Shown: one piece after another, positions 1 to 64,000 of the stretch
How positions within the stretch are numbered: the stretch's first letter is position 1
How the letters are laid out: each line of letters begins with the position of its first letter
NCBI GenBank assembly: GCA_018831195.1
Contig: JAHJDP010000065.1
Coordinates: forward strand, 62,001-126,000
From: Candidatus Eisenbacteria bacterium
GTDB lineage: Bacteria; Eisenbacteria; RBG-16-71-46; CAIMUX01; JAHJDP01
Direction of reading: 5' to 3'
Length of the DNA stretch: 64,000 bases
Notes under the pieces: generated by a model
Database searches by the model: none
What the model was told of the DNA's origin: nothing
The model's input: the letters and a program-made list of their open reading frames with translations, nothing else
Made by a program: the position numbers and the translations under genes

Positions 1-1
1 C

Positions 2-193
2 ACCCCGTTTGCTGACATTGGTCGCTGGGACTTTGGCACGACCTTCATTGCCGAGTCACACCCGCTTGCCACTGACACGGGTGCCTCTACCGAGGATGTT
101 GCCAACAAGTATTACCAGTACACTTTCTCGACAAACCAGCGTTCACTCTGCAACAAGTGTCACGTGAAGGATGCGGGCGACGCTCCTCTCTGA
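2..193 (+). CDS. c-type cytochrome, C-terminal fragment (5' end outside window)
   Basis: An open frame enters from the left edge and ends at a TGA at 191-193. The visible 63 residues end with one haem-binding motif, CNKCH, ten residues before the stop. The preceding residues (KYYQYTFSTNQ) look like a soluble periplasmic domain. The protein is therefore probably a c-type cytochrome, possibly multihaem, and it lies upstream of three more haem proteins on the same strand. A strong hairpin follows it, so it probably ends its own transcription unit. Family and haem number cannot be judged from this fragment. Confidence 0.7.
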   Translation, partial: TPFADIGRWDFGTTFIAESHPLATDTGASTEDVANKYYQYTFSTNQRSLCNKCHVKDAGDAPL

Positions 194-243
194 TATTGGT
201 GATTCCCGGTCTGATCTCCGGGGCTTGAGCTGACCGCTTGAGT

Positions 244-277
244 GAAGACGGCCTCCTCTTACGAGGGGGCCGTCTTC
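244..277 (+). terminator. strong hairpin, probable terminator of the cytochrome gene
   Basis: GAAGACGGCC at 244-253 pairs perfectly with GGCCGTCTTC at 268-277. The stem continues inward (TCCTC with GAGGG, one wobble) to a TTAC loop, giving about 15 pairs. It starts 50 bases after the stop codon. The U-tract is poor (GTATCAG follows), so it may be a weak intrinsic terminator or a 3'-end stabilising hairpin. Confidence 0.55.
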
Positions 278-385
278 GTATCAGCCGGAGCCCCCATCCT
301 CCTGTTTTGGGCCGTCATACCTTGGAATTTTATGGATCCTCTATGGCCGATTCCTGAATCTTTTGGCCCGCCATAAGGAGACTTC

Positions 386-414
386 TTGACAATGGGCCGG
401 CAAATTCGGATCAT
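386..414 (+). promoter_or_regulatory. candidate sigma-70 promoter for the tetrahaem cytochrome gene
   Basis: TTGACA at 386-391 is a perfect -35 box. A 17-base spacer leads to GATCAT at 409-414, which matches the -10 consensus at 4 of 6 positions. It lies 63 bases before the start codon and after the upstream hairpin. The assignment rests on sequence match only. Confidence 0.45.
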
Positions 415-476
415 AAGCGGAGCTTTGATCATGATGTTCAGTTGGCAACGCATCGCCATGGAGAGGGAGGAAAGAG

Positions 477-1034
477 ATGAGCAGGTTAGGTATCTTGGGG
501 GTGGCGCTTATTGCCGTTACTGTAATCGGGGCTTTCTTCTGGACATCTGTCGCCGTTCAAGCGACCGATGCGGAAAAGAAGGAGTTCCAATATATTAGCT
601 CGGCAAAGTGCAAGATGTGTCACAAGGGCGAGAAGAAGGGTGAAATTTTTGAGAAGTGGGAAGCAGGCCCGCACGCCAAGGCTTTTGCGTCCCTGCCGGA
701 AGCATCCCAGAAGGATGAGAAGTGTCTTGGCTGTCACACGACTGGATTCGGAAAGGGCGGCTATGTCGCGGGCGCCGAGAATGCCGCTGATTTCGCCCAT
801 GTCGGTTGTGAGGCCTGTCATGGTCCGGGAAGCGAATACAAGTCAGCGACGGTCATGAAGGATCATGCTCTCTCGGTCGCGGCCGGAATGATCGAGGTCG
901 GAGAAGCTCAGTGTAAGATCTGCCACACAGAGGCTCTCCCCGAGGCGTGTTGGGGCGAAGCGAAGGCCGCTCCCAAATTCGATTTCGCCGTGGCTTCAAA
1001 GAAGGTTGATCATAAAATCGCCAAGGCTGAGTAG
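477..1034 (+). CDS. tetrahaem c-type cytochrome, cytochrome c554-like
   Basis: This 185-residue exported protein has a signal peptide or N-terminal anchor (residues 5-28, hydrophobic, then AVQATDAEKKE) and four CxxCH motifs: CKMCH (45), CLGCH (83), CEACH (111) and CKICH (146). The motif spacing and the phrase GCEACHGPGSEY match the cytochrome c554/c-prime family of periplasmic tetrahaem electron carriers. GGGAGG at 465-470 fixes the ATG at 477. A TTGACA promoter lies upstream and an intrinsic terminator downstream, so it is probably monocistronic. The likely role is carrying electrons between a membrane quinol oxidase module and a terminal reductase. The partner is not determined; a diheme or sensor role is less likely. 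Confidence 0.88.
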   Translation: MSRLGILGVALIAVTVIGAFFWTSVAVQATDAEKKEFQYISSAKCKMCHKGEKKGEIFEKWEAGPHAKAFASLPEASQKDEKCLGCHTTGFGKGGYVAGAENAADFAHVGCEACHGPGSEYKSATVMKDHALSVAAGMIEVGEAQCKICHTEALPEACWGEAKAAPKFDFAVASKKVDHKIAKAE

Positions 1035-1123
1035 AGACTTCCTCGCAAGGGCAAGGAGGCTGCCTGCTCCCTGGTGGGCCATCATAAAATAAGAGCAAGG
1101 CGTGTTTCCGTCTTTTCAAGTCT

Positions 1124-1154
1124 GAGCTCCCGATAATAATCGGGAGCTCTTTCT
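1124..1154 (+). terminator. Rho-independent terminator after the tetrahaem cytochrome
   Basis: GAGCTCCCGAT at 1124-1134 and ATCGGGAGCTC at 1139-1149 form an 11-bp perfect stem with an AATA loop. It is followed by TTTCTAT. It lies 90 bases past the stop of the cytochrome gene, and no other gene intervenes. Confidence 0.85.
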
Positions 1155-1444
1155 ATCCTGCTGAGCAAAGATAGTTAACGCGTTTAATAGATATGATTAT
1201 GCTATCTTATTCGTATTGATATGGAGTCTCTTCATCCTGGAGGGGTTGTTCCGAAGCTTGTCCGTCCCTTGGGCTGAAGCGTCCCACCATCACTCACATT
1301 ATCCTGTGCGAGTCCCTCTCATATCTTGACCCTAAAAAGGGTATTTGATAATTTTAGAAAATCTGATTCGCATTATTAGTCCAACGACCCAACGACCCAA
1401 AGGCACCGGGTTTCTAGCAAAGGGCCACGGTTGGCAAAAACAAA
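1155..1444 (+). other. intergenic regulatory region before the NapC-like gene
   Basis: No gene is seen here. Besides the promoter described separately, it holds an 8-base tandem repeat (CCAACGAC twice, then CCAA) at 1381-1400, between the predicted transcription start and the start codon. The first part (1155-1320) shows nothing I can interpret. Confidence 0.5.
1326..1354 (+). promoter_or_regulatory. candidate promoter with overlapping inverted repeat for the multihaem operon
   Basis: TTGACC (1326-1331), a 17-base spacer and TAATTT (1349-1354) form a good sigma-70 promoter. A TG at 1346-1347 gives an extended -10. The inverted repeat ACCCT-AAAA-AGGGT (1329-1342) overlaps the -35 box and spacer and could be an operator. 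Transcription would start near 1361, about 85 bases before the NapC-like gene. Confidence 0.5.
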
Positions 1445-2887
1445 ATGGCGACGATCATAGAAATTTTCGGTAGTGTGCGCAACTACTTCACGAGGGCGCT
1501 GCGTCATCCCTTGGGTTTCCTCGGGCTCAATGGGGCGTCTCTCAGCGGGGTGTTGCTGGTGACGCTGCTTGTGTTGGATTTTACCGGCTATCATGGAAAT
1601 CCCTATCTTGGAATTTTAACATTTCTCATTCTGCCGATAGTCTTCGTCTGCAGTTTGCTTCTCATACCCATTGGAGAGTTCCGGTACAAGAAAAGGCTTC
1701 TTCGTAGAAAGCCATCCAAAGAGCTCCCGCTTTATCTGTCGCTGGATCTCAATAATCCTCGGCACAGGAACCGTTTTACGGTCATCGCCATTCTGACACT
1801 TGTGAACTTTACCATTCTTGGAATTGTCTCTTTTCGAGGTATGGAGTTTATGGATTCTGTTCATTTTTGCGGCGAGACCTGCCATCAGGTTATGAATCCC
1901 GAGTGGGTTGCCCATCAGAATTCCCCCCACGCGAGGGTGCTCTGCGTCGATTGCCATATCGGCTCCGGCGCCGATTGGTATGTGAAAGCAAAATTGTCGG
2001 GCGTGCGGCAGGTTTTTGCGACCCTATTCAATACCTTCCCGCGGCCGATACCGACCCCCATTCACAACCTCCGGCCCGCCCGCGATACATGCGAGCAATG
2101 CCATTGGCCCGAAAAGTTTCATGGGGACAAAGTCAAAGTCATCCCGCATTTTGAGGATGATGAGGCGAATACCGAGCTAAAAACCGTTCTTTTACTGAAG
2201 GTCGGGGGCGGTGTCGCTGGGAACCAGGACCGGGGTATACATTGGCATGTACTGAATCATGTCGAGTATGATTCGGATGAGTCCCGGGAGAACATTTATA
2301 ATATCCGTGTTATACAGTCTAATGGCGACACACTTCGGTATGCTTGGAAGGGTAAAGAACCTCCCAAGAACGAGATTCTCGAACCACGCGTCATGGACTG
2401 CGTCGATTGCCATAACCGGCCCACGCATATATATTCTATGCCCGACGCAGCATTGGATAATGCATTGTTCTGGGGTGTCATACCCCAAAGCCTGCCGAAT
2501 ATCCGGGGGATTGGGTATCGGGTTTTGACGACCAAGTATGCTTCGAGGGAGGACGCCGCGATTCGTATTCCCGAACTTCTGCGGGCAGGATACCAGGATA
2601 AACACCCGTCGGTTCTTCAGGAGATGGATCCGGAATTGAGCAGAACCGCCCAAACACTGGTCGGGATATATAATAAAAACATCTTTCCCAGCATGAATGT
2701 TGATTGGGGCACCTATCCCAATCATCTGGGACATGAAGACTTCCCTGGTTGTTTCCGGTGCCATGATGAGGAGCATGTCGCTGAGAATGGAGATGCCATA
2801 AGCCAGGATTGTTCTACATGCCATACTCTTCTTGCGATTGAGGAACAGGATCCAAAGGTCCTGGAAGTGATCTTTCCAAAAGAGTAA
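1445..2887 (+). CDS. NapC/NirT-like membrane multihaem cytochrome c
   Basis: A 480-residue membrane cytochrome with about three N-terminal membrane segments (roughly 33-50, 55-76, 112-130) followed by a periplasmic haem domain. Canonical motifs are CVDCH (167), CEQCH (216), CVDCH (319), CFRCH (436) and CSTCH (456). An additional first site reads CGETCH (142-147), a CX3CH variant followed by VMNPE, at the place of the first NapC/NrfH haem. The family passes electrons from membrane quinol to periplasmic cytochromes. The 25-base spacing to the next gene suggests an operon with the 19-haem fusion. The ATG has only a weak Shine-Dalgarno sequence. The exact partner enzyme is unknown. Confidence 0.85.
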   Translation: MATIIEIFGSVRNYFTRALRHPLGFLGLNGASLSGVLLVTLLVLDFTGYHGNPYLGILTFLILPIVFVCSLLLIPIGEFRYKKRLLRRKPSKELPLYLSLDLNNPRHRNRFTVIAILTLVNFTILGIVSFRGMEFMDSVHFCGETCHQVMNPEWVAHQNSPHARVLCVDCHIGSGADWYVKAKLSGVRQVFATLFNTFPRPIPTPIHNLRPARDTCEQCHWPEKFHGDKVKVIPHFEDDEANTELKTVLLLKVGGGVAGNQDRGIHWHVLNHVEYDSDESRENIYNIRVIQSNGDTLRYAWKGKEPPKNEILEPRVMDCVDCHNRPTHIYSMPDAALDNALFWGVIPQSLPNIRGIGYRVLTTKYASREDAAIRIPELLRAGYQDKHPSVLQEMDPELSRTAQTLVGIYNKNIFPSMNVDWGTYPNHLGHEDFPGCFRCHDEEHVAENGDAISQDCSTCHTLLAIEEQDPKVLEVIFPKE

Positions 2888-2912
2888 TTGAGAAAGAAAA
2901 GGCGCATCAAAT

Positions 2913-5735
2913 ATGAAGCCGTTCAAAATATTCAAGATCCTGGGTCTTTTGGGTGTTGTCTATTTTGCCGGCTTTGCAGTAACCGGTATTCGGCTTGAGC
3001 CCGATGCGCAGGCGCAGGAGCTCGCTGTTGAGGAAGACAATTATTGTTTTGAGTGCCACAATGATCCGACATTTCTTTCTGATAATGAAATCGGCATATC
3101 GCTGTACGTCGATCCGCAATCGTACAGCCATTCGATCCATGCCGGGAATGGATGCGTCTCATGCCATCAAGATGTCGATCCGGAGGATCTTCCGCATGAA
3201 TCGGGGCTGGAACCCGTCGACTGCGGTGGTTGCCATGATGGTGTAGCCAAGATCTACGCCGCCAGCTCTCATGGTATGGCGCATGCGCAGGGTGATCCGG
3301 ATGCTCCCCTTTGCAGCGATTGCCATGGCAAGCATGATATCCGCTCTTCAGATGATCCATCATCAATCACTAATATCTCACAAATACCAAGAATGTGCGG
3401 ATCCTGCCACCGGGAAGATACTGACATGGTTACCCGGCATGATATCGATCAATCGAATGTCATCCAAAATTACTCAATGTCGATTCACGGGGAAGGCCTT
3501 TTTGTGCGCGGTTTGACAGTGACTGCAGTTTGTACAAGTTGTCATACGGCGCACAATGTCCTGCCTCATGAGAACCCCGCGTCGACGATCAACCGTAAGA
3601 ATATCGCCGCGACCTGTATGAAATGCCACGGGCGTATCGAGGATGTTCATCTCAAAGTCATTCGCGGGGAATTGTGGGAAAAGGAGCCACACGTCATTCC
3701 CTCCTGTGTTGAATGCCATTCTCCCCATGATATCCGGCGTGTGGTCTATGAAGACGCGCTTAATGATGGTTATTGCATGGGTTGTCACGGGAGCCACGAT
3801 CTTGTGCGCACCCGCGAAGGCCGAACGGATACGCTTTTTGTCGACACTTCCGAAATTCTGATTTCGGCCCACGGGCCGCATACACCCTGCGTGCGGTGTC
3901 ATGTCGGGGTCGATATCCGCCTGAATCCCGTCTGTAAAGACTCCGGTCCTGTGGACTGTTCGATCTGCCACGCGAAGGAGGTCGAGAGCCACTCAAAGAG
4001 TATTCATGGCCGGCTCAAGGCCGAAGGTGATCCCAATGCGCCCGGCTGCACTGATTGTCATGGAGAACATAAGATTCTCCCCAAGGAGAATCTCGATTCC
4101 CCCATATTCGCACGGAATATTCCGCAACTTTGCGCCAATTGCCACCGGGAAGGACAGAAGGCCGCGGCCCGGCTTCACGCTTCACAGACTGAGGTTGTTG
4201 AACATTATAACATGTCCATTCATGGAAAGGGTTTGAATGAGAGTGGATTGATGGTCACGGCAATGTGCACCTCCTGTCACACGGCGCATGACATCTATCC
4301 CGCAAAAGATCCCGCGTCATCGGTAAATGCCACCAATATCGCGAAGACCTGCGCCAAATGCCACCTGGGCATCTATGAGCAGTTTAAGAAGTCCATTCAC
4401 AGCCCGGAGGTCTCGCATACAGATAAAAGACTGCCGGTATGTTACGACTGCCACCAATCCCATACGATTGAGCGAGTGGATGGAGAGGATTTTCGGCAGA
4501 TTATTACCACCCAATGCGGCCAATGCCATGAGGAGGTTACCGAAAGCTATTTCGAAACCTATCATGGCAAGGTGTCCAAGCTCGGGTATGCTTCGACGGC
4601 GAAATGTTCTGATTGTCACGGGTCCCACAATATTCTTCCCCCTGATGATGTCAAATCAACATTGAGCCGGGCCAATGCCGTGGCGACCTGCGCGAAATGC
4701 CACCCCGAATCGAATCGTAAGTTCACCGGCTACCTGACCCACGCGACGCACCATGACAAGGCGAAATACCCGCTGTTGCACGGCACCTTCTGGTTCATGA
4801 CGATTCTCCTGGTGGGCACCCTCGGATTTTTCGGCATTCATACCTTGCTCTGGATACCCCGTTCTTTCCGTGAACGCCGGCGTCTCAATCGGCAGAAAAG
4901 ATCCGGGCCTGAACAACAGATCCTGAGGTTTGAAATCTTCCCACGTGTCCTGCACATTATCGTGATCATCAGCTTTATCGGTCTCGCTATGACCGGCATG
5001 ATTCTCAAATTCGCCAATCAAACATGGGCGTCGGGGCTGGCCAGGTTTCTGGGAGGATTCGAATCGACGGGAGCGATCCATCGCTTTTGTGCGGTTTTGA
5101 CCTTCGCCTACTTCCTGCTCCATTTCGTTCACCTACATCGTAAAAAGAAGGAATCGGGCCTGTCCGCCTGGAAATTCATTTTCGGTTCCGGAAGCCTCTT
5201 GCCGAATAAAACAGACCTGAAGGAATTCTGGCAAACGACCCTGTGGTTTATCGGTTTGGCCAAGCGGCCGCGTTACGGTCGTTGGACCTATTGGGAGAAG
5301 TTTGATTATCTTGCCGTTTTTTGGGGCGTCGCCATGATCGGCTTCACGGGACTTATGCTGTGGTTTCCTGAATTTTTCACCAGGTTCCTTCCCGGACGCT
5401 TTATCAATGTGGCAACGATCATTCATAGCGACGAGGCTCTTTTGGCCACCGGTTTTATCTTTTCTGTACACTTTTTCAACACTCATTTCCGGCCGGAGAA
5501 ATTTCCCATGGATCCGGTCATCTTCACGGGCGTCGTCTCTTTGGAGGAGCTGAAAAATGACCGTCCGCGGGAATATGAAGAGCTCGTTGAAAGCCGGAGA
5601 CTAAAGACATTGGAAGTGCCGGAGCCACCGCGGTGGCTCCGCATAGCCGCCAGGGTTTTCGGGTTTTCAGCCCTTGCTTTCGGGCTTGCCCTGATCGGTT
5701 TGATCATCTGGTCTATGTTGTTCCAGTATCGCTAA
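2913..5735 (+). CDS. giant 19-haem cytochrome c fused to a b561-type membrane domain
   Basis: A 940-residue protein with an N-terminal signal or anchor (residues 5-25), then about 600 periplasmic residues with 19 CxxCH motifs. From about residue 623 six hydrophobic segments follow, with histidines in HRFCAVLTFAYFLLHFVH and LATGFIFSVHFFNTH that resemble the haem b ligands of cytochrome b561/FdnI-like subunits. The haem region contains an internal duplication: the pattern SIHG-GL, VTA-CTSCHTAH, P-PAS, NIA-TC-KCH appears near residues 190-250 and again near 430-490. Known b561 domains exchange electrons with quinones, so this fusion could by itself connect the quinone pool to a long haem wire. 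Its redox direction and terminal acceptor cannot be read from the sequence. Confidence 0.88.
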   Translation: MKPFKIFKILGLLGVVYFAGFAVTGIRLEPDAQAQELAVEEDNYCFECHNDPTFLSDNEIGISLYVDPQSYSHSIHAGNGCVSCHQDVDPEDLPHESGLEPVDCGGCHDGVAKIYAASSHGMAHAQGDPDAPLCSDCHGKHDIRSSDDPSSITNISQIPRMCGSCHREDTDMVTRHDIDQSNVIQNYSMSIHGEGLFVRGLTVTAVCTSCHTAHNVLPHENPASTINRKNIAATCMKCHGRIEDVHLKVIRGELWEKEPHVIPSCVECHSPHDIRRVVYEDALNDGYCMGCHGSHDLVRTREGRTDTLFVDTSEILISAHGPHTPCVRCHVGVDIRLNPVCKDSGPVDCSICHAKEVESHSKSIHGRLKAEGDPNAPGCTDCHGEHKILPKENLDSPIFARNIPQLCANCHREGQKAAARLHASQTEVVEHYNMSIHGKGLNESGLMVTAMCTSCHTAHDIYPAKDPASSVNATNIAKTCAKCHLGIYEQFKKSIHSPEVSHTDKRLPVCYDCHQSHTIERVDGEDFRQIITTQCGQCHEEVTESYFETYHGKVSKLGYASTAKCSDCHGSHNILPPDDVKSTLSRANAVATCAKCHPESNRKFTGYLTHATHHDKAKYPLLHGTFWFMTILLVGTLGFFGIHTLLWIPRSFRERRRLNRQKRSGPEQQILRFEIFPRVLHIIVIISFIGLAMTGMILKFANQTWASGLARFLGGFESTGAIHRFCAVLTFAYFLLHFVHLHRKKKESGLSAWKFIFGSGSLLPNKTDLKEFWQTTLWFIGLAKRPRYGRWTYWEKFDYLAVFWGVAMIGFTGLMLWFPEFFTRFLPGRFINVATIIHSDEALLATGFIFSVHFFNTHFRPEKFPMDPVIFTGVVSLEELKNDRPREYEELVESRRLKTLEVPEPPRWLRIAARVFGFSALAFGLALIGLIIWSMLFQYR

Positions 5736-5934
5736 TCCTTCTGGGGTTCTGTCATGAGGAATTGTTATATTGGCGGGATCGTAGCGTGAGCGCCGAGAAT
5801 CGTACCTTGCGATGAGACCGGCGATCATCTAACTTGAGGGGTTGATCGTGTGGAATGGCAGCTTAGGTCCGATCCGCCACAGGTGTGGAGTCCTTGGAAC
5901 TTATCCCGGCTGATGCAGCTAGTTAGGTTATTAT

Positions 5935-7626
5935 ATGCGTGAAAAATCTAGAGCTCACCCCATCATAAAGATCCTCAGCTCGATGTATTTGACGGTGGCC
6001 CTCCTCTTTATCTTTGCCGCCGCCATCGCCATCGCAACATTCATTGAATCCGCCCAGAGCACCGATGCGGCGCGGGCCATGGTCTATGGCGCAAAATGGT
6101 TTGAGATTCTACTCGCCTTGCTAGGTCTCAATCTGGTCGTTTCCCTCGTTTCAGGATTTCCTTTTCGAGCCAACAGGTTGGGATTCGTCATCGCGCACAT
6201 TTCGATGATCGTGATTCTCATCGGCGCCGGGATTACCCGTTTCTTTGGATATGAGGGCGTCATGTCCATCCGTGAAGGATCATCCACGGATTATATGTAT
6301 TCCAGAAAAGAGCACATTGAAGTCCAAACCGGAGGGCAATCCGCTTTTATTCCCGTATTTTTGTACAAGTCAGGCCAAACACTCCACCGCAAGGTGTCGG
6401 TCGGATCGCAAGAATTGGATATCTCGATCGCCGATTACTGGCCGCACTTTGAGAATTTAGTTGTGGAAGGGGAGGGTGGGGTCCCCACGATTAAATTCAG
6501 CGCCACCGGCTCGCGGGGAATGGAAATTCAGACATTGAGCCGGGGCGAAAGATTGGCCCTGCCCGGCGCTGAGGCGCGGTTTTTAAATGGCGCGTTGAAC
6601 GATTCCCCTCCGGCATCGCCCTACGGAAGGCTCGAGGTCATCTTCAACGGTGAAACCCGCACTATGGATGTTCCAAGGACCCCCCCCGCAGAGATGACCA
6701 TCAGCGGCTACCGGTTTCTTATTTCTGAATTTCACCCCAGTTTCAGGGTCGGAGCATCCCCCTCCGCATCGGATGAGATGGAGAATCCGGCGATCCGTGT
6801 GGAAATCGAAGGGCCTGATGGGGAGAAGGGCCGGCGATTGCTGTTCGCCTTCCATCCTGATTTTGATATGGGGCATGCCGGCGGCGAGGCCTCTTTCTCT
6901 GAAATTGAAATGAAGTACCAATACAACAGTGAGCTTTACTTTTCTTACGAACCCGGCGGCGAACTCGCGGGCCGGGCGACTTTTTCCCTTGAGATTCGCC
7001 CCAAGAATCCTTCCGAGCCGCCCCGGAGCGTCGCGGCAGGAGAGGATTTCACCCTGGCTCCCGATGAGACGATACGATCGGCGACCTTCGTCCTCGCGCT
7101 GATGGAGGTTTGGCGGTCCGCCGTGACCCGGCCCGGCCTCAGTGATGACGAGAGTAAAATGCCGGCGTCCAGGGTTGCGGTGACGGACCATGCCGGCAAC
7201 CGGGCCGAAACAATTTTGAGCCATGGCGATGATTTGACCTGGCTTGATCTCAGCGGACATGAGGTCGGAATTAGGCTGGGAGCAAAGATTATAAAACTCC
7301 CCTATACCATTCACCTGGATGATTTTGTGTTGGTCACCTATCCCGGAAGCTCCAACCCGGCGAGTTACGAAAGCCGCGTCCGGGTATTTGATGAGGAAGC
7401 CGGTGTCAACGGGCGGGCGGAACGGATTTATATGAACCATCCCTTGACATTCCGGGGATATAAACATTTTCAATCGTCCTATGACCAAGATCGCCGCGGA
7501 ACGATTCTATCGGTCAATTACGATCCCGGGAAAACGCCGACATATATCGGGTACCTTTTTCTGGGCATTGGATTTCTCATCACACTTTCACGCAAACTCA
7601 TCTGGCCGAAGATGAAAGAAGAGTAG
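5935..7626 (+). CDS. resB: ResB-like cytochrome c biogenesis protein
   Basis: A 563-residue membrane protein. The N-terminus carries the ResB signature (SSMYLTVALLFIFAAAIAI, then ATFIES), followed by membrane segments near 52-73 and 85-105, a long extracytoplasmic domain (about 120-535) and a final segment at about 540-555. ResB/Ccs1 works with CcsA to carry haem across the membrane and attach it to CxxCH motifs (System II). The CcsA gene begins 11 bases after its stop. The position directly after genes encoding about 30 haem sites fits a dedicated maturation role. The 199 bases upstream contain no clear gene. No strong Shine-Dalgarno sequence precedes the ATG, so the start is moderately certain. 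Confidence 0.88.
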   Translation: MREKSRAHPIIKILSSMYLTVALLFIFAAAIAIATFIESAQSTDAARAMVYGAKWFEILLALLGLNLVVSLVSGFPFRANRLGFVIAHISMIVILIGAGITRFFGYEGVMSIREGSSTDYMYSRKEHIEVQTGGQSAFIPVFLYKSGQTLHRKVSVGSQELDISIADYWPHFENLVVEGEGGVPTIKFSATGSRGMEIQTLSRGERLALPGAEARFLNGALNDSPPASPYGRLEVIFNGETRTMDVPRTPPAEMTISGYRFLISEFHPSFRVGASPSASDEMENPAIRVEIEGPDGEKGRRLLFAFHPDFDMGHAGGEASFSEIEMKYQYNSELYFSYEPGGELAGRATFSLEIRPKNPSEPPRSVAAGEDFTLAPDETIRSATFVLALMEVWRSAVTRPGLSDDESKMPASRVAVTDHAGNRAETILSHGDDLTWLDLSGHEVGIRLGAKIIKLPYTIHLDDFVLVTYPGSSNPASYESRVRVFDEEAGVNGRAERIYMNHPLTFRGYKHFQSSYDQDRRGTILSVNYDPGKTPTYIGYLFLGIGFLITLSRKLIWPKMKEE

Positions 7627-7637
7627 GAGATTATTTC

Positions 7638-9392
7638 ATGGCAGCAGCCGGCAGGATTCAATGGCTTCTCGTTCTTCTCTTGGTTCTCCTTGTTGGGACG
7701 ATCCAGGGGCAGACTCAAGATGTTCCACCACCTCCACAGCGCGATTTCCTCTCAGATGAAGCCAGGAATGCTTTGAAGGTCCTCATGGTGCAGGATTATC
7801 AGGGCCGTATGAAGCCCCTCGATACGTTATGCCGGGAGATGTCGTGGAAAATCAGCAAGCAGGCCAAAGTCGACGGCTGGGAACCGGTGGATATGTTTAT
7901 GAGCTGGATGGTCAACCAGACCTATTGGGTGGATCAACCTCTGCTCGCTGTAAGAAATGACCAACTTAAGAGGACGCTGGGTCTTGATCCTGAACAGGCC
8001 GAAGGGAAGGTGCATATTGTGCCTTCCAGTCTCATTACCCAGACGGGGCAATATCAGTTGGAATCGATGGTGGAAGAGATCCATCGCACACCAGGTAATC
8101 TGCGCACGAAGATGCAAAGGAAACTGCTGCAATTCGATGACCGATTCAACCTCTTCTTTATGAGCCTGCGCGGCCAGACACTGAGAATATTCCCCTTGCC
8201 GAATGATGACAACAACAGCTGGCTCAGCCTGCGGGAGGTTCTTCCCTCTCTTGATGCCGCTACGCAGGCAGAGTACCAGCAGGCTTACACCGAATTGATT
8301 TCAGGTATTCAGTGGCAGGACAATGAGCGTGTCATCGCCGGCACGAAGGCGGTTGCAAAGATTCAAGAGAAGTACGGCGCATCGGTCATGCCATCGAAGC
8401 TGGCGGTCAGATCCGAACTTATACTCAATCAAACCGAACCCTTCAAGGTGGTGATCTTCCCCTATCTTGCCGCCTTCTTGATCCTGTTTGGCGGCTATTT
8501 CTATAGTCTTGCCCGGCACAAGGGGGCGAAGTTTCGCTTCAGGCATCCGCTCTATTTTATCGGAAGCATGGTCTTTTTGATCTCCATTCTTATACATCTT
8601 CTGGGTTATCTCATGCGATGGATCGCTTCAGGCAGGGCGCCGTTGAGCAATGGGTATGAATCGCTGATCTTTATCAGCCTGATGGTCGGTATCGTCGGCT
8701 TTTATTACGAGTTGCGCGACCGCCGCGGCTCCGTGGGGGGATTGGGAGCGCTGCTGACCCTTGTCATTTTGGGCATAGCCATGCTTCCCACTTTTGATCC
8801 GGCTATCAGCCCGCTTGTGCCGGTTCTGGCGTCCGTCTGGTTGATCATTCATGTGACGATTATCACAGCCAGCTACGGCTTTCTCAGCCTGGCAGCCCTC
8901 ATGTCGATGACGATGCTCATTCTGCATTGGTTCAAAGGTCCGAACCGAAAGACGTTACGAGCGGCCATTCTCAATATGAGCCAACTGCACTGGAGTGTGA
9001 TGATTGCAGGATTGGCCTTTTTAAGTGTGGGGACTTTTCTGGGTGGTGTCTGGGCCAACGAATCCTGGGGTCGATATTGGGGTTGGGACCCAAAGGAGAC
9101 GTGGGCTCTTGTCACGATTCTCGTCTATGCCTTTGTTGTCCACCTTCGCTTTATTGATAAAACAAATAAACCCTTGCTCATCGCCGCCGGAAGTTTTATC
9201 TCGATATCGTCCGTTATCATGACATATTTCGGAGTAAACTATTTTCTCTCGGGTCTCCACTCGTACGCCGAGGGAGATGTATCCAGCGTTCCATCCTGGG
9301 TTTATTTAGGCGCCATCGCCATGCTGCTCATTGTCTTCATCTCGTTCATCAGGGATAAAACCCGCCATTGGGATGAGATAGCGGAGGGCTGA
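7638..9392 (+). CDS. ccsA: CcsA/ResC-like cytochrome c synthetase subunit with large periplasmic N-domain
   Basis: A 584-residue protein with a signal-like N-terminus (8-25), an extracytoplasmic stretch to about residue 270, and a C-terminal membrane domain of about eight segments. The WWD haem-handling signature is visible at about residues 472-486 (WANESWGRYWGWDPKETWAL), with flanking histidines in VVHLRF and SGLHSY typical of CcsA. It forms the System II cytochrome c synthase with ResB encoded just upstream. GGAG precedes the ATG. The extended N-terminal domain is found in fused or enlarged CcsA proteins of FCB-like bacteria. Thioredoxin-like ResA/CcdA genes are not present nearby. Confidence 0.9.
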   Translation: MAAAGRIQWLLVLLLVLLVGTIQGQTQDVPPPPQRDFLSDEARNALKVLMVQDYQGRMKPLDTLCREMSWKISKQAKVDGWEPVDMFMSWMVNQTYWVDQPLLAVRNDQLKRTLGLDPEQAEGKVHIVPSSLITQTGQYQLESMVEEIHRTPGNLRTKMQRKLLQFDDRFNLFFMSLRGQTLRIFPLPNDDNNSWLSLREVLPSLDAATQAEYQQAYTELISGIQWQDNERVIAGTKAVAKIQEKYGASVMPSKLAVRSELILNQTEPFKVVIFPYLAAFLILFGGYFYSLARHKGAKFRFRHPLYFIGSMVFLISILIHLLGYLMRWIASGRAPLSNGYESLIFISLMVGIVGFYYELRDRRGSVGGLGALLTLVILGIAMLPTFDPAISPLVPVLASVWLIIHVTIITASYGFLSLAALMSMTMLILHWFKGPNRKTLRAAILNMSQLHWSVMIAGLAFLSVGTFLGGVWANESWGRYWGWDPKETWALVTILVYAFVVHLRFIDKTNKPLLIAAGSFISISSVIMTYFGVNYFLSGLHSYAEGDVSSVPSWVYLGAIAMLLIVFISFIRDKTRHWDEIAEG

Positions 9393-9429
9393 TAGGCCCT
9401 CTGTCCGGCCTATTCCGGGGGGTGTCAGA

Positions 9430-10470
9430 ATGAGTTCAAAACATCGAGTTTCCGGGCGGCGGCACATGCTTTCCCTCCTGCTGCCGGTTCTACTTCTCGC
9501 CCATGTTCCCGCTGCATTATCGCTGACGCCGGTTCGTTTTGCCGTGATCGGAGATCGATCTTCCGGCCATGTTCCGGGAATCTATGGACGGATCGTCCGT
9601 GAGATCGAGAGATTAAAGCCGGACTTCGTTATGACGGTTGGTGATATGATTGAGGGCGGTATAGAAGACTCGCTGACGATTGAACAATTGTGGGCGGATT
9701 ATCTTGAGCTGGTTGAACCGCTTTCTATGCCCATACATTACGCCCCCGGGAACAATGACATCTGGAGCGATCTCTCCGAACGGATCTATCGGCGGTACGC
9801 CGGGGAGCCTTACTATTCATTCACTCACGAGTTCTTGCATTTCGTTATCCTTGACAACAGCCGGATCTCCAATAGTACAGAGTTTTCAAAGGGGCAGATT
9901 GAATGGCTGGAAGCGGATCTGAAACAACACCAGGATGCGCTGTACACATTGGTCTTCTTTCATAAGCCCTTTTGGAATGAAAGCATTGTCGTCGATGCTC
10001 CGGATCTTCTGCATGAGATCTTTGTCAAGTATGGGGTCGATGCCGTTTTTTCAGGACATTACCACCAGTATTTCAGCGGCCGGTATGATGAGATCATTTA
10101 TACAAATATGGGAAGTTCCGGGGGCGGCACAACCCCATCCCCAAGCGGTCTGAAGTATCATTATGCATGGGTCACGGTCGATGAAGCCGGTATTCATATC
10201 GCCCCCATCCACATGGGTTCCGTCCTTCCATGGGATATCTTGACCGCCGAGGAGCGCAAACTTTGCCAGAGACTCGAAAGGGAAGGGCTCACCTTCAAAG
10301 AGCCTTTGCCTATCGATGAGAACCGTCAATCCGTCGACGGGCGAGCGGTTCTGGTTGTTAACAACTCCTTTTTGCCGCGCCCCGTGAAACAGATGATCAA
10401 ATGGACGATCCCCGCGGGATGGCAGGTATCCCCTGAAATGGTGGAGATCGATCTGCCGGCCGGCGATTAA
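9430..10470 (+). CDS. exported calcineurin-like metallophosphoesterase (first part of an interrupted gene)
   Basis: 346 residues with a signal peptide (about 13-31) and the metallophosphoesterase motifs GDR (41-43), VGDMIEGG (70-77), GNND and GHYHQY. These supply the usual Asp, Asn and His metal ligands of the calcineurin-like fold. The last residues (IPAGWQVSPEMVEIDLPAGD) look like the start of a NEW3-type beta-sandwich and end at a TAA (10468-10470). The same reading frame stays open after this TAA through the next feature, so the gene was probably longer. The substrate (phosphoester or nucleotide) is unknown. GGGGGTG lies before the ATG. Confidence 0.8.
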   Translation: MSSKHRVSGRRHMLSLLLPVLLLAHVPAALSLTPVRFAVIGDRSSGHVPGIYGRIVREIERLKPDFVMTVGDMIEGGIEDSLTIEQLWADYLELVEPLSMPIHYAPGNNDIWSDLSERIYRRYAGEPYYSFTHEFLHFVILDNSRISNSTEFSKGQIEWLEADLKQHQDALYTLVFFHKPFWNESIVVDAPDLLHEIFVKYGVDAVFSGHYHQYFSGRYDEIIYTNMGSSGGGTTPSPSGLKYHYAWVTVDEAGIHIAPIHMGSVLPWDILTAEERKLCQRLEREGLTFKEPLPIDENRQSVDGRAVLVVNNSFLPRPVKQMIKWTIPAGWQVSPEMVEIDLPAGD

Positions 10471-10515
10471 GCCGCCTACACATTCAAGCTCTCCTGCGCC
10501 GGGCCTCCTTATCCC

Positions 10516-11196
10516 GTGCCCGCGGCGTCGCTCGAGTTTACTTATGCCGAGAACAAGTCGATCCCGATCTCAGCCGGCGTGAATTTGATTCGTTCGGCGG
10601 ATTGCATGAAGGTTTCTTCGGCTATTGCGATAGACGGGCGCGTGCTGGAGCCGTCTTGGAAGAATCCGGCGGCGGTTCTCTATCATCCGCAAGGAGGTGC
10701 GGCAACGATAGATCCCGTTGAATTCTATTTTGCATATGATGAAGCCCATCTATATCTGGCGGCGGTCTGTCATGACGGCCAAATTGATTCCCTGATCGCT
10801 CAGACGACGGAACAGGATAGCCCTGTCTATCTCGAGGACTGTGTCGGCTATTTTATTGAGCCGGATCCTGAGGAAGGGGCGATCTATCAAATCTATATCA
10901 ATCCGTTGGGTACGGTTTACGATCAGCTCATCCGATGGAACAAGGACGGATATGCGCAGAGTGACCGGGATTGGAATGGTGTCTATGAGATACAAACATC
11001 CATTGAAAATTCAAAATGGACCGTCGAGATTTCAATCCCGCTGGAACAATGGAATGTTAAAGCAAAGCGCGATGATATCTGGAGGGTTAACTTCCGCCGG
11101 AAGCAAAAACGGTTCAATGATGCAGCGGATTGGCAGGTTCCGATTGATTATAATCCAGAGACATTCGGGAAACTCATTATGAGAGTGGCGCCATGA
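10516..11196 (+). CDS. carbohydrate-binding family 9-like domain protein (second part of the interrupted gene)
   Basis: This frame is continuous with the phosphoesterase frame apart from the TAA at 10468-10470. Residues encoded by 10471-10515 (AAYTFKLSCAGPPYP) complete the beta-sandwich begun upstream. A GTG at 10516 is the first available start but has no convincing ribosome site. The 226 residues contain a CBM9-like fold signature: AIDGRVLEPSWKNPA, FYFAYDEAHLYLAAVCHD, and later WTVEISIPLEQW. They lack a signal peptide, so a separate product would not be exported. I infer a nonsense mutation, sequencing error or assembly error in one multidomain exported gene; two functional genes is the alternative. 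Confidence 0.65.
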   Translation: MPAASLEFTYAENKSIPISAGVNLIRSADCMKVSSAIAIDGRVLEPSWKNPAAVLYHPQGGAATIDPVEFYFAYDEAHLYLAAVCHDGQIDSLIAQTTEQDSPVYLEDCVGYFIEPDPEEGAIYQIYINPLGTVYDQLIRWNKDGYAQSDRDWNGVYEIQTSIENSKWTVEISIPLEQWNVKAKRDDIWRVNFRRKQKRFNDAADWQVPIDYNPETFGKLIMRVAP

Positions 11197-11258
11197 TTGT
11201 ATCCGCCTTTGCAGGCGGCATGGTTATCGGGGAGGCCGCCGTGATGGGTGGTATCTAA
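11193..11258 (+). CDS. possible 21-residue hydrophobic peptide bridging two genes
   Basis: A short frame starts with ATGA at 11193-11196, overlapping the upstream stop. It ends with TAATG at 11256-11260, overlapping the ATG of the oxidoreductase gene. The product (MIVSAFAGG, then MVIGEAAVMGGI) is hydrophobic. The double overlap would allow translational coupling across all three genes. No homologue is recognised, and a chance frame is possible. Confidence 0.25.
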   Translation: MIVSAFAGGMVIGEAAVMGGI

Positions 11259-12337
11259 TGGATTCGACACAAAACCCCTCATATTCCACCCATCCGTCCG
11301 CGGATCAGCGCACCCATGTCATTCATATCGAAAAATGGGGAAAGCCGGATGTCCTGGTGGGAAGAGACATCCGTCTTCCCGCTCCCGCTCCCGGTGAGGT
11401 TCACCTAAAGGTAAAGGCCGCCGGTGTCAATTTCGCCGACTTGATCATGCGGATGGGACTCTATGGAACCGTTCCGCCCCGCCCCTTCAGCCCTGGTTTT
11501 GAGGTGGCCGGGGAAATCGTTCGAACCGGTGGTCAAGTTGAAGGCTGGAAAGCGGGCGATCGCGCTATTGCCCTGATGCGCCACGGCGGCTACGCGGGGG
11601 ATGTCATCGTGCCGGCCGATCAGCTCTTTCCCTGGCCCGAAGGGATGACAGCGATCGAAGCCGCCGCCATCCCGGTGACTTTTCTGACAGCTTGGATCTG
11701 CCTGTTCCGCGCGGCCTCTGTCCGCAAAGGGGAGAAAGTGTTGGTTCTCGGAGCGGGCGGTGGTGTGGGCACAGCGGCGGTTCAGCTGGCCGTCAAAGCC
11801 GGATTGGAGGTCATCGGGACCGCCGGATCGGAAGCCAAGCGGCGCTTTGTCCGTGAACGGTTGGGTGCGAAGGCCTGTTTTGATTCACGGGGTGACTGGG
11901 AAACCGGTGTGCGGGGAGTTGTCGGCAAACGGGGTCTCGATGTGGCATTGGACCCGGTGGGAGGGAGATCGACCCGCGCCTGCCGCAATCTCCTATCCCC
12001 CCTCGGCCGGTTGGTTTTTTATGGAATGAGCCGGGCGGTGCCCGGCAGCCGGCCCAATAAGCTTCGCGCCGCGCTCGCCTGGTGGCAGACACCTCGTTTT
12101 CATCCCATGGATCTTATCCGGCCGAATCTGGGTCTTCACGGTGTTCATCTTCTTCATCTCGGCGGGAAGGAAGAGATTCTTAGGGAGGCCTACATGGAAA
12201 TGCTTCCCTCCTTTGAGACCGCGGAACTGGCGCCGGTTCTGGACAAGAGTTTTCCTCTTACGCGGGCCGGCGCGGTCGATGCCCACCGGTATCTGCATGC
12301 GCGGAGAAATTTGGGGAAGGTCGTGCTCGAAGCCTGA
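11258..12337 (+). CDS. zinc-independent NAD(P)H:quinone oxidoreductase, MDR superfamily
   Basis: 359 residues with the GroES-like N-domain (GEVHLKVKAAGVNFADLIMR, GFEVAGEIVRTGGQV) and a Rossmann domain with VLVLGAGGGVGTAAVQLA near residues 163-180. The zinc-binding cysteines of classical alcohol dehydrogenases are absent, and AGVNFAD is typical of quinone reductase / VAT-1-like members. Predicted activity is NAD(P)H-dependent reduction of quinones or enones in the cytosol. The ATG at 11258 overlaps a tiny upstream frame (TAATG), and only a weak GGGTGG precedes it. A shorter start is possible, since the first 20 residues look disordered. Confidence 0.85.
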   Translation: MDSTQNPSYSTHPSADQRTHVIHIEKWGKPDVLVGRDIRLPAPAPGEVHLKVKAAGVNFADLIMRMGLYGTVPPRPFSPGFEVAGEIVRTGGQVEGWKAGDRAIALMRHGGYAGDVIVPADQLFPWPEGMTAIEAAAIPVTFLTAWICLFRAASVRKGEKVLVLGAGGGVGTAAVQLAVKAGLEVIGTAGSEAKRRFVRERLGAKACFDSRGDWETGVRGVVGKRGLDVALDPVGGRSTRACRNLLSPLGRLVFYGMSRAVPGSRPNKLRAALAWWQTPRFHPMDLIRPNLGLHGVHLLHLGGKEEILREAYMEMLPSFETAELAPVLDKSFPLTRAGAVDAHRYLHARRNLGKVVLEA

Positions 12338-12433
12338 GTCACTTGATGCCGTGCTCTCTTTGAGATCTTGCCCGGCGCCCCAGTATACGATTAAAGTTAT
12401 CTTGTAACGGGGTGGCACTGTATCTCATTGAAG

Positions 12434-13066
12434 ATGAAAACGGCAGTCCTGGGAGATGAAATCACGATGGAGAAGAGCTCTTCCCAAAATGATTCCGCTG
12501 TGATCGGCAGGATCTTTCAGTTCAAGATCATATTGGATGGAATCAAGCCGCCGATATGGCGCAGAATTCAGGTATCGGAGAGGATAACCCTCCACACCCT
12601 GCATATCGTTATTCAAAACGTTATGGGATGGGAAGACAGGCACCTCTATGAATTCAATCACGAGGGCGCCCGTTTCACGGCTATCGAGGTCGATTCCGAA
12701 GAGGAGTCCTTGGCGGCCAACACGGAGTCGATCCGTCTAAAGGATCTTCATTTAAAAAAAGGAGCCACAATCTCATATGTCTATGATTTTGGTGATTATT
12801 GGAGTCATGAAATCATCCTCGAGGAATTCCCTTCAATAGATCCAGCACAGGCTTATCCCGTCTGTATTTCCGGCGCCCGGGCTTGTCCGCCGGAAGATTG
12901 TGGAGGGTTGCCGGGATATGAAGAACTCCTCGAGGCGCTCAGTCATCCCAAACATCCCGAACATGAAGAGATGAAGAGAAGGCTTCATCGGAAATTCAAT
13001 CCCGAACTGTTTGAAACCGAGAAGGTCAATCAGGAATTGAGGAATGAATTTACGCCGGGTGTATAA
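12434..13066 (+). CDS. plasmid pRiA4b ORF-3 family protein
   Basis: About 210 residues matching the pRiA4b ORF-3-like family: FKIILDGIKPPIWRRIQV near the N-terminus, then LHIVIQNVMGWEDRHLYEF, YVYDFGDYWSHEI and GARACPPEDCGG-PGY. The molecular function of the family is not established; it occurs on chromosomes, plasmids and near mobile elements. No inverted repeats or transposase lie here. The start is uncertain: ATG at 12434 lacks a clear ribosome site, and ATG at 12467 has GGGAG 11 bases upstream. It converges on the histidine kinase gene with a 17-base gap. Confidence 0.8.
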   Translation: MKTAVLGDEITMEKSSSQNDSAVIGRIFQFKIILDGIKPPIWRRIQVSERITLHTLHIVIQNVMGWEDRHLYEFNHEGARFTAIEVDSEEESLAANTESIRLKDLHLKKGATISYVYDFGDYWSHEIILEEFPSIDPAQAYPVCISGARACPPEDCGGLPGYEELLEALSHPKHPEHEEMKRRLHRKFNPELFETEKVNQELRNEFTPGV

Positions 13067-13083
13067 AGAGGCATTTCGAGTAT

Positions 13084-14034
13084 TCAGGCGGCCTTGTCAA
13101 GAAATGAGCTTTCGACCGTATCAAACCGGGCTGTAAAGTAGAAGGTGCTTCCCCGGCCGGGAGCACTTTCAAACCAGAGATTCCCGCCCATCAATTTCGC
13201 CATGTGTGAAGATATGGCCAGACCCAGCCCGGATTTTGAATGGTTATGAGTTGAGGAAGAGCTGACTCTGTGGAAGGGCTCCAAGATCCTCTTTTGATAA
13301 TCTTCGGGGATGCCGATCCCCGTATCCTTGATGGAGAATTGAAGAGCAACGATGCTGGCTGGAGCAATTTGAGGCATGGTGACACTGAGTTCAATATAAC
13401 CTTCTTCCGTAAATGTCACGGAATTATCCATAAGGTTCTCGAGTATTTGCTCCAGGTGCTTTGCATCTCCGGCGGCGGCGATGGGAATCTGTGGATCAAT
13501 ATCGATTTTCAGAAGGAGGCCTTTTTTTTCAGCGCGATTGCGGAAGGATTGAAACACCGAATTGACAACATCGCGAATGACAAATGGGGCGGAATGGAGA
13601 TGTACTTTGCCGGCCTCAATCTCCGCCGCATCGAGAATCTCATTAACTAAATTCAACAGGGATTGCGCCGATGACTCCACAAGCTGGAGCTGCGTCCTCT
13701 GCGAATCCGAAAGATCCGTCTGCAGTAGGAGACCGATCATTCCGAGGATGCCGTTCATGGGCGTACGGAGTTCATGACTCGTATTGGCTAAAAATTCATT
13801 TTTTGTTCTATTACGAGCTTCCGCCTCTTCCTTGGCCCGCAGGTATTCAGCGTTTTCCTTTTCCAACTTGGCGGTTTTTCTCTCGAGGCTATGGAGGCGC
13901 TCCCTGGTATACTCCTCGAGAATATCGTCGGGTAGTTCAGACCAATCGGCGCCGTGTCCCGGCTGCAGACCGGTCTTGGGGCGCTCCCGCGGCGACACGC
14001 CGGGGCGTTCATTCGGAAGTGGGATATCCATCAT
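13084..14034 (-). CDS. cytosolic sensor histidine kinase (HisKA/HATPase)
   Basis: 316 residues with no membrane segment. A coiled coil (about 40-78) precedes the dimerisation domain with phospho-acceptor His87 in [16 protein letters not shown]. The ATP-binding domain shows the N box ([15 protein letters not shown]), G1 (DTGIGIPED), F box (EPFHRV) and G2 (KSGLGLAIS). There is no PAS, HAMP or receiver domain, and no response regulator is adjacent. It therefore probably receives its signal from a protein partner and phosphorylates a regulator encoded elsewhere. AAGGAAGG lies ahead of two consecutive ATG codons, so the start is certain to one codon. Confidence 0.88.
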
Positions 14035-14426
14035 GATGGACCTTCCTTGATTTCTCTCACATCCTTCTTCACTCTTTTTATTTTCGGCCGCAAAGAGCCT
14101 TTTCTTTAAGAATCCTTGTTGTGTCCTAACTTATTTGTTTTCAAGTCATTACAATGTTCTGGCCCCGGGGGAGGGGGACATGCGGCCGTGAAATGAATAT
14201 TTGGTGATTCTGTCGGTATTCTTATCCGAAGAGGCTGTGCGAAGGGTCTGGAATCCACACACGGGGACGTCGGTTTTCTGAAACAGTCGCAGGAAAGGTT
14301 ACGTAACTTAGGGCAGCCGGGTCTAATTCCTACCGAGGTTTCCCACTGCCGGGTACACTGAGGAAATGCCCATCGCGTTCCGGGATGGGTGGTATAGGGG
14401 GTCAACGTCTCGGAAAGGAGAGTTTG
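14035..14426. other. 392-base divergent intergenic region
   Basis: The region separates the minus-strand kinase from the plus-strand propeller gene and should hold both promoters, but no pair of -35/-10 boxes stands out. A perfect 10-base palindrome GTTACGTAAC at 14298-14307 could be an operator. No gene or RNA was recognised. Confidence 0.4.
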
Positions 14427-15731
14427 ATGGAATCGGTGATCAGTGCCGTACGCTGTCATATCAACCACAATATCCACCGCCAAATCCACCGCCACGCACA
14501 CATCCGGGGGGCCATCCTGTGTCTCATCGGTGCTGCCATTCTACTGACTCCAAGCTTGGCCCGGCCCGAAGAAGAGGCCCTTGTCAACGGGGTTGTTCAT
14601 ATCAGGAACGGATCCACACCCCAGAAGGGGATTGATACATATCACCTCGAGGAACTCTGGCGTCTCGGCGGCGCGGATGATGAAACCATCTTCGGATTGA
14701 TTTCACAGGTCATCTCGGACAGCGAAGGCAACCTCTATCTTCTCGATACACAGCTATCAGAAATCCGGGTGATCTCGCCGGATGGAGCGCCGCTCGGGAC
14801 CTTGAGCCATGAAGGAGACGGGCCGGGAGAAGTCCGCCAACCCTTTGATCTGGATTTCATGCCGGACGGCACTCTCGGCATGGCGCAGATGTTTCCGGGG
14901 AAAATCGTAAAGGTCGACAAGGAAGGCCATCCCGCAGGTGATCTTGCGGTCGGTGGGCAGGATCCGACGCAGGGAGGTTTCGCGGTTTTACTCGATGTCA
15001 GCGTCAAAGGTGGAAACCTCTTCCTTGCAGGTATTAATATCACGATGGCGGAAGGTATCCAGAATTTAACAAGTTTTTTGTCTAAGTATGCGGAAACAGG
15101 TGAGGAAAAAGTTCGATATCTGGAGAAAGCAACCACGCTCGATTTTAGCAACATTGAAATCATCGAACGTGACCGGTATTTTGTCTTTCCCCGCCGCTGG
15201 GATGTTGACGCGGAAGGTAATGTTTATGCCGCCGCCGAGCGGGATCGCTATGCCATTCATGTTTGGACGCCGGATGGCACGCTTAAACGTGTCATTGAAC
15301 GCGAGTTCCAGCCGTGGAAGAGAAACGAGAAGGACCTGGGGCGGATACAGGCGGTCATGAACGGCCAGACAAGCCGCTTTCCAACGGAGGTCAAGACCGA
15401 GATCGAGGAGTATGAGGTTGCGATCAATACAATCCACATCGACGGGGATGGGATGATTTGGGTCATTTCCAGCCGAGGAAATCACGATCAACCCGATGGA
15501 ATCATGCAGACCTATGATCTCTTCTCACCCGAGGGGCATTTTGTAAGGCAGGTTGCCATCGCCTGCGAGGGGCGCGGCGAGGATGACGGATTGATCTTTG
15601 TGGAAAACGATAGGGTCGTTTTGGTCAAGGGATTGATCGACGCGGCGGTCAGCCTTCAAGGCGGTGTCGGAGCGGGCGAGGACGATGAAGCTGAACCGAT
15701 GGAGGTTATCTGTTATAGAATCCAAAAATAG
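14427..15731 (+). CDS. exported six-bladed beta-propeller protein (paralogue 1)
   Basis: 434 residues from ATG 14427, chosen because AAAGGAG at 14414-14420 is correctly spaced; an earlier in-frame ATG at 14385 has none. A signal peptide lies near residues 28-47 (GAILCLIGAAILLTPSLA). The mature part repeats NHL/6-bladed-propeller blades such as DSEGNLYLLDTQLSEIRV, HEGDGPGEVRQP and DAEGNVYAAAERD. Such propellers in FCB-type bacteria are extracytoplasmic and bind ligands or partners; no catalytic motif is visible. It is clearly paralogous to the next gene (matching the GDGPGEVR and YLLD-QLSE segments and the ICY end). The function is unknown. Confidence 0.75.
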   Translation: MESVISAVRCHINHNIHRQIHRHAHIRGAILCLIGAAILLTPSLARPEEEALVNGVVHIRNGSTPQKGIDTYHLEELWRLGGADDETIFGLISQVISDSEGNLYLLDTQLSEIRVISPDGAPLGTLSHEGDGPGEVRQPFDLDFMPDGTLGMAQMFPGKIVKVDKEGHPAGDLAVGGQDPTQGGFAVLLDVSVKGGNLFLAGINITMAEGIQNLTSFLSKYAETGEEKVRYLEKATTLDFSNIEIIERDRYFVFPRRWDVDAEGNVYAAAERDRYAIHVWTPDGTLKRVIEREFQPWKRNEKDLGRIQAVMNGQTSRFPTEVKTEIEEYEVAINTIHIDGDGMIWVISSRGNHDQPDGIMQTYDLFSPEGHFVRQVAIACEGRGEDDGLIFVENDRVVLVKGLIDAAVSLQGGVGAGEDDEAEPMEVICYRIQK

Positions 15732-15836
15732 GATTCTGAAGAATGAGGTTTTAGGATTGAATGAATCCCGAACCACCAATCGGGGCGGAATTTCAGCTAG
15801 GAGAGCCAAGGGGTCTAAATTCAGGGGGTGTCGTCC

Positions 15837-17093
15837 ATGATCGGGTTACGGAGTAAATTTGTGATTATGCTGCCGTTGTTATTGGCGGGGGTCGGTCTAT
15901 CATTGTTCTGGACTTCCAGTCAGGCCGGCGAAGAAGTCAAAATTGACGGTGTGATCCACGTTCAAAACGGGGACAAGCCTGAAAATGGTATCGAGACGAT
16001 TCAGTTGAAGGAACTATGGCGGGCCGGCGGCGAGGACGATGAGGTTTTCTTCGGCACGATAGGACAGGTCTTGTCCGATCCCGATGGAAATATTTATCTG
16101 TTGGATAGCCAGCTATCCGAAGTTCATGTCTATTCCCCGGAGGGAGAGTTCCTCAAAACGGTAGGCGGGGAAGGCGACGGCCCGGGAGAGGTGAGAAATC
16201 CGAGCGATATCTTCTTCCTGCCCGGCGGGAAAATGGGAATAGCTCAGCAGTTTCCCGGCAAGGTCATTATGATCGACCTTGATGGCAATCCGGCAGGATC
16301 ATTTTTGATTGGTGCGGGGGATCCCGGTGAGGGGAACTTCTCGGTTCTGATACGGGGGCGATCCACGGGGGACGAGGTGGTGCTGGCCGGGATCCATATG
16401 ACCTTCCAGGGCCAGGGTGTGAACAATCAAACCTATTTCCTGTCCCGCATTGATTCGGAGGGAAAAGAGCTCCAGCGTTATCTCAGCAAAGAATATGCTG
16501 TCAATTTTGCGGACTTCCGGCTGGATGAAATGGGAATGCACTTCGCGTGGGGACTCTACGATATCAGCTCCGATGGGAAATTGTTCGTAGCCCCGCACCG
16601 GAATACCTATGAAATCCAACAGCTCAATGCTGATGGAAAACTCGAGCGGATCATCGAGCGGAAATATACAAGTTTAAAGCGTAATGATAAACAGACCCAC
16701 GCGGCGGAGCTGATCTTGGAGGGAGTCGCCCAGAACTATCGAGTTCCCGTTCTAGGGATCAGTGTCGAGGATACCGAGCCGGATATATCTTCTCTTCAGC
16801 TTACTTCAAATGGTGAGCTGTGGATTCGTACGAGCCGGGGTGACAACGATCTGCCGGAAGGTGTTCTGACAGTCTATGACGTCTTTGATCCCAAAGGAAA
16901 TTATGCGAAACAGATCCAATTGAGCGCACCGGGCGATGCATCGCAAGACGGCGTGTTTCTTTTGGACGGCGGAAAGGTCGTTGTTGTGACGGGTATTCTC
17001 GGAGCCTTTCTTTCCCAGCAGGGCGTGTCCGGCGGGGATGAGCTGACGGAAGAGGAGGCGCATCCGTTGCAGGTGATTTGCTATACAATGTAA
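15837..17093 (+). CDS. exported six-bladed beta-propeller protein (paralogue 2)
   Basis: 418 residues from ATG 15837, with AGGGGG 8 bases upstream; an in-frame GTG at 15828 is the alternative. The signal peptide (about 8-30, LLLAGVGLSLFWTSSQA) is followed by blades with DPDGNIYLLDSQLSEVHV, GEGDGPGEVRNP and SDGKLFVAPHRN. It aligns along its whole length with the preceding gene, so the pair arose by tandem duplication. It sits 78 bases before the RND efflux operon on the same strand, which may be chance or may indicate an envelope role. The ligand is unknown. Confidence 0.75.
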   Translation: MIGLRSKFVIMLPLLLAGVGLSLFWTSSQAGEEVKIDGVIHVQNGDKPENGIETIQLKELWRAGGEDDEVFFGTIGQVLSDPDGNIYLLDSQLSEVHVYSPEGEFLKTVGGEGDGPGEVRNPSDIFFLPGGKMGIAQQFPGKVIMIDLDGNPAGSFLIGAGDPGEGNFSVLIRGRSTGDEVVLAGIHMTFQGQGVNNQTYFLSRIDSEGKELQRYLSKEYAVNFADFRLDEMGMHFAWGLYDISSDGKLFVAPHRNTYEIQQLNADGKLERIIERKYTSLKRNDKQTHAAELILEGVAQNYRVPVLGISVEDTEPDISSLQLTSNGELWIRTSRGDNDLPEGVLTVYDVFDPKGNYAKQIQLSAPGDASQDGVFLLDGGKVVVVTGILGAFLSQQGVSGGDELTEEEAHPLQVICYTM

Positions 17094-17171
17094 TTTGTAC
17101 TAGTGATGTATACTTGAAATTTGTGCCTGCAATTTGTCTTTGAAAGGGTTCGTTGATTAGAGAGGTCTTGA

Positions 17172-18530
17172 ATGTTCAATATAATTCAGTATTTGTACCC
17201 AACCTCCCGGATGTTGAAACCCCGGGTTGTCGTTGTACTCTGTCTGTTTTTGGGGCTGTGTCTGATGACCCCCTCTTTTATGGGATGTGGGGGCGATAAG
17301 ACGTCTGAAACCAACGGAACAGATAGCACGCAGGCTTCAAGCGAGGCGGAGGCCGACACGACCGGTGACAGCGAATCGCTGCAAAAAAAGGAAAAGGAAA
17401 TCACCGTCGATGCGGGGGAGGTCCGGCGGGCTGAAATGGTCATACCGATCTATGCCGACGGTGTGATACGAACCCCCCGTTTTGTTGAGATTCGGACCAA
17501 AGTCGGCGGCGAATTGATCAAAATGCTCGTTCAAGATGGAGATCGCGTCAGAGCAGGCCAGCTCATCGGCAAGATTGATCAGCGCGAGTACTCAATCAAT
17601 CTAGATGAAAGCCGCTACAGCCGGTTTAAGGCCCTATCCTCAATTGCGGCGGAATCGGATACTTTTACAGTCAACAAACAGGCCCTCCAGGAATTCATTC
17701 GAGCAAGGGAAGAACTCGATAATCAATTCAACAACAAACAAATTTCCCAGGAGGAGTACCGCGTCCGCCGTTTTGAGCTTGAGGTCGAGGCTCTTCAAAA
17801 GGGTGCTTTCCGGCAGGAAGTCTTTGAACAGAGGACAGGTTTGGCCGAGGCGCGGCTTGCGGAGGAACGGGCAACGTTGAATCTTGAAAACACAGAGATA
17901 CGCGCCCCCTTCGACGGCGTGGTGCAAGGTCTATCCGTCGTTCTCGGTGAAATCGTAAGTGCCGGGACGCCCATATGTACAATTTATAACAATGATCGCT
18001 TGGAGGCTGTCGCGAATGTTCTCGAGGCCGATCTGGGCAATCTTGTCGAGGGGCGGCCGGCATTGCTTGTTATTCCAGCGACGGGAGACACTCTGCAGAC
18101 TCGAATCGCCGTCATCAGCCCCAATCTCGATGAGGCGAGCCGCACCTGCGAAGTGATTATACGATTTGATAACATCGGGGGCCGGCTCCGGCCCGGGATG
18201 TTTGTCAGGGCGCAAATCGCCGGCTGGATTCATCCCGACAAATTAATGGTCCCAAAGGAAGCCATACTGCTTCGGGACAATCGCCCCCTGGTCTTCAAGG
18301 TCATGGAGGATCGGGCTCAATGGCTCTATGTCGATACCGGTCTGGAAAACGACAGCTGGGTCGAAATCCTCAAAGTCCATAGTGGTGGTTCACTCGCACC
18401 CGGCGACCGCGTTGTCGTCAGTGATCATTTGACCCTCGCGCATGAGGCCAGAATCAAAATCCGCAAGACAAGACCGCCCAAAGACCGGTGGGATTTTGCG
18501 ATCGGCATGACGGAGCAACCCTCAAAATGA
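17172..18530 (+). CDS. RND efflux periplasmic adaptor (membrane fusion protein), probable lipoprotein
   Basis: 452 residues. A hydrophobic signal (about 19-37) ends in SFMGC, an acceptable lipobox, so Cys39 may be lipidated. The adaptor core follows: barrel-sandwich half (RTKVGGELIKMLVQDGDRV), a coiled-coil hairpin of about 100 residues, the second half (ENTEIRAPFDGVVQGLSVVL) and a beta-barrel (RPGMFVRAQIAGW). The protein links an inner-membrane RND pump to an outer-membrane channel. The stop overlaps the start of the first pump gene (ATGA), showing an operon. AGAGG precedes the ATG. No outer-membrane factor gene is nearby. Confidence 0.9.
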   Translation: MFNIIQYLYPTSRMLKPRVVVVLCLFLGLCLMTPSFMGCGGDKTSETNGTDSTQASSEAEADTTGDSESLQKKEKEITVDAGEVRRAEMVIPIYADGVIRTPRFVEIRTKVGGELIKMLVQDGDRVRAGQLIGKIDQREYSINLDESRYSRFKALSSIAAESDTFTVNKQALQEFIRAREELDNQFNNKQISQEEYRVRRFELEVEALQKGAFRQEVFEQRTGLAEARLAEERATLNLENTEIRAPFDGVVQGLSVVLGEIVSAGTPICTIYNNDRLEAVANVLEADLGNLVEGRPALLVIPATGDTLQTRIAVISPNLDEASRTCEVIIRFDNIGGRLRPGMFVRAQIAGWIHPDKLMVPKEAILLRDNRPLVFKVMEDRAQWLYVDTGLENDSWVEILKVHSGGSLAPGDRVVVSDHLTLAHEARIKIRKTRPPKDRWDFAIGMTEQPSK

Positions 18531-21500
18531 TTAAAGCAGCGGTAAATCGTCCGGTAGCCATTCTGATGCTATTTATCGGCTTGGTCCTTATCGGTTTCCT
18601 TTCCCTCCGACGACTTCCGGTTGATCTCCTCCCATCAATCAATTATCCCAATCTCACGGTCATCACGAATTATGAGGATACCCCCGCTGATGATTTGACG
18701 CGGTTGGTGACCCAGCCCCTCGAAGAGGTCATCACGGGTCTGGCCGGCGTGCGACGGGTCATTTCAAAAACGAGGGAAGGGGTTTCCACCATCACCGTGC
18801 AATACGAGTGGGGCACGGAGATGGATTTCGCCAACCTGCACCTGCGTGAAGCAATTGACCGCGTATCGTACAACGAAGATTTTCCGGATGACGCCGACCG
18901 CCCCTTGATCCTTCGATGGGATCCCAGCGCCAGACCGATCGCCATTCTCGTGCTTTCAGGAGATGGCGCCCTCGCCCGCATGACGGATTTCGCCCGCGAT
19001 GTTGTTAAACCGGCTATCGAGCAGATACAGGGCATCAGCCAGGCCGAAGTGATCGGCGGGGCGGAGCGGGAAATTCTTGTCCGGCCCAATTTCGAAAAGC
19101 TGAGATTGTACGGTATCACGATGGAGGACATCCGGAGGGCCCTTCAGATTTCCAATGTGAGTTTTCCCGGCGGCCGGATACGCCGGGGACCCTTGCATCT
19201 CCCGCTGCGAATTCTGGGTGAATTTGAAAATTTGGAGGAGATCGGCGAAACGGAAATCCCGACGGCCGGCCCGGGCGTGACGATAGGTGATGTGGCTGAG
19301 GTGGTGGACACAACAAAAGAACCTGAGGGGATGACCTTGATCTCGACCCATGAGGTTGTATCCCTTCATCTCTACAAAGAAGTCGGCGCCAATACGATAA
19401 AGTCAACGGAGGAAGTGGATAAGATCCTTGGAATTGTAAAGGACGAGTATCCCGACTTTGAATATCAATTTGTCTATCGCGATGCGGACTTTGTGAAAGA
19501 ATCATTCCGAGGGCTCCGGGATTCACTGCTCTATGGAGCGCTGCTGGCCTTCTTTGTGTTGTTTTTCTTTCTTATGGATGTTCGCAGCCCGATTGTTGTC
19601 GGATTGGCGATTCCTGTCTCGGTGTTCGCGACCTTCGCCTTTCTCTACTTTGCGAAGGTGAATCTGAATCTTATGTCATTGGGTGGATTGTCGTTGGCGG
19701 CTGGTATGCTTGTGGACAACTCAATTGTCGTACTGGAAAATATAAACCGGCATATCAAGGACCGGAAACCGGGTGTAAGCCTCACAGAGATCGCCATCAG
19801 GGGTACGCAAGAAGTCGCATCCCCCGTCATTGCCGCAACCCTGACAACGGTGGCCGTCTTTTTCCCCGTCATCTATGTTCCGGGAATCGCCGGGGAGTTC
19901 TTCAGGGATCAGGCGCTGACGGTCACCATCTCACTCCTTATTTCCATATTCGCCGCCTTGCTGCTGCAACCCATGCTGTCCGCCCGGATTTTATCCGACC
20001 AAATCGCACAGCCTCGGGGATTTTTTAAGGCGTCGGATGTGATGTTCCGAAGACTCATGAATATTTACCACACGGCTCTGGTCTGGGTTTTGTCTCATAA
20101 ACGGGGTTTTCTTGTCGTATTGATTCTCTGTATGATTGTTTCCGGCTGGATCGGCGTTCAGATGCGCAAGACATTTTTGCCCGAGCGGAATCGCGGCGAT
20201 TTTACAATAGCCCTTGAGCTTTCCGCTGGATCACCTTTGGAGCAGACTGAAGTCATTGCTGAGGAGATAGCCGGATTCCTCTCCAATATGAAAGAAGTTG
20301 ATACGGTCTACTCACAGGTCGGGGTTACGGAACGGACATTGGCGGCGCTCAAGGAGTATACCGCCGCCAATACAGCCAGGATTCGTGTTTTGCTGCATCC
20401 GCGCCGGGACAGCCGCCAAGAGATGGAGAGCGTCAAGGAACGATTAAAGGAATATCTCGAAGGTTTGGGCGGCGTACTCTATGTCTTCCGCGATGAGGGT
20501 ATCGGATTGCGCGAGATACTCGCCAGCGGGGAAACAGCGTTCACATTGGGGATTGTCGCCGATGATCCATCCGATGCATTGAATATGGCTGAGGGTCTTC
20601 TTCCCCGTCTCCGCCGGGTCGAGGGATTGACCGATGTGGAGATGGATCGGGTCCTGGGTAATCCTACCGTGGAGGTCTCGATCGATCGGGAGAAAGTTCT
20701 GCGGTTTGGATTGGAGCCGGATGTGCTGGCCCGTGAACTTCGAGCGCGAATTCAGGGTGTTGTCGCGACGACCTACAACGAGGTTGAGCAGAGAATTGAT
20801 ATCGCGGTGCGTTTGCCTTTGGATCAACGTCGCGATCTTGATGAGGTCTTGGCCTCGCCGGTGAGCGTAGCCGAAGGGAAGACGGTGCCGATCGGTTCTT
20901 TCATATTGTTGTCGGAAGATCGTCCGGTGCGGGAGGTTGTCCGTCACAACCAACGCCGGCAAATTACAATCAGCGGTGATGTCAGCGGCCGCCGGCTTTC
21001 GCAGATTTGGGAAGATGTGCATCTCATCATTAACAGCCTGAGTGTGCCGTCCGGCGTCAGTTTTATTTCGGGGGGTGAGCAGGAGGAAATCAACCGATCC
21101 TTCCGCGATCTGGGCTGGGCTTTGCTGTTGTCGGGTCTCTTGGTCTACATGATTTTGGCGGCGCAATTCGAATCGCTTCTTGACCCCCTGATTATTTCCG
21201 CGGTTCTTCCGATCGGCGTCATGGGGGCCGTTCTGACGCTCTTTCTCAGCGGGCATTCAATAAATGTCATTTCGCTTATCGGGTTGATCGCCCTGCTGGG
21301 TATCTCCGTCAACGACGCCATTGTCAAAGTCGCGACGATACGCAGGCTGCGTGAGGACGGGATGCCGGGCCGCGAGGCGATTCTTGAGGCAAGCCGGCTC
21401 AGGTTCCGGCCGATTCTCATGACGACCCTGACGACTGTCCTGGCGATGGTGCCCATGGCGATCGGTATCGGGACAGGAGAGCAGATACAGAGGCCTTTGG

Positions 21501-21640
21501 CCATAACCATCATCGGCGGTTTGAGTCTGGCGACCATCCTAACGCTTTTCCTGACACCCGTAGCGTACGAGGGATTGCATCAGCGGATAGACCGCGCCTA
21601 TGACAAATCAACGGCCGGTTCGAAGGGTAAAGAAAAATAG
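18527..21640 (+). CDS. RND family efflux transporter, pump 1
   Basis: 1037 residues from the ATG at 18527, which overlaps the adaptor stop as ATGA; a longer in-frame start at 18488 is rejected. It has the RND plan: first membrane helix (NRPVAILMLFIGLVLIGFL), porter loop, helices 2-6, second loop, helices 8-12. The proton-relay Asp in helix 4 is present (AAGMLVDNSIVVLENI). Sequence style is that of AcrB/MdtB-like multidrug pumps (LPVDLLPSINYPNLTV). It probably forms a complex with the adjacent adaptor and pump 2, since heteromeric MdtBC-type pumps use two RND subunits with one adaptor. The substrate is not predictable. Confidence 0.92.
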   Translation: MIKAAVNRPVAILMLFIGLVLIGFLSLRRLPVDLLPSINYPNLTVITNYEDTPADDLTRLVTQPLEEVITGLAGVRRVISKTREGVSTITVQYEWGTEMDFANLHLREAIDRVSYNEDFPDDADRPLILRWDPSARPIAILVLSGDGALARMTDFARDVVKPAIEQIQGISQAEVIGGAEREILVRPNFEKLRLYGITMEDIRRALQISNVSFPGGRIRRGPLHLPLRILGEFENLEEIGETEIPTAGPGVTIGDVAEVVDTTKEPEGMTLISTHEVVSLHLYKEVGANTIKSTEEVDKILGIVKDEYPDFEYQFVYRDADFVKESFRGLRDSLLYGALLAFFVLFFFLMDVRSPIVVGLAIPVSVFATFAFLYFAKVNLNLMSLGGLSLAAGMLVDNSIVVLENINRHIKDRKPGVSLTEIAIRGTQEVASPVIAATLTTVAVFFPVIYVPGIAGEFFRDQALTVTISLLISIFAALLLQPMLSARILSDQIAQPRGFFKASDVMFRRLMNIYHTALVWVLSHKRGFLVVLILCMIVSGWIGVQMRKTFLPERNRGDFTIALELSAGSPLEQTEVIAEEIAGFLSNMKEVDTVYSQVGVTERTLAALKEYTAANTARIRVLLHPRRDSRQEMESVKERLKEYLEGLGGVLYVFRDEGIGLREILASGETAFTLGIVADDPSDALNMAEGLLPRLRRVEGLTDVEMDRVLGNPTVEVSIDREKVLRFGLEPDVLARELRARIQGVVATTYNEVEQRIDIAVRLPLDQRRDLDEVLASPVSVAEGKTVPIGSFILLSEDRPVREVVRHNQRRQITISGDVSGRRLSQIWEDVHLIINSLSVPSGVSFISGGEQEEINRSFRDLGWALLLSGLLVYMILAAQFESLLDPLIISAVLPIGVMGAVLTLFLSGHSINVISLIGLIALLGISVNDAIVKVATIRRLREDGMPGREAILEASRLRFRPILMTTLTTVLAMVPMAIGIGTGEQIQRPLAITIIGGLSLATILTLFLTPVAYEGLHQRIDRAYDKSTAGSKGKEK

Positions 21641-21663
21641 GAGCCGGGGGCTGGAGGTGACGC

Positions 21664-24600
21664 ATGATACGGTTTTTTATCAACCATCCCGTCGCTACCT
21701 GGATGCTCTTCGCGGCGCTGATGATATGCGGCGCCTACGCATTGCCGCGCTTGAACATCGAAGCGATGCCGGAGACGGAATTGCCTTCATTGACCATACA
21801 CACTCGATGGAACGGCGCCTCCCCCAGCGCCGTCCAGCGATCCATTACGATTCCGATAGAAGAAGCGGCCCGCAAGGTGCATGGTATCGAGGAACTCACC
21901 TCAAGGTCATCTCCCGGCCGCAGCCAGGTTACGGTATCTTTTAGACGTGATACAAATTTGGAATTCGCCCGGCTTGAAATTTCAGAACAACTCGGTGCTG
22001 TGCGCCGCAACCTACCATCGACAGCAGGGCAGCCGGTCATTGAACCCTACGTTCCAGAAGAGTTTCGAACCGAGGATTTCTTCACTTTCAGTCTGATATC
22101 AACGCTCACAACGAATCAGTTGAGGGAGGAAGCCGAGGCTTGGCTTGTTCCCCGCCTCTTGTCGATTCAGGGCGTGGCCGATGCAGAGATGCAGGGCGGT
22201 TCCCGGCCGCTTGTAAAGGTGCTTCTCGATTTGGAGCTGATGGAACGCTATAATCTGACGGCAGATGGAGTGTACAGCCGGATCGAGGCGCTCGATGATA
22301 TTCTTCCGGCCGGAGCGATAAGGCGCTCGGGGCTGGAGCTCAGTGTCAGTGTTAAAGATTCAATCACACTGGCGCGACTCAGCCGGACCACCTTGCGCAC
22401 CATCCGCGGCCAGCCGATCACCCTGACCCACATAGCTGAGATAACGCCGAGTTTCGAGGATCCGGCTTATTTTGTGCGCATCAACGGCAAGAATGTTATA
22501 CAGGCGGTTGTCGCAAAGCGGAGTGGACAAAACGCCGTGAGTGTGAGCCGGCGTCTAAGAAGTGCGTTGCCCGATATCGAAAAGGAGCTGCCCTTTCCCG
22601 TGACCTTCGAGATCGATGAGGATCAAGGAAAGGCACTGGAGGGCAAGCTTCATGAGCTGGTCTATCGGTCATTGATTATTTTGGGGCTGCTCTTTGTCCT
22701 GCTGGCGATAGCCCTTCGCCGAGTTCGTTTGACGGCAATCGTCATCTTCTCGATTCTTCTCGCTATTGTGATTTGCCTCTCGCTCTTCTACTTCTTCGGC
22801 ATCTCTGTCAATTTCATCACCATCAGCGGATTGACGGTCTGTTTCGGCATGCTTCTGGACAACAGCATTTTGGTGCTGGACGCCATTCACCGGCGTCTCG
22901 CCGGACTGACCAACGGCAAGAATGCACGGGAGGCTCTGGTCAGCGGAACACGCGAGGTCGCGTTTCCAATACTCGCCACGACATTGACAACGGTCGTAGC
23001 GTTTCTTTCTTTTATTTTCCTATCCGGCCGGCTTTCCCTTTACTATGTACCCCTTGCCGTGAGCATCGGCATCGCGATGCTGGCGTCGATCTTTGTAGCC
23101 TTCTGCTGGATTCCTGTGGCTCTGAGGAATGAAGCTCAAAAAGAGATCGGCAAGGCGGGCGGCCCTTCTCCGGAGTCCGAGAGCGGCGGCGGACGTCTAT
23201 TGTTGCGTTGGTGTGTCGGTGTGCTCGGTCTGTCGGTCATCGGCTGTGTGATTTTCGCGATCCTGAAAGATGTCGGAACGTTGATTGATCATTGGGCCTG
23301 GTGTGCCGGAATCCTCGGTGTTTTATTCATTGTCGGCGCCTTCGTCAGCTACGTGGAAAAAATCACCGCTTTTCACCTGCGGTTCTGGTGGTATCCCATT
23401 GTTTTGATGCTCGGTCTTTTTGCCGGGGGTTACTATATCTTTAGAAACGAAATCCATCAGGGCGGTTTCTGGCGGCAGGGCGAGGAAGAACAACTGGGTG
23501 CCTATATCGAGCGTCCGGTCGGCACGGATGTTCTTCTTTCTTCCGAAACCATGAAGTTGTTCGAGGCCGAGTTGCTTCCCGTGCCTGAAGGGGTGCACAT
23601 GAAATCGTGGAGTTGGGAGAACCGCGGCTATCTGGAAGTTAAATTCGAGCCGGAACTCCTTCGGTCTGAATACCCCGAGCTGTTCCGTAACAGGCTGATC
23701 CTGCTCGCCGAGGAGCTGGGCGGCATGTTCATATGGATTGACGGGTTTGGAGATCCATATCTGAAAGGTGGTCGAGGGGGGGGGCTTGGCAATTCCCGGA
23801 TCAAGATCACCGGGTATAACAGCAAGGTCCTGGATCAGATTTGTGACGGAGCCATGACGCGCTTGAATCAAAACCGCCGTGTGCGCAACATCCGGATTGC
23901 CAGCGGCGACCGGTTTGACCGGGCCGCCGCGGATGAATCGGTGATTTTCATTCACCGGGACCGCCTCGTCGCCTATCACCTCAGCGTTGGAGAAGTCCTG
24001 GGCTATCTGCGCCGGCTCCTCGGAATCGAGACTCCGTGGCACATGATCGTCGGCGGAAAAGATCAGCGGCTGATGCTGTCCTTCTCCGATGCCGAAAATA
24101 TCCAATATGAGCAGGTTATCGGCAAAACGATGACGACACCGAACGGGGAAAAAGTCCGGCTGGCGGATCTCATTACCCTCGAAATGCGGCCCGTCATCGG
24201 ATCGATCAACCGCGAAGATCAAAAATACTCGCGCATGCTCAATTGGGAATACATTGGAACAGATAGGATGCGGCAGCATTACATTAACGATATTCTCGAT
24301 GGCATCGAGCTTCCTTATGGTTATACATCGGAAGATGTCTCCGGTGTCAGGATGACCGAGGAGGAAGAAGAGCAGATGCGGACGGTTCTAATATTGACGC
24401 TTGTCTTTATTTTTATGACGCTCGCGGCTCTCTTTGAAAGTGTTACACTGCCGATGCTTGTCATTATTTCGATACCGATGGCCCTCACGGGCGTGGTCGG
24501 GCTTTTCTGGATCACCGATTCTACATTTGACTCATCCGCAAAGATTGGTCTTGTCTTGCTTTTCGGCATCGTGGTCAACAATGCTATCCTGCTGATCAAT

Positions 24601-25050
24601 CGATTCAGACTTCAGCTCCGCGAGTTGGTGGAAGAGAAAGGGTATGGTCCGGATCTGGTTCCCGCGAAAAACAGGCTTGGAGCCGTCGATCTATGGCGGC
24701 TGCCGGCCGTTGAGCGAAAAGAGCTGCTGCGCCGGGCCATCTGTGACGGCACGCGGATTCAACTGCGGTCAATCCTCCTAACAAGCGGCACCACCATTGC
24801 GGGTTTGCTGCCATTATTGATAAAGATCACTGATACGTCGGAAGGCAAAGATATTTGGGAAAATCTTGCGCTCTCCTCCATCGGTGGATTAACCAGCAGC
24901 ACCGTCCTGATCATCAGTGCGATCCCCGCCATTTACTGGGTTATGTCCCGGTTTGGATGGGTCGTTATCCGGCTTTGGCACAGAGTCCGCAAAAAGGCAC
25001 TTCCAGAGGCGCCATCGGCGGAACCTGAACCGGATTCGGTGACCGGGTAA
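21664..25050 (+). CDS. RND family efflux transporter, pump 2, with two extra membrane helices
   Basis: 1128 residues; GGAGG at 21653-21657 precedes the ATG. The canonical RND order is visible with the helix-4 Asp (CFGMLLDNSILVLDAI). After helix 6 and a polar linker (near 487-510), two additional hydrophobic segments occur (RWCVGVLGLSVIGCVIFAIL and WCAGILGVLFIVGAFVSYV, roughly 512-565). The usual helix 7 follows (FWWYPIVLMLGLFAGGYYIF). This predicts 14 rather than 12 helices. It follows pump 1 by 23 bases and is expected to be co-expressed. It converges with the S9 peptidase gene with 13 bases between the stops. Confidence 0.9.
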   Translation: MIRFFINHPVATWMLFAALMICGAYALPRLNIEAMPETELPSLTIHTRWNGASPSAVQRSITIPIEEAARKVHGIEELTSRSSPGRSQVTVSFRRDTNLEFARLEISEQLGAVRRNLPSTAGQPVIEPYVPEEFRTEDFFTFSLISTLTTNQLREEAEAWLVPRLLSIQGVADAEMQGGSRPLVKVLLDLELMERYNLTADGVYSRIEALDDILPAGAIRRSGLELSVSVKDSITLARLSRTTLRTIRGQPITLTHIAEITPSFEDPAYFVRINGKNVIQAVVAKRSGQNAVSVSRRLRSALPDIEKELPFPVTFEIDEDQGKALEGKLHELVYRSLIILGLLFVLLAIALRRVRLTAIVIFSILLAIVICLSLFYFFGISVNFITISGLTVCFGMLLDNSILVLDAIHRRLAGLTNGKNAREALVSGTREVAFPILATTLTTVVAFLSFIFLSGRLSLYYVPLAVSIGIAMLASIFVAFCWIPVALRNEAQKEIGKAGGPSPESESGGGRLLLRWCVGVLGLSVIGCVIFAILKDVGTLIDHWAWCAGILGVLFIVGAFVSYVEKITAFHLRFWWYPIVLMLGLFAGGYYIFRNEIHQGGFWRQGEEEQLGAYIERPVGTDVLLSSETMKLFEAELLPVPEGVHMKSWSWENRGYLEVKFEPELLRSEYPELFRNRLILLAEELGGMFIWIDGFGDPYLKGGRGGGLGNSRIKITGYNSKVLDQICDGAMTRLNQNRRVRNIRIASGDRFDRAAADESVIFIHRDRLVAYHLSVGEVLGYLRRLLGIETPWHMIVGGKDQRLMLSFSDAENIQYEQVIGKTMTTPNGEKVRLADLITLEMRPVIGSINREDQKYSRMLNWEYIGTDRMRQHYINDILDGIELPYGYTSEDVSGVRMTEEEEEQMRTVLILTLVFIFMTLAALFESVTLPMLVIISIPMALTGVVGLFWITDSTFDSSAKIGLVLLFGIVVNNAILLINRFRLQLRELVEEKGYGPDLVPAKNRLGAVDLWRLPAVERKELLRRAICDGTRIQLRSILLTSGTTIAGLLPLLIKITDTSEGKDIWENLALSSIGGLTSSTVLIISAIPAIYWVMSRFGWVVIRLWHRVRKKALPEAPSAEPEPDSVTG

Positions 25051-25063
25051 AAAGCGGGTTCCC

Positions 25064-26980
25064 CTATTTGTGCGGCTCCACACGGCCGCCAAGGTGTTTG
25101 CCGAGGAATTCCTCCATAGCCCGGTAGAATTCGAATCGATTCTCCTCGTTCATGAAGCCGTGGCCTTCATTGTCTTTTAGCATATATGGCACATCGATGC
25201 CTTTGGCTTTGAGGGCTTCAACAATCTGATCGGCCTCGGCCTTCTTTGCTCTCGGATCATTGACCCCCTGCGCGACAAAGAGAGGGGCTTTGATCTCATC
25301 GGCGTGGAAAAGGGGTGAGGCCCCTTCCAATAACTCCTTGTCTTTTTCGGGATCCCCGATCATCTCATAGAACATTTGGCGTCCCAGTTCCCAATAAGGT
25401 GGGATGGAACTGAGTGTTGTGAAGAGATTGGACAAGCCGGCCATGCTGACACCGCAGGCATAAAGATCGGGTGTAAAGGCCAGACCGGCGAGCGCGGCAT
25501 ATCCACCGTAGGATGTGCCATAAATACCGATCCGGGTGGGATCCGCGATCCCTTGATCTATTAGATATTGGACACCGTCGGTGATATCGTCCTGCATTGT
25601 CAGGCCCCACTGTTTGAAACTCGCGGTCCAGAATGCTTTTCCATATCCCGTGGATCCGCGGAAATTCATTTGAAGTACGGCATATCCGCGGTTAACTAAA
25701 AATTGCAGTTCCGGATTGAATCCCCACCGATCACGGGCATGCGGTCCGCCGTGCGGATATACAACCACCGGCAGGTTTTTGGGTTCTTTCCAGCTCGGAA
25801 TTGTCAGATAGCCGTGAATCGTCAGGCCGTCGCGGGACTTATACGAGATAGGTTCCATCGAACCCATCTCCTTCTCATTAAGCCACGGACTTATATCGAC
25901 AAGCTTTTGAAAGTCACCTGAGGAGCGGTTATAAAAGTAGTAGGCGCCGATTGATTTGTCGCTGTAGGTCCGGACCAGAACCTTTGTCTCGTCTTTGCTC
26001 GCGCTTACAACATTGACTTCGTATCCGGGCAGCTTGGCTTCCAGCGTCTCTTGCAGTTCACGCCGATCATCATCAAGAAAATGGAAATGGCGTTTTTCGG
26101 TAGTATATGTGGCGGCGGTGATGACCTTGCGCGCCTTGGAGTGCATCAGGTAGTCGACATCAACATCCGGGTTCTCATAGATGAGATCCAAAGGCTTTGC
26201 ATTGGCAATGTCGTAGCTGAAGATGGCTGACTTGTCCCTGTCGATATTGGAGCGCACATAGAGATTCTTGTTGTCAAAGGTAAAAAAGAGGGGGGCGATC
26301 GTATCCTTGAAATTCGTTGTGACGGCTACATGGAATGGATCGGATTCTGTCTCCCGGTAAAGGATGCTCTCATTCACGCCGTCGGAGGTCGTTGCAACTC
26401 GAACCTTTCCTTCATGATCGGTGAGCCATAAGGAGATATTGCCGGGGTTTTCGGCGGCGAGGGCCATATCGCCCGTATTGATGTTTATCCGGTATACATC
26501 AAAGACCCTGGGATTCCGGCGATTCATGGAGATGAGCATCTCATCATCGATATCTTCCAGTTCGTCGACAATGCTCACCCTGACATTTTCAAAGGGTGTC
26601 AAGTCTTTTGGATTTGAGCCGTCGATATCCACCGCATAGGCGCGGAAATTTTCATCTCCCCCGGTATCCTGTATGAAGATGATCCGGGAATTATTGGCCC
26701 AAGCATATCCCATGATGTCGCGGGCCGTGGCTTCGGTGATGCGTGTTATCTCTTCAGATCCGATCTTCTGGATATGTACATTCATCCGGTTTTCCCAGGG
26801 CATGAGAAAGGCGAGATGCGCCCCATCGGGTGAAAGTTGGAAACGCGCCTTTTGAGGATTCCTGAAGAAATCCTCCATAGGAATCAGCCGGACTTCTTTG
26901 TCGATCGTTTGGGTCGCGCATCCCATGATCCCCAGGAAAAGGATACTAAGTAGTCCGCAGAATATTATTCTTCGCAACAT
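25064..26980 (-). CDS. exported S9-family prolyl oligopeptidase-like peptidase, lipoprotein
   Basis: 638 residues. The N-terminus has a lipoprotein signal (LFLGIMGCATQ, lipid Cys about 21). A beta-propeller-like region fills the first 350 residues (blade motifs such as FFTFDNKNLYVRSNIDRDKS), and an alpha/beta hydrolase domain follows. The catalytic serine is in GIYGTSYGGYAAL (about residue 490), with aspartate in GVNDPRAKKAE and histidine in NEGHGFMNEEN. The family cleaves short peptides (dipeptidyl- or acylaminoacyl-peptidase type). It is transcribed divergently from the OPT transporter, which fits joint use in extracytoplasmic peptide degradation and uptake. Confidence 0.9.
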   Translation of the reverse strand: MLRRIIFCGLLSILFLGIMGCATQTIDKEVRLIPMEDFFRNPQKARFQLSPDGAHLAFLMPWENRMNVHIQKIGSEEITRITEATARDIMGYAWANNSRIIFIQDTGGDENFRAYAVDIDGSNPKDLTPFENVRVSIVDELEDIDDEMLISMNRRNPRVFDVYRININTGDMALAAENPGNISLWLTDHEGKVRVATTSDGVNESILYRETESDPFHVAVTTNFKDTIAPLFFTFDNKNLYVRSNIDRDKSAIFSYDIANAKPLDLIYENPDVDVDYLMHSKARKVITAATYTTEKRHFHFLDDDRRELQETLEAKLPGYEVNVVSASKDETKVLVRTYSDKSIGAYYFYNRSSGDFQKLVDISPWLNEKEMGSMEPISYKSRDGLTIHGYLTIPSWKEPKNLPVVVYPHGGPHARDRWGFNPELQFLVNRGYAVLQMNFRGSTGYGKAFWTASFKQWGLTMQDDITDGVQYLIDQGIADPTRIGIYGTSYGGYAALAGLAFTPDLYACGVSMAGLSNLFTTLSSIPPYWELGRQMFYEMIGDPEKDKELLEGASPLFHADEIKAPLFVAQGVNDPRAKKAEADQIVEALKAKGIDVPYMLKDNEGHGFMNEENRFEFYRAMEEFLGKHLGGRVEPHK

Positions 26981-27141
26981 TGAATGGCCTCCTCATCGAT
27001 TTGGAACAGTGGAACTCTATGAGAGCCTACCACGATTGCCGCGGGGCGCCAATTAATTGTGTGTCATGCAGACCCCACTCGTTTAATAGGTTATCGGCTA
27101 TCGAGATGGATCCAGCCCTTGCCGGGCGGCCTGAACATTTC

Positions 27142-27170
27142 TTGACGAAGTCCGAGCGGCGGTGTTTATT
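27142..27170 (+). promoter_or_regulatory. candidate sigma-70 promoter for the OPT transporter gene
   Basis: TTGACG (27142-27147) is followed by a 17-base spacer and TTTATT (27165-27170), matching consensus at 5/6 and 4/6 positions. It lies 39 bases before the start codon, inside the 228-base divergent region between the S9 peptidase and OPT genes. Confidence 0.4.
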
Positions 27171-27208
27171 CACTTCAGATCCATTGTTTTCTATTCCCGG
27201 GGGGGGCT

Positions 27209-29029
27209 ATGTCTGAAAAGAGTTCCGCACCATTTGGCGGCTCCGCGCCGCTGCACCCCGACCAATGGGATGAGTCCTATTGGAAGGAGAATGTCTTCAA
27301 GGGTCGCCGGATGAATGAATTCACGCCCCGGGCCGTTATTGTGGGGTGTCTCATCGGCATTTTGCTTGTGGCGGTGAATATCTATATGGGGCTCAAGACC
27401 GGCTTTGGCGAGGGCGGTTCGATCATCGCGGCCATCATGGGGCTGATGATCTTCCGCGCCTTCAAGGCCAGATATACCCTGTTGGAAAACAACATCACAC
27501 AGACAGCGGGTTCGGCGGCCGGGTCCATCGGCAATATTGTTAATGTCGTGCCGGCTTTTGTCATCATGGCCGCCGCCGGGACGATACCCGCCCCAATGAC
27601 CTGGTGGCAGATCATGCTCTTCGTTTTTTCCACCTCATTGCTGGGGGTTTTCTTTGCGATTCCCCTGCGGAAGCAAGTTGTCGTTGTGGAGAAGCTCCGT
27701 TTCCCATCAGGGACCGCCTGCGCGGAGATCATGAAAAATCTGCATGACAAGGGCGATCAGGCAAAGCAACACGGCGGCGTGCTGGGGTGCTTCATTTTGG
27801 TGTCGGCACTGGTCAAGTGGCTTCAGGAGGGGGTGCCCCGTGTGCTCAGCGGGATATCCCTGCAGACCGGCGCCTGGATGGGGATCGCATCCGAGCGGCT
27901 GCTGCTCGGCATCGCCTGGGATCCGCTGCTGCTGGGCGCCGGCTTTCTCGTGGGGCCGCGAATCGGGATCTCCATGTTGCTGGGAGCGGTTGTCGCCTGG
28001 CCGGTGCTCGGCCCCATCCTTGTGAATGGCGGTGTGATCGCATTGGCCGAGGATGCTTCAGCCTATCGGACGATCATGGCCTGGACGATGTGGCCCGGGG
28101 TCATGATCATGATATCCGCCGGTCTGACGGCCCTGGTGATGAAGTGGCGCGTGGTTGCAGGCACTTTCCGCTCCATGATGGCGATCGGCGGCGGGGGGGG
28201 TGAATCCCAAATTGAAATGGGTTTCAGACCATGGCTGACCTGGCTGGGGTCGTCCACTTTAATCTGCCTGCTTGTCATGCAGTTCGTCTTCGGCATCCCC
28301 TGGTGGATGACCATCCTTTCGGTGATCCTCTCCTTTATCATGGCCGCTATCGCGGTGCGCTGTATCGGCCAGACAGAGGTGAACCCTGTTTCGGCCTTCG
28401 CCAGCATGAATCAATTGATAGTCGGGGCGATTATGCCGGCCAACATTACAGCCAACCTTACCATGGCCGGAGTCGCCGGCGCCGGCGCCTCCGAAGCCGG
28501 AGATATGATGCAGGATCTGAAAACCGGGTGGCTTGTGGGCGCCACACCGAAGAAACAGGTCTTTGCACAGATTATCGGAGTCTTGGTCGGCTCGGCCGTT
28601 GCCGTTCCCATGCTGCTGCTCATCTTCAGCACCTATGAATTGGGAACAGAGGCGATGCCCGCTCCGGCCGCTTTCCGATTCGCCGCCCTGGCGGAGCTCT
28701 TTGCCAACGGTTTTGGTGCGCTGCCGGGTTACGCGGTGATGGCCATGATCATCGGAGCGGTTTTGGGCATTGGGCTGGGCGTTCTCGAAAGCTCTCCCAA
28801 AACCCGCCGATGGGTGCCGTCGCCCGTCGGAATCGGTGTCGCGATGATTATTCCCTTCAGTTACTCCTTCGCCATTTTTCTGGGAGCGACAATCTATTTT
28901 ATTCTGAAACTGGCAATGCCCGAGAAGATGGAGGAGTACCAGTTTGTCATAGGGGCATCGGGTATCGCCGGGTCGAGTCTCATGGGGATGATCATAGCCT
29001 TTCTTATTTGGCTGGGGATGCCGGGTTAA
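27209..29029 (+). CDS. OPT family oligopeptide transporter
   Basis: 606 residues with about 14 hydrophobic segments. Family features include NIYMGLKTGFGEGGSIIAAI near the N-terminus, LENNITQTAGSAAGSIG, and KLRFPSGTACAEIM. OPT proteins are proton-coupled importers of tri- to oligopeptides or metal-chelate compounds. A G-rich ribosome site (CGGGGGG) precedes the ATG. The next gene, a phosphatase, begins 18 bases later, so the two are probably co-transcribed. The neighbouring S9 and C69 peptidases support peptide as the substrate, though siderophore or metal complex transport cannot be excluded. Confidence 0.92.
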   Translation: MSEKSSAPFGGSAPLHPDQWDESYWKENVFKGRRMNEFTPRAVIVGCLIGILLVAVNIYMGLKTGFGEGGSIIAAIMGLMIFRAFKARYTLLENNITQTAGSAAGSIGNIVNVVPAFVIMAAAGTIPAPMTWWQIMLFVFSTSLLGVFFAIPLRKQVVVVEKLRFPSGTACAEIMKNLHDKGDQAKQHGGVLGCFILVSALVKWLQEGVPRVLSGISLQTGAWMGIASERLLLGIAWDPLLLGAGFLVGPRIGISMLLGAVVAWPVLGPILVNGGVIALAEDASAYRTIMAWTMWPGVMIMISAGLTALVMKWRVVAGTFRSMMAIGGGGGESQIEMGFRPWLTWLGSSTLICLLVMQFVFGIPWWMTILSVILSFIMAAIAVRCIGQTEVNPVSAFASMNQLIVGAIMPANITANLTMAGVAGAGASEAGDMMQDLKTGWLVGATPKKQVFAQIIGVLVGSAVAVPMLLLIFSTYELGTEAMPAPAAFRFAALAELFANGFGALPGYAVMAMIIGAVLGIGLGVLESSPKTRRWVPSPVGIGVAMIIPFSYSFAIFLGATIYFILKLAMPEKMEEYQFVIGASGIAGSSLMGMIIAFLIWLGMPG

Positions 29030-29047
29030 AGAAAAGAGTGATTCAAA

Positions 29048-31063
29048 ATGACTCATCAAGAGTTTTCGCTAACAAGAACGGGCCGGCCGGCATGGGGCTT
29101 CATCTGTCTGATTTTGCTGTTGGTCGGGACGCTTTACGGGAGGTGTGTTGGGCGGGAGGACCTGCCGATAGATCTTTCGGCCCTTGAACAAATCCCAGAG
29201 GTTAGGGTTTCTTCCATCCATAATCTCTTTTCCCGCGAGCAACTCGCCATGGCCGTTCAGGGTGGGGAGACCGGACTCATTATCGATTTTTCGCATGTGC
29301 GGCTTCTGCTCGATGAGACCTCCATCGATCCGGCCAAGATCTATGGTTATGTCCACGCAGGACCTTATCCCTTTGAGGGGGGGGAAACAAAATTTAGTTA
29401 TAAGCGTTTTCGTATATCGACATCGCTGATTGACGGCCGCTGTCTGTTGCCTGTCGGGCAGTTTTTGCTGACGTACAACAGTGAAGATTGGATCACTCGG
29501 GGTCAAATCGTTATCCGCTTTCAGCTCTTTCTCCAAACCGAGGAAAAAGATCGTTTCCTCGGTCTGTATGACATCTTTGCCGCATTCCACCAAACCGCTG
29601 AGGGTTTCGCGGTCGAGCCGTGGCTTTTGGAGGGGCCGTGCGTCAACCTGATCGAAAGCGGGCATCCCGATGAAATTCTTGTGTCCTTTGTGACAAACAG
29701 TCCGGTCGAGGCCGCCGTCCTTCTGAGTGACGGGAGAAGGTTTACCAGCAACCGCGCAAGTGATCATAATGTTAAGCTAACTCGATTGAAGCCGGATACA
29801 AAGTACCAATATCAGGTTAGGATCGGTGATCAATGGACCAAATTCTATTCTTTTAAAACAGCTGCTCCACGGGGCGCTTATCCGGTTGTGTTTGCGCTCT
29901 GCGGCGATAGCCGGTCGGGTCACGGCGGCGGGTCCAGAAATTTCATGGGAGTGAACTACATGACGCTGGAGAAGCTGGCGTCACTAGCCTATCAAAAAAA
30001 TGCAGCCTTCTTTCTCATGGATGGCGACCTTATCACCGGATACACGACGAGTCCCGACGATTTCCGGATGCAGCTCTATGGCTTCAAGCAGGCCATGAGT
30101 GGATTTTGGTGTGAGCGCCCCGTCTATACGGCAATGGGAAACCATGAGGCGCTTTTAAAAACCTATGAGTCGGGTGGGCCCTATCCCCACTCAATCGACC
30201 GCTGGCCTTATGACAAATACAGCGCTGAAGCAGTCTTTGCCGAGAGTTTCCACAATCCGAAAAATGGTCCCGATCCGTCGGATCCCAGGCGCCCAACGTA
30301 CAAGGAGAGCGTTTACTCATTTCAATATGGGGCGGCATTCTTTGTCGTCTTTAACAATAACTATTGGTATGGCGACGAACCGGAACTCTATGGTGGGTCG
30401 CCGGAAGGCTATTTATTTGACGACCAGATGAAGTGGATTGAGCGCGAACTTGAGCAGGCCGAAATCGATCCATCGATTCAATACGTCTTTTTGATGGCGC
30501 AAGAGCCGGTATTTCCCTGCGGGGGACATGTCAATGACGCCATGTGGTACGATGGGTCGAATAATATTCGAGCTTATGTGTACAGCCACGGCCGGCTCGA
30601 ACCTGAGAAAGATGGATTGCTGGAGGTTCGCAACCGTTTCGCCCGGCTCGTCGCGCAGCATCGCAAGGTGGCCGCGGTCTTCTGTTCTGATGAACACTCA
30701 TATTATCGGGTTATCATTGATAATGTAGTGCCGGTCGGAGATCCCTTGCAGGATGACCGGAATGAGGATGGCGTTATTGCCTGGGAGAGTGATGAGCCGG
30801 CATCCCCCTTGAAGGATTTGGGCCATCCGGTCTGGTATCTGACGTGTGGGGGGGGCGGCGCACCGTATTATTCAGAGCAGCCGACTCCTTGGAATCAATA
30901 TTGGAAGTCGCGAGAGGATGGTAAATCGGGATATTACTATTCCTCGCAGGAAAATATCTTCATCGTCGCCGCCTATCAAAACCAGGTTTCGCTGGAGGTC
31001 TATAATCCGTACGGCGAGTTGATTGATTCGATTCCCAATCTTATGACCATAAAGAACCGCTGA
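29048..31063 (+). CDS. exported metallophosphoesterase with FN3-like domain (purple acid phosphatase type)
   Basis: 671 residues. A signal segment lies at about 15-36 (WGFICLILLLVGTLYG). An uncharacterised region follows to about residue 190, then a fibronectin-III-like domain (LVSFVTNSPVEAAVLL, LKPDTKYQYQVRIGDQW), then the phosphoesterase domain from about residue 280. Metal-binding motifs are CGDSRSGH, MDGDLITGY, GNHE and CSDEHSYY. The order FN3 then phosphatase resembles purple acid phosphatases. It probably releases phosphate from organic esters outside the cytoplasm. It follows the OPT gene in the same direction, and its TGA abuts the opposite-strand stop of the dipeptidase in the palindrome TGATCA. 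Confidence 0.85.
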   Translation: MTHQEFSLTRTGRPAWGFICLILLLVGTLYGRCVGREDLPIDLSALEQIPEVRVSSIHNLFSREQLAMAVQGGETGLIIDFSHVRLLLDETSIDPAKIYGYVHAGPYPFEGGETKFSYKRFRISTSLIDGRCLLPVGQFLLTYNSEDWITRGQIVIRFQLFLQTEEKDRFLGLYDIFAAFHQTAEGFAVEPWLLEGPCVNLIESGHPDEILVSFVTNSPVEAAVLLSDGRRFTSNRASDHNVKLTRLKPDTKYQYQVRIGDQWTKFYSFKTAAPRGAYPVVFALCGDSRSGHGGGSRNFMGVNYMTLEKLASLAYQKNAAFFLMDGDLITGYTTSPDDFRMQLYGFKQAMSGFWCERPVYTAMGNHEALLKTYESGGPYPHSIDRWPYDKYSAEAVFAESFHNPKNGPDPSDPRRPTYKESVYSFQYGAAFFVVFNNNYWYGDEPELYGGSPEGYLFDDQMKWIERELEQAEIDPSIQYVFLMAQEPVFPCGGHVNDAMWYDGSNNIRAYVYSHGRLEPEKDGLLEVRNRFARLVAQHRKVAAVFCSDEHSYYRVIIDNVVPVGDPLQDDRNEDGVIAWESDEPASPLKDLGHPVWYLTCGGGGAPYYSEQPTPWNQYWKSREDGKSGYYYSSQENIFIVAAYQNQVSLEVYNPYGELIDSIPNLMTIKNR

Positions 31064-32707
31064 TCAATCGGTCAGCTGCGATTTCGGAACATCGGCGCTG
31101 CGCGGTTTCAGTTTGAATTGACCGGGGCGTTCGCTCAATACACGACGCAGCCATTCCTTGGGATATCCCATCTCTTCAGCCCGGCCCTCTTCGTTTTTTA
31201 CATACCCGTCATTGTACTTTGTCATGAGATTTTCGCCTAATTGGCGCCAGCGGGTGACAACCGCTTCGGCATGCGTCAGTGAATAGTCAGTCAGATACGC
31301 CGTCAGAAGAGCGGGATCGGTCTTCTCGAGCTCGACCGCCGCCTTTTCAACGGCCGGCTGGCGGGAGAGAAAGCCGTTCTCCAATTCCCGTTGCACGGTC
31401 TGGATATCCTGAATCATGTAGGAAAATTTCAAACAGGCGAAATTCGAAACAAAGTTAAAGACCCACCACGGCGCATCCCAAGAAAACGACTTGTAATCAC
31501 CGATTGTGAATGAGTGCGGCACCTGGTCGATTCCGCAATAGAGCGGCATATAGCAGGTCATGTAGGTGTCATCCAATCCATACCAGTAGATACCGCCGAT
31601 CGGGTCGGGCAACCATGAACGGGATTGTGAGATGAACGAAAAGCCGGTCTGTTGTGTCGAAATGGAACGTTCCCACGCATACTCCTGTTCATCCACACTC
31701 CAGGAAAGAGGACGCCAGCGTTTCGGGCACGCATAGGGACCGGCGTCGATTCCCTTCGTCATGTCGTACGGAGTGCCCTCGTAATGGTCGCGCATCAGCT
31801 CGATGACATCTCTGAGGGAGATTTTTTTATCCGGATGAATCCAGAGGGGATAGGGTTCGGCGCCCTCGACGCCCCTGTGGTAATCGGCCGAAAAAGACTG
31901 GGAGGGCGCGGCGCGACGGAATAGGGACCAAACCCGGGCGCTGCAGTATCGTTTGTTTTCCGGCGTGGCGGGATCATAAGCGTCGCAGAAACTGAACGGC
32001 CGGCCTGACTGAGGATCGTAATAACCCATCTCAACGGCAAACGATATAACATTCTTCGAATAGTGGCAGTTTTCAGGATCATCAATGGGAAACTCACTGA
32101 TCCGGGCCTTGTTGGCATGGGCTGAAATCGTCCCATCCGGGAGCCGGAGGGCGACCCAATGCGCACCCCTTCCGCCCTCCCCGGGCCCGATGATTTCAAG
32201 GATCCATGCTTCTTGCTTGTCGGCGATTGAGATCGATTCTCCCGTCGATCGGTAGCCGAATTCGGCGACAAGATCAGCGATCACATCAATGGCCTCTCTT
32301 GCCGTCCTGGCGCGCTGGAGAGCCAGAGACATCAAGTCCCAGTAGTTGAACAAGCCTTGGGGATTTTGGAGTTCCATGCGGCCGTCAAAGGTCGTTTCGC
32401 CGATGGCGAGTTGATGCTCATTCATCAGATCGACCACGGCATAAGTATGGGGAACCTGCGGAATTGCACCCCGGAGTGCTCCTTCCCAATCGCTGATTTC
32501 CAAAGAATCCCCTTCCTCGTAATCGGCGGCGGGTGTGTAACCGAGATGAGGAAGGAAGCGCCCATCGCATGTATAGGTGATCATCACCGACCCGTCTTCA
32601 GAGGCGCCCTTTGTTACGAGCAGGCTCGAACAGGCCATGAGTGGCGAAGCCAGAGCGGCAAGAACGAAAAAGACCGGAAAAACGATGAGAAGATCTTGGC
32701 GTTTCAT
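31064..32707 (-). CDS. exported C69-family dipeptidase
   Basis: 547 residues from the ATG at 32707, chosen because GAGGTGG lies just upstream; an in-frame longer start (32782) has no ribosome site. The signal peptide ends at MACSSLLVTKGAS, so Cys26 would be exposed as the N-terminal nucleophile expected of peptidase family C69 (PepD-type Ntn hydrolases). DGSVMITYTCDG and YAVVDLMNEHQLAIGETTF are further family features. The same sequence could be read as a lipobox, but the Cys-Ser-Ser start is the known catalytic arrangement. It would hydrolyse dipeptides in the periplasm and complements the S9 peptidase and the OPT importer. Confidence 0.88.
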   Translation of the reverse strand: MKRQDLLIVFPVFFVLAALASPLMACSSLLVTKGASEDGSVMITYTCDGRFLPHLGYTPAADYEEGDSLEISDWEGALRGAIPQVPHTYAVVDLMNEHQLAIGETTFDGRMELQNPQGLFNYWDLMSLALQRARTAREAIDVIADLVAEFGYRSTGESISIADKQEAWILEIIGPGEGGRGAHWVALRLPDGTISAHANKARISEFPIDDPENCHYSKNVISFAVEMGYYDPQSGRPFSFCDAYDPATPENKRYCSARVWSLFRRAAPSQSFSADYHRGVEGAEPYPLWIHPDKKISLRDVIELMRDHYEGTPYDMTKGIDAGPYACPKRWRPLSWSVDEQEYAWERSISTQQTGFSFISQSRSWLPDPIGGIYWYGLDDTYMTCYMPLYCGIDQVPHSFTIGDYKSFSWDAPWWVFNFVSNFACLKFSYMIQDIQTVQRELENGFLSRQPAVEKAAVELEKTDPALLTAYLTDYSLTHAEAVVTRWRQLGENLMTKYNDGYVKNEEGRAEEMGYPKEWLRRVLSERPGQFKLKPRSADVPKSQLTD

Positions 32708-33051
32708 GAATCCACCTCGCACCGGCTCCCGCCGGGAATGGGACTGATTCCGAGTCATTCTGTGTCTTATCCCATCGGACACGATCTTATGTTAGCGGAT
32801 AAATACAGCGCTGTCCCGCACCGGGAGGCGCCCCGTTGTCTGGATGCTTGAAAGAATGAAAACATAGGCCGCTTCGGATGATTTCGCGTTGTGCCTGATG
32901 AGGTCCATAGATAGAATATCAGTGGAGACTTGAGAAGCGCGTATACTCATATAAAGAAGTAAAGATTACCAGGCAGGGACGTCCAACAGACTGTTGCAGA
33001 ATGCGTTTCGGCCTGTCATCAAAAAGGGCACTCTCTCGCTGGGGGAAAGCT
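32708..33051. other. 344-base divergent region before the redox operon
   Basis: The region separates the minus-strand dipeptidase from the plus-strand redox operon. It includes a perfect 10-base palindrome ACAGCGCTGT at 32805-32814 and a -10-like TATACT at 32942-32947 without a good -35 box. An in-frame ATG at 33001 for the next gene has no ribosome site. No other gene was recognised. Confidence 0.4.
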
Positions 33052-33585
33052 GTGACTGCAGAAAATTGCCGGCATGCTTGGGAGATTATCAATCTCCGCA
33101 ATGGTTATCTTGTGACCGAAGGATGCACTCATTGCGGCCGCCGGGCGAATTTCTTTACGCTCGAAGATCGCAATCATATGGACAGCTACGTTGAAGGGAA
33201 ACATATCTGGGGATTCTTGGGGAGCAGCCAGGCTGTCAAGTTTGATTTCAAGTGCACATTGTGCGGCAAGGAGATCAAATTAGATAAGGTAATGGCTTTG
33301 ATGGCCTGTCTTGATTGCAAGGAAGATTGTCTCGCGCCGAAGAAGGGCCGGGAAAAGTCGGGGGATGAAGATTCCTGGGTCTATCTTGCGCTTTGCCCCG
33401 ATCCTGGGCATGAGAACGAAGAATGTATTGGTTCTGAAGAAATCAAGGCGCTCAATAGTTACTTTAACAGCCGTATAAAAACGCCCGGGAAACGGATCAC
33501 AATCATACCCTGTCTTTACCGCGGCAAGATTGACACCTGTCAAGGTGAGATCATCGCCGACGTCGGTATGAAGGATCTATTTTAG
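33052..33585 (+). CDS. zinc-ribbon-like protein of unknown function
   Basis: About 177 residues from GTG 33052, preferred because GGGGGAAAG lies directly upstream; the alternative ATG is at 33001. The sequence has paired cysteines typical of zinc ribbons: CTHCG and CTLCG, then CLDCKEDC further on. No catalytic motif, membrane segment or signal peptide is visible. I do not recognise the family. It opens a same-strand run leading into DRTGG, NuoE-, NuoF-, NuoG-, NfnAB- and HydS-like genes, so it may be regulatory or an Fe/Zn-binding accessory of that system. Function is otherwise unknown. Confidence 0.6.
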   Translation: MTAENCRHAWEIINLRNGYLVTEGCTHCGRRANFFTLEDRNHMDSYVEGKHIWGFLGSSQAVKFDFKCTLCGKEIKLDKVMALMACLDCKEDCLAPKKGREKSGDEDSWVYLALCPDPGHENEECIGSEEIKALNSYFNSRIKTPGKRITIIPCLYRGKIDTCQGEIIADVGMKDLF

Positions 33586-33634
33586 GGTTATTAATTGCAA
33601 GTGTAGAACCTCAAGCAAGGGAGAGGATAGAACG

Positions 33635-33964
33635 ATGAAGATCTCTGAAGCCGCGGAGAAACTTAATCTTACACTTCTGGGTTCCCTTTTTGATAAGGAA
33701 ATCGAAGGAGTCTATATTTCGGATATGGTCAGTGATATCGTTGCCGGCGCACCGGCAAACAGCCTTCTGTTGACCATTCAGACTCACAAGAACCTGATTG
33801 CCACGGCGAATCTGGTCGATGTGGGCTGCATTATTTATGTTCGCGATAAAAAACCTTTGGAGGATGTCATTAAACTGGCGGAGAGAGCGAAAATCAGTCT
33901 GTTCTCTACCGAGTTGGATGCCTGGGGCATGGCGAAAAAGCTGAGCGCCATAGGCATCATGTAG
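33635..33964 (+). CDS. DRTGG-domain protein 1
   Basis: A 109-residue soluble protein resembling the stand-alone DRTGG domain (EGVYISDMVSDIVAGAPANS, LLLTIQTHKNLIATA-LVD, IIYVRDKKP, ISLFSTELDAWGMAKKL). DRTGG domains occur next to CBS domains, in phosphotransacetylase-related proteins, and as short proteins beside bifurcating hydrogenase genes. Their ligand is unknown, and a regulatory role is inferred from context. A second, related copy lies at 41366, on the far side of the NuoE-Nfn genes. The ribosome site GGGAGAGGA lies 10 bases before the ATG. Confidence 0.75.
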   Translation: MKISEAAEKLNLTLLGSLFDKEIEGVYISDMVSDIVAGAPANSLLLTIQTHKNLIATANLVDVGCIIYVRDKKPLEDVIKLAERAKISLFSTELDAWGMAKKLSAIGIM

Positions 33965-34060
33965 GAAGCGAAGTAATGACATCATTATGGGCCGCACACA
34001 CGGGATTCATCATAGCTGAATAACAGGGCAAAATTTCAATTTGAATGGATGGGAGGTTTT

Positions 34061-34525
34061 ATGGCGGGTTCCACCTCACGATCAACTGCGCCCATTCTGG
34101 AAAAGTATGCGCCGCAACGAGAATACCTCATTCCCATCCTTCAGGATGTTCAAGCCGCCGAAGGTTATCTCTCTCCCGCGTCAATCAGAGAAATCTCACG
34201 CCGTCTGCGCATAACCGAAAATGATATTTATGGGGTCGCCACATTCTATTCACATTTTCGATTTGTTCCTCCCGGAGAACATTCAATTCACGTTTGTATG
34301 GGAACGGCCTGCCATGTGCGCGGAGGGCAGCCGATCGGCAATATGCTGGAAAGAATGCTTGGCATCAGGCAAGGGCAAACGACGCCGGACGGAAAATTTG
34401 AGCTGCATCATGTCAATTGCCTGGGGTGCTGCGCCATAGCCCCGGTCATCAAAATTGATGAGACGATCCATGGCAAAATGTCGGTTCTTAAAGTCGGGAA
34501 GGTGATGGATGAGATCAAAAAATAA
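34061..34525 (+). CDS. NuoE/HydC-like [2Fe-2S] subunit of an NADH-linked flavoprotein
   Basis: 154 residues from ATG 34061, set by GGGAGG at 34051-34056. The thioredoxin-like ferredoxin domain has the four expected ligands: Cys79 and Cys84 (CMGTACHVRGG) and Cys120 and Cys124 (NCLGCCAIAP). The N-terminal helical part includes EYLIPILQDVQAAEGYL, usual for the family. It passes electrons to or from the NuoF/HydB-like FMN subunit, whose gene overlaps its last 17 bases. The same protein type occurs in complex I and in bifurcating HydABC and Stn-type complexes; membrane complex I genes are absent here. Confidence 0.93.
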   Translation: MAGSTSRSTAPILEKYAPQREYLIPILQDVQAAEGYLSPASIREISRRLRITENDIYGVATFYSHFRFVPPGEHSIHVCMGTACHVRGGQPIGNMLERMLGIRQGQTTPDGKFELHHVNCLGCCAIAPVIKIDETIHGKMSVLKVGKVMDEIKK

Positions 34526-36455
34526 GCCTGTGCCGTCACGGAAAAACGGCGGAGGAGCGCTTCATCGTTTTCATCGTGTGAATGATCTTGAAAAACGCCG
34601 GGAAGCGGCGATCAAAGCCAAAGCGGCTATCAAGCGCACCATCCTGATCTGCGGCGGCACAGGATGTCTCAGCAATGGGGCCGAGGGAGTGGCGCAAGCA
34701 TTCCGTGATGAGCTAAAGAAGCGGAAAATCGATATGAAGGTCGAGCTCGCTGTCAAGACAACGGGTTGCCAGGGTTTCTGTGAACGCGGCCCACTCGTTG
34801 TTTTTCAGCCCGGCGATTTGATGTACGAACGCGTTACCGCAGAGGCGGTTCCGCTTATTGTACAAAATACGGTGGTTGACGGCGAGGTTGTCAAGAGATT
34901 CATTCATCGCGACCTTAAAACGAAGGAGTATATCCCCAAATTTACCGATATCCCTTTCTATGCAAGGCAGACACGAATCGTCCTCAGGAATATCGGCACC
35001 ATCGATCCCAGATCTCTCGATGACTATTTATCCGTCGGCGGTTTCAAGGGTCTGATAAAAGCTTTGAGTATGAAGCCCATGGAGATCATCGATACAATCG
35101 AGGCAAGTGGGTTGAGGGGGCGGGGCGGCGGAGGGTTCCCGACAGGAAAGAAGTGGCGGGTTTGTGCAGGGATGAAGAGCGATAAACGGTATCTTGTCGC
35201 GAATGGAGATGAGGGTGATCCGGGCGCCTTTATGGACGGCTACCTCATGGAAGGGGATCCATTCAACGTCATCGAAGGGATGTTGATTGCCGCCTATGCC
35301 ATCGGGGCCGATGAAGGGTTTATGTACGTCAGGTTGGAATACCCGGTCGCTTTGAAGAGCCTGCAAAACGCGCTCGATATATGCTATGACGTCGGCCTCC
35401 TGGGCGAGGATATTCTGGGCAGCGGTTTTAATTTCAATGTTAAGATTTGCCGCGGCGGCGGGGCTTTTGTCTGCGGCGAGGAAACGGCGCTGATGACTTC
35501 GATCGAAGGGGGGCGGGGGATGCCTCGCAGCCGGCCTCCGTTCCCGGCGGAAAAAGGACTCTGGGGAAAGCCGACGATCATCAACAATGTTGAGACTCTA
35601 GGAACTCTGGCTCCCATTATCGAAAAGGGCGCCGATTGGTTTTCAAGTTTCGGCACGGAGACAAGCAAAGGCACGAAAGCCTTCTCGTTGGTCGGCAAAG
35701 TCAATAATACCGGTCTTATTGAAGTGCCGATGGGTATGACCCTGAGAGAAATCGTTGAAGAGATCGGCGGTGGAGCGCCGGGCAATAAAGAGGTGAAGGC
35801 GGTTCAGACCGGGGGGCCTTCCGGCGGTACGATCCCCGCCAGAATGATGGATATCCCGGTGGATTACGAATCATTGAAAAGCGTGGGATCGATTATGGGT
35901 TCCGGCGGCCTCATTGTAATAGATACCGACACCTGTGTTGTTGATCTGGCAAAATTCTTTCTGAATTTCACAATGTCTGAATCTTGTGGGAAATGCGTTC
36001 CGTGCAGGGTTGGGACACGGCACCTGCATAGCGTGCTGACCAAGATCACCAAAGGAGAAGGGAAACCGGAAGATCTCGAGAAAATCGCCACTCTCGGCCG
36101 GGTGATTCAGGGAGGGGCTTTGTGCGGACTCGGGAATACAGCACCGAATCCAGCCTTGTCAACTTTGAAATATTTTGAAGAAGAGTACTTGGCCCACACG
36201 CGGGATCACCGCTGTCCAGCCGCTGTGTGCCAGGATCTCGTTCAGTTTCGCATTCTTCCCGAAAAATGCACCGGCTGTATGTCCTGTGTCCGGGTTTGTC
36301 CAACAGGGGCGATTACTGGACCGAGATCGCAGCCGCACAACATTGATGAAAGCAAATGTATAAAATGTCGAGCTTGCTATGAGATCTGCCGGTTCGATGC
36401 GGTGGCCGGAGACGCCATCGTCATCACCTCCGACACATCTGGCAATGGAAGATGA
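34509..36455 (+). CDS. NuoF/HydB-like NADH-binding FMN subunit with extra Fe-S domains
   Basis: 648 residues. An N-terminal [2Fe-2S] thioredoxin-like domain has Cys48, Cys53, Cys87 and Cys91. The NuoF core follows with the NADH/FMN site (GLRGRGGGGFPTGKKW at 201-216, then ANGDEGDPGA). The SLBB region and a 4Fe-4S site (SCGKCVPCRVGTRHL) come next. The C-terminus adds a two-cluster ferredoxin (CTGCMSCVRVCP and CIKCRACYEICR). This layout is that of HydB/HndC subunits of electron-bifurcating enzymes rather than of complex I NuoF. It would oxidise or reduce NAD(H). The reading frame overlaps the NuoE-like gene, indicating tight coupling. Confidence 0.93.
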   Translation: MRSKNKPVPSRKNGGGALHRFHRVNDLEKRREAAIKAKAAIKRTILICGGTGCLSNGAEGVAQAFRDELKKRKIDMKVELAVKTTGCQGFCERGPLVVFQPGDLMYERVTAEAVPLIVQNTVVDGEVVKRFIHRDLKTKEYIPKFTDIPFYARQTRIVLRNIGTIDPRSLDDYLSVGGFKGLIKALSMKPMEIIDTIEASGLRGRGGGGFPTGKKWRVCAGMKSDKRYLVANGDEGDPGAFMDGYLMEGDPFNVIEGMLIAAYAIGADEGFMYVRLEYPVALKSLQNALDICYDVGLLGEDILGSGFNFNVKICRGGGAFVCGEETALMTSIEGGRGMPRSRPPFPAEKGLWGKPTIINNVETLGTLAPIIEKGADWFSSFGTETSKGTKAFSLVGKVNNTGLIEVPMGMTLREIVEEIGGGAPGNKEVKAVQTGGPSGGTIPARMMDIPVDYESLKSVGSIMGSGGLIVIDTDTCVVDLAKFFLNFTMSESCGKCVPCRVGTRHLHSVLTKITKGEGKPEDLEKIATLGRVIQGGALCGLGNTAPNPALSTLKYFEEEYLAHTRDHRCPAAVCQDLVQFRILPEKCTGCMSCVRVCPTGAITGPRSQPHNIDESKCIKCRACYEICRFDAVAGDAIVITSDTSGNGR

Positions 36456-36509
36456 TATCGGCCATGCCTTTTAGCCTGCTAACCCCCCTTCCATCTTTGG
36501 AGAGGTGAT

Positions 36510-39065
36510 ATGGCAAAGAATAAAACGATACGGATGGATTTCAACGGCCGCACCGTCACCGCCCCTGAGGGGAGTACCGTTCTAAGAGCCGCGGAATTGA
36601 ACGGAATCTATATTCCGACGCTCTGCTCGCACAAAGATCTATCACCCTTCGGTGGATGTCGGATGTGTATTGTCGAAATCGAAGGAATCCGCGGTTATCC
36701 GCTCTCCTGTTATACAACCGCCGCGGAGGGCATGAAGGTCAAGACCGACACCAAAGAGATCGTCACGATCCGCAAGGAAATCCTTCAGCTCATTCTCAGT
36801 GAGCACCCATCGACCTGCTTGGTTTGCGATGAACGTGTTGAATGCAGAAATTTTATGGGGACCGTTCGAAAATCGGGGGTCACCACGGGCTGCCATTATT
36901 GCCCTTCCGACCAACAATGCGAGCTTCAGACACTCGTTGAAAAACTTGGAATTGAAGAGCTGGAGTATCCGATTCTCTATCGTGGGGACGTTCAGGAACG
37001 CGGCGATCCTTTCTATGACCGCGATTACAACCTTTGCATCCTTTGCGGCCGTTGCGTCCGGATGTGTCAGGAGATGCGCGGCACATCGGTGCTCGCATTC
37101 ACACATCGAGGATCCAAGGCCATTGTCGGTCCCGCCTTCGGCCGGAATCATCAGGATGCGGGATGCGAATTCTGCGGCGCTTGTGTCGAGGTTTGTCCCA
37201 CTGGGGCGCTGGCTGAAAAGGCCTGCAAATGGGATGGAAAACCGGATGGAGCTGTCACCTCGACTTGTCCGTACTGCGCTATCGGCTGCCAGCTCGACTT
37301 TCACTCAAAGAGCGGGAGATTCATGAAAGCGCTTCCCGTTGCTGAATCCGATGTGAATGATGGACAGGCATGCCTGAAGGGGCGATTTTGTATCGGCGAA
37401 CTATCGCACCACTTCGGACGGAACCGCAAACCCTTTGCCCGGGAGAACAACTACTGGAAAGAGAAACCCTGGACGGAAGCGCTCGATATCGCCGCGGAGA
37501 AGCTAAAGGGAGTCAAATCATCTGAATTCGCCATGTTGGTTTCTTCGGATTGTACAAATGAAAGCCTGTACATGGCTCAGAAGTTCGTCCGGTCCGCCAT
37601 GGGCGCCAATTCGATTGACAATACGGGAAGGCAGACGCTGGGGGGGGGATTGAAACTCTGGACCGAACTGCTCGGCCGGCCGATTTCCATCCAGGATATC
37701 CGTTCCTCATCGCGCATTCTCGCCGTCGGCCTGGATACCCGCTTTAACTATTCTATTGTCGGTGTTGAGATCCGCAAAGCGATGCAGCATGGAGCAGGCG
37801 TTGTCACCATTGGACCGCGGGAATCAAATCTGGCCCGATATGCGGATATCTGGCTGCAATCGCCCCCGGGATTTGAAGGAACGGCGCTGAAGGCGATCAT
37901 CAAGGGAACGGCCGCCGCCCTCGCTGAAGGAGCAAAGGCAACGAAGCTGGATCTGCAACAGCTCGGGAAAGCTGCCTCACTCTTAAAGTCGGGTGAGGAT
38001 CTAACCGTTATTCTCGGGCCCAGCCTCTTCCGGTATTCCGTGTTGGGAGATCTGGTGGATGGACTCAGAATGCTTCTCAGCAGAAAGAATGTCAAAATCC
38101 TGCCTCTCTATACCGGAGCCAATACACGGGGCGCTTTGGAGATGGGCGCCTTTTCCGAGCTGTTGCCGGGACCCGCGGGGATCAAGGACAAGGATGCGAG
38201 ACTGAAGCTGGAGAAGAGATGGAATCAGTCGATCCCGAGTGATAATGGATTTACCGCTGCGCAGGTTCTTGAGGGGAAGAAAAAATACAAGGTTTTGTAT
38301 ATGATCGGTTCCCAGCCGGGTTTCGATCGCCCCAATTGTGATTTCCTCATTGTTCAGGACATCTTCGAGCCCAACTATCCGTGTGATCTGTTTCTGCCGG
38401 CCGCAAGTTTCCTGGAATCCGCCGGGACCCTCGTCAATATTGAGGGACGGGTTCAAGATGCTCCCAAGATCGAGAGTCCGCCGGACAGCGTGATGCATGG
38501 AAGGACGCGGCCTGATTGGTGGATCCTTTCAGAAATCGCCAAACGACTTGGAGCCGTGGGATTTGATTATGAGGCGGTCGGCGACATTCAAAGGGAAATC
38601 GCCGCGATGATACCCGGTTATCCAAAAGGTGGAAAGACGGATAGAAGCAGGCGGGTTCTTCCGGAGCTCAAGGGGTTGAGTGAAACACCGCCTGCCGATG
38701 GCCGTGTGGCGAGGGCCGGAAAGAAGCTGGTTTTGGCGCTCCGCCCGATGGGTTATACGCACCGCGGTGTCTCGTTGACTGCGAAGGTCGAAGGACTCCA
38801 GATTCTCAATCCGGAAACCGGTTTCTTTCTGAGCCGCGAAGACGCGGAAAAGCTGGGTATCACGGCGGGGGATCACATTACCGTCAGGGCGGGTTCTATA
38901 CAAGGCGCGGCCCCGGTCAAAATCGAACCGGAATTGCAGCAAGGAGCAATTTACCTCTATATCCCGGAAGCCGTGGGCGGGCTCATGGAAACCAGCGATC
39001 TAGCGGCGCTCTACCGATTGAAGAAAAACCCATGCCCCGTGGAGGTGATAAAGAATGGCGTATAA
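36510..39065 (+). CDS. NuoG/formate-dehydrogenase-like Fe-S subunit lacking the catalytic Cys/Sec
   Basis: 851 residues. The NuoG-type N-terminus has a [2Fe-2S] site (Cys39, 50, 53, 67), a His-Cys 4Fe-4S site (His99, Cys103, 106, 112) and a two-cluster ferredoxin (Cys176-186 and 219-229). A molybdopterin-oxidoreductase-like domain follows, with its own cluster (CPYCAIGC at 253-260 and the CLKGRFC segment). At the place where formate dehydrogenases have Cys or Sec (pattern D-N-C-A-R-x-C/U-H), this protein reads DNTGRQTL, with Thr376 at the metal-ligand position. It is thus probably an electron-conducting or structural subunit, as in complex I NuoG. Its last 11 bases overlap the NfnA-like gene. 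Confidence 0.88.
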   Translation: MAKNKTIRMDFNGRTVTAPEGSTVLRAAELNGIYIPTLCSHKDLSPFGGCRMCIVEIEGIRGYPLSCYTTAAEGMKVKTDTKEIVTIRKEILQLILSEHPSTCLVCDERVECRNFMGTVRKSGVTTGCHYCPSDQQCELQTLVEKLGIEELEYPILYRGDVQERGDPFYDRDYNLCILCGRCVRMCQEMRGTSVLAFTHRGSKAIVGPAFGRNHQDAGCEFCGACVEVCPTGALAEKACKWDGKPDGAVTSTCPYCAIGCQLDFHSKSGRFMKALPVAESDVNDGQACLKGRFCIGELSHHFGRNRKPFARENNYWKEKPWTEALDIAAEKLKGVKSSEFAMLVSSDCTNESLYMAQKFVRSAMGANSIDNTGRQTLGGGLKLWTELLGRPISIQDIRSSSRILAVGLDTRFNYSIVGVEIRKAMQHGAGVVTIGPRESNLARYADIWLQSPPGFEGTALKAIIKGTAAALAEGAKATKLDLQQLGKAASLLKSGEDLTVILGPSLFRYSVLGDLVDGLRMLLSRKNVKILPLYTGANTRGALEMGAFSELLPGPAGIKDKDARLKLEKRWNQSIPSDNGFTAAQVLEGKKKYKVLYMIGSQPGFDRPNCDFLIVQDIFEPNYPCDLFLPAASFLESAGTLVNIEGRVQDAPKIESPPDSVMHGRTRPDWWILSEIAKRLGAVGFDYEAVGDIQREIAAMIPGYPKGGKTDRSRRVLPELKGLSETPPADGRVARAGKKLVLALRPMGYTHRGVSLTAKVEGLQILNPETGFFLSREDAEKLGITAGDHITVRAGSIQGAAPVKIEPELQQGAIYLYIPEAVGGLMETSDLAALYRLKKNPCPVEVIKNGV

Positions 39066-39930
39066 AGTGATCGAACGCAGGATGATTGTGCCGAACATCC
39101 ACGAACTCGTCATCGAAGCCTCCGCCGGCGGCCTTGTCAAACCAGGGCAATTTGTCATTGTGCGGCCGGATGAAAAGGGGGAGAGGATTCCACTCTCCGT
39201 TTCTGATTTTGATCCGACACGCGGCGTGGTGACATGCTTCTTTCAAGAAGTCGGCGAGACAACGTCAAAACTTGCACTGCTCAAGGCCGGAGACACGATC
39301 CCGACGTTTGTCGGTCCATTGGGTGAAGCCAGCGAAATCGCCCATTTCGGAACGGTTCTTCTCATCGGCGGATGTTTTGGGATCGGCAGCATCTATCCGA
39401 TTGCCAAGGCGATGAAGGCGGCCGGGAATACGGTGCATGTTCTCATTGAGGCGCGTTCGTCTTTTCTCCTCTATTGGGAAGACAGGTTCGAAGAGCTTGT
39501 CGACGGCTTCCATGTGATCACCAGAGACGGGACAAAGGGATACAAGGGCCACATCAGCAAGCTGCCCCAGATATTAAAGAACGAGGAGCTGAAGCCGGAT
39601 CGTGTCATTGTTAATGGGTGTACATTTTTGATGAAGCGAGCATCTGATATGACACGCGAGCTTCAGATTCATACCATGGTGAACATGAATCCGATCATGA
39701 TCGATGGAACCGGGATGTGTGGTGTCTGCCGTCTGACGGTGGGCGGGCAAACGAAGTTCGCCTGCGTCGATGGCCCTGATTTTGACGGCCATTTGGTGGA
39801 CTGGAAAGAGTTCCTTATGCGCCGGAAAACCTATTATGAGGAAGAGGTTACGCCTCTCCGTAAAAGCGGAGTGGGCACCGAGTTCCATCTCTCGGGCAAG
39901 CATAAGCACAAATGTCTCGAAAAAAACTAA
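39055..39930 (+). CDS. NfnA/SudB-like ferredoxin:NADP+ oxidoreductase subunit
   Basis: 291 residues. The FAD-binding beta-barrel (KPGQFVIVRPDEKGERIPLS) is followed by the NAD(P) domain (GTVLLIGGCFGIGSIYPIAK near residues 99-118). The C-terminus carries the [2Fe-2S] segment DGTGMCGVCRLTVGG (Cys222 and Cys225) with Cys237. It matches the small subunit of NADH-dependent ferredoxin:NADP+ oxidoreductase (NfnAB) and of sulfide dehydrogenase. The large subunit gene follows 9 bases later. Coupling to the upstream NuoEFG-like genes by an 11-base overlap suggests a joint complex or a shared pathway of electron exchange between NADH, NADPH and ferredoxin. Confidence 0.9.
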   Translation: MAYKVIERRMIVPNIHELVIEASAGGLVKPGQFVIVRPDEKGERIPLSVSDFDPTRGVVTCFFQEVGETTSKLALLKAGDTIPTFVGPLGEASEIAHFGTVLLIGGCFGIGSIYPIAKAMKAAGNTVHVLIEARSSFLLYWEDRFEELVDGFHVITRDGTKGYKGHISKLPQILKNEELKPDRVIVNGCTFLMKRASDMTRELQIHTMVNMNPIMIDGTGMCGVCRLTVGGQTKFACVDGPDFDGHLVDWKEFLMRRKTYYEEEVTPLRKSGVGTEFHLSGKHKHKCLEKN

Positions 39931-39939
39931 GGATTAATC

Positions 39940-41337
39940 ATGGCAGAGAAGAAAAAAATGATCCCCCATAGGTTCCCGATGCCGAAGCAGACGCCCGAGG
40001 AACGGATCTTCAATTTTGAAGAGGTCGCGTTGGGATTCACACCTAAATTAGCGATGCAGGAAGCGGAAAGATGCCTTGATTGTAAAAAGCCGCAATGTAT
40101 CGACGGGTGTCCTGTGGAGATAAACATTCCCGGTTTTATTATGAAAATCAGAGAGGGCGATTTTGGAGGGGCGGCTCGAATCCTGAAAGAAAAGAATGCC
40201 CTTCCGGCGGTTTGCGGCCGTGTTTGCCCCCAGGAAGAACAGTGCGAGAAACACTGTATCATGGGCAAAAAAATGGAACCGGTGGCCATCGGCCGGTTGG
40301 AGCGCTTTGCCTCTGATTGGGAGTCGAGCCAGGGGAAGATCGAGATGCCCGATATCGCACCTCCGACAGGCAAAAAAGTCGCCGTTGTCGGGGCTGGGCC
40401 GGCCGGCATTACCGTTGCGTCAGACCTTGCCGTTCTGGGGCATAAGGTCGAGATATTTGAAGCGCTTCATGCACCGGGTGGTGTTCTGATTTACGGCATT
40501 CCGGAGTTCAGATTGCCGAAGGCCATTGTGCAGAGAGAGGTGGAGTATGTGCAGAGCCTGGGCGTCGATCTGCACCTTGATTTTGTTGTCGGTAAAACGC
40601 GGAGTATCGAAAGTTTCCTCAAGCAATTCGACGCCATTTTCGTCGCTTCAGGCGCAGGACTCCCCTGGTTCTTGGAGATACCCGGTGAGAATCTGAATGG
40701 GGTCTACTCGGCAAATGAGTATCTGACCCGCTTGAATCTAATGAAGGGATACCGATTCCCCGAGTATGATACGCCGATCAAGAGACCTCACAAGGTAACC
40801 GTTACAGGCGGCGGTAATATCGCCATGGATTCGGCCCGTACGGCTATCCGTCTGGGCGCGGATGAGGTTCATATCGTCTATAGGCGCTCCCGGTCCGAGT
40901 TGCCGGCCAGACTTGAAGAGGTGGAGAATGCGGAGGAGGAAGGCGTTATTTTCGATTTCTTGACGCTGCCTGTGCGCATGATCGGCAATGATCAGGGTTG
41001 GTTGACTGGCATGGAGTGCCTGAAGATGGAGCTTGGCGAACCCGACTCCTCGGGCCGGCGCCGGCCTGTACCAATCGAAAACTCAAACTTTATTCTGGAA
41101 ACAGATGCATCGGTTTGTTCTATCGGCAATAGTCCCAATCCTCTCATTCCGCAGACGACGGAGGGCTTGGAAATCGGGCGAAAGGGTAATATCGTTGCCG
41201 ATGAAGAAACCGGGAAAACGTCACTCGATCGGGTCTGGGCGGGGGGTGACGTCGTCACAGGAGCGGCCACGGTTATTATGGCCATGGGCGCCGGGCGGAA
41301 GGCGGCGCGCTCCATGCAGGAATACCTATCCGGCTGA
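39940..41337 (+). CDS. NfnB/GltD-like NADPH-binding flavoprotein
   Basis: 465 residues. Two 4Fe-4S clusters are expected from CLDCKKPQCIDGCP (from Cys45) and CGRVCPQEEQCEKHC. The FAD site is KKVAVVGAGPAGITVASDLA (about 147-166), and a second dinucleotide site is VTVTGGGNIAMDSARTAIRL. This is the architecture of NfnB and of the small subunit of glutamate synthase. No glutamate synthase large subunit is present, while an NfnA-like gene is immediately upstream, so NfnB is preferred. In the known enzyme this subunit carries the bifurcating FAD and the NADPH site. It ends shortly before the second DRTGG gene. Confidence 0.92.
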   Translation: MAEKKKMIPHRFPMPKQTPEERIFNFEEVALGFTPKLAMQEAERCLDCKKPQCIDGCPVEINIPGFIMKIREGDFGGAARILKEKNALPAVCGRVCPQEEQCEKHCIMGKKMEPVAIGRLERFASDWESSQGKIEMPDIAPPTGKKVAVVGAGPAGITVASDLAVLGHKVEIFEALHAPGGVLIYGIPEFRLPKAIVQREVEYVQSLGVDLHLDFVVGKTRSIESFLKQFDAIFVASGAGLPWFLEIPGENLNGVYSANEYLTRLNLMKGYRFPEYDTPIKRPHKVTVTGGGNIAMDSARTAIRLGADEVHIVYRRSRSELPARLEEVENAEEEGVIFDFLTLPVRMIGNDQGWLTGMECLKMELGEPDSSGRRRPVPIENSNFILETDASVCSIGNSPNPLIPQTTEGLEIGRKGNIVADEETGKTSLDRVWAGGDVVTGAATVIMAMGAGRKAARSMQEYLSG

Positions 41338-41365
41338 CAGATGGTGGGTCAATATTGGGAGCTTC

Positions 41366-41710
41366 ATGAAACTTAGCGAAGTGAAAAAATTGTTGAATTG
41401 CAAAATGCTCACGAAGTATGTGGAGAATGAGCCCGATGTCACGGCCTGCATGGGGACCGATATGATGAGTGATGTCCTTGCTTTTGCCGAGCCGGGGGCC
41501 TTGCTTGTCACGGGACTCATCAATTCGCAGTCGGTTCGTACGGCCGAGATCGCCGATGCGGCCGGAATTGTCTATGTCAGAGGCAAGGAACCCGACGAAC
41601 ATGCCATTGAACTCGCCATCGAATTATCAATACCATTATTTACCACAGAGCTAAGCATGTTTGAAACTTGTGGAATTCTCTGTGCGGCCGGTATGAAGGG
41701 AATCTGCTGA
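41366..41710 (+). CDS. DRTGG-domain protein 2
   Basis: 114 residues from ATG 41366 (GGGAG 5-9 bases upstream). It is a stand-alone DRTGG-like domain similar to the protein at 33635: VTACMGTDMMSDVLAFAEPG, LLVTGLINSQSVRTAEIADA, IVYVRGKEPDEHA and IPLFTTELSMFETCGIL. No membrane segment is present. It is followed after one base by the RsbW-like ATPase gene, and then by the HydS-like gene. This three-gene order is a known companion set of bifurcating hydrogenases. A regulatory role in redox sensing is inferred; the biochemical activity is unknown. Confidence 0.75.
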   Translation: MKLSEVKKLLNCKMLTKYVENEPDVTACMGTDMMSDVLAFAEPGALLVTGLINSQSVRTAEIADAAGIVYVRGKEPDEHAIELAIELSIPLFTTELSMFETCGILCAAGMKGIC

Positions 41711-41711
41711 G

Positions 41712-42146
41712 ATGGCTGAGGAAGTGTTGTACCAGAAGTCCTTTCCCGTCGGGGGCGGAGACTTCGATGTTGCGGGAGAGGTTTCAACGAAGATCAAAGC
41801 GATTCTCAAAGAAGCCGGGCTCGACAGCAAAATCATCCGGCGTGTCGCCATTGCGAGCTATGAGGCGGAACTGAATGTCGTGATCCATGCCGAGAGCGGC
41901 GAGGTGGATTTTGTCCTGACGCCGATGGAGATCCGGATCACCGTCAGCGATAAGGGACCCGGGATCAAGGACATTGATCTCGCGATGCAGGAAGGGTATT
42001 CAACGGCGACCGACGACATGCGAGAAAAGGGATTCGGCGCCGGCATGGGGCTACCGAATATCAAGAGAACGGCGGATGATTTGAAGATAGAATCAATCGT
42101 CGGGGAGGGCACGACCCTTCACATTACTATTCGGATTGAAGAATAG
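41712..42146 (+). CDS. RsbW-like HATPase domain protein (anti-sigma factor kinase type)
   Basis: 144 residues forming a single GHKL ATPase domain. The N box is ASYEAELNVVIHAESGE, G1 is VSDKGPGIKDIDLA, and the G2-like loop is EKGFGAGMGLPNIKRTADDL. It lacks a histidine phospho-acceptor domain. Related proteins are serine kinases acting on anti-anti-sigma factors, and the same domain is found beside HydS genes. The likely role is signal transduction from the DRTGG/HydS pair. No STAS-domain partner or cognate sigma gene is adjacent. Translation is probably coupled to the upstream DRTGG gene (one-base gap). Confidence 0.85.
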   Translation: MAEEVLYQKSFPVGGGDFDVAGEVSTKIKAILKEAGLDSKIIRRVAIASYEAELNVVIHAESGEVDFVLTPMEIRITVSDKGPGIKDIDLAMQEGYSTATDDMREKGFGAGMGLPNIKRTADDLKIESIVGEGTTLHITIRIEE

Positions 42147-42178
42147 GGTCGCACTGCTCTACAGCGAAGGAGGAGATC

Positions 42179-43519
42179 ATGACGACATTTCTCCATGCCT
42201 TGCAGATAGACAGTGATAAATGTCGAGCTAAACTCAATTGTTTGAGGGTCTGCCCGACGAATGCCATTAGAGTTCGCCAGGGCAAGGCTGAAATCAATTC
42301 CACATTATGCATTGATTGCGGCGAGTGTATCACCGCCTGCAAAGAAGGCGCCATCCAGCCTTTGACCGACACCTGGGATACGGTCGAAAAGTATCCTTAT
42401 AAAGTCGCCATTCCCGCCCCGACGCTCTATGGACAATTTCCCTTGGCCGTCTCTCCGAAGGATATTGCGGATGGACTTCTTGCCATCGGCTTCGATGAAG
42501 TCTATGACCTTTCGGTCGAGACCGAATTGATCAATAGGGCGATTCGAGATTACTTGAAGGAATACAAGGGCCCTCTGCCGGTGATATCCTCAACATGCCC
42601 GGTTATTGTTCGTCTTATCCAGGTTTCATATCCGGATATGGTCCGTCAAATCCTTCCCATATTCCCCCCGCGAGAAATCGCCGGGTGGGAAATGAAAGCG
42701 AAAGTCTCAGCGGAAAAGGGGATCCCCCCGGAAGATATTGGAGCGATCTATATTTCGCCCTGCCCGGCGAAGCTGGTTTCCATTAAGCAGCCGGCGGAGG
42801 ATGCCAAGAGCTATCTTGATGTTGGAATCGGCATCAAAGATATTTATAATCCCCTTCTTGCAGCGATTACAAAACGCCTCAACCGCAAAAATGGAGAGCC
42901 GTCGGGACGGGATGCACACTTCAGCATTAGGAGCAGAAGTTATCTCAGAATGGCTCATACCGGCGGAATCAGCCGGGCGGTGAGGCAAACTCATAGTATC
43001 TCTGTTGCGCAGTTGCAGCATGTTATTCATGTTTTTGAGGATATTGAGAAGGGAAAAATCAAAAACGCTGAGTTTTTGGAATGCTATTCCTGCACAAGCG
43101 GATGTGTCGGCGGTCCGCTGACAGTTGATAAACGCTTCGTTGTTCGAAGCAAAATTCAAAGTCTTATTAATGAAATCAAGAAAACCGACAAGGAACTGGA
43201 GGAAGAAGTCGCCCGCCGCTATGTTAAAGGGCGATATCTTATCTCCCAGCAAATCAAGCCCCGCCCGACCTCAAAGCGGACCGGTGATCTAAGCGACCGG
43301 ATCAAGCAGGTCAAAACACGCGAGATCTACCGAAAAATATTCCCCGGTATCGATTGCGGTCTCTGTGGCGCTCCGACTTGCGAGGAATTTGCCGGTGATG
43401 TGGCTGTGGGGGACGCCAAGCCGACCGAATGCATCTTTGTGTCGGATGACCGGTTGAAGGTCCTTCGGGAGTTATATGACCTGAATGAGGGATCCCTTCC
43501 CGAAGACAAAAACTCGTAA
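42179..43519 (+). CDS. HydS-like (sensory, group C/D type) [FeFe]-hydrogenase-related protein
   Basis: 446 residues. An N-terminal ferredoxin domain (residues 10-60), an H-cluster domain (about 75-310) and a C-terminal 4Fe-4S domain (CGLCGAPTCEEFAGDV to TEC) are seen. H-cluster loops are STCPV (Cys140), SPCPAK (Cys195, Lys198) and SCTSGCVGG (Cys305, Cys309), so four ligand cysteines remain. The usual proton-transfer Cys before Cys140 is Thr139, as in sensory rather than catalytic enzymes. The first ferredoxin motif is C15-x5-C21-x3-C25-P with Lys18 in place of a Cys. GGAGG precedes the ATG. It probably senses H2 or redox state and signals to the DRTGG/RsbW-like proteins. Maturases HydEFG are not in the window. 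Confidence 0.88.
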   Translation: MTTFLHALQIDSDKCRAKLNCLRVCPTNAIRVRQGKAEINSTLCIDCGECITACKEGAIQPLTDTWDTVEKYPYKVAIPAPTLYGQFPLAVSPKDIADGLLAIGFDEVYDLSVETELINRAIRDYLKEYKGPLPVISSTCPVIVRLIQVSYPDMVRQILPIFPPREIAGWEMKAKVSAEKGIPPEDIGAIYISPCPAKLVSIKQPAEDAKSYLDVGIGIKDIYNPLLAAITKRLNRKNGEPSGRDAHFSIRSRSYLRMAHTGGISRAVRQTHSISVAQLQHVIHVFEDIEKGKIKNAEFLECYSCTSGCVGGPLTVDKRFVVRSKIQSLINEIKKTDKELEEEVARRYVKGRYLISQQIKPRPTSKRTGDLSDRIKQVKTREIYRKIFPGIDCGLCGAPTCEEFAGDVAVGDAKPTECIFVSDDRLKVLRELYDLNEGSLPEDKNS

Positions 43520-43613
43520 CTCACCATGTTGCTAGACCATCTATGATCTTCTCAAATTGACATCCCGTCCTCATGGTTTCGGATCGCAGGCAAAAATAGG
43601 TAGGGTTAAACCA

Positions 43614-44795
43614 ATGGCAGTCAACCGGCGGTTTCACATTCTCGGTCCCCTTCTTGTTGTGATTGTGATGATTGTCATCATGGCTGTTTTTTTAAATCTT
43701 CGGAAGAAGCCTGTGATTACGCCTCGGAACGGTGGTGGCGCTCTGGTGGAGGTGATCGAAGCGAAAATCGCCGACCGCCGAGTCGTCATTGAAGGCGCCG
43801 GCACCGTCGCGCCTCGGTATGAAGTTACCGTGATGCCGCAGGTCAATGGCAGGGTGAATTGGGTCAGTCCGAAACTCGTCGCCGGAGGAGAATTCCGGGA
43901 GGGCGAGGAATTTCTGCGCATTGAGGCGGCGGATTACGAACTCGCTGTTCAGCAAGCGGAAGCGCAGGTTGCACAGGCGGAATTCCAGCTTGATGTCGCC
44001 CGGGCCAATGCCACGATCGCTAGAGGAGAGTGGGATCTCATCGTGTCGACTCGGAAGAATTCCGGAAGTGGATCCACCGGGTCGCAAGAACCGAATCCCC
44101 TGGTGTTGCATCAGCCGCAGCTTCGGCAGGCGGAAGCCGACCTGGCCTTGGCCCATGCGGCCTTGTCAACCGCACAATTGAATTTGGACCGGACGCATCT
44201 ATATGCGCCTTTTGATTGCCGTGTCCGGCGGCAGTCGATCGCCCCCGGGCAGGTGGTGGGTCCGGCCAATGCCGTGGCGGTGTTGTACGCAACCGATCTT
44301 GTGGAGATAGAAGTTGGATTGCCGATAGCGGACCTTGAATGGATACATGTGCCCGGAGACACCGCTCTGGTGACATTGGACACGGGACAGAAAAAGTTTA
44401 CCTGGAAAGGTATTTCACATCGGGCGCGTGGTGTTGTGGATGAAATCGGCTGTTTGGAGCGTCTGGTGGTGCGCCTCGAAAATCCGTCTCATCAAATGGA
44501 TGATCATGCGCCGGAGTTGAGCATCGGCAGCCCTGTCACGGTGCAGATTCAGGGCCGGATGCTGAAGAACATTATCCCGATCCCGCGCAGCTCGATTCGG
44601 GAGAACTCAATGGTTTGGATCATGACAGCAGAGAACACCCTGGAGATACGGCCCGTCACAATTCATAGAATGACTCCCACAGAGGCACTGATAGCAGATG
44701 GGTTGGCTCAAGGCGAGAAGGTGATCCTGACTCCGCTTTCAGGTGCGGCACCCGGGATGCGCCTGCGCACCATCTCACCGAAGGAGCGCTCATGA
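43614..44795 (+). CDS. RND-type periplasmic adaptor protein without an intact pump gene
   Basis: 393 residues from ATG 43614; an upstream in-frame TTG (43557) lacks a ribosome site. A membrane anchor (about 11-30, LVVIVMIVIMAVFLNL) is followed by the biotinyl-lipoyl-like half (VTVMPQVNGRVNWVSPKL), a coiled-coil hairpin, the second half (HLYAPFDCRVRRQSIAPGQV) and a beta-barrel. It is a membrane fusion protein of the HlyD/AcrA superfamily. Its TGA overlaps an ATG (ATGA), as expected for a following pump gene, but that frame stops after 17 codons. The adaptor is therefore probably an orphan, or it pairs with pumps encoded elsewhere. Confidence 0.88.
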   Translation: MAVNRRFHILGPLLVVIVMIVIMAVFLNLRKKPVITPRNGGGALVEVIEAKIADRRVVIEGAGTVAPRYEVTVMPQVNGRVNWVSPKLVAGGEFREGEEFLRIEAADYELAVQQAEAQVAQAEFQLDVARANATIARGEWDLIVSTRKNSGSGSTGSQEPNPLVLHQPQLRQAEADLALAHAALSTAQLNLDRTHLYAPFDCRVRRQSIAPGQVVGPANAVAVLYATDLVEIEVGLPIADLEWIHVPGDTALVTLDTGQKKFTWKGISHRARGVVDEIGCLERLVVRLENPSHQMDDHAPELSIGSPVTVQIQGRMLKNIIPIPRSSIRENSMVWIMTAENTLEIRPVTIHRMTPTEALIADGLAQGEKVILTPLSGAAPGMRLRTISPKERS

Positions 44796-44845
44796 GGAGC
44801 CCCATCGCATACGTGACCCGAGATCATAATGCGGCGGTTGCCTAA
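44792..44845 (+). pseudogene. 17-codon remnant of an RND pump gene
   Basis: The ATG at 44792 overlaps the adaptor stop (ATGA) and opens MRSPIAYVTRDHNAAVA, then TAA at 44843-44845. The pattern M-R-x-P-I-A-Y-x-T-R-x-H-x-A-A resembles the N-terminus of many RND pumps, which continues there into the first membrane helix. Only this beginning is left, and the DUF4097 gene on the other strand ends 7 bases later. I infer deletion of the pump. A chance short frame is possible, but the overlap and the motif argue against it. Confidence 0.55.
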
Positions 44846-44851
44846 TCCGGT

Positions 44852-45751
44852 TTATCTCTCCCCGATAACGATATCGCCGCTGAAGGTCTCGATCCGCACA
44901 GTGGCATCTCCAGAACCCATAGTGAAATGCAATTCCCTTCCCGGTGTGTAGTCGCTTGTCCGCCGCCCGTTCGCCCCGAAATCGTTCTCGATCGAGCCGC
45001 TGAATGTGCTCACTTCGAAATCGGCGCTGGCGCTCTTCGAGAGAGCAAGAGTGATGTCGCCGCTGTGGCTATTAAGGTCGCATGAGCACCGATTGTTCAG
45101 ATCTCCGTTAAAGTTGATATCTCCGGAAACGGATTCGATGCCCACATCGGTAAATTCACCACCTTCGATGCGGATATCACCGCTGACCGTTTCGCAATCC
45201 AGCTCGCCATCGATATTCTTCAATTCTATGTCGCTGCTGACGCTGCTGATATTAATTCGATGAGTTTCGACCTGAAGATCCATATCGCCGCTGACCGATT
45301 CGAGATCCAGCAATTCAGGTTTGCCGCGAACATCAAAATCTCCACTTACGCTTTCCAGGAAGAGCTTTCCGCTGACTTTATCGACATCAATATCCGCACT
45401 GACGGTGGAAATATTGACGCGGCAGTTCTCGGGTAGGTGAATTTCCAGAAAGGTGTCTCCGACCCGGTTGGCATGCCTGGGGATCACCACTTCAATATCC
45501 AACTGGTCCTCATCGCCCTTGATATCGAGCCGTTCAACCTTTTCCCCCAATTCCCCGGTTATATGGATTTCATTCTTGCTCCAACCGGCGACAGTGACAG
45601 ATCCGCTGATATTGCTGATCGAAATTTCAGCTTTGGAGGAGACCTTTCTTGTTTCATCCACACTCTTTTGCGCAAAGACCGCACTCGAAATGAAGATGAG
45701 TGACCATACCATTGTGACCAGGACAGGTAGTGCATATTTTTGAGTTTTCAT
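44852..45751 (-). CDS. exported DUF4097-type beta-strand repeat protein
   Basis: 299 residues with a signal peptide (about 9-27, ending FISSAVFAQ). The rest is a right-handed parallel beta pattern of repeats about 20-25 residues long: ISGSVTVAGW, VSADIDVDKVSGKLFLESV, SGDFDVRGKPELLDLES, VSGDMDLQVET and VSSDIELKNIDGELDCET. This is the DUF4097 family, often found beside sigma/anti-sigma genes. Its function is not established; a surface or envelope scaffold is inferred. GGAGG precedes the ATG. It is last in an ECF sigma / anti-sigma / DUF4097 operon. Confidence 0.85.
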   Translation of the reverse strand: MKTQKYALPVLVTMVWSLIFISSAVFAQKSVDETRKVSSKAEISISNISGSVTVAGWSKNEIHITGELGEKVERLDIKGDEDQLDIEVVIPRHANRVGDTFLEIHLPENCRVNISTVSADIDVDKVSGKLFLESVSGDFDVRGKPELLDLESVSGDMDLQVETHRINISSVSSDIELKNIDGELDCETVSGDIRIEGGEFTDVGIESVSGDINFNGDLNNRCSCDLNSHSGDITLALSKSASADFEVSTFSGSIENDFGANGRRTSDYTPGRELHFTMGSGDATVRIETFSGDIVIGER

Positions 45752-45800
45752 TCTTGCGTCCTCCCCGCTGATGAGTGCAGGATCCTATATATCCGGATTC

Positions 45801-46514
45801 TCATGTCTGTGCTGCAACCCGCATGGCCCGGTCCTGTAGGGCGACCTTGGCGCGGTACGCCGCCGCCAGCAATCGAGCGAGATGAGGACTCTCAGGATCT
45901 GAGAGCCAGGCATCTTTGGCCTCTGCCACCGCTTGATTAATGGCGTGGAGATTGTCAGCGATCACCCTAAAAACAGAGGATGCCTCGCCATCGGCTTCCG
46001 CGCTCCCATCGGGCATGAAATGGGCTATTTCCCGATCCGATAACCGGCATTCCGCTTCCAGCGCCTCAATGACGGCGATAGAAGCCGGATCTGATACGGA
46101 GGCCCGGCTTGCTTCACCGGTCGTAGAGGGATTAGCAGAGGAATCAATGCTGCCGGAATCCCTCATCTCCAGTGCAATGATCAGAAGCACCGCCGCCGCC
46201 GCCGTGGCGATGACAGGGGTCCAGAAACCCCGCCATGACCGGGCCATTAGAATGAACCGCTGAAGCGGCCCTGTTGTGACCCGAGCCTCGGACGCAACCT
46301 GGGTTCTCGCCGCGATTCCGGGCCAGAGATCCCGTTTGGGTTCAATGCTCTTAGGCAAAGCTGCGGCCTGTTTTATCAAATCTCTGATCTGATCCGCATC
46401 GGAACGACAGATTTCACATTCTTGAATGTGGAGTTCAATGTCGATCTTTTGCGGCTCGGACAGAATGCCGTCAATGTAATCATGGAGGAGTTCTTGAGCC
46501 GATTTGTGATTCAT
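45801..46514 (-). CDS. membrane anti-sigma factor with zinc-finger (zf-HC2) domain
   Basis: 237 residues from ATG 46514, set by GGAGAT upstream and by its position 2 bases after the sigma gene stop; a longer in-frame start is rejected. The N-terminus has the anti-sigma zinc motif H-x3-C-x2-C (HIQECEICRSDAD). One membrane segment lies at about 100-118 (WTPVIATAAAAVLLIIAL), followed by a periplasmic region. It should hold the cognate ECF sigma factor at the membrane until a periplasmic or envelope signal releases it. The sensed signal is unknown. Confidence 0.87.
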   Translation of the reverse strand: MNHKSAQELLHDYIDGILSEPQKIDIELHIQECEICRSDADQIRDLIKQAAALPKSIEPKRDLWPGIAARTQVASEARVTTGPLQRFILMARSWRGFWTPVIATAAAAVLLIIALEMRDSGSIDSSANPSTTGEASRASVSDPASIAVIEALEAECRLSDREIAHFMPDGSAEADGEASSVFRVIADNLHAINQAVAEAKDAWLSDPESPHLARLLAAAYRAKVALQDRAMRVAAQT

Positions 46515-46516
46515 CC

Positions 46517-47101
46517 TCAGATCTCCTTCGGACTCTTCAGAACTTGTCTGAGTAATGTTCTGGCTCTGTGACACTGAGCCTTGACCGTTCCCTCCGCCGT
46601 TCCCACCATTTCCGCGACCTCACTGTGGCGGTAGCCGTAGACATCATGAAGAAGGAATGCCGCCCTTGCCCCTTCAGGCAAGGTTGCTATCGCCTTTTCA
46701 AGATCCATGGCATCATCGATCGGCTCCGGTGGAACGGCGCCGCTGGATTCATCCAACTCACCGGGATCAAGCCACTTCGCCCGGCGCGCCCCGCTTCGTC
46801 GGTCTTCGATGATAAGATTGACCGCCACCCGGCGAAGCCAGGCTCCAAAAGCTCCTGTCCCGCGGAATGTATGGATTCTCTCCCAGACCTTTACAAAAAT
46901 ATCCTGGGTGAGAATCTCCGCCTGAGTCGGATCTCCGACCCATCGGAGGCAGAGGGCGAGGGTGGAGCCCACATGTCGTCTGTAGAGTTTCTCGAAAGCC
47001 ACATGATCTCCACGTTGGGCATCGGCGACGAGTTCTGTGATTCCGGTTTCAGTTGATTCCAGGACCCGGATTGTCTCCGCCGATGTCATTGACTCTGCCA
47101 A
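46517..47101 (-). CDS. ECF-type RNA polymerase sigma factor
   Basis: 194 residues from TTG 47101, preferred because GGAGGGG lies five bases upstream; ATG 47089 is the alternative. Region 2 is visible (FEKLYRRHVGSTLALCLRWV, AEILTQDIFVKVWERIHTF) and region 4 follows (LPEGARAAFLLHDVYGYRH, EVAEMVGTAEGTVKAQCHRA). There is no region 3, as expected of ECF sigma factors. The anti-sigma and DUF4097 genes follow on the same strand. A candidate ECF-type promoter and a perfect hairpin lie just upstream, so it may be autoregulated. Confidence 0.93.
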   Translation of the reverse strand: MAESMTSAETIRVLESTETGITELVADAQRGDHVAFEKLYRRHVGSTLALCLRWVGDPTQAEILTQDIFVKVWERIHTFRGTGAFGAWLRRVAVNLIIEDRRSGARRAKWLDPGELDESSGAVPPEPIDDAMDLEKAIATLPEGARAAFLLHDVYGYRHSEVAEMVGTAEGTVKAQCHRARTLLRQVLKSPKEI

Positions 47102-47116
47102 GATCCCCTCCTCAGA

Positions 47117-47135
47117 CCAGGAAGCCTTTTCCTGG
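47117..47135 (-). promoter_or_regulatory. leader hairpin of the ECF sigma gene
   Basis: CCAGGAA (47117-47123) and TTCCTGG (47129-47135) form a perfect 7-bp stem with a 5-base loop. It lies between the candidate promoter and the ribosome site of the sigma gene. It could influence translation or be an operator; the role is not determined. Confidence 0.35.
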
Positions 47136-47147
47136 CCTCATACCCTT

Positions 47148-47174
47148 GACGGTCGAAACGAACCAAGGGTTTAA
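47148..47174 (-). promoter_or_regulatory. candidate ECF-type autoregulatory promoter
   Basis: On the minus strand TTAAAC (47169-47174) is followed after 17 bases by CGTC (47148-47151). AAC in the -35 element and CGTC in the -10 element are common in ECF-dependent promoters. It lies about 47 bases before the sigma gene start. This is suggested by match only. Confidence 0.35.
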
Positions 47175-47320
47175 ATTGGATCACCGTTGTCGATCCGGTT
47201 TGTAACTTATTGAGACAGCGGGTCATAGAATGCACTCAGGCGAGGTGGATTCTGACCCCTATCTTGGACCTGCAGGCCTTTTCCTTCAAGGCTCCTGAGG
47301 TGGCCTCATTCCGGGTCCAA

Positions 47321-47348
47321 AAGAAAAGGGGGCGGTCAGCGCCCCCTT
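47321..47348 (-). terminator. Rho-independent terminator of the carboxypeptidase gene
   Basis: On the minus strand AAGGGGGC (complement of 47341-47348) pairs with GCCCCCTT (complement of 47326-47333), an 8-bp stem with a 7-base loop. The transcript then reads CTTTTCTTTTGG. It begins 27 bases after the stop of the peptidase. Confidence 0.75.
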
Positions 47349-47374
47349 CCCGAGAATCTTTGGCGTCTCGATCT

Positions 47375-49162
47375 CTATCGGATCATGGAAACCCGCCGGC
47401 TGAGAGCCTGATCACCCGCCAGAACCCGAATCCAATAAATTCCGGAGCCGGCCGGATCGCCGCTCCCCGTGGTGCCGTCCCATACAAGGGTGTGGCGCCC
47501 CGCGCGGGTCAGGTCGAATCCCTCTTTCAATATTTGTATCTGACGCCCAGCGGCATCATAGACGCCGGCGGTGAGATGCGCCGCTCTGGGCAGATCGAGG
47601 AGCAACCTGACGGCACCCTGGGATGGGTTGACCGGGTTCGGAGTCGGTTCGGACAGATTAATGCGGACAAACTCCGCAACCCCGACATCCGATCCTTCGG
47701 GGGTCATTGAGACATTCAGCTCAGTCTTGTTTTCGTGCGTGACAACGACATTGTTGACCGTCACATTGTTATACCCCTCGGCCGCGAATTGAAAAGTATA
47801 CGTTCCGGGTTTGAGCAGCCGGCAGTAATCGCCCCAATCGGGATCGGTTCTTATGGTTCTCCCTGTCTCGACCACATCAATCGTGGCGTTCACCGGGAGT
47901 CCGGTTCCGGAATTGGCAACAATACCCTGAACACCGTAGAGAACCTCGTCCATCATATGGAGCATCGCCGCGCGGTTCTCGGACCAGAAGGTATCCATCT
48001 GGCTGTAGGGCGGCCATTTTGTATTGGAGAGTTCCATTGTATAATGAAGCTCCTTGCGCCACTCATACCACCAGTCCTGTTGACCGCCGTGAATGAGATA
48101 CCATTCAGCGCCGTGGGTCCATCCATGATAGAATTCGGTGCTGTTCCACAACGGTGGATTCAGATAGGTGTATCCCTCGGCAATTTCGATAAACAAATCA
48201 TGATCCGGCGTATGGTCATAGCGGCAATCCCAGGGGAAATTGAGGACCTCGGCGCCGCCATGCATGTTTCCGCCCAAAACAAAAGTATGATCATAGCCGA
48301 AGTACATCAGATGCTGAGTTTCAGGCTCCCGTCCGGCGGGATTATCATTCGGATCGGAAACCGGATCGGGAAAATCGCGATTGCAATCTACGCCGTGGGC
48401 GTTGTAACGAGTCCCGTTTACGTACCCGTCGGGATTGTGAAGGGGGATAAACCAGATTTCAACATTGTTGACCAGCTCGGTGATGCTGGGATTAATGCCA
48501 TACCAGTCGGTAAGGTAGTGGAGCATGCGAAGGCACATATCCATTCCGGTCACCTCATCGCCGTGAATTGTGGAGCTGAACAAAAACTCCGGCTCGGCCT
48601 CTTCGATGGTCGGATTGTCGGATATTTTGAGAGCCCAGATGTCCCGGCCCTGTACGCTTTGTCCAATCGAAATTTTTTGGATAAGATCAGGATTGTCATT
48701 GGCAAGGGCTTGCAGGTCACCCTCGAGCTCAGCAAATGAATACCAGTAGGTCCACCGGTCGCCTTTGTCCGGAAGGGTGACCGGAGCTTCCAGCGCGCCG
48801 CGGGCTTCCCATTCCTTTTGAACCTTCTCCCACATCTCCTTGCCTTCATTGGGTATCTGGGTAATTGTATAACCCGCCGTCTCAAGGGTGGCGCGTTCAT
48901 CGTCATTGATATAGGCTCGAATGGTCCCCGGATGATCCGGTCCGCCGTTAAAATCGACACGGTCGAAATCAATAGAGAGATCCAAAAGTGTGAGCAAAGC
49001 CTCCCCACTGGAGGCGGCTATCTCCACCGGATATCGGTCGGAGAAGGCGTAAGTGGGATCCATGCCGATGTTTTCCGGTGCGGCGGTGACCGGCGCCGCC
49101 AAACCCAGGGAGAAGACCAGGGCAGCCAAAAATACCGCGACAGAACTCGAGAGGGTATTCAT
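47375..49162 (-). CDS. exported M14 zinc carboxypeptidase with C-terminal FlgD-like Ig domain
   Basis: 595 residues from ATG 49162, set by GGAGG; an upstream in-frame start is rejected. A signal peptide (about 8-28) precedes a propeptide-like region. The M14 domain has zinc ligands His200 and Glu203 (IHGDEVTG) and His242 (LHNPDGYVNG), CNRDFPDP, and the catalytic Glu in YTMELSNTKWPP. Next come a carboxypeptidase regulatory-like domain (PGTYTFQFAAEGYNNVTV) and a C-terminal FlgD-like Ig domain (GVYDAAGRQIQIL, SGIYWIRVLAG, RRVSMIR). Such tails are common in exported proteins of FCB-like candidate phyla and may aid secretion or surface attachment. Confidence 0.9.
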   Translation of the reverse strand: MNTLSSSVAVFLAALVFSLGLAAPVTAAPENIGMDPTYAFSDRYPVEIAASSGEALLTLLDLSIDFDRVDFNGGPDHPGTIRAYINDDERATLETAGYTITQIPNEGKEMWEKVQKEWEARGALEAPVTLPDKGDRWTYWYSFAELEGDLQALANDNPDLIQKISIGQSVQGRDIWALKISDNPTIEEAEPEFLFSSTIHGDEVTGMDMCLRMLHYLTDWYGINPSITELVNNVEIWFIPLHNPDGYVNGTRYNAHGVDCNRDFPDPVSDPNDNPAGREPETQHLMYFGYDHTFVLGGNMHGGAEVLNFPWDCRYDHTPDHDLFIEIAEGYTYLNPPLWNSTEFYHGWTHGAEWYLIHGGQQDWWYEWRKELHYTMELSNTKWPPYSQMDTFWSENRAAMLHMMDEVLYGVQGIVANSGTGLPVNATIDVVETGRTIRTDPDWGDYCRLLKPGTYTFQFAAEGYNNVTVNNVVVTHENKTELNVSMTPEGSDVGVAEFVRINLSEPTPNPVNPSQGAVRLLLDLPRAAHLTAGVYDAAGRQIQILKEGFDLTRAGRHTLVWDGTTGSGDPAGSGIYWIRVLAGDQALSRRVSMIR

Positions 49163-49567
49163 CCTATCCTCCTCATGCGAAAACCAAAGTTGCCTCACGG
49201 CGGATGTGAGGCTGCGACGCTGCGACGCAGAAAGTGTCAATCTATCTATATGATAGCAGATTCAGCGGCATTTCGGGAGGGTGGAGGGTGTGGTATTTCC
49301 CGCCTCGGCAGGGAGTCTGGGGCCATGCTGGGCCCGGCAGGACACGGGTAATTTGCTCTTACTGTTTGATATTCTTAGGGTTACAAAGATCCCGTGAATT
49401 GCATCCCCCCTCGTCCCGCAGGTCTCAGAGGGACACGCATAATCCGGGGCGCTTGACTCCGAACGCCTACGGGGACAATGTTTTGACAAGCAGCTTCAGA
49501 GACTGATACGAGCCCCGAGCAGGAACAACCCAGATACTCGATCATCCGAGGGGAAGGGCCTTCTTCA
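49163..49567. other. 405-base divergent region between carboxypeptidase and PAS kinase
   Basis: No gene is recognised. It contains an 8-base tandem repeat GCTGCGAC (49211-49226), a small inverted repeat CTATC-TATAT-GATAG (49242-49256) near the carboxypeptidase start, and a candidate promoter for the kinase gene, listed separately. Confidence 0.4.
49483..49510 (+). promoter_or_regulatory. weak candidate promoter for the PAS kinase gene
   Basis: TTGACA (49483-49488) is a perfect -35 box. At 16 bases the -10 position reads GATACG, only 3 of 6 matches. It lies 57 bases before the kinase ATG. Confidence 0.28.
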
Positions 49568-51994
49568 ATGAACGATCACTCGCGACCGCCGGAGGAACTC
49601 CATGGCGAGCTTCAAGCGCTCCGTCAAAGAGTCGCTGATTTGGAGCGCACCGCGGCGGAATACAAGGAGGCCTATCAGAAGCAAACGGAGAACCAGGAAA
49701 ACCTTAGAATTTTTACCGAGACAACGCCCGCCTCCGTTTGCATTTATCAAGGAACTCGTATTGTCTATGCGAATCCCGCGGCCGAAGAAACAACCGGCTA
49801 TACAAAAGAAGAGCTGATTGGCCGGGAATTCTGGACGATGTTCCATCCGGAAGATCAAGACTTAATGAAGGAACGGGGAATGGCGCGGCAGCGTGGTGAG
49901 GATACCCCCACCCGTTATGAACTCCGGCTGATCTCCAAGGATAAAAGGACTGTCTGGTTTGACTTTCTTGTCCGTCCCATCATTTTTGAGCAAAATCCCG
50001 CCATCATGGTTACGGCTTTTGATATTTCTGACAGGAAAAGGATTGAAGAAGAACTTCGAGTCAGCGAGGAAAAGTTCAGGTTATTGGCGGAAACAATCGA
50101 TGCGGTTATTGCCATTACACATGATGAGGTTCTTGTCTATACAAACACCGCCACAGTAAAGATATCCGGATACACTCGGGAGGAATTGATCGAGAATAGT
50201 ATTCTCAAGGGAATCCATCCCGATTTCAGGGCGATGGTCAGTGAAAGGGCAATTGCCCGCCAGCGCGGAGATACTGTTCCTTCACATTATGAATTAAAGT
50301 TATTAACAAAAGCGGGCGAGACACGCTGGGTCGACGCTCATTTTTCCCGAATTGAGTATGCCGGGCGAACATGCGTTCTCATGACGGGCTACGATATTAC
50401 CGAGCGCAAAATCGCCGAGGAACGCCATCTAAATCTCAGCCGGACACTGGATAAACGAGTCCGGGAACGCACGCTGGAATTACAAGAGGTTAATGAGGCG
50501 TTGAGAAGAGAGATTCAGGAGAGGGAACGGGCTGAAACAGCGCTTAAAGAAAATGAAGCGATCCTGCGGATTTTATTAAACGCCATGCCTGATTTGGCGA
50601 TTCTCGTCAATCGGCAGGGCATAGTGACAGCTATCAATGAAGCGGCGGCCGCCGCGAATAAGAGCACGGGGGAGAGGTTATTGGGCAAGTGCATCTATGA
50701 TAACTTCCCTGCGGAATTGGCGAAAGACAGACAAGCCCATACCGATTTGGTTTTTCAAACGGGCCGATCTATCCACTATGACGAGATGCATCGGGACTCG
50801 ATTTATAGTGTCGATATCTATCCTGTTTACAGTAACAAGAATGAAGTTGACCAGGTCGCCGTCTTTTCTGCTAATATAACGGAGAAAAAAAAGGCGGAGT
50901 ATGACTTAATCGAATCGGAAGAGATGTGGCGTTCTCTTGTGGTGAATAATCCGGAGCATGTGTTTATTCTTGATGCCGGCGGGAAAATCCGTTATGGAAA
51001 CAGAGTGCTTCCCGGCCGCCGGATCGAAGATTTCCTGGGAAAGATTGTTTATGAATCCTTCCCGCCCGAGGAGCAGATCAATTATAAGAAGGCGTTGAAT
51101 AGGTTGTCCAGCACCGGCAAGACCCAGACTTTTGAGATACTCTATGTGGATTCAGACGGCTCGAGAATCTGGTTCGATAACACTATTGCAAGGATACTTT
51201 TCCGAGGGGATAAAAATGCAGTTCTCGTGATGGCGCGGAATATCACAGAGCGTAAAAAGGCCATGGAAGAGCTGCAGAAAATCCAAGAAGAGATAACGCA
51301 TGCCCAGCGCGTCTTGTCCATGGGAGAGATGGCGACAGGTCTGATTCATGAATTGAATCAGCCGCTTTGCGCTATTGTCAATTATACCGGAGGGTGTCTC
51401 GAGAGATTGGAAGCGGGAACCATACAGCAGGGAGATCTTGCCCATGTGATGGAAGAGATTGCACAGTTGGCAACACATGCCAGCAATATTATTCGGAACC
51501 ACTGGAACTTTGTCCGAAAGAATGAAACGAAACGGCCGAATGTCAATCTCAATCAATGTATTGGAAGGGTGATTCGCCTTCTGGAGGCCAGTATCGATGC
51601 GGAATTGATCACCCTGCACAAGGAGCTTGATGAGTCATTGCCGGCAATTACGGCGGTTTCAGCGCAAATTGAACAGGTTCTGATGAATCTCTTGCGAAAT
51701 GCCATCGATGCTATCACTGAACTCGGAACCGGTGTGGTGATCGTGCGGACATTCATGAATCAGAATGATATGTTAGAAGTGGTCATCATCGATACGGGGC
51801 AAGGGATCTCGCGGGAGATACAGAAACATATGTTTGATCCCTTTTTCACTACCAAGGCGGATGGCTTGGGGATGGGTTTATCGGTAAGTGCTTCGATTAT
51901 TGAATCCCATAATGGCCGGCTCTGGTTGGAGTCCGGATCGAAGCAGGGAACGGAATTTCACTTTACATTGCCGGTGACTCAACCTGACGCTTGA
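49568..51994 (+). CDS. multi-PAS sensor histidine kinase, FixL/NtrB-like
   Basis: 808 residues without membrane segments. A short N-terminal coiled coil is followed by about four PAS domains (roughly 45-155, 160-280, 325-440 and 445-560), with PAC-like ends such as VTAFDISDRKRIEEEL and MARNITERKKAMEEL. The dimerisation domain has His594 in GLIHELNQPLCAIVNY, the HELNQP signature of FixL/DctB-type kinases. The ATPase domain shows NLLRNAIDAI, DTGQGISREIQ and GLGMGLSVSASI. No haem-binding residue can be assigned in the PAS domains. The FixJ-like regulator gene follows 46 bases later, so the two form a two-component pair. The signal is unknown, with redox or oxygen as candidates. Confidence 0.92.
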   Translation: MNDHSRPPEELHGELQALRQRVADLERTAAEYKEAYQKQTENQENLRIFTETTPASVCIYQGTRIVYANPAAEETTGYTKEELIGREFWTMFHPEDQDLMKERGMARQRGEDTPTRYELRLISKDKRTVWFDFLVRPIIFEQNPAIMVTAFDISDRKRIEEELRVSEEKFRLLAETIDAVIAITHDEVLVYTNTATVKISGYTREELIENSILKGIHPDFRAMVSERAIARQRGDTVPSHYELKLLTKAGETRWVDAHFSRIEYAGRTCVLMTGYDITERKIAEERHLNLSRTLDKRVRERTLELQEVNEALRREIQERERAETALKENEAILRILLNAMPDLAILVNRQGIVTAINEAAAAANKSTGERLLGKCIYDNFPAELAKDRQAHTDLVFQTGRSIHYDEMHRDSIYSVDIYPVYSNKNEVDQVAVFSANITEKKKAEYDLIESEEMWRSLVVNNPEHVFILDAGGKIRYGNRVLPGRRIEDFLGKIVYESFPPEEQINYKKALNRLSSTGKTQTFEILYVDSDGSRIWFDNTIARILFRGDKNAVLVMARNITERKKAMEELQKIQEEITHAQRVLSMGEMATGLIHELNQPLCAIVNYTGGCLERLEAGTIQQGDLAHVMEEIAQLATHASNIIRNHWNFVRKNETKRPNVNLNQCIGRVIRLLEASIDAELITLHKELDESLPAITAVSAQIEQVLMNLLRNAIDAITELGTGVVIVRTFMNQNDMLEVVIIDTGQGISREIQKHMFDPFFTTKADGLGMGLSVSASIIESHNGRLWLESGSKQGTEFHFTLPVTQPDA

Positions 51995-52040
51995 TGGAGT
52001 GGCGAAAGACAAGCCATATTAAGCGGCAAGGAGGTTGATA

Positions 52041-52679
52041 GTGAGCAGCGACCCAACAGTCTTTGTTGTTGATGACGATCCTGATGTGCTCCGCTCCATC
52101 AAGTTTCTTGTAGAATCGGTGGGGCTTTCGGTGGAATGCTACAAGTCGGGCCAGGAGTTTATGGATGCCTACGAACCGGCACGATCGGGGTGCTTGATCT
52201 TGGATCTTCGGATGCCGGGTCTGAGCGGTCTTGATGTTCAGAAAAGACTCAACGAATTCAAGATTCAAATTCCGATTATCATCGTGACGGCGCATGGAGA
52301 GGTGGAAACAGCTGTCCGCTCAATGCGGGAAGGGGCCTTCGACTTTATAAATAAGCCCTACAGCAAGCAGCTGCTGCTGGATCGCATCCAGCAGGCATTA
52401 ACAAAAGATCGAGAGGCCCGGAGAAACTCGGCGTTGTTGGATGAGCTGTCAAATCTTGTCGCCCAGCTCTCCGTTCGGGAGAGACAGGTGATGGAGATGG
52501 TGGCCCATGGGAAATCCAACAAGGATATCGCCGGAGCGCTGGGCATCAGCCCGAAAACCGTCGAATTCCACAGGGCGCGGCTGATGGAGAAACTCAAGGT
52601 CGGGTCTTTGGCCGAATTGGTGCGGCTGGCGGTAAAGATCGAGGGGTCGCCGGGTCCGAAGCGGGGATCAGGGGAGTGA
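52041..52679 (+). CDS. FixJ/NarL-type response regulator
   Basis: 212 residues from GTG 52041, because AAGGAGG (52028-52034) is spaced correctly; the TTG at 52035 adjoins that site. The receiver domain has the acidic pocket (VVDDDPD, residues 9-15), phospho-acceptor Asp55 (CLILDLRMPG), Thr in IIVTAHG and Lys in FINKPYSKQLL. The output is a LuxR-type helix-turn-helix (LSVRERQVMEMVAHGKSNKD, then KTVEFHRARLMEKL). It is the expected partner of the upstream PAS kinase and controls unknown promoters. Related FixJ proteins respond to oxygen limitation. Confidence 0.93.
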   Translation: MSSDPTVFVVDDDPDVLRSIKFLVESVGLSVECYKSGQEFMDAYEPARSGCLILDLRMPGLSGLDVQKRLNEFKIQIPIIIVTAHGEVETAVRSMREGAFDFINKPYSKQLLLDRIQQALTKDREARRNSALLDELSNLVAQLSVRERQVMEMVAHGKSNKDIAGALGISPKTVEFHRARLMEKLKVGSLAELVRLAVKIEGSPGPKRGSGE

Positions 52680-52789
52680 CGGTTTAGCAACGCCTTGCAT
52701 AGCAATGAGTTAAAGACCCCCGACGCGGGGACGTTCAGGCAACAAGCTCCACCCTTTCCAATAATCCAGAAAAATCGAAACATAGTTGC

Positions 52790-52818
52790 TTGACCTGGGG
52801 ATTTCCATTGGCTATGCT
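52790..52818 (+). promoter_or_regulatory. candidate sigma-70 promoter of the intergenic structured RNA
   Basis: TTGACC (52790-52795), a 17-base spacer and TATGCT (52813-52818) match consensus at 5/6 and 4/6 positions. Transcription would begin near 52825, at the edge of the nested hairpins. No coding start fits this promoter closely; the next gene begins about 350 bases later. Confidence 0.5.
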
Positions 52819-53063
52819 AGGGTTAATTCTAAAGATCGGCTCGCAGTCGCCGATGAAGACCCTAGCTGATATAGCGTTCGTTTTCGGTAAGGGGGAGGGG
52901 CGAATATAACGTCCCCACGATCGTTCCAGGGACAGCGGAGCGCTGTGGAAAGGCGCTCAAGGCGACAGTGAAACACGACCGCAGTGGACGTTAATTTCGC
53001 CCCAGTACCCCTTTCAAGAATCTCGCCGGCGGCGGGTTCCAGTTTGGATCCCGCATTCTTTTT
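52819..53063 (+). ncRNA. candidate structured non-coding RNA, class unknown
   Basis: The region contains nested complementary segments between a promoter and a terminator. A 5' hairpin has AGGGT (52819-52823) with ACCCT (52859-52863), enclosing ATCGGC (52835-52840) with GCCGAT (52849-52854). A long imperfect stem has AAGGGG (52889-52894) with CCCCTT (53008-53013), GGGGCGAA (52897-52904) with TTCGCCCC (52996-53003), and AACGTCC (52908-52914) with GGACGTT (52986-52992). At its tip ACAGCG-GAG-CGCTGT forms 52932-52946. The shape recalls rod-like RNAs such as 6S, but conserved bases of 6S, tmRNA, RNase P or SRP RNA were not recognised. It could instead be a palindromic repeat element. No protein frame covers it. 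Confidence 0.45.
53034..53063 (+). terminator. intrinsic terminator of the candidate RNA
   Basis: GGGTTCCA (53034-53041) pairs with TGGATCCC (53045-53052) with one mismatch and a GTT loop. CTTTTT follows at 53058-53063. It separates the structured region from the next sigma operon. Confidence 0.5.
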
Positions 53064-53089
53064 AATTGATCCCATCCACTCTTTATAAT
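53061..53089 (+). promoter_or_regulatory. candidate promoter of the second ECF sigma operon
   Basis: A perfect -10 box TATAAT (53084-53089) lies 86 bases before the GTG start. The best -35 at 17 bases is TTTAAT (53061-53066), only 3 of 6 matches and overlapping the U-tract of the preceding terminator. Confidence 0.4.
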
Positions 53090-53175
53090 CACTCCATCGC
53101 TTGGTTCTGTAGGTCCCAACGTTTTCATGCAACTATTTCTATTCCCGGCCTGTCACACAGGACAGGAAAGAGGTC

Positions 53176-53724
53176 GTGGAGAGTGGTGTGGAAGAACAGC
53201 GACTCATAGCGGATGTCATAGCCGGGGATGCTGCGGCCGAGCGGCGGTTGTACGATGCCCATGTCGATCGAGTCTTCCGCTTGGCCTACAGGATGGCCGG
53301 TGATGAACAACTGGCGGAGGATTTTACACAGGAGACCTTCCTGAAGGCTTTCCGTTACCTTCCCCGCTTTCAGGGTCGATCCGCACTCTCCACCTGGCTG
53401 CACGCGATAACGATGTCTGTTGTGATAAGCGGACTGCGCAGCAGGAAACGCCGCCAGGAACATGAGACGCCATATGAAGATATCGAAACAGCGGGAGCGC
53501 CGGGAGAGACGATCAATATGGAACTCAGAGTCCAACTCAAAAGTGCGATCGACGGCCTCTCCACCGCTCTCCGCGCCGTCTTTATTCTGCACGACATTGA
53601 GGGGTACAAGCATCGGGAAATTGTCGACATCCTCAGCATCCCTGAGGGCACCTCAAAAGCCCGGCTGTCTCGGGCCCATGAGACGTTGCGGAAGAATCTG
53701 AGCCCCTTGGGCCGCAACCCGTGA
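53176..53724 (+). CDS. ECF-type RNA polymerase sigma factor (second)
   Basis: 182 residues from GTG 53176 with AGGAAAGAGG just upstream. Region 2 (RLYDAHVDRVFRLAYRMAGD, AEDFTQETFLKAFRYLPRF) and region 4 (LSTALRAVFILHDIEGYKH, EIVDILSIPEGTSKARLSRA) are clear, and no region 3 is present. The membrane regulator gene begins a few bases after its stop, and two exported HEAT-like repeat genes follow. This is a conserved style of sigma operon in which the sigma factor is held by its neighbour. It is a different family member from the sigma at 46517. Confidence 0.93.
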   Translation: MESGVEEQRLIADVIAGDAAAERRLYDAHVDRVFRLAYRMAGDEQLAEDFTQETFLKAFRYLPRFQGRSALSTWLHAITMSVVISGLRSRKRRQEHETPYEDIETAGAPGETINMELRVQLKSAIDGLSTALRAVFILHDIEGYKHREIVDILSIPEGTSKARLSRAHETLRKNLSPLGRNP

Positions 53725-53737
53725 GGGAATGATGGCC

Positions 53738-54373
53738 ATGAGTGATGACCCATTGAAGGAACTCATTCGCAGGAATGCGGAGAGCTACAATCGGCCGCCT
53801 GAGACCCCAAGGGAGAGGATCTGGGCGCGGATTCAGGTGGAGCGCCTCTCTGAACGCCGCCGGCGTTCTTGGCGGCACCTTATCATGTTCCCGCGCATTT
53901 GGGTTCCGGCGGCCGCCGCCGCGCTCCTGTTCATCGGTATCTTTATTGGACGGTCCTGGCAGAAATCCCCGGCTCCGGCCTTTAACACAACAAACAGTGA
54001 ACACCGTTCTGAATCAGGGACCCGCGTTCCCTCGATTTTTGAAGTTGCCGCTCTCCGTCATTTCAGCCGGGTGGATCTCATGCTGACCCGTTTCAACACA
54101 GAGACGGACAAACCGGCCAAGGATGAGTTGGTCGATTGGGCCCGGCCTCTGTTGGTGGAAACCCGGCTCCTCATTGATTCGCCGGCGGCCGAGAGCGTTG
54201 AGATAAAGCGTCTATTGAACGATTTGGAATTTGTTCTTGCACAAATAGTCCAGATCGAACAGAAGCAGAACGGATCAGAACGGGAATGGATCAACGAGGG
54301 GCTTCATCAAAAAAACATCCTGGCGAGATTGCGGGCCGCTGTCCCGGTTAGGGACATCCGCCAAGGGATCTAG
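53738..54373 (+). CDS. single-pass membrane protein, probable anti-sigma factor
   Basis: About 211 residues from ATG 53738, which has GAGGG ten bases upstream; ATG codons at 53729 and 53732 are possible. A cytosolic N-terminus (about 45 residues) leads to one membrane segment (about 56-74, VPAAAAALLFIGIFIGRSW) and a helical periplasmic part (DELVDWARPLLVETRLLI, RLLNDLEFVLAQIVQIEQ). It has no zinc-finger motif, so assignment as anti-sigma factor rests on its position directly after the sigma gene and on its topology. The periplasmic helices could contact the exported HEAT proteins encoded next. Confidence 0.7.
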   Translation: MSDDPLKELIRRNAESYNRPPETPRERIWARIQVERLSERRRRSWRHLIMFPRIWVPAAAAALLFIGIFIGRSWQKSPAPAFNTTNSEHRSESGTRVPSIFEVAALRHFSRVDLMLTRFNTETDKPAKDELVDWARPLLVETRLLIDSPAAESVEIKRLLNDLEFVLAQIVQIEQKQNGSEREWINEGLHQKNILARLRAAVPVRDIRQGI

Positions 54374-54386
54374 GAGGGGAATAGAC

Positions 54387-55763
54387 ATGTCCACACTCAA
54401 AATGAATGGCTCCAGCTGGGCCGCTCTGATTCTGTTGATAGCGCTCGCCGTGTCGATGAGTCCGGTGGCTTCACACGCAGAAAGGGCGGATGAAGTTTCT
54501 GCGGATGCCGTGTACAAGGAGGCCCGCGAACTCCTGGCCAGGGATTCGTTCCGGGAGGCCGCCGAGCGTTTCCGAGAGATCTCCAACTCATACAATGATT
54601 CAAAATATACGGCGGATGCCCTCTACTGGGAGGCGTTCTCCCTCTATCGGCTGGGGCGGCTCAATGAATTGAAAGAGGCCATGGGCGTTCTTGAGAGGCA
54701 AATCGGCCTCTATCCCGAAGCAAAAACCAGAGGTGACGCGTTGGAACTGGCGACCCGTATACGCGGCGAGTTGGCGCGCCGCGGCGATGCGGATGCCGCC
54801 GAGAAGCTGGCCGAACAAGTCATGCAGTTGGAGGAACGTGAGGCCCGGGCTCTCACTGCGGAGCGGAACGGGAGGGAGGGTGAAAAAGATAAGGTCGATG
54901 AAACAAAACTGGCCGCCCTGCAGGCTTTGATAAATATGGATTCAGATCGGGCCTTGCCGATCTTGAAAAAGATTATGCAGAAACGCGACAAGGACAGCGA
55001 AAGACTCCGCGTGGAAGCGCTCTTCCTCATTGCTCAGCATAAGAATGATGAGACGGAAGAACTGCTTCTGGATATTATACAAAATGATCCCAGTCTTGAG
55101 GTTCGGAAGCATGCCGTTTTTTGGCTCTCTGAAATCCCCGGCGAGAAATCATTGAATACTCTTATAGATATTCTGAATAAATCGGATCAGTCCGCGCTTC
55201 AAGAGGAGGCGCTTTTTGCCTTGTCGAACAAAAAGGGGGAGCGCGCCCGGGAGGTGCTGAAGAGTTTGGCGCTCAATGAAAAGGCCTCGGAAGAAATTCG
55301 TGAGCAGGCCATCTTCTGGCTGGGCCAGCGAAGAGGCGAAGCGACAACGGTATTCCTCAAACAGCTCTACTCAAGCCTGAAAGAGGAGTCTCTCAAGGAA
55401 AACGTTCTCTATGCCCTTTCTGAGTCGAAGGACAGTGATGTTGGGAAGTGGCTGTTCGACGTAGCCTTGAACGAGTCGGAGTCGATCGAACTGCGGAAGC
55501 AGGCCCTTTTCTGGGCGGGCCAATCAAAGCAGGCGACCCTGCCGGAATTGGAGAGACTCTACAAAACGATGACCAATGCCGAGATGAGGGAGCAGATCCT
55601 CTTTGTGCTGTCACAGATGAACAATGAAGATTCCGTCACGATGCTCATGGAGATCGCAAAAACAGAGCAAGATTCCGAGCTGCGCCGGCAGGCCATATTT
55701 TGGCTTGGCCAGTCCAAGGATCCTCGGGCAATTGATGTTTTGGAAAAGATTCTAACCGAGTGA
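54387..55763 (+). CDS. exported TPR plus HEAT-like repeat protein with FWLGQ-type repeats
   Basis: 458 residues with a signal peptide (about 10-31). Residues 40-140 form TPR-like helices (AVYKEARELLARDSFREAAE, TADALYWEAFSLYRLGR), followed by a charged coiled coil (about 138-170). From about residue 205 to the end, eight repeats of 30-37 residues share an A-[IVL]-F-W-L-[GS]-[QE] core: KHAVFWLSEIPG, EQAIFWLGQRRG, KQALFWAGQSKQ, RQAIFWLGQSKD and weaker ones. These are HEAT-like repeats and a likely protein-binding surface in the periplasm. It follows the sigma/regulator genes and precedes a shorter protein with two such repeats. Its role in the sigma pathway is inferred. Confidence 0.8.
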   Translation: MSTLKMNGSSWAALILLIALAVSMSPVASHAERADEVSADAVYKEARELLARDSFREAAERFREISNSYNDSKYTADALYWEAFSLYRLGRLNELKEAMGVLERQIGLYPEAKTRGDALELATRIRGELARRGDADAAEKLAEQVMQLEEREARALTAERNGREGEKDKVDETKLAALQALINMDSDRALPILKKIMQKRDKDSERLRVEALFLIAQHKNDETEELLLDIIQNDPSLEVRKHAVFWLSEIPGEKSLNTLIDILNKSDQSALQEEALFALSNKKGERAREVLKSLALNEKASEEIREQAIFWLGQRRGEATTVFLKQLYSSLKEESLKENVLYALSESKDSDVGKWLFDVALNESESIELRKQALFWAGQSKQATLPELERLYKTMTNAEMREQILFVLSQMNNEDSVTMLMEIAKTEQDSELRRQAIFWLGQSKDPRAIDVLEKILTE

Positions 55764-55770
55764 GGAGGCC

Positions 55771-56367
55771 ATGCAAAGAAAGTGCCTCTTATGGGCCGGA
55801 TGGTCGCTCCTTGTCCTTCTCTGCCTTCCGCCACAGACCCCCGTTCAGGCCGCCGGCGGATCGATAAAAACAGAGGTTTCATCGATAACGAACGGGAAAA
55901 TCTGGCTCAGTTTCGCCTCCCGTCCAGGTGTTCGCGGTGATGGAACAAATATCTGCATCTCTGATGATGATGACGACGATTGGGAAGCCGGTACTACCGC
56001 GGGACCGGTGCATCTATTGCTTAAAGTGAAAGAGGGTGAGATTTACCGTGCCAGAGTTTTTGTCGGCGGCGACCTTATCTTTGCCGCTTCCCTTGCGGAC
56101 AGTGTTAATATCTGGCCCAGACTTCTCGATTTGGCAAAAGACAAATCTATACCGCAGGAGACCCGCGAAGCCTGTCTCTTTTGGCTGGGACAGGCTGTTT
56201 TTGCCCTATCCCGGCATTCCGAGGATGAATCTCTTGCGGTTCTGGCCCGCGTCGCCCGAACCAATCCCCATCCGGAAGTGAGACGATCCGCCCTCTTCTG
56301 GCTGGCACAGAAGGATGATCCGCTGGTATTGTCACTCTTTGAGGAGATCCTACTCGGCAAACCTTAG
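55771..56367 (+). CDS. exported protein with two HEAT-like repeats
   Basis: 198 residues with a signal peptide (about 8-27, ending PVQA). The middle contains a beta-rich stretch with an acidic run (ISDDDDDDWEAG, possibly metal-binding). The C-terminus has two repeats of the same type as the upstream protein (EACLFWLGQAVF and RSALFWLAQKDD). The gene begins 7 bases after the previous stop and ends the sigma operon. The shared repeats suggest that the two exported proteins interact or arose from one another. The acidic segment and function remain unassigned. Confidence 0.7.
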   Translation: MQRKCLLWAGWSLLVLLCLPPQTPVQAAGGSIKTEVSSITNGKIWLSFASRPGVRGDGTNICISDDDDDDWEAGTTAGPVHLLLKVKEGEIYRARVFVGGDLIFAASLADSVNIWPRLLDLAKDKSIPQETREACLFWLGQAVFALSRHSEDESLAVLARVARTNPHPEVRRSALFWLAQKDDPLVLSLFEEILLGKP

Positions 56368-56388
56368 GCGACAAGCTCGAGGGCGGAT

Positions 56389-57210
56389 ATGAAAAAGGAA
56401 GATCCCGCCACATCATTTGCCGCCGCCGTCAAGGCGTTGCTGACGACAGACAGTTTTGGACGCGAACTTATCTACCTTCCCGAAACAACTTCAACAAACC
56501 AGATCGCCGCGGAATATGCCGAACGGGGCCATGCGGAAGGAATGGTCATCGCCGCCGGAAGCCAGACAGAGGGACGCGGGCGGTTCCAGCGAGTGTGGTA
56601 TTCGCCGCCTGATGATAATCTCTATTTTTCTCTGATCCTCAGGCCGTCCAAACCTCCGAGCGTCATCCCGCAGCTCTCCTTGATGGCCGGCATCGCCGTG
56701 GCCCGGGCGATCCAAAGTGTAACGCCCGGTCTGCCCGTGGGGACAAAGTGGCCCAATGATGTCCTGATCGGTGAGCGAAAGGTCTGCGGGATTCTCTGTG
56801 AACTGCGAACCGATGCTGATATTATCCGCCATGTGATATTGGGCGCCGGTGTGAATGTCAATATTGAGCAGGGAGGCTTTCCGCCGGAGCTTGAGAAGAC
56901 GGCGACATCCCTGAAGATCGCCGCTGGAAGATCTGTGCCGCGCCCCCGGTTGCTGGCGACGATCCTCGCTGAAATGGAATGGATGTACGATCAATGGCGG
57001 AACCTGGGCTTTGATTCGCTGTTGGATGAATGGCGAAAGGTTAGTATTCTCGGTGGACGCAGAGTGACGGTCGTCACCATGAACCAGCGGATTCGGGGAA
57101 GCGTCGACGGCCTGGCGCCCTCGGGCGCCCTGCTTCTGCGGGGTGATGATGGAGGGATTCAAGAGATCCATTCCGGGGATGTCCATCTTGAGGATTGGAA
57201 GGATAGTTAG
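56389..57210 (+). CDS. birA: biotin--[acetyl-CoA-carboxylase] ligase, catalytic domain only
   Basis: 273 residues. The ligase domain shows ETTSTNQIAAEYAERG, the biotin/ATP loop (EGRGRFQRVWYSP), the catalytic-lysine segment TKWPNDVLIGERKVCGIL and a C-terminal SH3-like part (ILGGRRVTVV to GALLLRGDDGG). It attaches biotin to the carrier domains of biotin-dependent carboxylases. There is no N-terminal DNA-binding domain, so unlike E. coli BirA it should not act as a repressor. It is separated from the sigma operon by 21 bases and followed by a methyltransferase gene after 5 bases. Confidence 0.93.
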   Translation: MKKEDPATSFAAAVKALLTTDSFGRELIYLPETTSTNQIAAEYAERGHAEGMVIAAGSQTEGRGRFQRVWYSPPDDNLYFSLILRPSKPPSVIPQLSLMAGIAVARAIQSVTPGLPVGTKWPNDVLIGERKVCGILCELRTDADIIRHVILGAGVNVNIEQGGFPPELEKTATSLKIAAGRSVPRPRLLATILAEMEWMYDQWRNLGFDSLLDEWRKVSILGGRRVTVVTMNQRIRGSVDGLAPSGALLLRGDDGGIQEIHSGDVHLEDWKDS

Positions 57211-57215
57211 ACATC

Positions 57216-57989
57216 ATGGAGTCATTGTATAAGAGTCCGAAATATTATGAGATGGCCTTCTCATTCCGCGATATTCCCAGAGAGGTCGACCTCTTTGAAG
57301 AAGCTATCAAGCGCTATGCTTCCATACCCGTCGCCCGCGTGCTTGAAATCGGATGCGGCCCCGCCCCCCATGCCGAGGAATTGGCGTCACGGGGATACGA
57401 ATATCTCGGCCTCGATCTCAGCCGTGAAATGATCGATTATGTCATGGAGAAATCCAAGAAGGGCGAGGGCTCGGCAAGGGGTTCGATAAAGGGGTTCATC
57501 GCCGACATGATCGATTTCGATCTCGATGAGCCGGTGGATTTCGCCTTCATTCCGCTTGGATCGCTCTTTGCGAAGCATACCGCCGATCTGAAATCCCATT
57601 TCAATGCCATGGGCCGGGCGTTGAAGAAGGGCGGCCTCTATCTGCTCGATTGGTGCGTGGAGTTTGATGCGATCGGCGGCAACAACCAGGAATGGGAGAT
57701 GGAGGCGGAAGGCATCCACATAAAGACGAGCTATGCCACCCGGATCCTCAACCGGGTTGAGCAGGTCTTTGAAGAGACCATCATTCTCGATGTTGATGAT
57801 CACGGCGCGCACCGGGAGATTCAGGATCTGTCGATCAGACGGGCCATTTTCCCCCAGGAGTTCCTGCTTTTCATCGCCGGCCATCCCGCTTTCGATTTCA
57901 TCGGCTGGTGGAACAATTGGGATCTGGCCAATCCCCTGGGCGGCGGCGGAACGATCAGCCGACCGGTCATTATCCTAAAGCGTGTATAG
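57216..57989 (+). CDS. class I SAM-dependent methyltransferase
   Basis: 257 residues. SAM-binding motif I is RVLEIGCGPAPHAEELASRG (about 47-66), followed by YLGLDLSREMIDYV (motif II) and FAFIPLGSLFAKH. The C-terminal region contains WCVEFDAIGGNNQEWEMEAE and SIRRAIFPQEFLLF. The substrate is not evident from the sequence; small-molecule rather than RNA methylation is suggested by the compact size. Co-transcription with birA is likely from the 5-base gap. There is no sign of a signal peptide. Confidence 0.85.
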   Translation: MESLYKSPKYYEMAFSFRDIPREVDLFEEAIKRYASIPVARVLEIGCGPAPHAEELASRGYEYLGLDLSREMIDYVMEKSKKGEGSARGSIKGFIADMIDFDLDEPVDFAFIPLGSLFAKHTADLKSHFNAMGRALKKGGLYLLDWCVEFDAIGGNNQEWEMEAEGIHIKTSYATRILNRVEQVFEETIILDVDDHGAHREIQDLSIRRAIFPQEFLLFIAGHPAFDFIGWWNNWDLANPLGGGGTISRPVIILKRV

Positions 57990-58003
57990 AGTGGGAGGAA
58001 TCC

Positions 58004-59230
58004 ATGAACTGCATTCGCACGATCCAGGCCATTTTTCTCGCCCTGCTGCTGCCGGCGCTTACCGTCGCCGAAAGCGCGGCCTCCGGCCGGGATAAGTCCG
58101 ACCCCATGGCTGTCGTCGACGGGAATACCGCCTTTGCCTTCCGGCTTTACTCGGAGCTGAGGAGCGGTGAAGACAATCTCTTCTTCTCACCCTTCAGCAT
58201 ATCGACGGCGTTGGCCATGGTCTATGGCGGGGCGCGGGGAGAGACGGCGGCCCAGATGGCCGCGGTGATGAGCTTTTCGAAAGACCAAAAGAGCTTTCAC
58301 AAAAATTTCGCCGGTCTGGGGGAGATGCTCGACCGTGTGCAGAAGGTAGGCAAAGTCAAACTCTCGACGGCCAATGCCATCTGGGCTCAGCAAGACTATC
58401 CATTTCTGAAAGATTACGTGAAGCTCACCGAGGAGTTTTACAAGGCCGGATTGCGGCGCGAGGATTTCAGGACCGCCGCGGAGGCGGCGCGGGGACGAAT
58501 CAATCGCTGGGTGGAGGAACAAACAGCCGATAAGATCAAAAATCTGATTGGGCCCGGTATCCTGATGCCCGACACAAAAATGGTTCTGGTCAACGCGATC
58601 TACTTCAAGGGAGATTGGAAAGAGCAGTTCAAAAAGGACCAGACAAAGGATGAGCCGTTCCGGCCCCTGTCCGGCGACCCGATCGATGTCCCCATGATGA
58701 AGCAAACGCGACACTTTGCTTACACCGGCACCGATGATCTGCAGATCCTCGAGCTTCCCTACGCCGGCGAGGATCTCTCCATGATCATCCTTCTGCCCAA
58801 AGAGGATGCCGGCCTCCCCGGCCTGGAGGCGGCGCTGACGCCGGAGCTGCTTTCAGAGGGCATCGCCAAGCTCGCGCCGATCACTGTCGCCCTCTCCTTC
58901 CCCCGCTTTTCCATGACAACCGAGTTTGGTCTGGCCAAGAAGCTGGCCGCCATGGGGATGCCCGATGCTTTCAGCGACAGGGCCGATTTCTCGGGGATGA
59001 GTGCAAGAGGCGATCTCTTCATCGATGCTGTCCTTCACAAAGCCTTCGTCGATGTGAATGAAGAGGGGACGGAGGCCGCGGCCGCCACCGCGGTGACGAT
59101 GAGGATGGCGACGGCGATGCCGGAGCGACCGATCATCTTCCGGGCCGATCATCCCTTCATCTTCATGATCCGGGAGAAGGGATCCGGATCGATTCTCTTC
59201 ATGGGGCGGTTCATGAAACCCGGGCCATAA
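58004..59230 (+). CDS. exported serpin-family protease inhibitor
   Basis: 408 residues from ATG 58004, set by GGGAGG at 57993-57998; an in-frame longer start (57908) is rejected. A signal peptide lies at about 4-26. The serpin fold is shown by NLFFSPFSISTALAMVYGGA, NRWVEEQTADKIKNLI, MVLVNAIYFKGDWKEQF and the hinge NEEGTEAAAATA before the reactive loop. The loop reads VTMRMATAMPERPI; counting from the hinge places P1 near the Ala of RMA, although the loop appears about four residues longer than in alpha-1-antitrypsin. A small, elastase-like P1 is therefore a guess. It may protect the cell from its own or foreign proteases. Confidence 0.93.
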   Translation: MNCIRTIQAIFLALLLPALTVAESAASGRDKSDPMAVVDGNTAFAFRLYSELRSGEDNLFFSPFSISTALAMVYGGARGETAAQMAAVMSFSKDQKSFHKNFAGLGEMLDRVQKVGKVKLSTANAIWAQQDYPFLKDYVKLTEEFYKAGLRREDFRTAAEAARGRINRWVEEQTADKIKNLIGPGILMPDTKMVLVNAIYFKGDWKEQFKKDQTKDEPFRPLSGDPIDVPMMKQTRHFAYTGTDDLQILELPYAGEDLSMIILLPKEDAGLPGLEAALTPELLSEGIAKLAPITVALSFPRFSMTTEFGLAKKLAAMGMPDAFSDRADFSGMSARGDLFIDAVLHKAFVDVNEEGTEAAAATAVTMRMATAMPERPIIFRADHPFIFMIREKGSGSILFMGRFMKPGP

Positions 59231-59341
59231 CGCTGCGTATTTGGTAGTATCGGAGAACGGCCGCCTCATCACACGGGGTTCAATAACGAAGCCACCCTCG
59301 GGAGCCGGAGGGGCAGGTCTTCATGCCGGAGGAAAAAAGAT

Positions 59342-60274
59342 ATGGCGCAAACACGTCGGGATTTCCTGAAAAAGGCGGCCATCGTCGGTGGCGCGCTCGC
59401 TGTTCATCCCATGGATGCCTGGGCGGCGGAAACCCTTTCCGCCGATATGTCGATCGCCCGCTGGAGCGGCGCCGATCTTTCCGATGAGGGTGTGCCCGCC
59501 ATGGCCGCCGCACTGACCAAGCAAGCGATTGAGGCGATCGGCGGTATGGGCCGCTTTGTCTCCAAGGGCGACAAAGTTTGGATCAAACCGAATATGGGAT
59601 GGAACAGGGCTCCGGAGCTGGCGGCGACGACCAATCCCGATGTTGTCGGCGCCCTGACGCGCCTCTGTTTGGAGGCCGGCGCCAAGGAAGTCAAGGTGGG
59701 GGACAACACCTGCCACAAGTCCACGCAATGTTATCGCAGCAGCGGGATCGAAAAGGCGGTTGAGGCCGCCGGCGGCAAGACGGTTTATCTCGACGAGAAC
59801 CGCTTTCGGGAAGTGAATCTGAACGGCAAGCGATTGGATAAGTGGGCGCTCTATTCCGAGATTCTCAGCTCCGATCTGGTCATTAATGTTCCTATTGTTA
59901 AACACCATGGCCTCTCCCGCGCGACCCTCTGTATGAAAAACTATATGGGGATCGTCGGCGGGCAGCGGAACGCCTGGCATCAGGACATCCCGACCTGCCT
60001 CTGCGATATCACCGCCTATATGAAGCCGCGCCTCTGCGTTCTCGATGCCGTTCGCATTCTCACCGCGCACGGGCCGCAGGGGGGGAATCTGGAGGATGTG
60101 AAACGGGTCAATACCGTCGCGGCGGGAATTGATATTATCGCCTTGGACGCCTTCGGCGCCGAGCTGCTGGGTCACAAACCGGATCAAATTGAAGCGGTCA
60201 AAGCCGGGTTTGAGGCCGGTCTGGGCCAGATCGATTATCATAAGGTTGCTCTGAAGGAGCTCTCCGTCTCGTGA
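59342..60274 (+). CDS. Tat-exported DUF362 domain protein
   Basis: 310 residues with a twin-arginine signal (TRRDFLKKAAIVGG) ending near residue 28. The DUF362 domain shows GDKVWIKPNMGWNRAPE, VPIVKHHGLSRATLCMKNYM and LDAVRILTAHGPQGGN. DUF362 proteins have no established activity and are often associated with Fe-S proteins; the Tat signal indicates folding or cofactor loading in the cytoplasm. The next gene starts inside its stop codon (GTGA), so the membrane polyferredoxin is co-translated. A second DUF362 gene lies on the minus strand at the window edge. GGAGG precedes the ATG. Confidence 0.85.
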   Translation: MAQTRRDFLKKAAIVGGALAVHPMDAWAAETLSADMSIARWSGADLSDEGVPAMAAALTKQAIEAIGGMGRFVSKGDKVWIKPNMGWNRAPELAATTNPDVVGALTRLCLEAGAKEVKVGDNTCHKSTQCYRSSGIEKAVEAAGGKTVYLDENRFREVNLNGKRLDKWALYSEILSSDLVINVPIVKHHGLSRATLCMKNYMGIVGGQRNAWHQDIPTCLCDITAYMKPRLCVLDAVRILTAHGPQGGNLEDVKRVNTVAAGIDIIALDAFGAELLGHKPDQIEAVKAGFEAGLGQIDYHKVALKELSVS

Positions 60275-61980
60275 ATCCGGTCGAACGAGCGCGGATTATC
60301 ATTTGGATCCGGCGGATAGTCCAGGCGGCGTCGCTCACCTTCTTTATCCTCCTCATGATCGCCGCACATACGCCGGAGGAAGGGGAGCAGGCGAGCGGGC
60401 TCCTTAAATTCTTCTTCAATATTGATCCCCTTGTTCTCATCGGGACCTGGCTCTCGACGCAGAAACTGACCCATCTATCGCTGCTGGCTCTCGCCACGGT
60501 CGGTGTGACCTTTGTTCTGGGCCGTGTTTTTTGCGGATGGATCTGCCCGTTCGGTGTCTTACACAATATCGTCACCTGGTTCCGCAACCGCAGGCGGAAG
60601 GGCCGCCCGCGCTTTGAGGTCTATTCGCGCTGGCAGCGCGCGAAATACGCTCTGCTCTTCGGGCTTCTGATCAGCGCCCTCTTCGGCGCCCACTGGATCG
60701 GCGTTTTCGATCCCGCCTCGATGTTCTACCGCAGTATGACAACGACGGTCTTTCCTTCCGTGCAGCATGTCGTTGATGAGGGGGCGACCCTCGTTTACCA
60801 AACCGATCCCCATGTCGGGTCGTTTCATTTCACCTCGATCACCGAGCCGATTTACGGCTTCTTCCGCGATCATGTCTTCCACGGCCAGCACCACATTTAC
60901 ACGGGGAGCCTGCTGCTGGTTTTGCTCTTTCTCGCCGCGATCCTGTTGAATCTCGTGCGACCGCGCTTCTGGTGCCGTTATGTCTGTCCCCTCGGCGGTT
61001 TGCTCGGCCTCATCGCGCGCCGCTCGATGCTGCGTCTTCGGGGCACCGATGTCACGTGTGTCAATTGCGGCCTCTGCACGATGAGCTGTCCGGCGGCGGC
61101 GCAACCGGAACAGGTCGAAAAGTGGCTGCCCCATGAGTGTTTCGGCTGTTGGAATTGTGTCGCTTCCTGCAAACGGGGCGGTTTGCACTTTCAATTTGAA
61201 TGGCCCTGGAAAAAGGTCGGGGCCGGTTCCCTCGATATTTCCAAGCGCCTGACCCTCTCGGCCCTGGCGGCCGGTTTCGTTGGATTTCTCGCGATGCGAT
61301 TGACACCGCAGTCCCGGGAGCGATCGTACAATCCCAAGCTGATCCGCCCGCCGGGAGCGCTGGATGAGAACGAGTTTCTCGAGCGATGTATCCAATGCGG
61401 CGCCTGCATCAAGGCCTGTCCGACGAATGTGCTTCAACCGGCTCTTTCCGAAGCCGGAGTGGAGGGGGTTTGGACCCCTGTCCTGATTCCCCAACTCGGC
61501 TATTGCGAATATAAATGCAACCTCTGCGGACAGGTCTGCCCGACGGGCGCCATCCAGCCGCTGCCGCTCGCCGAGAAGCAAAAGGTCAAAATGGGATTGG
61601 CCAGCTTCGATACGACGCGCTGCCTGCCCTATGCCTATGACCGCCAGTGCATTGTCTGTGAGGAGCATTGCCCCATTCCGACCAAGGCGATCTACTTTCA
61701 TGAAAAGGAAATTGTGCGGCGTGACGGATCCTTAATGATCGTGAAGCAACCGCGGGTCGATCCTGAGCTATGCACAGGATGCGGGATTTGTGAAACAAAG
61801 TGCGTTTTCCGCGACCGAGCGGCGATCCGCGTGACCAGCGCCAATGAAACCCGGCACCCCGGCAACCGGCCGATGCTGCCGGGCGGCGAGCGTTTCGATC
61901 TTGGGATCCCGGAAGGGGAAGAGGGCGGCCCCAGCGGCGTTGAGGTTGATCCTTACGGCGGGGCAAACCCCTATGAGTAG
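60271..61980 (+). CDS. NapH/NosR-like membrane polyferredoxin
   Basis: 569 residues from GTG 60271, which overlaps the preceding stop (GTGA). About five membrane segments lie in the first 340 residues, with the NapH-type motif FCGWICPFGVLHN and a second WCRYVCPLGGLLG. Soluble Fe-S segments follow: CVNCGLCTMSC, CFGCWNCVASC, CIQCGACIKACP, CNLCGQVCP, CIVCEEHCP and CTGCGICETKC, enough for several 4Fe-4S clusters. NapH-like proteins move electrons between quinol and periplasmic or exported redox partners. The coupled Tat-exported DUF362 protein is a plausible partner. The partner enzyme itself is not present. Confidence 0.9.
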   Translation: MNPVERARIIIWIRRIVQAASLTFFILLMIAAHTPEEGEQASGLLKFFFNIDPLVLIGTWLSTQKLTHLSLLALATVGVTFVLGRVFCGWICPFGVLHNIVTWFRNRRRKGRPRFEVYSRWQRAKYALLFGLLISALFGAHWIGVFDPASMFYRSMTTTVFPSVQHVVDEGATLVYQTDPHVGSFHFTSITEPIYGFFRDHVFHGQHHIYTGSLLLVLLFLAAILLNLVRPRFWCRYVCPLGGLLGLIARRSMLRLRGTDVTCVNCGLCTMSCPAAAQPEQVEKWLPHECFGCWNCVASCKRGGLHFQFEWPWKKVGAGSLDISKRLTLSALAAGFVGFLAMRLTPQSRERSYNPKLIRPPGALDENEFLERCIQCGACIKACPTNVLQPALSEAGVEGVWTPVLIPQLGYCEYKCNLCGQVCPTGAIQPLPLAEKQKVKMGLASFDTTRCLPYAYDRQCIVCEEHCPIPTKAIYFHEKEIVRRDGSLMIVKQPRVDPELCTGCGICETKCVFRDRAAIRVTSANETRHPGNRPMLPGGERFDLGIPEGEEGGPSGVEVDPYGGANPYE

Positions 61981-62015
61981 CGGTTCCGACCCGGCCATGG
62001 CGGAACCCGCCTTTT
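61980..62015 (+). terminator. terminator of the polyferredoxin gene, possibly bidirectional
   Basis: CGGTTCCG (61981-61988) pairs with CGGAACCCG (62001-62009, one bulged C), followed by CCTTTTC. It lies between convergent genes, 1 base after one stop and 8 bases before the other. The reverse strand has no comparable U-run. Confidence 0.55.
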
Positions 62016-62022
62016 CAGCGCT

Positions 62023-62886
62023 TTAGAGTACCGGCTTCTCAGGCAGATTTACTTTTATCGTGAGGAGATCCTTGTCGATTTTTACAATCCCGAAGCGCTC
62101 CTTGTGATCTTTGAAGATGAAACCGGCATCGTTCTTGGCCTGCATTGTCAGGTAGGAGTCGAGATTCTCCGCGAGGTTGACGAAGGCCGCCGCGGCTTCC
62201 TCTTTTGATGGATAGGGAATAATAATCTGCGTGTAGGCATTCTCCTCATTTAATGAATAGCCTCCGACGACTCCGAATATTTTGCCGCCCAATTTCAAAA
62301 TATCGCCGCTGCCGAGCGTAAAGATCGGCTGCAAGCCGTATTGGCCGCGGATCAACCGGGCCGATCCGTCGATCAGATTTTCACTCGGCAGAAGCTCAAA
62401 GAGGGTGACCGGTTCGCCTTCCGGGATGCTTTCCAACACCTGTTTCGACAGGGCGACCATCACGGGGATCAGCGTCGTATCGCCGCTGAAGCTGTTCACC
62501 TGAATGTAGCTGGCGTTCTTCACGATGGTGAACTGGTACTTATTCGCGGAATGCCGGACCGATAACCCTTCCGTCGGGGTCTCCCGGCCGCATTTCATCA
62601 GATAGAGGCCCAGGGCGGGGGCGGGGCCATCCATCTGATAGACCTCCAGATCGATCTCCTCTTCGCCTTTCACATATTCTTGCACAATCAGCTCTTTAAA
62701 ACCGAACTCGTGGAAGAGCTCGGCGCCCCCATCGATATGGTCAAAGAGATTGAGACCGACAAAATGCATCGGTTCGCCGGAGCGGACCCATCCGCCGGAA
62801 AACCCGTCGCCGGGCAATGTCAGCTCAGCCTGAAGGGGTATGGACAGCAGAAGCAAACAAACGATCAGGACGATACATCGGCGCAT
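62023..62886 (-). CDS. exported DUF6599-like protein
   Basis: 287 residues from ATG 62886, set by GAGGA eight bases upstream; a longer in-frame start is rejected. The signal peptide (about 3-19, VLIVCLLLLSIPLQA) is followed by a domain with LPGDGFSGGWVRSGEPMHF, LNLFDHIDGGAELFHEFGF, LEVYQMDGPAPALGLYLM and FVNLAENLDSYLTMQ. These features match DUF6599-type proteins, which have no established function and are found near Fe-S and DUF362 genes. It is encoded 72 bases downstream of a DUF362 gene on the same strand, and both are probably part of one operon. Confidence 0.75.
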   Translation of the reverse strand: MRRCIVLIVCLLLLSIPLQAELTLPGDGFSGGWVRSGEPMHFVGLNLFDHIDGGAELFHEFGFKELIVQEYVKGEEEIDLEVYQMDGPAPALGLYLMKCGRETPTEGLSVRHSANKYQFTIVKNASYIQVNSFSGDTTLIPVMVALSKQVLESIPEGEPVTLFELLPSENLIDGSARLIRGQYGLQPIFTLGSGDILKLGGKIFGVVGGYSLNEENAYTQIIIPYPSKEEAAAAFVNLAENLDSYLTMQAKNDAGFIFKDHKERFGIVKIDKDLLTIKVNLPEKPVL

Positions 62887-62958
62887 AGTGCAATCCTCAT
62901 TCCAGCGGGCCACATCCCCGTCGACACGGACACCTCTGCGGGGCGGCATCCGAAACCT

Positions 62959-64000
62959 CTAAACACGGATATGCTCAATCTTCTCCGGATCCGCGACTCC
63001 CAACCCCAGTTTTTCGCCATAGGTGAGGTAGTCGGTGAACATCGGGTTCTCATTCACTTGGATCCCCATGCTCTTCCTTTTAGCGACCATATTCTGCTGG
63101 CAGATCATATCCATGGCGAAGGCGTCGGTTGAGAAGAGCAGGGTGTTGTTCGCGTAGACGAAAGCGGCGTTCGGCATCGGGCCGCCGTCATACTGGCCGA
63201 GAAGTCCGTCGGTGATGTTCAGGACCATCTTGTCGCGGATGACAGGGAAGGCGCAGACTTCGGTGCAGACATCAAAGAAAAGGGGGCGGTGAAGGCGTCC
63301 CGTATTGCAGATGGCGCCATACCCGATATTCTTTGTCGCCACGGTGATCCCGTTTCCGGTGTTTTTAAAAACGGGCATATTGATGATCTTGGTCAGCTTC
63401 TTGGTCAGCAGATTCCCGAAATACGATTCCTTGCCGTTGAAAACATGCTGGTTTAGATAGGCGTTGTCCTGAGGGGCTTCGATATCGGCCCAGTAATAGA
63501 CATTCATATCGAAGTCTTTAGCACTGAGATGCTTTCCATCAGCCCCGAGCCAGCCGCTGTCATCGTCTTTTTCGCCCATCGCCGCGGCGTCATCCATGAT
63601 GTGAAGCCCCGCGAGGCCGACGCCGGGGAAACGCTCGGGTGTGTATCCCGCCTCACCCAGCATCGATTCAAAGCGATCCCAGATGATGATGTTTTTCTTC
63701 GGGACGCCGTTGTCAGAGAGCCACTGGATGACCGCATCGACAAGATCGAGCTGGGTGCTGTTGAGTTTCCCGCCGGTCGGATTGATCTTCAGACCGATGA
63801 TATCGTCTTTGGTGAAGAGCAAATTGAAACTTCCGGCCGGATCCTTTGCGGTGAGCGTTGTGAGCCCCTTCTCAAACATGGCATGGATGACATCCGCCGC
63901 CGGTTTGCTGTCGGGCATCGCCTGCGGATCGTGAATCTCCACAACGCGGCCGGGGAAGGGACCCGGCATTGATGTCGCCGTGCGCGGAATGGCCATCGCG
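62959..64000 (-). CDS. DUF362 domain protein, N-terminus outside window
   Basis: At least 345 residues; an ATG occurs at 63996 but the frame remains open to the window edge, so the true start is probably beyond 64000. DUF362 features are DDIIGLKINPTGGKLNS, NIIIWDRFESMLGEAGY, LTKIINMPVFKNTGNG and LNITDGLLGQYDGGPMPN. The beginning (AIPRTATSMPGPFPG) resembles the segment that follows a Tat or signal region in this family. With the DUF6599-like gene downstream it probably forms an operon opposed to the DUF362/polyferredoxin pair. Function unknown, possibly Fe-S or metal handling. Confidence 0.85.
   Translation of the reverse strand, partial: AMAIPRTATSMPGPFPGRVVEIHDPQAMPDSKPAADVIHAMFEKGLTTLTAKDPAGSFNLLFTKDDIIGLKINPTGGKLNSTQLDLVDAVIQWLSDNGVPKKNIIIWDRFESMLGEAGYTPERFPGVGLAGLHIMDDAAAMGEKDDDSGWLGADGKHLSAKDFDMNVYYWADIEAPQDNAYLNQHVFNGKESYFGNLLTKKLTKIINMPVFKNTGNGITVATKNIGYGAICNTGRLHRPLFFDVCTEVCAFPVIRDKMVLNITDGLLGQYDGGPMPNAAFVYANNTLLFSTDAFAMDMICQQNMVAKRKSMGIQVNENPMFTDYLTYGEKLGLGVADPEKIEHIRV

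Follow-up and report, generated by a model that had tools for sequence, protein, structure and literature searches.

A long, single-copy inverted repeat between fixJ and an ECF sigma operon in a Candidatus Eisenbacteria genome, outside known RNA families and with conflicting strand signals

The described systems closest to the element reported here are 6S RNA (RF00013), a long rod-like RNA; the lineage-specific intergenic small RNAs that combine a rod or hairpin with an intrinsic terminator; and the REP/BIME or MITE palindromes, in which a short unit occurs twice in intergenic DNA, as inverted and imperfect copies. The element resembles 6S RNA in its rod-like shape but has no match to that family: none was found for RF00013 up to E 10 in positions 52680-53180, and the 6S RNA of this genome was located at C28, with a score of 60 bits. 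With the lineage-specific small RNAs it shares its intergenic place, the lack of support for an open reading frame, promoter-like and terminator-like sites, and a stable fold; it differs from them in having no detected homologue and a better fold on the opposite strand, and in that its transcript is only putative. It has this inverted, imperfect duplication in common with the REP/BIME or MITE palindromes, but it is present in a single copy and no family members were found.

The window is the whole 64-kb stretch of DNA that was analysed. Within it, the non-coding element sits between fixJ (52035-52679) and an ECF sigma gene (53176-53724). A sequence-only reading had proposed for this gap a complete plus-strand unit of promoter, 5' hairpin, rod and terminator, with no gene. 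The lack of a gene holds, since the sole long frame in the gap, a 106-amino-acid minus-strand ORF running across the element, has no Pfam match, and its codon log-odds (-0.11; neighbouring genes, +0.28) indicate no coding signal. An 18-codon frame (about 52855-52911, MKTLADIAFVFGKGEGRI), read by eye as a candidate leader peptide, was dropped, as it is without a recognisable ribosome-binding site. Of the proposed unit, promoter string, rod and terminator were all found where stated, among the following features.

52790-52818, plus strand: sigma70-like promoter match TTGACC-17-TATGCT, 9/12
52835-52855, strand not assigned: small hairpin GATCGGC/GCCGAT, the sole piece of the proposed 5' hairpin inside a transcript from about 52825
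52889-53013: long imperfect inverted repeat of 125 bases, forming one hairpin of 46 pairs on the minus strand and a weaker rod on the plus strand
52897-52914, plus strand: left 18-nt arm GGGGCGAATATAACGTCC
52986-53003, plus strand: right 18-nt arm GGACGTTAATTTCGCCCC
53032-53063, plus strand: intrinsic-terminator-like hairpin GCGGG-T-TCC/GGA-T-CCCGC, followed by TTCTTTTT
53061-53089, plus strand: sigma70-like promoter match TTTAAT-17-TATAAT (TATAAT at 53084), facing the ECF operon right after the terminator
53129-53154, plus strand: ECF-type promoter motif GCAAC-N17-TGTC of the ECF operon, also preceding the homologous operon in five further genomes

On the minus strand the inverted repeat folds into an unbranched hairpin, its pairs comprising 29 G-C, 13 A-U and 4 G-U. 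The core of the rod is more stable than shuffled sequence on both strands, at -58.2 kcal/mol on the plus strand (z -3.8; 1 of 1500 shuffles) and -66.1 kcal/mol on the minus strand (z -6.2; 0 of 1500). The 251-nt plus-strand fold gave z -3.4, and refolding the plus-strand unit from 52825 gave z -2.7, with 4 of 500 shuffles equally good. The 18-nt arms are 89% complementary and stand 71 nt apart; their ungapped inverted-repeat score was reached in 18 of 3226 shuffled versions of the intergenic sequence, so that the original judgement of 'unlikely by chance' is justified for the rod and only modestly so for the ungapped arms alone. When the 64 kb were scanned in 140-nt segments on both strands (1393 of 1828 segments, taken in random order), the minus-strand hairpin was the most extreme, at -6.5 against -4.4 for the next best. 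Against a genome background of 459 kb (a 395-kb sample plus the window, 9% of the genome) it ranked fifth of 13,046 segments in composition-adjusted fold energy, the other top-ranked segments including a tRNA, strong terminators, and hairpins close to an integrase gene. The hairpin is therefore real, but of a recurring kind, with about five segments this strong or stronger per 9% of the genome. The fold of one sequence does not constitute evidence for a functional RNA structure (Rivas 2021, PMC8250186).

Comparison with known families supports the description of the element as a structured intergenic element outside them. Searched against Rfam 15 at the gathering threshold, on both strands, it gave no match, and extension to E 10 returned only two chance-level matches, of a plant microRNA model to the hairpin (E 4.7) and of an archaeal snoRNA model (E 9.5); the earlier impression, formed by eye, that no common RNA family is represented was thus borne out by covariance search, with no credible match to E 10. 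SRP RNA (RF00169) and RNase P RNA (RF00010) likewise had no match in the element, and both were located elsewhere in the genome. Inspection by eye disposed of an integron attC site, as the arms are without attC-type boxes, and of a retron, as the neighbouring genes include no reverse transcriptase. A recent survey of intergenic regions sought covariation for its candidates (PMC11109978). For the present element, covariance models were built from this single sequence, R1 from the plus-strand core and R2 from the minus-strand hairpin, and were run against 47 and 146 genomes respectively, each set including ten of the same order and no other of the same family. Only the element itself was found, that is, zero homologues in up to 145 other genomes, an absence that holds for fairly close homologues only, since a single-sequence model is weak for distant relatives.

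The genes on either side are conserved. The downstream set of ECF sigma, anti-sigma-like and HEAT-repeat genes recurs in five further MAGs (L071-L075), and the pair of kinase and fixJ genes in L063-L068; beside neither did model matching reveal a relative of the element. Nor does an equally strong hairpin occur at equivalent places near the fixJ or ECF homologues, except for an unrelated repeat array in L073, a Gemmatimonadaceae MAG, where inverted repeats (CTTTCAAGGACTCTGACCCCTTGAA) at 330-560 lie upstream of the ECF homologue and fold with z about -9. All six genomes (the window and L071-L075) carry the motif GCAAC-N17-TGTC ahead of the sigma gene, 47 nt before the predicted start codon in the window and 60-105 nt ahead of where the match begins in the others; it is absent elsewhere in the window and in the L071-L075 loci. 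The motif looks like an autoregulated ECF promoter and is likely to be one. Since both this motif and the TATAAT site lie beyond the terminator, the element is probably separate from the ECF operon.

The signals for strand conflict, promoter and terminator matches favouring plus and energy favouring minus. Promoter-like and terminator-like sites follow one another in consistent order on the plus strand only, and a scan of the minus strand gave no promoter match of at least 9/12 and no good terminator. The chance expectation per 800 bases, however, is 0.4 promoter-like and 0.7 terminator-like sites, and one of each was seen. The predicted minus-strand helix contains its four G-U pairs and lacks opposed A-C mismatches, a tally that is biased because the helix was picked for folding well; an arm alignment in which the two kinds of transition count equally shows five minus-strand wobbles against three plus-strand ones, so the strand is not readable from the fold. 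As to the proposed 5' hairpin, its inner part at 52835-52855 is present, but the outer stem shares bases with the -10 box through its arm 52816-52823 and is located before the expected start at about 52825, and would thus be absent from the transcript. The complete plus-strand unit as first proposed keeps its order of sites; with promoter and terminator matches at chance frequency and a stronger fold on the opposite strand, the case for it is only a weak one. It is a caution that a plausible one-strand layout of promoter, hairpin and terminator masked a stronger inverted repeat whose best reading is on the opposite strand.

The reading that we prefer, tentatively, is that of a lineage-specific, single-copy hairpin carried in a plus-strand non-coding transcript, whose transcription, strand and function we infer. 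The transcript would either begin at the promoter-like site at 52790, as a small RNA of about 240 nt, or form the 3' end of the message of histidine kinase and fixJ, and in both cases would stop at the terminator at 53032-53063. The rod might then serve stability or processing, or make up the body of a regulator that acts by base pairing, and the element would be independent of the ECF operon, whose promoters start no earlier than the terminator's end. This reading is favoured by a fold that beats shuffles (core z -3.8), by the absence of coding signal, by the consistent, plus-only order of sites, by the conserved ECF promoter downstream and by the single copy; it is disfavoured by the chance-level promoter and terminator, by the z of only -2.7 from 52825, by the better minus-strand fold and by the lack of conservation in 145 other genomes. 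If transcribed, the element would represent an orphan small RNA, flanked by two regulators, in a lineage that has received little study.

Nearly as likely as the plus-strand transcript is that the element is decayed palindromic DNA that does not at present function as RNA, for example what is left of a small mobile element, or a pair of inverted repeat units. Each arm can be seen as one copy, in opposite orientation to the other, of a unit resembling GTGG..ACGTTAwwTTCGCCCC..CCCCTT. The arms match best in their outer part and decay inward, and the 5:3 split of transitions between strands is as expected of neutral decay; the related genome L073 has an inverted-repeat array of its own, unrelated to this one, ahead of the same ECF gene. 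Copy number speaks against this view. Multiple genomic copies, such as a REP or MITE would have and which the sequence-only reading had named, as the sign of a mobile palindromic element, among the findings that would undo its proposal, were looked for and not seen: the element is single-copy in its own genome and its arms are unique there. With up to three mismatches allowed, the arm pattern has 36 sites in the genome against 66 for the control and is thus rarer than the control, and every site beyond the element carries at least two mismatches. With one mismatch allowed, it was overall no commoner than the control across 385 genomes. DNA searches of plasmids, phages and E. coli genomes gave no match to the element, and a search of 59 genomes yielded short matches only (about 16-34 nt), many of which fell on the GC-rich terminator region. 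No target-site duplication was seen by eye at the ends of the element. Ten isolated matches to single arms were noted in viral contigs.

An unlikely alternative to both is a structured RNA from the minus strand, in which the 46-pair hairpin would be transcribed in the direction opposite to fixJ and possibly end at the 52835-52855 hairpin followed by CTTTAGAATT. Its far better fold and its helix free of opposed A-C mismatches argue for it; the minus strand's want of a promoter match of 9/12 or better and of a good terminator, and the mere 5 to 3 excess of wobbles in the unbiased arm alignment, argue against. That the element represents a novel class of structured non-coding RNA with a narrow distribution, possibly this minus-strand hairpin and seen to date in a single family of uncultured bacteria, we consider improbable. 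A leader or attenuator of the ECF sigma operon, suggested by the position of the element directly upstream on the same strand, is most improbable, given that the operon's own promoter motif lies beyond the terminator and is kept in five genomes whose upstream regions are without the element, although some readthrough into the operon may occur.

Other hairpins were noted in passing. In L182 (C65:1-20000, on the contig of the window), at 1331-2380 and 3310-4308, two strong ones, one of them attC-like by eye, were seen near a tyrosine recombinase with Phage_integrase and Phage_int_SAM_4 domains that resembles an integron integrase; and a strong hairpin at 240-280 of the window, GAAGACGGCCTCCTC/GAGGGGGCCGTCTTC, is probably a terminator.
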